A stretch of 36,241 nucleotides of DNA, taken from Mycobacteriales bacterium. Lineage in GTDB: Bacteria; Actinomycetota; Actinomycetes; JAFAQI01; DASSKL01. Numbering within the stretch: position 1 is the stretch's first letter; each line of letters begins with the position of its first letter. This document shows positions 1 to 36,241 of this stretch, piece after piece. The stretch covers positions 1-36,241 of the forward strand of contig DASSKL010000030.1 of assembly GCA_035690485.1 (NCBI GenBank). Direction: 5' to 3'. The notes beneath the pieces are model-generated. The model was given only the letters and a program-made list of their open reading frames with translations. It was not told the DNA's origin and did no database searches. Both the position numbers and the translations under genes were made by a program.

Positions 1-2235
<2,235 letters not shown>

Positions 2236-2237
2236 CC

Positions 2238-2630
2238 GTGCCCGCCGAAATGCACGTCGAGCTGGTGTCGCCGGACCGCAAGGTCTGGACCGGCACCGCC
2301 GAAATGGTCATCGCCAAGACCGGTGAGGGCGACATCGGCATCCTCGCCGGTCACCAGCCACTGCTCGGCACGCTGGTCGAGAGCCCGGTCACGATCAAGC
2401 GCGGCGACGAGCCGGACCTCGTCGCGGCCGTGCACGGCGGCTTCATCTCGGTGAGCAACCGCGGGGTGTCGATTCTCGCCGAGCTGGTCGAGCTGTCCTC
2501 CGACGTCGACGTCGCCCGAGCCCGGGTGGCCTACGACCGCACCGAGGGCGCGGTCGACGACGACGAGGAGGAGCGCGCGGCGCACCGACGAGCAGCGGCC
2601 CGCCTACGAGCCGCCGGCGAGCAGATCTAG
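2238..2630 (+). CDS. atpC: ATP synthase F1 epsilon subunit
   Basis: This epsilon subunit of 130 residues couples gamma to the c-ring and can brake ATP hydrolysis. The N-terminal beta-sandwich is recognisable (MHVELVSPDRKVWTGTAEMV, GDIGILAGHQPLLGTL), followed by a short helical C-terminus rich in Asp and Glu. GTG 2238 lies two bases after the atpD stop. It has GGAAG seven bases upstream, inside the atpD end, so the two are probably translationally coupled. ATG 2250 is an in-frame alternative. Only the first helix of the C-terminal hairpin seems present, as in many actinobacterial epsilon subunits. Confidence 0.95.
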   Translation: MPAEMHVELVSPDRKVWTGTAEMVIAKTGEGDIGILAGHQPLLGTLVESPVTIKRGDEPDLVAAVHGGFISVSNRGVSILAELVELSSDVDVARARVAYDRTEGAVDDDEEERAAHRRAAARLRAAGEQI

Positions 2631-2660
2631 TCGTCGGCGGCTGGGCGCGGGGCGGGGACG

Positions 2661-3086
2661 GTGGAGGTCGTCGACGCGATCGGCGTCCTGGTCCTGATCG
2701 CCGCCCTCCTGCTCGGCCTGCTCGTCCTGCGCCGGCTGTTTCTCACCCGCCGCGGCGGGTGCCTCGGCATCTCGCTGCGCCGCGCCGGCGCCGGCCGGCA
2801 CGGCTGGGTGCTCGGCCTCGGCCGGCTGGAGCGTGATCGGCTCGTGTGGTTCCGGTTGTTCAGCTTCTCCCTGCGGCCGCGACACGCGGTCGACCGCTCC
2901 GCGCTGGCGGTGCTGCAGCGGCGGCGGCCGAGTGGCGGCGAGACGCTGATGCTGCCGGGCGACGCGGTGATCTTCCGGTGCGACGGGGTGAGGGAAGCGC
3001 TCGAGGTCGCGTTGCCCGAGTCGACCCTGCCGGCATTCCTCGCCTGGCTGGAGTCGGCACCGCCGGGGGCGTCGCTGCCCCGCTAA
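2661..3086 (+). CDS. DUF2550 family membrane protein
   Basis: This is a 141-residue protein of the DUF2550 family, found directly after atpC in actinobacteria; from memory Rv1312 is the mycobacterial member. One N-terminal hydrophobic helix (about residues 5-24) is followed by a basic linker and a compact soluble domain. That domain has the conserved pattern in which a tryptophan and phenylalanines surround an arginine-rich strand. Its function is unknown. GTG 2661 has GGGGCGGGGA upstream. The stop TAA at 3084-3086 overlaps the stop of the convergent adenosyltransferase gene. Confidence 0.85.
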   Translation: MEVVDAIGVLVLIAALLLGLLVLRRLFLTRRGGCLGISLRRAGAGRHGWVLGLGRLERDRLVWFRLFSFSLRPRHAVDRSALAVLQRRRPSGGETLMLPGDAVIFRCDGVREALEVALPESTLPAFLAWLESAPPGASLPR

Positions 3087-3679
3087 GGCTGGTTGCCCGG
3101 CTTCCAGAGCACGTCGCCCTGCTCCGCGTTGGCCACCCGGGCCAGGATGAACAGCAGGTCCGACAGGCGGTTCAGGTAGCGCGCGGTGACCGGGTTGGTG
3201 ACGTCGTGCTCGACGTCGAGCAGGGCCCACGCGCTGCGCTCGGCCCGGCGGGCCGCCGTGCGCGCGACGTGCAGCAGCGCGGCGCCGGGGCTGCCCCCCG
3301 GCAGGATGAAGCTGTTGAGCTTGCCCAGCCGCGAGTTGTAGCTGTCGCAGTCGCGCTCGAGCCGCTCGACGTAGGCGTCGTCGATCCTCAGCTGCGGATA
3401 CTTCGGGGCTTCGGCGATCGGCGTGCAGAGGTCCGCACCCACGTCGAACAGCTCGTTCTGCACCCGCTGCATCGTGGCCGCGACGTCGGCGGCCAGGTCG
3501 CCCAGCGCCAGCGCGACGCCGATCGCGCTGTTGGTCTCGTCGACGTCGGCGTACGCCGCGATCCGCGGGCTGGTCTTCGCCGCCCGGCTCATGTCGCCGA
3601 GCGCGGTCGTGCCGTCGTCGCCGGTCTTGGTGTAGATCCGTGTCAGGTGCACCGTCGACGTGCGCTTGCGCTCGGCCAT
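3083..3679 (-). CDS. PduO-type cob(I)alamin adenosyltransferase
   Basis: This enzyme transfers the adenosyl group of ATP to cob(I)alamin, making adenosylcobalamin, and it can load the cofactor onto mutases. At 198 residues it has the normal family length. The ATP-binding N-terminus TRIYTKTGDDGTTALGD, the central PGG turn, the basic helix around RTAARRAERSAW and the closing LNRLSDLLFILAR helix are all typical of the PduO/MMAB family. It is a likely cofactor source for MeaA and IcmA in this window. A TAGCGT hexamer ends six bases before ATG 3679 and no ribosome binding site is visible, so a leaderless mRNA is likely. Its stop overlaps the DUF2550 stop by four bases. Confidence 0.95.
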   Translation of the reverse strand: MAERKRTSTVHLTRIYTKTGDDGTTALGDMSRAAKTSPRIAAYADVDETNSAIGVALALGDLAADVAATMQRVQNELFDVGADLCTPIAEAPKYPQLRIDDAYVERLERDCDSYNSRLGKLNSFILPGGSPGAALLHVARTAARRAERSAWALLDVEHDVTNPVTARYLNRLSDLLFILARVANAEQGDVLWKPGNQP

Positions 3680-3685
3680 GCCAGC

Positions 3686-3691
3686 ACGCTA
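3686..3691 (-). promoter_or_regulatory. -10 hexamer TAGCGT, likely leaderless start of the adenosyltransferase gene
   Basis: On the minus strand TAGCGT is followed by six bases and then ATG 3679. Transcription would start at or next to the start codon. No Shine-Dalgarno sequence is present. The -35 box is not clear. Confidence 0.5.
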
Positions 3692-3750
3692 CAAGGCGGA
3701 GGCGCCGCTGCCCGGCCGGCCGCGGCGCCTCCGCTCTCCGTGCGGGCGCG

Positions 3751-4683
3751 TCAGATGTCGGGGAAGGTCACCCCGCGCCCGATCGGGCCTTCATACAGCG
3801 GCGTTCCGAGGTTGCCGTCGCCGTCGAGCACCCGGATCTGCGGCACGACCTGGCCCGCTGCCGGCATGGTGACCGGGAAGGCGGCGATACGGCCGTCGAC
3901 CAGGTCGCGGGCGGCAGGTCGCCACGAGCCACCAGGGGTCTTCAGGTCGATCTCGCCGGTGCCCGCCCGGCCGACCACGATCGCGGTGCCGTCCCGTGAA
4001 CCGCTGCCGGGCTGGCCGGCCGCCGGGACGAAGACGCTCACCTGGCCGGCCTCGGCGTCGATGTCGTGCAACCCGACCAGGGTCGCCGGCGCGTTCGGCG
4101 ACTTGACCCAAGCAGCGGCAACCATCGCCGGCGCCTGGGGATTGCCGGTGACCTCGCCCGCGGCCACCAGGATCAGCTGGTCGCTGGAGGAGATCACGCC
4201 GTACAGCGGGCGGAGCTTCTCCAGCGTCACCTGCGCGCCGGGCCAGTGCGCCGCCAGGGCCTGGCTCATCTTCTGCAGCATGTCGATGCGGTTGGCTCCG
4301 TCGGCGATCGTGTTCATGCCGGCGTAGGTCCACGTCTCGACGGTCGGGACCTGCGGAGGCGCGGTAGACGTCCACGTTGGCGACGCGGATGCGTTCGGGG
4401 ACGTTGCCGGTGAGGCGGTGTCGCGGGGCGCCACCGTGTCGGTGGGCTGGACGGCGAAGCTGCCGGGCGCCGGCTTGTCGGCGTCGAGGCTCCCCGAGAT
4501 CGTCGGCACCGCCACGGCGATCGCGGCCAGCGCCAGCACGCCTCCGGTCGCGGCCGCGGCCAGCCGGTGGCGGCGGATTCCGCGGGCCCGGCGCTCGATG
4601 CCGGCGAGCGGGTCGGGGGACGTGGGCACCTGCGTGGCGCGGTCGCGCAGCGTCGTGCGCAGCTCGTCGTCGATCGGGGTCAT
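3751..4683 (-). CDS. Membrane-anchored partner of the ECF sigma factor (putative anti-sigma or cognate effector)
   Basis: This is a 310-residue protein of unrecognised family. A short cytoplasmic N-terminus (about 40 residues, rich in Arg and Asp) precedes one transmembrane helix at about residues 41-61. A Ser/Thr/Pro/Ala-rich linker (about 70-110) and an extracytoplasmic domain of about 200 residues follow. ATG 4683 overlaps the sigma-factor stop as ATGA, so the two are translationally coupled, the usual arrangement for a sigma factor and its regulator. No HxxxCxxC zinc anti-sigma motif is present, so an anti-sigma role is inferred from position and topology only. A sensor or surface protein that is simply co-expressed is equally possible. 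Confidence 0.6.
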   Translation of the reverse strand: MTPIDDELRTTLRDRATQVPTSPDPLAGIERRARGIRRHRLAAAATGGVLALAAIAVAVPTISGSLDADKPAPGSFAVQPTDTVAPRDTASPATSPNASASPTWTSTAPPQVPTVETWTYAGMNTIADGANRIDMLQKMSQALAAHWPGAQVTLEKLRPLYGVISSSDQLILVAAGEVTGNPQAPAMVAAAWVKSPNAPATLVGLHDIDAEAGQVSVFVPAAGQPGSGSRDGTAIVVGRAGTGEIDLKTPGGSWRPAARDLVDGRIAAFPVTMPAAGQVVPQIRVLDGDGNLGTPLYEGPIGRGVTFPDI

Positions 4684-5219
4684 GGCGTGGCTCCCAGAAG
4701 GTCTGAGGGAAGTGCGGTGCGGGGGTCGTCGTCACGCAGGTCGGCGTCGTCGCGGAGCTTGACCAGCGCGCGGGACACCGTGCTCTTGACGGTGCCGACC
4801 GACACGCCGAGCACCTCCGCGGTCTCGGCCTCCGACAGGTCCTCGTAGTAGCGGAGGACCACGGCGGCTCGCTGCCGCTTGGGCAGCCTGGCGAGGGCGG
4901 TCCACAGCGCGTCGTGCGGGTCGGCGTCGGCGGCCTCGTCGCGGCCGGCCCGCTCGGGCGGGTCGGCGGTCGCGACCTCATCGAGCCGGCGACGCCGCCA
5001 CCACGACGTGCGGGTGTTGACCATGATCCGGCGTACGTAGGCGTCGACCGCCTCGCGCTCCCGGATGCGGTCCCACGCCAGGTACGTCTTCGCCAGCGCC
5101 GCCTGCACCAGGTCCTCGCCGTCGGCCCGGCTGCCCGTCAGCAGGTAACCGGTGCGCAACAGCGACGGGTAGCGGGCGGCGACGTAGTCCCGGAACTCGT
5201 CCCGGCTTCGCGTGTTCAT
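4680..5219 (-). CDS. SigE-family ECF RNA polymerase sigma factor
   Basis: This 179-residue extracytoplasmic-function sigma factor belongs to the SigE group common in actinobacteria. Region 2 spans about residues 10-75 (FRDYVAARYPSLLRTGYLLTG, ADGEDLVQAALAKTY, VDAYVRRIMVNTRTSWWRR). Region 4 spans about 105-165, with the helix-turn-helix LSEAETAEVLGVSVGTVKS. It directs RNA polymerase to a specific promoter set. It is cotranscribed with the membrane protein downstream, which overlaps it by four bases. ATG 5219 has GATGAGG just upstream. It is divergent from murA with 155 bases between them, where an inverted repeat (5292-5312) could be a control site. Confidence 0.9.
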   Translation of the reverse strand: MNTRSRDEFRDYVAARYPSLLRTGYLLTGSRADGEDLVQAALAKTYLAWDRIREREAVDAYVRRIMVNTRTSWWRRRRLDEVATADPPERAGRDEAADADPHDALWTALARLPKRQRAAVVLRYYEDLSEAETAEVLGVSVGTVKSTVSRALVKLRDDADLRDDDPRTALPSDLLGATP

Positions 5220-5291
5220 GACCTCATCTCGTCGTTCGGTCGGTGAGCGGGCTCGCAGGGCGTGACACCCGGCAAGACGCCGCTTGCGTGC

Positions 5292-5312
5292 CGAACGTTG
5301 CTCGCGCGTTCG
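5292..5312. promoter_or_regulatory. Inverted repeat between the sigma-factor gene and murA
   Basis: The arms CGAACG (5292-5297) and CGTTCG (5307-5312) are separated by nine bases. The repeat lies in the 155-base divergent region. It could be a regulator site, but six-base GC-rich arms also occur by chance, so support is weak. Confidence 0.25.
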
Positions 5313-5362
5313 ACGATTGTCCGCGGCGCGCCGTGGCTCGCCCGGTTTCGACCTCGCCGTCC

Positions 5363-5368
5363 TACGAT
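5363..5368 (+). promoter_or_regulatory. -10 hexamer TACGAT, likely leaderless start of murA
   Basis: TACGAT is followed by six bases and GTG 5375. No ribosome binding site precedes the GTG. The spacing puts the transcription start at the start codon. Confidence 0.5.
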
Positions 5369-5374
5369 GCCGCG

Positions 5375-6643
5375 GTGGAGCGGTTCACGGTCGTCGGCGG
5401 TGCGCGGCTCGCCGGCACGGCGCGGGTGACCGGCGCGAAGAACAGCGTGCTCAAGGTCATGGCGGCCGCGCTGCTTGCCGAGGGCACGACTCATCTGCGC
5501 AACGTGCCCGACATCGTGGACGTCTCCATCATGGCCCGGGTCCTGCAGGACCTGGGGGCCCACGTGGAGGCCCGGCCGCCGGAGGTCGTCATCACCGTCC
5601 CAGAGCGGATCGGGCACGAGGCGGCCTACGAGCACGTACGCCGCATCCGTGGCTCGGTCTGCGTGCTCGGCCCGCTGCTTGCCCGCGCCGGTCAGGCGCG
5701 GGTGGCCCTCCCCGGCGGTGACGCGATCGGCTCCCGCGCGCTCGACCTGCACGTCGGGGGTCTGGAGCGGCTCGGGGTGACGTTCCACAGCGAGCACGGC
5801 TACCTCGTCGCCGAGGCGCCGTCGCTCGCGGGAGGCTCGGTCTGGCTGGACTTCCCGAGCGTCGGCGCGACCGAGAACATCGTCATGGCGGCGGTCCTCG
5901 CCAAGGGCACGACGGTGATCGACAACGTCGCCCGCGAGCCGGAGATCGTCGACCTGTGCGAGATGCTCGTCGGGATGGGCGCCCGCATCGGCGGGCTCGG
6001 CACGTCGACGCTGGAGATCGAAGGCGTCGAGGGGCTCACCCCCACGACGCACGACGTGGTGCCCGACCGGATCGTCGCCGGGACGTTCGCCTACGCCGCC
6101 GCGATGACCCGCGGCGACATCTCGATCGAGGGCGCGCAGTCGCAGCATCTCGAGATCGCGCTGGACAAGCTGGCCCAGGCGGGCGCGCGCGTCGAGCGGG
6201 AGGTCGACGGCTTCCGGGTCAGCTGCGACACCCGGCCCGCGGCGGTCGACGTCGCGACGCTTCCCTATCCCGGCTTCCCGACCGACCTGCAGCCGATGGC
6301 GATCGCGCTCAACGCGACCTCGACGGGGGTGGCGTTCGTCACCGAGAACATCTTCGAGGGTCGGTTCGCGTTCATCGACGAGCTCGTGCGGCTCGGCGCC
6401 GACATCCGCACCGAGGGCCACCACGCGGTGGTCCGCGGCCGCGAGCGGTTGTCGGGTGCCCCGGTGCGCGCCACCGACATCCGCGCAGGCGCCGGGCTGG
6501 TGCTCGCCGGGCTGGCGGCCGAGGGGGTCACGTCGGTGAGCGACGCCTACCACATCGACCGCGGCTACGCGCACTTCGCCGAGCAGCTCCGCGCGCTCGG
6601 GGCGGACGTCTCGCGCGACTCGCTGCCCGACGAAGCCGCCTAG
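5375..6643 (+). CDS. murA: UDP-N-acetylglucosamine 1-carboxyvinyltransferase (Asp-type, fosfomycin-insensitive form)
   Basis: MurA transfers enolpyruvate from PEP to UDP-GlcNAc, the first committed step of peptidoglycan synthesis, in the cytoplasm. The protein has 422 residues, the normal length. Lys22-Asn23 (TGAKNSVLK) and the PGFPTDLQ substrate loop are present. In the flexible loop, PGGCAIG of most bacteria reads PGGDAIG, with Asp at residue 116 (codon 5720-5722). Mycobacterial MurA has Asp at the same place and is naturally fosfomycin resistant. The frame is open upstream to 5243, but GTG 5375 fits homologues (MERFTVVGG) and the -10 hexamer. Confidence 0.96.
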
Positions 6644-6653
6644 GCGGGACGGG

Positions 6654-6983
6654 TCAGCAGCTGGTCAGCTCGCGGGCCCGGTCGGCGTCGTCGGGGAAGA
6701 CCAGCAGGTAGGTCGCGTCCTGCGGCCACGGTCGGCCGGTCGCGTCGTAGCCCTTCCCCGCCGGTGCCAACGTCGCGCGGATGTGGTGCTCGGCCAGCAC
6801 GGCGTGCACGCGGGCGGCCTCGTCGTGCGGGAGGGCCCGCGTCGCGGGCACGAGCAGCCCGTAGTCGGGACGGTTGCCCGGCGTACGCCGTTTCGGCGGG
6901 CCGAAGATCCAGCGGCCGAGAGCACCGAGGCCGAGCGCGACGAGCAGCGCGAGGACCGGGGCGGCGAGCAGGTGCGCGGGCAT
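6654..6983 (-). CDS. Small membrane protein of unknown function
   Basis: This predicted 109-residue protein has one N-terminal transmembrane helix (about residues 3-22) followed by a basic segment (GPPKRRTPGNRPDYG) and a small soluble domain. That domain could fold as an alpha/beta unit (HDEAARVHAVLAEHHIRATL, TYLLVFPDD). I do not recognise the family. ATG 6983 has GGAGGG seven bases upstream, a strong ribosome binding site; the frame extends to 7082 without one. It converges on murA, with 10 bases between the two stops, and is divergent from the STAS gene. Confidence 0.65.
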   Translation of the reverse strand: MPAHLLAAPVLALLVALGLGALGRWIFGPPKRRTPGNRPDYGLLVPATRALPHDEAARVHAVLAEHHIRATLAPAGKGYDATGRPWPQDATYLLVFPDDADRARELTSC

Positions 6984-7040
6984 CTGTGCTCCCTCCTGCG
7001 CCGATGTCGCGGTGCATCCGGAAAAAGGTGCACCCGGCGT

Positions 7041-7062
7041 GGCAACCGAAACGGCAACCGTT
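7041..7062. promoter_or_regulatory. Overlapping direct and inverted repeats between the small membrane protein and STAS genes
   Basis: GGCAACCG occurs at 7041-7048 and again at 7053-7060, one helical turn plus about two bases apart. The second copy sits inside the palindrome AACGG-CAA-CCGTT (7050-7062). A possible -10, TATGGT, lies at 7070-7075 for the STAS gene. The arrangement looks like a regulator site, but no regulator is identified. Confidence 0.3.
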
Positions 7063-7113
7063 GCGTCGTTATGGTCGACCACGGCGTTCCCGCTCGCAGA
7101 CGGGGGTCCCCCG

Positions 7114-7434
7114 ATGCATGTCCACGTCGACGAGCCCGGCCAGGCATTGACGCTGTCCGGACAGCTCGACGCGTCGACCGTTCCCGACGTACGGCTCGCG
7201 CTGCACGCCGCCGTCGACAGGGGTCACGGCGACCTGGTCGTCGACATCGCCGACGTCGAGCTGCTGGACGCCACCGGCCTGGGGGTGCTCGTGGGCGCGC
7301 ACCGACGGGCCGGGCGTCACGGCCGCCGGCTGGTGCTGCGGTCGGTGCCGCCGCGTGTCGATCGGCTGCTGTTCATCAGCCGGCTCTACCTGGTGCTGCA
7401 CGTCGACCGGTCGAGGCCGGTCTCCGTCGCCTGA
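7114..7434 (+). CDS. STAS-domain protein (anti-sigma factor antagonist type)
   Basis: This 106-residue protein is a single STAS domain of the SpoIIAA/RsbV class. Such proteins bind anti-sigma kinases and release sigma factors, controlled by Ser phosphorylation. The core GQLDASTVPDVRLAL, LVVDIADVELLDATGLGVLV and GRRLVLRSVPPRV strands match. The phosphorylatable position reads DATGLGVL, so Thr stands where many RsbV proteins have Ser. ATG 7114 has GGGGG upstream. GTG 7038 is an in-frame but less likely start. No kinase partner is encoded nearby, so it probably acts with one elsewhere. Confidence 0.85.
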   Translation: MHVHVDEPGQALTLSGQLDASTVPDVRLALHAAVDRGHGDLVVDIADVELLDATGLGVLVGAHRRAGRHGRRLVLRSVPPRVDRLLFISRLYLVLHVDRSRPVSVA

Positions 7435-7456
7435 GTCGCTCTGCCGCGCGGTCACC

Positions 7457-7462
7457 TACGCT
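7457..7462 (+). promoter_or_regulatory. Candidate -10 hexamer TACGCT of meaA
   Basis: TACGCT lies 28 bases before ATG 7491, just after the STAS stop, giving a short leader that contains GGAGG (7482-7486). Unlike many genes here, meaA would therefore have a normal leader. Confidence 0.35.
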
Positions 7463-7490
7463 TCCGTCGTACGACGTCGACGGAGGACTC

Positions 7491-9473
7491 ATGTCGCAGC
7501 GCGAACGCGACCGGCCGTGGGTGATGCGCACCTACGCCGGCCACTCCTCGCCGGCCGAGTCCAACGCGCTCTACCGGCGCAACCTCGAGAAGGGGCAGAC
7601 CGGACTGTCGGTGGCCTTCGACCTGCCGACCCAGACCGGTTACGACCCCGACGCCGAGCTCGCCGCCGGCGAGGTGGGCAAGGTCGGAGTGCCGATCGCG
7701 CACGTGGGCGACATGCGCGCGTTGTGCGACGGCATCCCGCTCGCCGAGATGAACACGTCGATGACGATCAACGCCACCGCGATGTGGCTGCTCGCGCTCT
7801 ACGAGGTCGTCGCCGAGGAGCAGGGCGCCGACCCGGCCGCGCTGATGGGCACGACGCAGAACGACATCATCAAGGAGTACCTCTCCCGCGGGACCTACGT
7901 CTTCCCGCCCGGGCCGTCACTGCGGCTGATCACCGACATGGTCGCCTACACGGTGACCGCGATGCCGAAGTGGAACCCGGTCAACATCTGCAGCTACCAC
8001 CTGCAGGAGGCCGGTGCGACGCCGGTGCAGGAGATCGCCTACGCCATGTGCACGGCGATCGCGGTGCTCGACGCGGTCCGCGACTCGGGGCAGGTGCCGG
8101 CCGAACGCTTCGGCGAGGTGGTCGCGCGTATCTCCTTCTTCGTCAACGCGGGCGTGCGCTTCGTCGAAGAGATGTGCAAGATGCGGGCGTTCGTCGAGCT
8201 GTGGGAGGCGCTCACGCTGTCGCGCTACGGCGTCACCGACCCGAAGCAGCGGCGGTTTCGCTACGGCGTGCAGGTCAACTCGCTCGGGCTGACGGAGGCG
8301 CAGCCGGAGAACAACGTCTACCGGATCCTGCTGGAGATGCTGGCCGTCACGCTGTCCCGGCGCGGCCGGGCTCGCGCGGTGCAGCTGCCGGCGTGGAACG
8401 AAGCCCTCGGCCTGCCGCGACCTTGGGACCAGCAGTGGTCGCTGCGGGCGCAGCAGGTGCTGGCCTTCGAGACCGACCTGCTGGACTACGACGACATCTT
8501 CGACGGCTCGGTCGTGGTCGAGTCGCGGGTGGCCGCGCTGGTCGCCGACGCACGGGCCGAGATCGACCGCGTGCAGGCGATGGGCGGCGCGGTCGCCGCG
8601 GTCGAGAACGGCTACATGAAGTCCCAGCTGGTGGCCTCGCACGCCGAGCGGCGGCGGCGGATGGAGGTCGGCGAGGACGTCGTGGTGGGCGTCAACCGGT
8701 TCACGACCAGCGAGCCGAACCCGTTGCTCGCCGACCTCGACACCGCGATCCAGACCGTCGACCCGGCGGTCGAGGCGGCCGCCGTCGAGGCGGTGCGGTC
8801 GTGGCGGGCCGGACGTGATGCCGGCGAGGTCGACGAGGCACTGCGTGTGTTGCGAGATGCGGCCAAGACGGAGGCGAACCTGGTCGCGCCGACGTTGCGC
8901 TGCGCCCGGGCGGGGGTGACGACGGGGGAGTGGGCGGGCACCTTGCGCGAGGTGTTCGGGGAGTACCGCGCGCCGACCGGCGTTTCGGCAGCGGTCGCCG
9001 CCGGTGCCGGGGAGGAGCTGACGCGGGTGCGCGAGCGGGTGCGCCGCGCCGGTGCGGAGATCGGGGCCCGGCTGCGGCTGCTCATCGGCAAGCCCGGTCT
9101 CGACGGGCACTCCAACGGCGCCGAGCAGATCGCGGTGCGGGCCCGTGACGCCGGCTTCGAGGTGATCTACCAGGGCATCCGGCTCACGCCCGCGCAGATT
9201 GTCGCCGCGGCCGTCGCCGAGGACGTGCACTGCGTCGGGCTGTCGATCCTGTCCGGGTCACACCTCGAGCTGGTGCCCCAGGTGCTCGACGGGCTGCGGT
9301 CGGCCGGGCTCACCGACGTACCGGTGGTGGTCGGCGGGATCGTCCCCGCGGCCGACGCCGAGCAGCTGCGGCGGCTGGGCGTGGCGCGGGTGTTCACGCC
9401 GAAGGACTACGAGCTGACGCGCATCATCGACGAGATCGTCGGGGTGATCCGCGCCGCCCACGGCCTGGGCTGA
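7491..9473 (+). CDS. meaA: Ethylmalonyl-CoA mutase (MeaA-type B12-dependent acyl-CoA mutase)
   Basis: This 660-residue adenosylcobalamin mutase belongs to the MeaA/Ecm group, which converts ethylmalonyl-CoA to methylsuccinyl-CoA in the ethylmalonyl-CoA pathway of acetate assimilation. Residues 1 to about 500 form the substrate TIM barrel and about 530-655 the B12 domain, with LDGHSNG (Asp538, His540), SILSGSH and VVVGGIV. Counted against methylmalonyl-CoA mutase, Tyr15, Arg133, Tyr169 and His170 match Tyr89, Arg207, Tyr243 and His244. The opening MRTYAGHS and the single-chain length favour MeaA over methylmalonyl-CoA mutase. ATG 7491 has GGAGG four bases upstream. No crotonyl-CoA carboxylase/reductase gene is in the window. 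Confidence 0.88.
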   Translation: MSQRERDRPWVMRTYAGHSSPAESNALYRRNLEKGQTGLSVAFDLPTQTGYDPDAELAAGEVGKVGVPIAHVGDMRALCDGIPLAEMNTSMTINATAMWLLALYEVVAEEQGADPAALMGTTQNDIIKEYLSRGTYVFPPGPSLRLITDMVAYTVTAMPKWNPVNICSYHLQEAGATPVQEIAYAMCTAIAVLDAVRDSGQVPAERFGEVVARISFFVNAGVRFVEEMCKMRAFVELWEALTLSRYGVTDPKQRRFRYGVQVNSLGLTEAQPENNVYRILLEMLAVTLSRRGRARAVQLPAWNEALGLPRPWDQQWSLRAQQVLAFETDLLDYDDIFDGSVVVESRVAALVADARAEIDRVQAMGGAVAAVENGYMKSQLVASHAERRRRMEVGEDVVVGVNRFTTSEPNPLLADLDTAIQTVDPAVEAAAVEAVRSWRAGRDAGEVDEALRVLRDAAKTEANLVAPTLRCARAGVTTGEWAGTLREVFGEYRAPTGVSAAVAAGAGEELTRVRERVRRAGAEIGARLRLLIGKPGLDGHSNGAEQIAVRARDAGFEVIYQGIRLTPAQIVAAAVAEDVHCVGLSILSGSHLELVPQVLDGLRSAGLTDVPVVVGGIVPAADAEQLRRLGVARVFTPKDYELTRIIDEIVGVIRAAHGLG

Positions 9474-9615
9474 CCCGCTCCTCGGTGCCGCTCGACGGCG
9501 CGGCGACCTCCACCGGCGTGTAGAGCGCGAGGCCCCAGCGCAACTTCTCGCGCATCCCCTCGACTTCCTCGTCTGGCAGCCCCGAGACCAGGCTGCGCAG
9601 CAGGTCACCCTCCAC
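9424..9615 (-). CDS. Small hypothetical protein overlapping the 3' end of meaA
   Basis: This possible 63-residue protein starts at GTG 9615 and has GGGAG seven bases upstream. The first 40 residues look protein-like (LLRSLVSGLPDEEVEGMREKL, then RWGLALYTPVEV), with an amphipathic helix. The last 20 residues are Arg/Gly/Ser-rich and are read antisense to meaA over 50 bases. I do not recognise a family. It could be real, or a chance frame in GC-rich DNA. Confidence 0.4.
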   Translation of the reverse strand: MEGDLLRSLVSGLPDEEVEGMREKLRWGLALYTPVEVAAPSSGTEERVSPGRGRRGSPRRSRR

Positions 9616-9797
9616 AGTCCGCTCCCTTCGTGGCGCGGGTTGAGTCCGACATCCCCGCATGATACGTCGTACGGCGACCAAAGTGGCTGCCACGATCACC
9701 GGTCTTGGCACGGCGGGGCGCGCTTGCTCTTTGGGGCAGGCGACTTGTCCACACGTGGCGCTGCGCCGCTTGCCCTGGTCTGGGCAGGCTGGAAGAA

Positions 9798-9813
9798 TCG
9801 AACAAATGTTCGA
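9798..9813. promoter_or_regulatory. SOS box (LexA operator) upstream of the DUF222-HNH gene
   Basis: TCGAACAAATGTTCGA matches the mycobacterial/actinobacterial LexA consensus TCGAAC-N4-GTTCGA at every defined position. It lies 28 bases before GTG 9842, where LexA would block transcription until DNA damage. Confidence 0.8.
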
Positions 9814-9841
9814 GTAGTGGGGATCGAGGAGGTGCTGGAGC

Positions 9842-11047
9842 GTGGCGGCATTGCGCGGGGCATTAGCCGCGGCGCTACGCGCCTATGCCGACGCGGACGT
9901 GACCGCCTTGCCTGACTCCGCACTCCTCGACGACGTTCAAGGTCTGCTTGCGGCCCGCGACCTCATCGACGGGTTGGTCGCCCGCCGGTTGGAGGTCGTG
10001 CACGTCCGCGATGCCGCCGTTTCCGAGACCGGACTGACCACCAAGGCCTGGTTGATCGCCCACTGCCGGCGCTCCGCCCATGAGGCGGGGCAGCGGATGT
10101 TCGTCGCCCGCTCGCTGGCGGGCCTGCCGGCCTTGGCGGCAACGTTCGAGGCCGGGGAGTGTGGACTTGATGCGGCACGGATCGTTGCCTCCGCGCTGCG
10201 CGACGTGCCCGAGTCCGAGCGGCCGGCCGCCGAGGGGATCCTGGTCGAGCTCGCCCGGCAGGCGCCGCCCGGGCACATCGCCACCGCGGCCGGTGAGGTG
10301 GTGCGCCGGTTGATCGACCAGGAGGCCGCCGAGGCAGCGGCGCAGCGCCGGTTCGAGCAGAGGCACCTGTCGATAGCCAAGACCTTCGGTGGGATGGTCG
10401 CGCTCTCGGGCCTGCTCGACCCGGAGTCCGGCGAGGTGGTGCTGTCCGCGATCGGCGCCCTCGCCCAGAAGAGCGGTTCCGATGACTCTCGTACGCCGGG
10501 GCAGCGCCGCGCCGACGCGCTGGTCGAGCTGGCGGGGCACCGGCTGGCGTGCCCCGGTCAGCCCGGCAGCGCCGGTGAGCGTCCGCAGCTGGTGGTCACG
10601 ATGGCCTGGGAGACCCTTGCCGCGCGGCTCGGCGATGCCGTGTTGGAGCGCAGCGGGCTGCCGCTGTCGGCTTCGGCGGCCCGGCGGCTGGCGTGTGACG
10701 CCGCGGTCATCCCCGCCGTGCTCGGTTCCGACGGTGCGGTTCTGGATGTCGGGCGGGCCGTGCGGGAGTGGCCGATCGCCATACGGCGGGCAGCGCGGTT
10801 GCGCGACCGCGGGTGCTCGTTCCCCGGCTGCGTGGTCGGGCTCGACGGCTGCGAGCTGCACCACATCGTTCACTGGGCCGAAGGCGGCGAGACGTCCTTG
10901 GCCAACAGCGCGCACCTCTGTCGCTTCCATCACCGGCTGGTGCACGAGCTGCACTGGACGATGCGTCGCAGCAGCCCGACCGAGGTGGTCTTCACCGATC
11001 CCCATGGTCGCGACGAGCGTGCACCGCCCGTCGCTCGCGCCGGATAA
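9842..11047 (+). CDS. DUF222 / HNH endonuclease domain protein (13E12-type)
   Basis: This 401-residue protein has an N-terminal helical DUF222 domain (about residues 20-260) and a C-terminal HNH nuclease domain (about 320-375). The latter carries CSFPGC, ELHHIVHWAEGGET and the closing HLCRFHHRLVHE. The paired Cys and His residues suggest a zinc-stabilised beta-beta-alpha-metal fold. The family includes the 13E12 repeat proteins of mycobacteria, several of which are LexA-controlled. The role is not known; DNA cleavage or repair is inferred from the domain. GTG 9842 has GAGGAGG upstream, and a perfect SOS box lies 28 bases before it. No terminal repeats mark it as a mobile element here. Confidence 0.88.
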   Translation: MAALRGALAAALRAYADADVTALPDSALLDDVQGLLAARDLIDGLVARRLEVVHVRDAAVSETGLTTKAWLIAHCRRSAHEAGQRMFVARSLAGLPALAATFEAGECGLDAARIVASALRDVPESERPAAEGILVELARQAPPGHIATAAGEVVRRLIDQEAAEAAAQRRFEQRHLSIAKTFGGMVALSGLLDPESGEVVLSAIGALAQKSGSDDSRTPGQRRADALVELAGHRLACPGQPGSAGERPQLVVTMAWETLAARLGDAVLERSGLPLSASAARRLACDAAVIPAVLGSDGAVLDVGRAVREWPIAIRRAARLRDRGCSFPGCVVGLDGCELHHIVHWAEGGETSLANSAHLCRFHHRLVHELHWTMRRSSPTEVVFTDPHGRDERAPPVARAG

Positions 11048-11074
11048 GGGCGCCGCGCTTCTGTGGCGAAGTCC

Positions 11075-11094
11075 GTCGGTCCTGTACTACCGAC
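11075..11094. terminator. Possible hairpin between convergent genes
   Basis: GTCGGT (11075-11080) and ACCGAC (11089-11094) can pair around an eight-base loop, between the stops of the convergent HNH and methyltransferase genes. There is no T-tract on either side, so a terminator role is uncertain. Confidence 0.3.
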
Positions 11095-11824
11095 CCTGCT
11101 TGCGGGCGATCCACAGCCAGGTCTCGTAGGGCACTTGCAGCGCGCCGGAGGGGTTCGCATCCCGAAGGAGGGCTTCGATGTCAACCAGCAGTCGTTGCCG
11201 GGCGGTCGCTGGGAGGGCGCTGACGTAGCTCTTGCTGCGTTCCTCGGCGATCCAGTGGTCGATGCTGACCCTGCGCTGCCAGGGCACCGAGATGCGTTCG
11301 GGGCGGGCGAACAGGCCGGAGTCGTGCACGGGCTGGCCCCAGTCGATGTCCCGGTGGGTGCGGACGAAAGCGGGTGTCACCCCTTCGACGAGGTCGAGGT
11401 AGCGCTGGAACCAAGGCTCGTCGTCGACCCGGGCATGCGACCACCAGGCGGCCCATCGCCCACCTGGTGCGAGTACCCGGGCGGCTTCGGCGATCCGGCG
11501 CCGTTCGTCGAGCCAGTGCCAGGACTGCGCGAAGCACAGCAGATCGACGCTCGCCTCACGGAACGGCATCGCGGCGCCGTCCGCCACCGCGGCCCCGAAC
11601 AGCGCGGGGGCGTGGGCAACCGTGTGCTGCACCATTCGCGGGCCGATGTCCAAGGCCACGAGCCGGGCTCCTCGGGCAACGAGTGCCCGGGTAGCGAGGC
11701 CGGTGCCGCAGCCGCCTTCCACGACGAGCCCGGAGTCCAGCGGCACCAGGGCGTCGTACACCGCGTCGGGGTAGTCCGGGCGGCCGGAGGCGTAGTCCTC
11801 GACTACCGCGTCGAACGACACCAC
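11087..11824 (-). CDS. Class I SAM-dependent methyltransferase
   Basis: This 245-residue methyltransferase has the Rossmann fold. Motif I reads VVEGGCGTGLATRALVARG, followed by the acidic strand end LVALDIGPRMV, DGAAMPFREASVD and the motif around ARVLAPGGRWA. The C-terminal half carries many Trp residues, as in the methyltransferase_11 group acting on small molecules. The substrate is unknown. GTG 11824 has GGGAG nine bases upstream; GTG 11821 is the next choice. Its 5' side is unusual: a 132-bp array of hexanucleotide repeats begins 35 bases upstream, so its promoter must lie in or beyond the array, or it is read from the gene at 12050. Confidence 0.85.
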   Translation of the reverse strand: MVSFDAVVEDYASGRPDYPDAVYDALVPLDSGLVVEGGCGTGLATRALVARGARLVALDIGPRMVQHTVAHAPALFGAAVADGAAMPFREASVDLLCFAQSWHWLDERRRIAEAARVLAPGGRWAAWWSHARVDDEPWFQRYLDLVEGVTPAFVRTHRDIDWGQPVHDSGLFARPERISVPWQRRVSIDHWIAEERSKSYVSALPATARQRLLVDIEALLRDANPSGALQVPYETWLWIARKQGR

Positions 11825-11859
11825 CGATCGAATCTCCCACACGAGCAAGCCACAACCTC

Positions 11860-11991
11860 GAGGTCGAGGTCGAGGTCGAGGTCGAGGTCGGGGCCGGGGC
11901 CGGGGCCGGGGCCGGGGCCGGGGCCGGGGCCGGGGCCGGGGCCGGGGCCGAGGTCGAGGTCGGGGTCGGGGCCGAGGTCGAGGTCGAGGTC
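11860..11991. repeat. Hexanucleotide tandem array, 22 uninterrupted copies of GRGGYC
   Basis: Reading the plus strand there are 5 GAGGTC, 10 GGGGCC (11890-11949), 2 GAGGTC, 1 GGGGTC, 1 GGGGCC and 3 GAGGTC: exactly 22 six-base units with no gap. The array lies in the 225-bp space between the ketopantoate reductase-like gene and the methyltransferase, both on the minus strand. The ten GGGGCC units could form G-quadruplexes on the plus strand. Open frames through the array would encode Gly-Pro, Arg-Ser or Asp-Leu dipeptide repeats, but I find no reason to think it is translated. Confidence 0.97.
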
Positions 11992-12049
11992 GCGTGGCGC
12001 GTGCCGAGGGGGTTGCCCTGCCGTGCGAAGCGCGAGGTCGGGGCAGGTG

Positions 12050-13021
12050 TCAGTCGGCAGCGGAGAGCTCCTGCAGCAGGGCTGCTTCCGAGGTCTCGCC
12101 GGGCGGGCGTCGATGGAGCGCGGCATCGGCCGCTTTCGCCGCCAGCAGGGCGTTGACGGGAGTGGCGACGCCGTGCAGCCGGCCGAGCAGCACGACCTCG
12201 CCGTTGAGGTGGTCGGCCTCGATGTCGCCGGTACCCCGCTTGAGGCTCTGCCAGCTCGAGCCGCCTTCCCGCCGCTGACCTTCGACCGGGCGCAGGCGCA
12301 CCAGGTCGCCGCGCCGTTGCCGGTCCTCGTCGGCAGTTGCGACATCGAGCCCGGCGGCGGCGAAGACGTCCTCCGCCTCGGCGCGGGCTCGCCGCGCCAG
12401 TTCGCTGTCACGGTCGAGCGGACCGCAAAGCGCCTCGGCGGCGTTCGCGACGTTCATCACCAGCTTGCGGTACTTCCACCGCATGATGTCCGGCCGCGGT
12501 TCGGAGACGAAACCGGCGGCGGTCAGCGCCCCGGCGAGCGCCCCAGCGAGCTCGTCGGTGCCGGACGCGTAGCGACCGACGTCGAGGATGCCGCGGTGCG
12601 GTGTGCCGTTGCCGACGACGACGCCGGGCGTCGTGTGGCTCGCCGGGCACATCACACACATTCCGTAGACGCGGGAGAACAGGCGAAGGGCGGCCCGTTC
12701 GTTGTCCACCCCGTTCTGCGCGCAGACGACCGGTAGGTCGCCGGCGGCCGCGCGCAGCGCGAGGAGCGCGTCGGTGGTGTGCTGCGACTTCATCGCCAGC
12801 AGCACGACGTCGTCGGGAGTGAAGTCCACCTCGTCGGGATGGCCGGCGGCGGGCAGCCGGTAGGTCGCGGCTCCCTCCGGCAGCATGACCCGCAGGCCGC
12901 CCGAGCGGATGGCGTCGAGATGGGCGCCGCGCGCGATCGCGACGACCTCGGTCCCGGCGGCATGCAGCAGCCCGGCGATCAGTCCGCCGATCGCGCCCGC
13001 GCCATAGACGACGACTCGCAT
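12050..13021 (-). CDS. 2-dehydropantoate 2-reductase family protein (ketopantoate reductase-like)
   Basis: This 323-residue NADPH-dependent reductase is of the PanE/ApbA family, which reduces ketopantoate to pantoate for CoA synthesis. The N-terminal Rossmann motif VVVYGAGAIGGLIAGLL, KSQHT after the fourth strand, the QNGVDNE loop and the C-terminal helical segment WKYRKLVMNVANAAEAL with its catalytic-type Lys are visible. Members with other substrates share these features, so panE itself is not certain. ATG 13021 fits the family start (MRVVVYG). TACGCT ends seven bases before it, so the mRNA is probably leaderless. Confidence 0.85.
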   Translation of the reverse strand: MRVVVYGAGAIGGLIAGLLHAAGTEVVAIARGAHLDAIRSGGLRVMLPEGAATYRLPAAGHPDEVDFTPDDVVLLAMKSQHTTDALLALRAAAGDLPVVCAQNGVDNERAALRLFSRVYGMCVMCPASHTTPGVVVGNGTPHRGILDVGRYASGTDELAGALAGALTAAGFVSEPRPDIMRWKYRKLVMNVANAAEALCGPLDRDSELARRARAEAEDVFAAAGLDVATADEDRQRRGDLVRLRPVEGQRREGGSSWQSLKRGTGDIEADHLNGEVVLLGRLHGVATPVNALLAAKAADAALHRRPPGETSEAALLQELSAAD

Positions 13022-13028
13022 GGCCGGA

Positions 13029-13034
13029 AGCGTA
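13029..13034 (-). promoter_or_regulatory. -10 hexamer TACGCT, likely leaderless start of the ketopantoate reductase-like gene
   Basis: On the minus strand TACGCT is followed by seven bases and then ATG 13021. There is no Shine-Dalgarno sequence. Confidence 0.5.
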
Positions 13035-13124
13035 GGCATCGCGGCGCGAGGAACCGCCATGCCCAGTACCTGGAGCTCCACGTGAGGCCGCGGCTCTGCC
13101 GTGGAGAAAGCCGGTGGCTTGGCT

Positions 13125-13188
13125 TGCCGGCGGCCACGGCGCGGGGCGGGCCCCTACTGCGTGATGTGCGCTGGGATGGCCGCCGGCA
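13125..13188. repeat. 12-bp inverted repeat between two minus-strand genes
   Basis: TGCCGGCGGCCA (13125-13136) is the exact reverse complement of TGGCCGCCGGCA (13177-13188), with a 40-base loop. It follows the 3' end of the secreted hydrolase gene and could act as a transcription stop or mRNA-end structure. It has no T-tract. Confidence 0.55.
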
Positions 13189-13234
13189 GTCACGGCGCGG
13201 GGCGGGCCCCTACCGCGTGCCGTGCGGTGGGATG
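13135..13234. repeat. 56-bp tandem duplication at the 3' end of the secreted hydrolase gene
   Basis: The stretch starting CACGGCGCGGGGCGGGCC at 13135 recurs at 13191 with a period of 56 bases and only a few mismatches over about 45 bases. The second copy contains the last codons and stop of the hydrolase gene (VIPPHGTR-stop). The first copy would read AIPAHITQ-stop, a decayed copy of the same gene end. Confidence 0.75.
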
Positions 13235-15546
13235 ACCGTGATCGTCGTCGCTCCCTTGGTGACGTCGAGGACGGCGCTGCCGTTGCGGTCGGCCGTCGCG
13301 ACGCGGTGCCCGGCCACGATCAGCTGCGTCCCGGGTGCGAGTCGGGTCAGGGTCAGCCTCGTTGCGCCGTCCGTCGTCACCGTCAGCCGGCCGCCGTCGG
13401 AAAGGCCGGCCGAGACCGCGTCGACGGCGAGCCGAGCGACGTTGGTCAGCGTGAGCGTCGCAGCCTTCGCCGGGGTCGGTTGGCCGAGCTGCCAGGTCAG
13501 CTGCTGCACCACCGACGGCGTCGCCTCGCCGGGGATCCGCGCGTTCTGGGTGCGCACCGGCGTGATCGTCGGCTGCGGCCGGGCCGCGACCGCGTCGAGG
13601 TGCGCGAGGGTTCCGGGGGCGCTGTCGCGCGCTCCCAAGTCACGGATCCAGTAGACCCCCGTCGGTCCGATGCCGAGGTCGGCGCGGGTCAGGTGCGGAT
13701 ACCAGGTGTAGGTGATGCGTGGCGGGTTCGTCGTACGCCGGGGGTCGCCGAGCTGCGCGATCTCGCTGTCGAACGCATCCTGGGTCGCCCAGACCAAGTG
13801 GTCCTCGGCCGGGTAGAGCTCGAAGTAGTAGCGGTAGCCGAGCGTGTCGATCGCCTGCACCTGCTGCAGCACGCTGGACACGGGTACCAGCTCGTCGAGG
13901 GTGCCCTGCCCGATGACGAACGGGTCCCAGCGGGCGCTGTCGAGCAGCGGTGTGGTGTCGCTGTCGGTGGTGCAGCGGCCCGCGCCGGCCGCGCCGCCGG
14001 CGCCCTCGGCGATCCGCACCCCGCACATGGGCGGGCCGGCGAGCGGCATCAGCTTCGCGAACAGGTCGGGGTAGGCGAGCCCGAGCTTGTAGGTGCCGAA
14101 GCCGCCCATCGAGTAGCCGGAGAGCACGGTGCGGTCCGGATCGAGGTCGTAGGCCTTGGCCAGCTCACGCCACACCTGCCAGAAGTCGACCTCGGCCTCG
14201 TCGAAGTACCAGCCGTCCGGCCCCAAGCCGAGCGTCGTCGCGCAGATCGAGTGCCGGTCCTCGCAGGCCTGCTGGAGCATCTGCGGGTCGAGCGCGCCGT
14301 ACTGGTTGTGCTGCACCGACAGCGAGTGCAGGATCCACGTCAGCGGAGTCGGCCGGCTGGGGTCGTAGGTCGTCGGCACGTAGACCGCGTAGGGCTGCAC
14401 CCGGCCGAGGAAGTTCGGCCGCAGGTCGCCGGCGCCGTTGCCGCTGTCGTGTACGACGCCCTGGCCGAGGTTCAGCGTCGTGACGTACCACCGGTTCGTG
14501 TAGCCGGTCGGGCGCGGCTCCGGGGTCGTGCGCTCGGCGGCGAGCTGGGCCCAGTCGACGGCGAGCGAGAACGGCGTGACGTCGCCCTCGGTCAGCGCCT
14601 CCGCCTGGTGGTCCTCCATCCAGAAGTTGCCGAGGTCGGTCAGCCGCGGCAGTCCCTTCGTGCCGAGCTGGTTGGGCGCGATGCCGTGGCGGTACTGCTC
14701 CGGCTCCTGCTGGTAGGTGCGGAACGTCACGTTGTAGACCGCCGGCTGTCCGGGCAGCGCGCCGTCGGACTGGCCGACCGGGGCGAACGCCGTACCGTCG
14801 GCGTTGGCCAGTCCGGCCGCGAGCCGCACCGTCCAGCTGCCGCTCGGCTGCAGGACCCTGTCGGGGATCCGGACGACGAACGAACGGGCCGCCGTGTCGA
14901 CGGTCACGGGCAGCTTCGCGAGCAGCTTGCCGGCGGCGGTCATGAGCCGGGCGCCGCGGCTCGACACCACCAGCGCACGGTCGAAGCCGTCGGAGCGCAC
15001 CCCGGCACCGGCCGGCCAGGGCCCTCCACCGGTCGCCGTGTTGCGGTCGAGGTCCATCGTCCACTCGGCGATCGGGACGGTCTTGTCCTCCAGCGTGTTC
15101 CAGTCGACGCGCCAGTAGGTCGCGTCCTCGCCCAGCCCGATCGCCGCCCCGAAGATGTCCGCGCCGTTGTTGGCCGCCTTCGGGTTGCTGTAGACGTAGG
15201 TGCCGTCGCTCGGCGCGAGTGCCGTGATCGGTTCGCCCACCTGGATGCCGGTGGCGCCGTGGTCGTCGTAGAGGAAGTCCGACCAGAACGTCGCGCCGCC
15301 CGCGAGCCGGCCGGTGCCCGAGGTGCGCGGGAACTGCTCGCCGAACGGCCAGCCCTTCGGGGTCGGCAGCGTCGGCTCCGGCTCGGTCGCGGCGGGCGGC
15401 GCCCCGGCGGGCAGCCCTCGCGGCGCACTCGCCGCGGGCGCGGCTGCGGGCCGGGCGGCGAAGGCCCCGGAGGTGACGGCACCGGTCCCGGCCGCGAGCA
15501 CGACGACGCCGAGCAGGGCGGTACGACGGACGGACGAGCGGCGCAC
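13210..15546 (-). CDS. Large secreted alpha/beta hydrolase (esterase/peptidase-like) with N-terminal sugar-binding-like domain
   Basis: This 778-residue exported protein has a signal peptide at residues 1 to about 35: basic start RRSSVRR, then ALLGVVVLAAGTGAVTSG and an Ala-rich cleavage region. A Pro/Ala linker is followed, at about 75-330, by a beta-rich domain resembling the glucodextranase C-terminal type (WRVDWNTLEDK, WTMDLDRNTATGG). The catalytic domain, about 370-640, carries LSGYSMGGFGTYKLG with Ser479 as nucleophile and a late AEDHLVW His. The last 100 residues form a small beta domain. The substrate is unknown. I chose GTG 15546, with GGGAG five bases upstream; GTG 15570 is also in frame. 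SVRRTALL is only weakly Tat-like. Confidence 0.8.
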   Translation of the reverse strand: MRRSSVRRTALLGVVVLAAGTGAVTSGAFAARPAAAPAASAPRGLPAGAPPAATEPEPTLPTPKGWPFGEQFPRTSGTGRLAGGATFWSDFLYDDHGATGIQVGEPITALAPSDGTYVYSNPKAANNGADIFGAAIGLGEDATYWRVDWNTLEDKTVPIAEWTMDLDRNTATGGGPWPAGAGVRSDGFDRALVVSSRGARLMTAAGKLLAKLPVTVDTAARSFVVRIPDRVLQPSGSWTVRLAAGLANADGTAFAPVGQSDGALPGQPAVYNVTFRTYQQEPEQYRHGIAPNQLGTKGLPRLTDLGNFWMEDHQAEALTEGDVTPFSLAVDWAQLAAERTTPEPRPTGYTNRWYVTTLNLGQGVVHDSGNGAGDLRPNFLGRVQPYAVYVPTTYDPSRPTPLTWILHSLSVQHNQYGALDPQMLQQACEDRHSICATTLGLGPDGWYFDEAEVDFWQVWRELAKAYDLDPDRTVLSGYSMGGFGTYKLGLAYPDLFAKLMPLAGPPMCGVRIAEGAGGAAGAGRCTTDSDTTPLLDSARWDPFVIGQGTLDELVPVSSVLQQVQAIDTLGYRYYFELYPAEDHLVWATQDAFDSEIAQLGDPRRTTNPPRITYTWYPHLTRADLGIGPTGVYWIRDLGARDSAPGTLAHLDAVAARPQPTITPVRTQNARIPGEATPSVVQQLTWQLGQPTPAKAATLTLTNVARLAVDAVSAGLSDGGRLTVTTDGATRLTLTRLAPGTQLIVAGHRVATADRNGSAVLDVTKGATTITVIPPHGTR

Positions 15547-15706
15547 GATGACTCCCGACGACGACGGCACGGCCAGGCCAGCGACCCGGCCCCCTCGTCA
15601 AGGTCGTGGCAGGACGTGGTTGTTCTTCGACGTGCGGGAGCTCACGTCCTGCAGGCCGCGGGCGGTGAGGCCCGTCGCGGGGGAACTCCCCGGCCGCGCT
15701 GTCACG

Positions 15707-15712
15707 TAGGGT
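15707..15712 (+). promoter_or_regulatory. -10 hexamer TAGGGT, likely leaderless start of the methyltransferase at 15719
   Basis: TAGGGT is followed by six bases and GTG 15719. No ribosome binding site is seen. Confidence 0.5.
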
Positions 15713-15718
15713 TCGAGC

Positions 15719-16357
15719 GTGAGCCGGCACGGGCTTGTTCGGCACGGTCACGGTCCGTCGCACGCCGGCGGGGCCGGCCACATGGTGATGGTCGGGCGGC
15801 ACGCGGCGTGGTTCGACCGGCTCTCGGGATGGGCGCTCCCGTGGCTTTACCGGACCGTCGCCGCCCGGGTGGTCGCGGACCTGCGGCCCGGCGCAGCCCT
15901 GCTCGATGTGGGCACCGGGCCGGGCCGATTGCTGCTCGAGGTGGCCCGGCGCCGTCCCGACGTCGAGGTCTCGGGGGTCGACCCCTCCGCCGACATGATC
16001 GGGCACGTCGCCGGCAACGCGGAGCGCGCCGGTCTGGCCGGCCGAGTGCGTGCCGTCATCGGCAGTGCCGAGGAGATCCCCCATCCGGACGCGAGCTTCG
16101 ACGCGGTGGTCTCCTCGCTGAGCGCGCACCACTGGGCCGACGTCACCCGGGCGATCGCGGAGCAGGCGCGGGTGCTGCGCCCGGGCGGAAGCCTGTGGGT
16201 CTTCGATCTTCGGGGCAAGTCGGCGCCGGGCCTGGTCGCTGCGCTCGAGTCACGCTTCTCGGCGAACGACATCACCCGCCCGAGGCAGCGGTGGCCGGTG
16301 TCCCTCCTGCTGACCTGCCACCGTGCCGTCATGGCGCCGGGCGCGGAACCCGCGTAG
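15719..16357 (+). CDS. Class I SAM-dependent methyltransferase
   Basis: This 212-residue methyltransferase shows motif [20 protein letters not shown] (about residues 60-77), the acidic residue of strand two in [30 protein letters not shown] and the post-motif [13 protein letters not shown]. The His/Gly-rich first 25 residues are unusual. The substrate is unknown. It is probably cotranscribed with nucS, whose ATG lies 13 bases after the stop. GTG 15719 is supported by the -10 spacing. It differs from the methyltransferase at 11087 in length and sequence. Confidence 0.85.
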
Positions 16358-16370
16358 GCAGCACGACGCC

Positions 16371-17030
16371 ATGCGTCTCGTCATCGCTCGGTGCAGCGTC
16401 GACTACGTCGGCCGGCTGACAGCTCACCTGCCGCTCGCCCCGCGATTGCTCATGGTCAAGGCCGACGGGTCGGTGTCGATCCACGCCGACGGCGGTGCCT
16501 ACAAGCCGCTGAACTGGATGACGCCGCCCTGCACGCTCGAGGAGGCCGAGGGTCTCTGGACGGTCACCAACAAGGCGGGGGAGCAGCTGCTCATCACGAT
16601 CGAGGAGGTGCTCGGCGACACGGCGTACGAGCTGGGCGTCGACCCCGGCCTGCGCAAGGACGGCGTCGAAGCGCACCTCCAGGAGCTGCTCGCCGACCGG
16701 TGCGAGGTGCTCGGTGCCGGCTGGCGGCTGGTACGCCGGGAGTACCCCACCGACATCGGGCCGGTCGACTTGCTCTGCCGCGACGCGGAGGGCATCGCGG
16801 TGGCGGTCGAGATCAAGCGGCGCGGGGAGATCGACGGGGTCGAGCAGCTCACCCGCTACCTGCAGCGGCTCGAGCGCGACCCGCTGCTGCGCCCGGTCCG
16901 CGGCGTCTTCGCCGCGCAGCAGATCACGCCACAGGCGCGGGTGCTGGCCGCCGACCGGGGGATCGAGTGCGTGACGCTCGACTACGACGCGCTGCGGGGG
17001 CTCGAGCCGGACAACCCGACGCTGTTCTGA
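16371..17030 (+). CDS. nucS: NucS/EndoMS mismatch-specific endonuclease
   Basis: NucS cuts both strands at mismatched bases and provides the MutS/MutL-independent mismatch repair of actinobacteria. The protein has 219 residues. The N-terminal DNA-binding domain covers about 1-95, and the RecB-like nuclease domain carries the PD-(D/E)xK set Asp133 (IGPVDLL), Glu147 and Lys149 (VAVEIKRRG). The C-terminus ends in NPTLF, a short motif like the sliding-clamp binding tail of other NucS proteins. ATG 16371 gives the family start [10 protein letters not shown]. No ribosome binding site is visible and the upstream gene ends 13 bases before, so coupling is likely. Confidence 0.95.
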
Positions 17031-17046
17031 GTGCGACGCTGGACCC

Positions 17047-17331
17047 ATGAGCCCCCGACGGCACCAGCGCCGCGACGCGGCGCCGCCGCTGGCGACGGCG
17101 GGGCTCGGAAGTGTCGAGGACTACGACGGGGTCGACTACTCGGTGCGGCCGGTGTCGGCGGCGCGGGCCACGAAGACCTACCGCTGCCCGGGCTGCGACC
17201 AGGAGATCCCACCCGCCGTGCCGCACGTGCTGGTCTGGCCGGCCGACCGCGACGCGGAGATCCACCGCCGGCACTGGCACCGCGCGTGCTGGGAGGCCCG
17301 GCATCGCCGCCGGCCGGTGCACGGCGCCTGA
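17047..17331 (+). CDS. Small conserved protein with a putative zinc site, next to nucS
   Basis: This 94-residue protein of unknown function often follows nucS in actinobacteria, from my memory of the region. A basic N-terminus is followed by CPGC at residues 47-50 and by HWHRAC, with His78 and Cys81. The four residues could bind one zinc in a treble-clef-like fold. It ends in a basic tail. ATG 17047 lies 17 bases after the nucS stop. A weak GACGCT six bases before ATG resembles a -10 but lacks the leading T-A. Its stop TGA begins the 17-bp tandem repeat. Confidence 0.75.
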   Translation: MSPRRHQRRDAAPPLATAGLGSVEDYDGVDYSVRPVSAARATKTYRCPGCDQEIPPAVPHVLVWPADRDAEIHRRHWHRACWEARHRRRPVHGA

Positions 17332-17368
17332 TGGGACCCTGCGCGTGATGGGACCCTGCGTCTGATGG
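17329..17368 (+). repeat. 17-bp tandem repeat carrying two 5-codon mini-ORFs linked by TGATG overlaps
   Basis: TGATGGGACCCTGCG plus two bases occurs at 17329-17345 and 17346-17362, with the start of a third copy (TGATGG) at 17363. The TGA of the upstream gene overlaps ATG 17331, which reads Met-Gly-Pro-Cys-Ala-stop. That stop overlaps ATG 17348, which reads Met-Gly-Pro-Cys-Val-stop, and that stop overlaps ATG 17365 of the hydrolase. Two mini-cistrons are thus inserted between two genes by stop-start overlaps. Confidence 0.9.
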
Positions 17369-18078
17369 AGATCCGCGCCAACACCGTTCTGCCTGCTGCC
17401 CGCAGGCCGGTGACCCTGCACACCGTCGACGGCCTGCGCCTCGTCGGCGAGCTCGCGCTGCCGGTCGACCGGCCGCCGGTCTCGACGATCGTCTGCCTGC
17501 ACCCGCTGCCGACGGCCGGCGGCATGATGGACAGCCATCTGCTGCGCAAGGCGGCCAACCGGCTGCCCGCCCTCGCCGGTGTCGCCGTACTCCGCTTCAA
17601 CACCCGCGGCACGGCCAGCGAGCAGGGTCGCAGCGAGGGTGCCTTCTCCGACGGCGGCGACGAGCGCTACGACGTAGCGGCGGCGATCGACCTCGTCGAC
17701 TACGAGGAGCTGCCGGCGCCGTGGCTGGTCGGGTGGTCGTTCGGCACCGACCTGGCGCTGCGTTTCGGCTGCGACCCGGCCGTGGTCGGCGCCGTGCTCA
17801 TCTCACCGCCCCTGCGCTACGCCCGCGACGACGACCTGCGCCGGTGGGGGGCGAGCGGCAAGCCGCTGGTCGCGATCGTGCCTGAGCTCGACGACTACCT
17901 CCGACCTGCGCAGGCGCGAGAGCGCTTCGCGCTGGTCCCGCAGGTCGAGATCGTTGCAGTACCCGGCGCCAAGCACCTGTTCGTCGGGCGTGCCGAGGAG
18001 GTGCTCGACGAGGTGGTCCGGCACGTCGCTCCGCACGCCTACCCGCTGCCGCGCGAGTGGCGGGAGCCCCCTACCTAG
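17365..18078 (+). CDS. Alpha/beta hydrolase of unknown substrate
   Basis: This 237-residue cytoplasmic hydrolase shows LHPLPTAGG (oxyanion-region HP motif), the nucleophile elbow GWSFGTD with Ser125, an acid around Asp176/Asp177 (PELDDYL) and a late His204 (GAKHLF). The pattern fits the small dienelactone-hydrolase-like esterases that have an NTRG segment before the elbow (LRFNTRGTASEQG). ATG 17365 is the third ATG of the 17-bp repeat and has no ribosome binding site of its own, so translation probably depends on re-initiation from the upstream frames. Confidence 0.8.
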   Translation: MEIRANTVLPAARRPVTLHTVDGLRLVGELALPVDRPPVSTIVCLHPLPTAGGMMDSHLLRKAANRLPALAGVAVLRFNTRGTASEQGRSEGAFSDGGDERYDVAAAIDLVDYEELPAPWLVGWSFGTDLALRFGCDPAVVGAVLISPPLRYARDDDLRRWGASGKPLVAIVPELDDYLRPAQARERFALVPQVEIVAVPGAKHLFVGRAEEVLDEVVRHVAPHAYPLPREWREPPT

Positions 18079-18082
18079 GCGT

Positions 18083-18088
18083 TACGGT
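18083..18088 (+). promoter_or_regulatory. -10 hexamer TACGGT, likely leaderless start of the hydrolase at 18096
   Basis: TACGGT is followed by seven bases and ATG 18096. It lies in the 17-base space after the previous gene, and no ribosome binding site is seen. Confidence 0.5.
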
Positions 18089-18095
18089 CGGGCGC

Positions 18096-18875
18096 ATGCC
18101 CGTGGATCTCTACCACCGGGAAACCGGCTCCGGCCGTCCGGTCGTGCTGCTGCACGCGTTCCCGCTGTCGTCCGCGATGTGGCTGGCGCAGCGCGAGTCC
18201 TTGGGAGCCGTCGCGCGCGTGATCACGCCCGACCAGCGGGGCTTCGGGGGCTCCCCGCTCGGCGACGACGAGCCGTCGCTCGATGCCGTGGCCGACGACG
18301 TGGCGCGGCTGCTCGACGCCAAGGACCTCGACCGGGTCGTCCTCGGCGGCCTGTCGATGGGCGGATACGTGGCGATGGCGTTCGTCCGGCGTCACGCGGA
18401 CCGCCTTGCCGGCTTGGTCCTCGCCGACACCAAGGCGAGCGAGGACCCGGCCGAGGGCAAGCAGCGGCGCGCGCAGCTCGCGACGACCGTGGAGTCCGAC
18501 GCCGAGTCGACGGTGCTCGTCGACCAGGTCTTGCCGACGCTCGTCGGCCCGACGACGATCGAGCGCCGCGCCCTGGTCTACGGCCGGGTCAAGGCACTCG
18601 TCCAGGCCGCGCCGCCCTCGGCGGTCGCCTGGGCGTCGCGTGCGATGGCGGCGAGACCCGAGTCGTTCGCGGCCCTGGCGTCCGTGCGGGTGCCAGCGCT
18701 CGTCGTCGTGGGGGAAGAAGACACGCTGTCGCCGCCGGCCGACGCGGAGGCGATGGCCGAGGCGCTGCCGAACGCGCGCCTCGTCCGGATCCCTGCTGCG
18801 GGGCACCTGACCGCGGTCGAGGCGCCCGAGGAGTTCAACGCGGCGTGCCGGGACTACCTCGACGCGCTGGCCTGA
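18096..18875 (+). CDS. Alpha/beta hydrolase
   Basis: This 259-residue hydrolase is of the classic alpha/beta-fold_1 type. It has the oxyanion motif LLHAFPLS, PDQRGFGGS, the nucleophile elbow GGLSMGGY with Ser87, Asp209 in GEEDTLSP and His237 in AAGHLTAVE, so the full catalytic triad is present. The substrate cannot be told from sequence; esterases and enol-lactonases share this layout. ATG 18096 is chosen because it fits family starts and the -10 spacing; the frame is open back to 18057. Confidence 0.85.
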   Translation: MPVDLYHRETGSGRPVVLLHAFPLSSAMWLAQRESLGAVARVITPDQRGFGGSPLGDDEPSLDAVADDVARLLDAKDLDRVVLGGLSMGGYVAMAFVRRHADRLAGLVLADTKASEDPAEGKQRRAQLATTVESDAESTVLVDQVLPTLVGPTTIERRALVYGRVKALVQAAPPSAVAWASRAMAARPESFAALASVRVPALVVVGEEDTLSPPADAEAMAEALPNARLVRIPAAGHLTAVEAPEEFNAACRDYLDALA

Positions 18876-18946
18876 CCGGCGCTTCCCTGGCCGGCTCTGC
18901 GTGCCCGGCCCGGCCTGACCTGACCTGGCCGGCGCTTCCCTGGCCG
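18876..18946. repeat. 18-bp direct repeat between convergent genes
   Basis: CCGGCGCTTCCCTGGCCG occurs at 18876-18893 and 18929-18946, filling most of the 83-bp space between the convergent hydrolase and DivIVA-type genes. No clear hairpin with a T-tract is seen. Confidence 0.8.
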
Positions 18947-18958
18947 CCGCCCCGGCGA

Positions 18959-19666
18959 CTACGGGGTGTCGGCCGCCGTCGCACCGGTCAGCGTGAGCAG
19001 CCGGTCGCGCAGCTCGTCGAGCTGGGCGCGGATCTCGTCGCGCTGGGTGCCGAGCCGCTCGACCTCCTCGCGAGCGGCCCGCAGCATGGCATCGGCCTGA
19101 ACCCGGGCGTCCTCGGTGATCGTCTGTGCCCGCTGCCGGGCATCGTCCAGCACCGCCTCGGCCCGGTCCTGCGCCGCGCTGCTGATGCGGCTGGCGTCGT
19201 GCTCGGCGTCCCGGAGCAGCTCGTGGCGGCGCGCGGCGACCTCCTGCTCGAGCCGGGCGACCTCGGCGCGGGCGTCGGCGGTCTCCTGCCGGGCGGCGGT
19301 CCGGATCGCGGTCGCCTCCTCCTCGGCCAGCGCGAGGATGCGGGCGACCCGCCGGCCCAGTCCTGCGTAGGACCCGGCGTCGTCAGGCTCGACCTGCGCG
19401 GGCACGGCCTCCTGCTGCCGCCGGAGCTCGGCGGCCTCGGCCCGCGCGGCCTCGGCGGCTTGTTCCGACCGGGCGAGGAGAGCCTCCACCGCCTCGAGAT
19501 GGTGGTCGACCTGGACGCGGTCGTAGCCGCGCAGCACGACGTCGAAGCCGCGCTGCGAGCCGTCGCCGTCCATCAGGTCGGAGGTGGGGGGCGGAATCTG
19601 GGCACGGGTGACCGGGTGACTCATGTGGCCCGGTCTTCCCGGCGTACGCCGCGGTGTATCACTCAT
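18959..19666 (-). CDS. DivIVA-domain coiled-coil protein (FilP/Scy-like)
   Basis: This 235-residue protein has an N-terminal DivIVA-like segment (GFDVVLRGYDRVQVDHHLEAVEALL, about residues 40-65). A long coiled coil rich in Ala, Glu, Arg and Gln follows to about residue 225. In Streptomyces the cytoskeletal proteins Scy and FilP are encoded beside the epimerase, thiolase and meaB genes, as here, which supports a role in cell-pole or cytoskeletal organisation. It is far shorter than Scy. ATG 19666 overlaps the epimerase stop as ATGA, indicating coupling; ATG 19624 is an alternative start. Confidence 0.8.
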   Translation of the reverse strand: MSDTPRRTPGRPGHMSHPVTRAQIPPPTSDLMDGDGSQRGFDVVLRGYDRVQVDHHLEAVEALLARSEQAAEAARAEAAELRRQQEAVPAQVEPDDAGSYAGLGRRVARILALAEEEATAIRTAARQETADARAEVARLEQEVAARRHELLRDAEHDASRISSAAQDRAEAVLDDARQRAQTITEDARVQADAMLRAAREEVERLGTQRDEIRAQLDELRDRLLTLTGATAADTP

Positions 19667-20085
19667 CGGCCGGCGGCCTGGACCAGCTCGGTCAGGACAC
19701 CGCCGACGCTCTTCGGGTGCAGGAACGCGATCGAGGCGCCCATCGAGCCGTGCCGCGGTCGCCCGTCGACCAGCCGGACGCCCTTGCCGCTCAGATCGGC
19801 GAGCGCGGCGGCGACGTCGTCGACGCCGTAGCCGATGTGGTGCACGCCCTCGCCGTTGCGGGCGAGGAACTTCCCGACCGGCGTGTCCTCGGCGAGCGGC
19901 TCGAGCAGCTGCACGTACGACCCGCCGTTCGGTCCGTCCGCGACGACGAGCATCGCCTCGCGCACGCCCTGCGCCTCGTTGGTCTCGCGCGACACCACCG
20001 TCAGCCCGAACGTCGACTCGTAGAACTGCGCGCTCTGCTCGAGGTCGTGGACGGCGATCCCGACGTGGTCGATGCGGGTGAACAC
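19663..20085 (-). CDS. mce: Methylmalonyl-CoA epimerase
   Basis: This enzyme interconverts the (2S) and (2R) forms of methylmalonyl-CoA, feeding B12-dependent mutase; Mce enzymes can also act on ethylmalonyl-CoA. It has 140 residues in two VOC (glyoxalase-type) modules. Metal ligands by family pattern are His7 (RIDHVGIAV), Gln59 (YVQLLEP), His83 (VHHIGYGV) and Glu133 (LTELVQ). GTG 20085 has GAGGAG about seven bases upstream, and the frame is open to 20136 without support. It is divergent from the thiolase gene and coupled to the coiled-coil gene. Confidence 0.93.
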
Positions 20086-20120
20086 TGCGCGCTCCTCGGC
20101 TCGACGGCGTACCGGCTGAC

Positions 20121-20126
20121 TATCGT
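20121..20126 (+). promoter_or_regulatory. Candidate -10 hexamer TATCGT of the thiolase-meaB operon
   Basis: TATCGT lies in the 74-bp divergent space between mce and the thiolase. It would give a leader of about 27 bases with the GGAGG ribosome binding site at 20150-20154. Confidence 0.4.
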
Positions 20127-20159
20127 GGCAGCACACCCCGCACGTCGCTGGAGGCCCTC

Positions 20160-21347
20160 ATGCCAGGCTCGGTCATCGTCTCCGGCGCACGCACGCCGAT
20201 CGGGCGCCTGCTGGGCGGGCTGAAGGACTTCCAGGCTGCGGATCTCGGCGGGGTCGCGATCGCGGCGGCGCTGCAGCGTGCCGGCATCGCCGGTGACGAG
20301 GTCGACTACGTGATCATGGGGCACGTGCTCCAGGCCGGCGCGGGCCAGATCACCGCCCGGCAGGCCGCGGTCAAGGGCGGCGTCCCGATGACGGTGCCGG
20401 CGCTCACCGTCAACAAGGTGTGCCTGTCCGGGCTCGACGCCATCGCGCTGGCCGATCAGCTGATCTCCGTCGGGGAGTACGACGTCGTCGTCGCGGGCGG
20501 CATGGAGTCGATGACCAACGCGCCGCACCTGCTGCCCGGCGCTCGTGCTGGTTACCGCTACGGCAACGGCACGCTCGTCGACTCCATGGCACATGACGGG
20601 TTGTTCTGCGCCTTCGACCAGTGCTCGATGGGTGAGTCGACCGAGCGGTACAACGCCCGGCTCGGCATCAGCCGCGAGGAGCAGGACGAGTTCTCCGCCC
20701 GCTCGCACGAGCGGGCCGCCGCCGCCGCCAAGAACGGCCTGTTCGACGACGAGGTCGTCCCCGTCCTGATCCCGCAGCGCAGGGGCGACCCGGTGCCGTT
20801 CACCGAGGACGAGGGCGTGCGCGCCGACACCACGGTCGAGTCGCTGGGCCGGCTGCGCCCGGCGTTCGCCCCCGACGGCACGATCACCGCGGGCTCGGCC
20901 TCCCAGATCTCCGACGGCGGATGCGCCGTCGTCGTCATGTCGCGGGCCAAGGCGGCGGAGCTCGGCGCGCCGGTGCTCGCCGAGGTCGGCGCGCACGGGG
21001 TGGTCGCCGGACCCGATGCGAGCTTGCAGTCCCAGCCGGCCAACGCCATCACGAAGGCCCTCGGCCGCGAGGGGCTCTCGCCGGCGGACCTCGACCTGCT
21101 CGAGATCAACGAGGCGTTCGCCTCGGTCGCGATCCAGTCGATGCGCGAGCTGGGCGTCGGGGCGGAGCGGGTCAACGTCAACGGCGGCGCCATCGCGCTC
21201 GGCCACCCCATCGGCATGTCCGGTGCCCGTCTCGCGCTCACCCTCGCCCTCGAGCTGCGCCGCCGCGGTGGTGGTCTGGGCGCGGCCGGGCTGTGCGGCG
21301 GCGGCGGCCAGGGTGACGCTCTGCTGCTGCGGGTGCCGGCGGCGTGA
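20160..21347 (+). CDS. Acetyl-CoA C-acetyltransferase (thiolase)
   Basis: This 395-residue thiolase joins two acetyl-CoA into acetoacetyl-CoA, or cleaves it. The nucleophile Cys88 (VNKVCLSG), His349 ([10 protein letters not shown]), the NEAF motif at about 317-320 and Cys379 (GLCGGGGQG) are all present, so it should be active. The mycobacterial equivalent at this locus is fadA4, from memory. ATG 20160 has GGAGG upstream. Its stop overlaps the meaB GTG by four bases (GTGA), one operon. In this company it may supply acetoacetyl-CoA to the ethylmalonyl-CoA route, but that is inference. Confidence 0.94.
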
Positions 21348-22306
21348 GAGCCGCCCCCGCAGACGTCTCCGAACTGGTCGAGCGCGCGGTCAAGGGTGAG
21401 GCGCGCGCGGTTGCCCGGCTGATCTCCCTGGTCGAGGACGCCTCGCCGCTGCTGCGCGAGGCCATGGCCGCTCTCGCGCCGCACACCGGCCACGCCCGGG
21501 TCATCGGGCTGACCGGCTCGCCCGGAGTCGGCAAGTCGACGTCGACCAACGCGCTGGTGGGGGAGTACCGCTCCCGGGGGTTGCGGGTCGGGGTCCTCGC
21601 GGTCGATCCGTCGTCGCCGTTCTCGGGTGGGGCGCTGCTCGGTGACCGGGTGCGGATGCAGGACCACGCGACCGACTCCGGCGTCTACATCCGCTCGATG
21701 GCCTCGCGCGGGCACCTCGGCGGCCTCGCCTGGACCACGCCGCAGGCCCTGCGGGTGCTCGACGCCGCCGGCTGCGACGTCGTGCTCGTCGAGACGGTGG
21801 GGGTTGGCCAGGCCGAGGTCGAGATCGCCTCGCTCGCCGACTCCACCGTCGTGCTGGTCGCTCCCGGCATGGGCGACTCGATCCAGGCCGCGAAGGCCGG
21901 GATCCTCGAGGTCGCCGACGTGTTCGTCGTCAACAAGGCCGACCGCGACGGCGCCGACGCCACCGCGCGCGACCTGCGCCACATGCTCTCGCTCGGCGAC
22001 CGTACCGAGGGTTCCTGGGTGCCGCCGATCGTCAAGACCGTCGCGTCTCGCGGTGAGGGCGTTGCCGAGGTGGTCGACGCGCTGGAGCGCCACGATGCCT
22101 GGCTGCGCTCGAGCGGCCGCCTCGACGCCCGCCGACGCGAGCGGGCGGCCGACGAGGTCGAGGCCATCGCGGTGACGTCGCTGCGGGAGCGGATGGGCGA
22201 CCTGCGCGGCGGTCGGCTGCTCGACACGCTCGCGGGGCGCGTCGTGGCCGGGGAGATCGACCCGTACGCCGCCGCCGACCAGCTCGTCGCCGGCGTGACC
22301 GGCTGA
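21344..22306 (+). CDS. meaB: MeaB/ArgK-type GTPase, chaperone of B12-dependent mutases
   Basis: MeaB uses GTP to protect acyl-CoA mutases and to gate delivery of adenosylcobalamin from the adenosyltransferase. It has 320 residues. The G-motifs are the P-loop GSPGVGKS (58-65), [16 protein letters not shown] (switch region), ETVGVGQ (150-156) and NKAD (197-200). The C-terminal dimerisation helix pair is present. GTG 21344 overlaps the thiolase stop. It is a natural partner for IcmA at 24179 and MeaA at 7491, with the PduO protein at 3083 supplying cofactor. Confidence 0.96.
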
Positions 22307-22315
22307 TCCCGGTGG

Positions 22316-23071
22316 CTACGACGCGTCGCGGGCGCTGCGCCCGAGCTGGTCGAGCACGTCGCTGGACCACCGGCCGACGAACTCGCTGATCGCCGCGTCG
22401 AGCGCGGCGGCCAGCTCGGTGTCGACCGCGACCCGGGCGAGCGGGCGCAGCCGCTCGACGAGGGACGCGAGCGCCGGCAGCTCGGCGTCGCTGGGCATCC
22501 AGCCCGGGCCGTGCGCGTCGATGACGTGACCGGCCACGGTCGCGACGAAGTCGTCGGCGACCGCGCTGACGCGCTCGCGCAGCCGGGCCGCGAGGTCGAG
22601 CACGTCGCCGAGGGGGATGCCGATCGCCACCAGCTCGGCGCCGGCGCGCAGCAGCCGCGGGTTCGGCACCCGGTAGCGGTCGCCCTCGGGCACCAGCAGG
22701 CCGAGCTCGATCGACCGCTCGGTGGCGCGCGGGTCGTCGCTGCCGAACATCGTGACCAGCTCGTCGTAGGTCAGGTAGGCCGGGATCTCCCCCGAACCCG
22801 GCGCGAGCAGCGCCGCCTCCAGGCCGAGGACCCGGCCCAGGTCGTCACCGGCCTCCCACGAGCGGACGAAGTCGGCGATGTGCGCGGAGGTGTAGCCGCG
22901 GTCGAGCAGGCGCCCGATCAGCCGGAGCCGGCCGAGATGCGTGTCGTCGTAGAGGCCGGTGCGGCCGACCCGGCGGGGCGGCGGCAGCAGCCCGCGCTCC
23001 TGGTAGGCGCGCACGTTGCGCACGGTCATGTCCGCGGCCCGGGCGAGCTCGTCGATGCGGTAGTCGGTCAT
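22316..23071 (-). CDS. MerR-family transcriptional regulator
   Basis: This 251-residue regulator starts with the MerR winged helix (YRIDELARAADMTVRNVRAYQERGLLPPPRR, about residues 4-34), followed by the RLRLIGRLLDRGYTSAHI segment and a dimerisation helix. The C-terminal 150 residues form an unrecognised effector domain with no Cys-rich metal site. ATG 23071 has GAGGGA six bases upstream. It is divergent from the diiron oxygenase gene, and a perfect 20-bp palindrome lies between them. It probably controls that gene and itself. A long frame continues upstream through the neighbouring genes, but it is only a GC-rich shadow. Confidence 0.92.
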   Translation of the reverse strand: MTDYRIDELARAADMTVRNVRAYQERGLLPPPRRVGRTGLYDDTHLGRLRLIGRLLDRGYTSAHIADFVRSWEAGDDLGRVLGLEAALLAPGSGEIPAYLTYDELVTMFGSDDPRATERSIELGLLVPEGDRYRVPNPRLLRAGAELVAIGIPLGDVLDLAARLRERVSAVADDFVATVAGHVIDAHGPGWMPSDAELPALASLVERLRPLARVAVDTELAAALDAAISEFVGRWSSDVLDQLGRSARDAS

Positions 23072-23101
23072 CACCCGTCCCTCGGCGGCTGTGACGCAAC
23101 G

Positions 23102-23107
23102 AACATA
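23102..23107 (-). promoter_or_regulatory. Candidate -10 hexamer TATGTT of the merR gene
   Basis: On the minus strand TATGTT lies 30 bases before ATG 23071. The palindrome at 23120-23139 begins 12 bases further upstream and would cover the -35 position, allowing autorepression. Confidence 0.4.
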
Positions 23108-23119
23108 CCACGAAGCCTT

Positions 23120-23139
23120 GTGCCATTGACGAATGGCAC
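23120..23139. promoter_or_regulatory. Palindromic operator between merR and the diiron oxygenase gene
   Basis: GTGCCATT (23120-23127) and AATGGCAC (23132-23139) are perfect inverted repeats around GACG. A TTGACG box (23126-23131), close to a -35 consensus for the oxygenase gene, is embedded in it. MerR proteins bind such dyads at or between the -35 and -10 boxes, so this is the likely regulator site. Confidence 0.7.
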
Positions 23140-23185
23140 CTTTAATCATGGGTAGGTAGTGACCGACGCGACGAGAGGAACCGAC

Positions 23186-24118
23186 ATGACCGCCGCGATG
23201 ACCACCCAAGAGATCGCCGACGCTCCCGTCGTGGCGCGCATCCGCGACCGCCAGCGGACCGGAGAGCGGCTGCTGCGTTCGGCGCAGAAGCTGTCCTTCG
23301 ACCCGATGACCGAGATCGACTGGGACGCGCCGCTGGCGCCGGACCGCTACTTCGAGGCCCCGCACCGGTGCTCGCTCTACGGCACGACGCTGTGGGACGG
23401 CCTGACCGAGGAGCAGCGCATCGAGCTGACCAAGCACGAGGTCGCGAGCATCGCCAGCGTCGGCATCTGGTTCGAGGAGATCCTCATGCAGATGCTGCTG
23501 CGCTACGCCTACGACCGCGACGCCACCCGCAGCGACATCCAGTGGACGCTGACCGAGATCGGCGACGAGTGCCGCCACTCGGTGATGTTCGCCAAGATGA
23601 TCGCGAAGTTCGGCGCGCCGGCGTACGGCGTGTCGCGGTTGTCGCACGAGCTCGGCCGGCTGTTCAAGACCACGTCCGACGGCGTACTGACCTTCGCCGG
23701 CACGATGTACGTCGAGGAGATCCTCGACGCCTTCCAGCGTGAGGCGATGGACGACGACGCGCTGCAGCCGCTGGTGCGGCAGGTGTCGCGCATCCACGTC
23801 ATCGAGGAGGCGCGGCACATCAGCTACGCGCGGGAGGAGTCGCTGCGCGCCTGGGCGGGGCGCAACCGTGTCGCCAAGGCCTACGACCGGCTGATGCTGG
23901 GTCTCGTCATCGAACGGGCCACCAGCGCGCTGGTCAACCCGCGGGTCTACGCCACCGTCGGGCTCGACCCGCAGCAGGCCGCGGCCGCCGCCGAGGCCAA
24001 CCCGCACTGGCGTGCCACCAAGCGCTGGGCCGCCGAGAAGGTGCTCGGGGTCTTCCGCGACGCCGGTCTCATCGGCCCCGAGAACGAGTGGCTGCTGCGT
24101 CACGCCGGCGTCGTCTGA
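23186..24118 (+). CDS. AurF-like diiron oxygenase
   Basis: This 310-residue helical protein belongs to the AurF (p-aminobenzoate N-oxygenase) family of dinuclear iron oxygenases. Ligand positions follow AurF spacing: Glu97 or Glu98 (WFEEIL), Glu128 and His131 (GDECRH), Glu177 or Glu178 (YVEEIL), then His204, Glu208 and His211 (HVIEEARH). All seven ligands can be placed, so an active diiron site is likely. The substrate is unknown; the family covers N-oxygenation of arylamines and other oxidations. ATG 23186 has AGAGGA upstream; GTG 23159 is in frame and possible. Control by the divergent MerR protein is inferred from the shared palindrome. Confidence 0.88.
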   Translation: MTAAMTTQEIADAPVVARIRDRQRTGERLLRSAQKLSFDPMTEIDWDAPLAPDRYFEAPHRCSLYGTTLWDGLTEEQRIELTKHEVASIASVGIWFEEILMQMLLRYAYDRDATRSDIQWTLTEIGDECRHSVMFAKMIAKFGAPAYGVSRLSHELGRLFKTTSDGVLTFAGTMYVEEILDAFQREAMDDDALQPLVRQVSRIHVIEEARHISYAREESLRAWAGRNRVAKAYDRLMLGLVIERATSALVNPRVYATVGLDPQQAAAAAEANPHWRATKRWAAEKVLGVFRDAGLIGPENEWLLRHAGVV

Positions 24119-24166
24119 CCTGCCGCTCTTGGCGGTGATCCACGCGCCGCGGCCGCGCGGCCCGCG

Positions 24167-24172
24167 TAGCCT
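24167..24172 (+). promoter_or_regulatory. -10 hexamer TAGCCT, likely leaderless start of icmA
   Basis: TAGCCT is followed by six bases and GTG 24179. No ribosome binding site is seen. icmA thus has its own promoter, apart from that of the oxygenase gene. Confidence 0.5.
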
Positions 24173-24178
24173 GCAGGC

Positions 24179-25852
24179 GTGGACGCTGAGGAGATCGAGG
24201 CGGGTCGTCGGCGCTGGCGGGAGCGGTATGCGGCTGCACCCAAACGCGACGCGGATTTCACGACGTTGTCCGGGGTGGAGGTGGATCCGGTCTACGGGCC
24301 GGTGCCGGGCGTGTCGGTGCCGGGGTTCGAGCGGATCGGCTGGCCGGGGGAGTTCCCGTTCACCCGGGGTCTGTATGCGACGGGTTATCGGGGTCGGCCG
24401 TGGACGATCCGGCAGTTCGCGGGGTTCGGTAACGCGGCGCAGACCAACGAGCGCTATCGGATGATCCTGGCTGCTGGTGGTGGCGGGTTGTCGGTGGCGT
24501 TCGACATGCCGACGTTGATGGGCCGCGACTCCGATGACGCGCGGGCGCTTGGTGAGGTGGGGCATTGCGGGGTGGCGATCGACTCGGCGGCGGACATGGA
24601 TGTGCTGTTCGCCGGCATCCCGCTGGGTGAGGTCACGACGTCGATGACGATCTCGGGTCCGGCGGTGCCGATCTTCTGCATGTACCTGGTCGCCGCCGAG
24701 CGTCAGGGGGTGGACCTGTCCGCGCTGGACGGCACGTTGCAGACCGACATCTTCAAGGAGTACATCGCGCAGAAGGAGTGGCTGTTCGGCCCGGAGCCGC
24801 ACCTGCGGCTGATCGGTGACCTGATGGCCTTCTGCGCGGCGCAGATCCCCCGTTACAAGCCGGTCAGCGTGTCGGGCTACCACATCCGGGAGGCCGGGTC
24901 GACCGCCGCGCAGGAGCTCGCGTACACCCTCGCGGACGGGTTCGCCTACGTGGAGCTGGGTCTGTCCCGTGGGCTGGACGTGGACACCTTCGCTCCGGGC
25001 CTGTCGTTCTTCTTCGACGCGCACGTCGACTTCTTCGAGGAGATCGCGAAGTTCCGGGCGGCGCGCCGTATCTGGGCGCGCTGGCTGCGTGACGTCTACG
25101 GCGCAAAGACCGAGCGGGCGCAGTGGCTGCGGTTCCACACCCAGACCGCCGGGGTGTCGTTGACGGCGCAGCAGCCGGACAACAACATCACCCGCACCGC
25201 GATCGAGGCCCTCGCCGCGGTGCTGGGCGGCACGAACAGCCTGCACACGAACGCGCTGGACGAGGTGCTCGCCCTGCCGTCGCAGAAGGCGGCGGAGATC
25301 GCGTTGCGCACCCAGCAGGTGATCGCCGAGGAGACCGGGGTGATGAACGTCGCCGACCCGCTGGGCGGCTCCTGGTACGTCGAAGCCTTGACCGACGAGA
25401 TGGAACGCCAGGCCGAGGCGATCTTCGCCCGGATCAAGGACATGAGCGCCGACGGGTCGATGACCGCCGGCATCCTGCGCGGCATCGAGGACGGCTGGTT
25501 CATGGCCGAGATCGCCGACGCGGCGTTCGTCTACCAGCAGCAGCTGGAGAAGGGCGAGAAGAAGGTCGTCGGCGTCAACGTCGCCACCGACAGCGCGGTC
25601 GGCGCCCTGGACATCCTGCGCGTCTCCCACGAGGTCGAGGTCGAGCAGCGCCGGGTGCTCGCCGACCGGCGGGCCGCCCGCGACCAGGCCGCCGTCGACA
25701 CCGCCCTCGAGCGCATGGTCGAGGCCGCCCGCAGCGACGCGAACATGGTCCCCGCCATGCTGGAGGCGGCCCGCGCCGAAGCCACCCTCGGCGAGATCTG
25801 CGACGCCCTACGCGCCGAGTGGGGCACCTACATGGAGCCCCCGAGGTTCTGA
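24179..25852 (+). CDS. icmA: Isobutyryl-CoA mutase large subunit (IcmA-type)
   Basis: This is a 557-residue substrate-binding subunit of a B12-dependent acyl-CoA mutase, without a B12 domain. Isobutyryl-CoA mutase interconverts isobutyryl-CoA and n-butyryl-CoA. The position equal to Tyr89 of methylmalonyl-CoA mutase is Phe80 (TIRQFAGF) and that equal to Arg207 is Gln198 (EYIAQKEW). Phe80/Gln198 is the published isobutyryl-CoA mutase signature with the same numbering in Streptomyces IcmA. Tyr234 and His235 match Tyr243/His244. The small B12-binding partner (IcmB) must lie elsewhere. GTG 24179 is supported by the -10 and by this numbering. Codon use shifts from G-ending to C-ending along the gene. 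Confidence 0.88.
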
Positions 25853-26252
25853 CCGCGAGGCGGCCGCCGTCGCACCGGGTGTCCTCCCGGCGAGACGGGC
25901 GCCGGCCTCTGGCGGGGAGCCGGGCGGAGCGGTTCGTCCGGGTAGGGCGCCGGGACCTGCATTCGCGGCGGGTGCCTCAACACGTTGACGGCGTGCCAGA
26001 TCACGCGGACCAGCATCAGCATGATGCGGTTCCCATCATCGGCGGGCTGCCTGTTCAGCCCGGGCCCGCTGGTTCTTCCCGGCCCTGCGCTGTCGGGCAA
26101 CCGCCGGCAAGGCGACTGTCACCCCTGCGGTCGCCGGGGGTCAGAACCGCTCCGGCGCCCGTGCGCGCAACGCGGCGCCCGTCCGTGCGCTCGAGGGAGG
26201 CTGCGGCGGATCCGCGGGATTCTCCTCGACCCCGCCGGGGTTGGATATCGGT
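25853..26252. other. 400-bp stretch without a convincing gene
   Basis: No tRNA, rRNA, known riboswitch or phage site is seen. A minus-strand frame of 64 codons (25828-26022, starting MLMLVRVIWHAVNVLRHPP) has a weak ribosome binding site (GGGAA) and a basic Pro/Arg-rich tail that runs antisense to the end of icmA. It may be a remnant or a chance frame. A hairpin with seven-base arms, CGGGCTG and CAGCCCG around a six-base loop, lies at 26043-26062. It has no T-tract. Confidence 0.5.
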
Positions 26253-27155
26253 ATGAGCATGCGACCAGGCGACATCAGCCTGCCCGGAGCGGTCGACCTG
26301 TCGGGCTTGCGCAACCGGCCCCAGCCACCGGCGGCCGGGGCGCCGGCGCCCGCGGCCGGCGGCGGCGCGGTCGTCGACGTGACCGAGGCGACGTTCGCGA
26401 CCGAGGTCGTGGAGCGGTCGCAACAGGTGCCCGTGGTGCTCGACTTCTGGGCCTCCTGGTGCGGGCCGTGCCGGCAGCTCAGCCCGGTGCTCGAGAAGCT
26501 CGCGACCGAGAGCGGCGGCGCCTGGGTGCTGGCGAAGATCGACTGCGACGCCAACCCTCGGCTCGCCCAGGCGGCCGGGGTGCAGGGCATCCCGGCGGTC
26601 AAGGCCGTCATCGACGGCGCGATCGTCTCGGAGTTCACCGGCGCGCTGCCCGAGCCGCAGGTCCGCCAGTGGCTCGACGAGGTCATGGCCTTCGCCGGGA
26701 AGCAGGGCGACGGCGCAGCCGCGGACCCGGCCGGTCCGGCGCTGGACCCGGCCTACGACGTCGCGGAGCAGGCCCTCGCTAGCGGTGACGTGGACGCGGC
26801 GCGGGCGGCGTACCAGGAACTCGTCGACCGTGACCCGACGGATGCCCTGGCGAAGACGGCGCTCGCCCGGGTCGACCTGATCGCCCGGGCCCGCGGCTAC
26901 GACCAGCAGGCGGTGCGCAACCGCGCGGCAGACTCACCCGACGACGTCGAGGCGCAGTGCGCGGTCGCCGACCTCGACCTGGCCGTCGGTCACGTCGAGG
27001 ACGCCTTCTCCCGGCTGATCGACGTCGTCCGCCGGGGTCCCGGGGCCGAGCGCGACCGTGCCCGCGCGCACCTGCTGTCGCTCTTCGACATCCTCGAGCC
27101 CGAGGATCCGCGGCTCGCGAAGGCCCGCCGCGACCTCGCGTCCGCGCTGTTCTAG
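26253..27155 (+). CDS. Thioredoxin-TPR protein (YbbN/CnoX-like)
   Basis: This 300-residue protein has a Pro/Ala-rich N-terminus (residues 1-40) and a thioredoxin domain at about 41-150 with the active site WCGPC (69-73). A C-terminal helical repeat region (about 165-300) resembles the tetratricopeptide half of YbbN (EQALASGDVDAARAAYQELVDRDPTD). YbbN/CnoX proteins act as holdases that pass clients to chaperonins under oxidative stress; unlike E. coli YbbN (SQHC), both Cys are kept here. ATG 26253 has only a weak GGA upstream; TTG 26241 and ATG 26259 are in frame. It converges on glgB with 13 bases between stops. Mycobacteria have a thioredoxin gene at this place (Rv1324, from memory). Confidence 0.88.
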   Translation: MSMRPGDISLPGAVDLSGLRNRPQPPAAGAPAPAAGGGAVVDVTEATFATEVVERSQQVPVVLDFWASWCGPCRQLSPVLEKLATESGGAWVLAKIDCDANPRLAQAAGVQGIPAVKAVIDGAIVSEFTGALPEPQVRQWLDEVMAFAGKQGDGAAADPAGPALDPAYDVAEQALASGDVDAARAAYQELVDRDPTDALAKTALARVDLIARARGYDQQAVRNRAADSPDDVEAQCAVADLDLAVGHVEDAFSRLIDVVRRGPGAERDRARAHLLSLFDILEPEDPRLAKARRDLASALF

Positions 27156-27168
27156 CGCCGCGCCGCGC

Positions 27169-29523
27169 TCAGGCGGGTGGGCCCACCAGCCAGAGCGTGC
27201 CGAGGGGCGGCACCCGCAGCGTGGCGGACGCGGGCTGGCCGTGCCAGGGATCCGCGACGGCGCGGACGACGCCCATGTTGCCGACGCCGCTGCCCATGTA
27301 GACGTCGGCGTCGGTGTTGACCGCCTCGATCCAGTCGCCGACGCGGGGCAGCCCCAGCCGGTAGCCCTCGTGCGGCACGGCGGCGAAGTTCGCCACGCAG
27401 GCGAGCACCGACCCGTCGTCGCCCACCCGCAGGAAGGAGAAGACGTTGTTGCCCGCGTCGTTGGCGTCGATCCAGTGGAAGCCCTCCGGCGCGGCGTCCT
27501 GCGACCACAGCGCAGCCGACTCGCGGTAGACCCCGTTGAGGTCGTGGACCAGTGCGTGGATGCCCCTGTGGTCGGGCAGGTCGAGCAGCCACCAGTCGAG
27601 CGAACGGGCCTCGGACCACTCGGCGATCTGGCCGAACTCGCTGCCCATGAAGAGCAGCTGCTTGCCGGGGTGCGCCCACATGTAGGCGAGCATCGCCCGC
27701 AGGTTGGCCAGCTGCTGCCAGCGGTCACCCGGCATCTTCGACAGCAGGGAGCCCTTGCCGTGCACGACCTCGTCGTGCGAGATCGGCAGGATGAAGTTCT
27801 CGGTGAACGCGTAGACCATCGAGAACGTCATCTGGTGGTGGTGGTACTGCCGGTAGATCGGCTCCTTGCTGACGTAGTCCAAGGAGTCGTGCATCCAGCC
27901 CATGTTCCACTTGAAGCCGAAGCCGAGACCGCCCAGGTAGGTAGGCCGTGACACTCCGGGCCACGCGGTCGACTCCTCCGCGACGGTGATGACGCCGGGC
28001 ACCCGCTTGTAGACGGTGGCGTTCATCTCCTGCAGGAACTCGATGGCGTCGAGGTTCTCCCGGCCGCCGAAGCGGTTGGGCACCCACTCGCCGTCCTTGC
28101 GCGAGTAGTCGAGGTAGAGCATCGACGCGACGGCGTCGACCCGCAGCCCGTCGATGTGGAACTTCTCGCACCAGTAGACGGCGTTGGCGACGAGGAAGTT
28201 GCGCACCTCGCGGCGGCCGAAGTTGAAGACGTAGGTGCCCCAGTCGGGGTGCTCGCCCAGCCGCGGGTCGGCGTGCTCGTAGAGCGCCGTGCCGTCGAAG
28301 CGGCCGAGCGACCACTCGTCCTTCGGGAAGTGCGCGGGCACCCAGTCGACCAGCACACCGATGCCGGCCTGGTGCAGCCGGTCGACCAGGTAGCGGAACT
28401 CGTCGGGGGAGCCGAAGCGCGACGTCGGGGCGAAGTAGGACGACACCTGGTAGCCCCACGACCCGCCGAACGGGTGCTCCATCACCGGCAGGAACTCGAC
28501 GTGCGTGAAGCCGGTCTCGATCACGTAGTCGACGAGCTGCTCGGCGAGCTCCTTGTAGGACAGGCCTTGCCGCCAGGACCCGAGGTGGACCTCGTAGATG
28601 CTCACCGCGGACTTCAGCCAGTCGCGTTGCCGCTCCTGGCACCAGTCGCCGTCGCCCCACTCGTAGTCGGAGGTGAAGACGACCGATCCGGTCGCGGGCG
28701 GGTGCTCGGTGTGGAACGCCATCGGGTCGGCCTTCTGCCGCCACTGGCCGTCGGCGCCGAGGATGTCGAACTTGTAGGTCGTGCCGTTGCCGACCCCGGG
28801 TACGAACAGCTCCCACACGCCGCTCGATCCGAGCGTGCGCATCGGGTGCGCGCGGCCGTCCCAGTGGTTGAAGTCGCCGGTGACGCGTACGCCGCGCGCG
28901 CTGGGCGCCCAGACGGCGAACGACGTGCCGGTGATCGGGCCGGCGAGGCTGTCGAACCGGCGCACGTGCGCGCCGAGCACCTCCCACAGCTGCTCGTGGC
29001 GCCCCTCGCCGATGAGGTGCAGGTCGAGCTCGCCGAGGGTCGGCAGGTAGCGGTAGGGGTCGTCCTGCAGGTGCGGGTGGCCGTCGGCGTAGGCCACCTC
29101 GAGCCGGTAGTCGGGGACCTCTGCCATCGGCAGCAGCGCCACCCAGATCCCGGAGTGCTCGTGCTCCATCGGGAAGCGCTGGTCGCCGACGACGACCGTC
29201 ACGCTGTGCGCGCCGTGGCGCAGCGCCCGCACGGTCACGGCGGTGCCGTGCGGGTGCGCGCCGAGGATGCCGTGCGGGTCGTGGTGGACGCCGCCGACGA
29301 GCCGGTCGAGCTCCTCGCGACCGACCGGTCGTGGTCGTGGAGCGTCGGGCGTCGCCGGCTTGGTCGCCGCCGCCTTGGTCGCCGCCGCCTTGGTCGGGGC
29401 TCCCTTCGCAGCGGCGGCCGTCGTCGGGGCGGTCGCCTGCTTCGCGGCGGGGGTTTTCTTCGCCTCGGGGGTCTTCTTCGCGGCAGTCGTCTTCTTCTTC
29501 GCGGGGCGCTGCTCGTCGGCCAT
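27169..29523 (-). CDS. glgB: 1,4-alpha-glucan branching enzyme with a Lys/Ala/Pro-rich N-terminal tail
   Basis: GlgB makes alpha-1,6 branches in alpha-glucan made by GlgE. The 784 residues comprise a basic tail (1 to about 62), two carbohydrate-binding beta domains (about 70-290), the GH13 barrel (about 300-670) and a C-terminal beta domain. The catalytic Asp463 ([10 protein letters not shown]), Glu516 (VAEEST) and Asp584 (ISHDEVVHG) are present. The tail is built of AKK, TKAAA and KTP units like histone H1 and is encoded partly by 15-bp tandem repeats (29360-29389). ATG 29523 has GGTGAG upstream and lies three bases after the mak stop. It is the last gene of the glgE operon. Confidence 0.95.
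29360..29395. repeat. 15-bp tandem repeats encoding the TKAAA units of the GlgB tail
   Basis: TTGGTCGCCGCCGCC occurs at 29360-29374 and 29375-29389, followed by a partial third copy (TTGGTC). In the glgB frame each unit reads Gly/Ala-rich codons for AAATK. Copy number could vary between strains without shifting the frame. Confidence 0.8.
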
Positions 29524-29526
29524 CAG

Positions 29527-30879
29527 TCAGCTCACCAGACGCTCGATGGACGCCAGCGGGATCGGGAGCCACAAGGGGCGGTTTCGCGCCTCGTAGACCA
29601 CCTCGTAGACCGCCTTGTCCAGCTCGAACGCCCGGAGCAGCACGGAGTCCGCACGTGGGTCCTCACCGCTGCTCTGGGCGTATCCGTCACAAAACGCATC
29701 TCTGTTGCGCTCTGCCCACTCGACGGCGCGATATTCGAGGCTGGCGCGGCCCGGCAGGTCCGCGAGCAGGTGCCGGGCGGCGTAGTCGAACGATCGCAGC
29801 ATGCCCGCGACGTCGCGCAGCGGGCTCGTCAACGAGCGGCGCTCGGCGAGCGGGCGGGCCGGCTCGCCCTCGAAGTCGAGCAGCACCCAGCCGGCATCGG
29901 TGCGCAGGACCTGCCCGAGGTGGTAGTCGCCGTGGATCCGCTGCAGCAGCACCGGCCGCTCCCAGCGGGCCAGGTCCTCGAACGCCGTACGCAGCCCGGC
30001 AGCATGCACCTCCAGTGCCGGCGCCACCGCGAGTGCGGCGTCGAGCCGTTCGTGCATGTGCTTGGCGAGTGCCGCGATCTCGTCGGCGGCGGCTTCCCGT
30101 GCCGGCAGGGTGTCGCGCATGAGCGCGTGGACCTCGGCGGTCGCCGCGCCCAGCCGCATCGCCTCGGCGGCGAAATCGCCGCCTACCTCGTTGGCGTGCA
30201 GGTCCTCCTCGGCGTAGAGGTCGCGGACGCTCGTGGTGGCCATGGCCCAGCCCTCGGTGGCCGACCGCAGGAACGGCTGCATCATCGCGAGCGTCGTGGG
30301 CTCGCCGTCGAGGTCGCTCTCCATCCAACCGAGCGGCGGCGCGATGTGGCTGCTGCCCGCCTCGGCCAGCGCACGGGTGATCTCGAGATCGGGGTTGATG
30401 CCCGGGCTGACTTTGCGGAACAGCTTGAAGATGTAGTCGTCGCCGAAGACCAGCGACGTGTTGCTTTGCTCGGCCGGCAGCACCCGGCTGCTGGCGCCGG
30501 TCTTGATGTCGGCGTCGGGCATCGTGCGGAAGTGCAGCGGGCCGACGTCGAGTGCGGCCGCGAGGTCGCCGAGGACGTACGCCGTCAGTTCGACGTCGTG
30601 CGCCGCGTCGTACGCCGTCGTGTCGGCGAGGCGTCCGATCACGGCGTGTTCGAGCCGCTGGGGCACCTCGTCGCGCAGACCGACCAACAGCTGGTAGCGC
30701 TCGACGTCCTCGCCGTGGTCGACGGCGACGATGACGTGCTCCAGCGACGGGTCGCCCGGCCGCACGGTGCTGCTGCTCACGATCTGCAGCCCGTGGATCG
30801 GCCGGCCCTTGCCGCCGAACCAGCGCTGCAGGGGCAGCCAGTCACCGAGCACGTCGGTCAACGTCTGCAGCCGCGTCAT
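29527..30879 (-). CDS. mak: Maltokinase (ATP-dependent maltose-1-phosphate synthesis)
   Basis: Maltokinase (Mak, also Pep2) phosphorylates maltose from TreS to maltose-1-phosphate, the substrate of GlgE. The protein has 450 residues. The N-terminal cap (LPLQRWFGGKGRPI) and the kinase-like lobe with HGDYHLGQ (316-323) and the metal-binding DFEGE (335-339) are typical of the aminoglycoside-kinase-like fold. ATG 30879 lies one base after the treS stop and has GAGGAG inside the treS end, so translation is coupled. In some actinobacteria mak is fused to treS; here they are separate. Confidence 0.95.
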   Translation of the reverse strand: MTRLQTLTDVLGDWLPLQRWFGGKGRPIHGLQIVSSSTVRPGDPSLEHVIVAVDHGEDVERYQLLVGLRDEVPQRLEHAVIGRLADTTAYDAAHDVELTAYVLGDLAAALDVGPLHFRTMPDADIKTGASSRVLPAEQSNTSLVFGDDYIFKLFRKVSPGINPDLEITRALAEAGSSHIAPPLGWMESDLDGEPTTLAMMQPFLRSATEGWAMATTSVRDLYAEEDLHANEVGGDFAAEAMRLGAATAEVHALMRDTLPAREAAADEIAALAKHMHERLDAALAVAPALEVHAAGLRTAFEDLARWERPVLLQRIHGDYHLGQVLRTDAGWVLLDFEGEPARPLAERRSLTSPLRDVAGMLRSFDYAARHLLADLPGRASLEYRAVEWAERNRDAFCDGYAQSSGEDPRADSVLLRAFELDKAVYEVVYEARNRPLWLPIPLASIERLVS

Positions 30880-30880
30880 G

Positions 30881-34539
<3,659 letters not shown>

Positions 34540-34546
34540 CGGTGCG

Positions 34547-34552
34547 ACCGTA
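34547..34552 (-). promoter_or_regulatory. -10 hexamer TACGGT, likely leaderless start of the glgE operon
   Basis: On the minus strand TACGGT is followed by seven bases and ATG 34539. It faces away from the glgP promoter in a 77-bp divergent space. Confidence 0.5.
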
Positions 34553-34603
34553 CCCGGGGGCGAGCGAAGCAACGCAACCCCGCGAGTCGACGCGCTCGAT
34601 GGG

Positions 34604-34609
34604 TAACCT
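34604..34609 (+). promoter_or_regulatory. -10 hexamer TAACCT, likely leaderless start of glgP
   Basis: TAACCT is followed by seven bases and GTG 34617. No ribosome binding site is visible. Confidence 0.5.
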
Positions 34610-34616
34610 GCGGCCG

Positions 34617-36241
34617 GTGAAGGCTCTTCGTCGATTCACCGTCCGCGCCGCGCTGCCGGAGCCGCTGCTCCCGCTCGGCGAGCTCGTGACCAACCTGCGC
34701 TGGTCGTGGCACCCCGCCTCACTCGACCTCTTCGAGTCGGTGGACCCCCAGACGTGGGAGGCGGTCGGGCACGACCCGGTCCGGCTGCTCGGCGAGGTGA
34801 GCATCGAGCGGTTCGCCGAACTTGCCCGCGACGACGCGTTCCTCGCCCGGCTGTCGGAGGCGGCCGCCGACCTGCGCCGCTACCTCACCGGCGAGCGGTG
34901 GTACCAGCGCCAGCCCGACGCGCCCGCCTCGATCGCTTACTTCTCGCCGGAGTTCGGCATCACCGAGGTGCTGCCGCAGTACTCCGGCGGGCTGGGCATC
35001 CTCGCCGGCGACCACCTCAAGGCGGCCAGCGACCTGGGCGTACCGATCATCGGCGTCGGCCTGCTCTACGGTTCGGGCTACTTCCGGCAGTCGCTGTCGG
35101 CCGACGGCTGGCAGCTCGAGCACTACCCGTCGCTGGATCCGCAGGGCCTGCCGGTCACGCCGTTGCACGACGCCGATCAGAACCCGGTGCGGGTGTCGCT
35201 GCCGTTGCCCGGGGGCCGCACGCTGCATGCGCAGATCTGGGTGGCCAAGGTCGGCCGCGTGCCGCTGCTGATGCTCGACAGCGACATCGAGGACAACGAC
35301 GACGCCGCCCGCCAGGTCACCGATCGGCTCTACGGCGGCGGGGCCGAGCACCGGCTCGAACAGGAACTGCTGCTCGGCGTCGGCGGCGTGCGGGCCATCC
35401 GCGCCTACTGCCGGGTCACCGGAACGCCGGAACCGCAGGTGTTCCACACCAACGAGGGCCACGCCGGCTTCCTCGGCGTGGAACGCATCCGGGAACTGAC
35501 GGAGTCAGGGGCACTCGGCTTCGACGACGCGCTGCAGGCGGTCCGGGCCGGCACGGTCTTCACGACCCACACCCCCGTGCCCGCGGGCATCGACCGGTTC
35601 GCCCAGGACCTGGTGGCCGAGCACGTGGCGGCGATGTCGCAGCTGCCGGTGGACCGCGTCCTGGAACTCGGCGCCGAGCCGGATCCGGCGATCTTCAACA
35701 TGGCCCACATGGGGCTGCGGCTGGCCCAGCGCGCGAACGGCGTCTCGCTGCTGCACGGCGAGGTGAGCCGGGAGATGTTCGCCGGTCTGTGGCCCGGCTT
35801 CGACCCGGCCGAGGTGCCGATCACCTCGGTCACCAACGGCGTGCACGCGCCGACCTGGATGGCCCGCGAACTGGTCGAGGTCGCCGAGCGCGAGGTCGGC
35901 CCGTCCGCCGTGGCCGAGGGCGGCGGCTGGGCCGCGGTCGACAAGGTCGGCGACGCCGAGCTGTGGCGGCTGCGCGGTGAGCTGCGCGAGCGCCTGGTTC
36001 ACGAGGTCCGCCGCCGGGTGCACAACTCCGGCCTCCAGCGGGGCATGAGCGAGGCCGCGCTCGGCTGGACGTCCGCGGTGTTCGACCCGGCGGTGCTGAC
36101 GATCGGCTTCGCCCGCCGGGTGCCGTCCTACAAGCGGCTGACGCTCATGCTGCGCGACCCCGACCGGCTGCGCGCGCTGCTGCTCGACCCGGAGCGACCG
36201 GCCCAGATCGTGGTGGCCGGCAAGAGCCACCCGGCCGACGA
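34617..36241 (+). CDS. glgP: Alpha-glucan phosphorylase, N-terminal part (cut by window end)
   Basis: GlgP removes glucose-1-phosphate from alpha-glucan ends. About 541 codons are seen without a stop, so the gene runs beyond the window. The actinobacterial-type phosphorylase features are clear: DUF3417-like start (RFTVRAALPEPLLPLGELVTNLRWSWHP split by Pro-rich turns), YFSPEFGITEVLPQYSGGLGILAGDHLK, VFHTNEGHAGFLG, TTHTPVPAGIDRF, SVTNGVHAPTW and GFARRVPSYKR. The PLP-binding lysine region would lie further downstream. GTG 34617 fits the -10 spacing. It is divergent from glgE, which makes the polymer that GlgP degrades. Confidence 0.95.
   Translation, partial: MKALRRFTVRAALPEPLLPLGELVTNLRWSWHPASLDLFESVDPQTWEAVGHDPVRLLGEVSIERFAELARDDAFLARLSEAAADLRRYLTGERWYQRQPDAPASIAYFSPEFGITEVLPQYSGGLGILAGDHLKAASDLGVPIIGVGLLYGSGYFRQSLSADGWQLEHYPSLDPQGLPVTPLHDADQNPVRVSLPLPGGRTLHAQIWVAKVGRVPLLMLDSDIEDNDDAARQVTDRLYGGGAEHRLEQELLLGVGGVRAIRAYCRVTGTPEPQVFHTNEGHAGFLGVERIRELTESGALGFDDALQAVRAGTVFTTHTPVPAGIDRFAQDLVAEHVAAMSQLPVDRVLELGAEPDPAIFNMAHMGLRLAQRANGVSLLHGEVSREMFAGLWPGFDPAEVPITSVTNGVHAPTWMARELVEVAEREVGPSAVAEGGGWAAVDKVGDAELWRLRGELRERLVHEVRRRVHNSGLQRGMSEAALGWTSAVFDPAVLTIGFARRVPSYKRLTLMLRDPDRLRALLLDPERPAQIVVAGKSHPAD

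Follow-up and report, generated by a model that had tools for sequence, protein, structure and literature searches.

Phase-variation microsatellites of bacterial pathogens are short tandem units near the start of a gene that are prone to slippage. A second kind of repeat, the G-rich heptamers of Xanthomonas and Nostoc (GGGAATC; GGGGA(T/C)T), is built of short G-tract units with quadruplex potential that lie mostly between genes and on either strand relative to them; these heptamers form dispersed families, and for a single Xanthomonas genome the analysis took in 117 intergenic regions (PMC4692102). A third point of comparison is the hexanucleotide GGGGCC of human C9orf72, a known quadruplex former in vitro (e.g. 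PMC10300829).

Here we describe an array of GRGGYC hexamers in the draft genome of an uncultured actinobacterium (3.13 Mb, 102 contigs, 72% G+C). The stretch of DNA that was analysed, 36,241 nucleotides in length, is referred to as the window, and its features are collected in Table 1. The array resembles the pathogen microsatellites in having short tandem units near a gene start for which slippage is expected. Unlike them, it comes with no recognisable promoter, no effect on reading frame and no surface or DNA-modifying target. It shares with the heptamers the short G-tract units, the quadruplex potential and the intergenic position, whereas GRGGYC does not recur as a family at many intergenic sites: a pattern search of the whole genome found only this one site with runs of at least four units. 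The unit GGGGCC is identical to that of C9orf72, a coincidence of unit only. The array is bacterial, it holds ten GGGGCC copies in its central block, and its G-rich strand serves as template for the genes on either side.

The original prediction of an uninterrupted, 132-bp array of 22 GRGGYC copies with a run of ten GGGGCC was borne out both by direct reading of the sequence and by TRF, which reported positions 11858-11992 (period 6, 22.5 copies) as the sole strong period-6 array of the window. The period-6 run score of the array was 97. Random resampling of the window gave scores of 7-11 in 30 first-order sequences, and of 8-14 in 30 fifth-order sequences from which the array had been removed. 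These are uninterrupted head-to-tail units within the 1-9 nt range and beyond chance, as in bacterial microsatellites. Base-by-base reading of 2.19 Mb (~70% of the genome; the pattern searches covered all of it) gave 110 runs of two GRGGYC units, two runs of three and one of 22. Doublets that are common, triplets that are rare and one run of 22 are the pattern of a runaway seed. A detached near-copy of two units closer to panE (GAGGTCGGGGCA; Table 1) is possibly a relic or seed of the array, or possibly a chance match, since there are ten such places in the whole window.

Table 1. Features of the panE-methyltransferase gap and its flanking genes (window coordinates)
Feature	Position	Strand	Basis or remark
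panE, 2-dehydropantoate 2-reductase	12050-13021	-	TIGR00745, score above cut-off; longest ORF extends to 13081
Near-copy GAGGTCGGGGCA	12034-12045	+	11/12 match to two units
22-unit GRGGYC tandem array, 132 bp	11860-11991	+	sequence, TRF, run score
GAGGTC x2, GGGGTC, GGGGCC, GAGGTC x3	11950-11991	+	unit reading
Ten-unit GGGGCC block, quadruplex motif	11890-11949	+	unit reading; G4Hunter mean 2.0
Five-unit GAGGTC block	11860-11889	+	unit reading
Array edge, AACCTC beside first GAGGTC, giving palindrome ACCTCGAGGT	11855-11864	.	sequence reading
Class I SAM-dependent methyltransferase (Methyltransf_11)	11087-11848	-	longest ORF from TTG 11848
GGGAG, Shine-Dalgarno-like	11834-11838	-	9 nt before GTG 11824

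The array occupies a 225-bp gap between panE, whose end lies 58 bp from it, and the methyltransferase gene. Both genes are on the minus strand and co-directional, and the gap is thus 3' of panE on the strand of the methyltransferase. The methyltransferase probably starts at GTG 11824 or 11821, because its homologues align only from residue 9-12 of the longest ORF and a GGGAG stands 9 nt before the former codon (Table 1). With a start at GTG 11824 the array begins 35 bases upstream of the gene, as had been proposed; with the TTG of the longest ORF the distance would shrink to 11 bases. Two other repeats were seen in the window: a 56-bp unit that occurs twice in tandem, with 87% matching, immediately upstream of panE (13126-13238), and period-15 and period-18 tandem repeats (29353-29497) at the start of a minus-strand ORF (27169-29523).

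The methyltransferase matches Methyltransf_11 and Methyltransf_25, its BioC and UbiE-like scores fall far below the NCBIfam cut-offs, and the nearest solved chain is the HvrF methyltransferase. From these matches it resembles a small-molecule enzyme rather than a phase-variable DNA methyltransferase, the kind of gene that makes a phasevarion. Homologues were compared both in genomes of the same order, the nearest available, and in other actinobacterial genomes. None of six homologues from the latter (46-50% identical) has such an array in the 600 bp upstream, and panE was not found in their examined flanks. In the same-order genomes, the best match to panE and the best match to the methyltransferase are on separate contigs. 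On these comparisons we reject conserved synteny of the two genes, and the junction that holds the array appears to be specific to this lineage.

Taken together, we favour the reading that the array is an intergenic microsatellite made by slipped-strand replication, with a probability of about three in four. A short GAGGTC run would have grown by unit duplication, one unit would have mutated by way of GGGGTC to GGGGCC, and GGGGCC would then have been amplified to ten copies. The order of the blocks and the single GGGGTC unit, which is one step from each of the two main units, support the earlier proposal that GGGGCC expanded inside an older GAGGTC tract. With no essential signal evident in it, the gap would tolerate this growth. 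Copy number probably differs among strains. Should the array affect the methyltransferase, whether by way of transcript structure or of a template-strand quadruplex, the effect would be expected to be incidental.

A survey of the class places the array in a wider setting. At least eight GRGGYC units in a row were present in 13 of 395 sampled genomes, this one included. Of the 12 other arrays, nine fall within the predicted coding frames of genes that are unrelated, and three (L042, L048, L051) fall outside predicted genes, according to a purpose-made codon-usage score by which single assignments may be wrong; no homologue of the methyltransferase was found near any of the 12. One of the loci in another genome of the class (L040, 1501-1572) is an array of GGGGCC and GAGGTC blocks inside a transporter-like gene, where it encodes Pro-Ala and Thr-Ser repeats. 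A mirrored control pattern occurred in ~28 of the 395 genomes, more than the 13 with GRGGYC, which led us to reject GRGGYC as a special motif favoured in the class, although the control is imperfect in that reversed GGGGCC is a rotation of itself. G-tract arrays with periods of 8, 5 and 6 were present in 7, 6 and 10 of 40 genomes, respectively, this one included (period 6 counted from at least eight periods), and a few of the matches were plain poly-G runs. The view that long simple repeats are rare in actinobacteria, part of the original prediction, is thus too strong. Surveys, as far as they are cited in PMC4692102, found longer repeat runs more often in non-pathogens and in bacteria whose genomes are large and G+C-rich; the base composition of this genome fits that trend, though its size (3.1 Mb) is modest for it. 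Direct precedent for hexanucleotide arrays in actinobacteria was not found in the open-access literature searched.

The strongest alternative, which we consider unlikely, is that the array is a contingency element whose slippage-driven length tunes or switches expression of the methyltransferase through spacing, through transcript structure or through a template-strand quadruplex that impedes RNA polymerase. Several properties of the locus are compatible with such a role. The array lies 35 bp from the probable start of the gene, and slippage is to be expected in its ten perfect GGGGCC units, which also carry quadruplex motifs. The sequence at 11890-11947 has at least four G-tracts of at least three G with short loops, in agreement with the quadruplex motif of the original prediction, and G-quadruplex formation in vitro is expected of it. 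The plus strand is the G-rich one and hence the template for the methyltransferase, so that this part of the original prediction also agrees with what was read. Quadruplexes have been reported to affect bacterial expression in ways that vary with strand and location (PMC4692102).

Against such a role, consensus scans found no sigma70-like site in the gap, TANNNT is absent from both of its strands, and the array therefore does not lie within or next to a recognisable promoter. Together with the position of the gap 3' of a same-strand panE, this speaks against the array being located at a promoter, as had been supposed. Such scans are weak in actinobacteria and can miss promoters there, so that they do no more than make a promoter role less likely. 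The gap was also considered as the site of a structured RNA or of a terminator, and both were rejected: no terminator-like site was found, and folding of the gap transcript against shuffles was unremarkable (z = -1.35). In addition, the predicted target looks like a small-molecule methyltransferase and not like a surface or DNA-modifying protein, the array is not conserved at its homologues, and changes in hexamer copy number leave the reading frame unaltered. The array may have a role in expression control; we prefer slippage in a permissive gap.

We regard misassembly as an improbable source of the array or of its length. It is suggested by the draft state of the genome, with its 102 contigs, and by the 132 bp of the array, which are near common short-read lengths. 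Against it, no pure run exceeds 60 bp and the blocks differ in their units, which should allow ordinary k-mers to anchor the array, and other genomes of the class have similar arrays on megabase-sized contigs (e.g. G116:C1, G137:C1, G385:C1).

Two further large intergenic G-tract arrays are present in the same genome, with units and neighbour genes that differ from those of the window array. The first (L111, G000:C37, 2760-2877) consists of 14.8 copies of an 8-mer, CCGCTGGG, which is GGGCCGCT-like; it starts a few bases past a TAG stop codon and is the longest quadruplex motif in the 2.19 Mb read. The second (L092, G000:C17, 14262-14341) consists of 16 copies of the 5-mer GGGCT between two convergent predicted genes. 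Contig C17 also carries tandem arrays with units of 17, 33, 51 and 100 bp at about 10400-10960. Of the four longest quadruplex motifs in the 2.19 Mb, three belong to the window array and these two, and only one comparable array (periods 5, 6 and 8 considered) was present among 12 genomes of the same order. These observations may argue for a lineage-specific tendency or role and against pure slippage; for a tendency towards G-tract arrays they are mildly suggestive, coming from draft genomes and small numbers. A more specific reading seems to us improbable, namely that the lineage gathers long G-tract arrays with units of differing length between its genes, where they would act as quadruplex-based, length-tunable transcription brakes at three or more sites including the panE-methyltransferase gap.

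Finally, a coding array, either as an Arg-Pro linker in the methyltransferase frame or as a join of panE to the methyltransferase by readthrough of the panE stop, can be set aside as very improbable: the frame shared by the two genes is open from the panE TGA to the methyltransferase (11849-12052) and reads every unit as Arg-Pro with only synonymous changes (CGA/CGG, CCT/CCC), but that frame has no ATG, GTG or TTG upstream of TTG 11848, a stop-free repeat is open in all frames, both variable sites would fall at third codon positions of one given frame by chance about 1 time in 9, PanE ends where its homologues end (matches reach residue 310-321 of 323), and the homologous methyltransferases align only downstream of the longest-ORF start. 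With no usual start codon and a hexamer that is open in every frame, the Arg-Pro frame is most likely a coincidence.

If the array is neutral, it may serve as a marker for strain typing, and it records naturally, in a bacterium, the expansion of GGGGCC, a repeat unit that underlies a neurological disease in humans. If instead its length tunes expression, it would be an uncommon example of a switch built on long repeat units in an actinobacterium of high G+C content.
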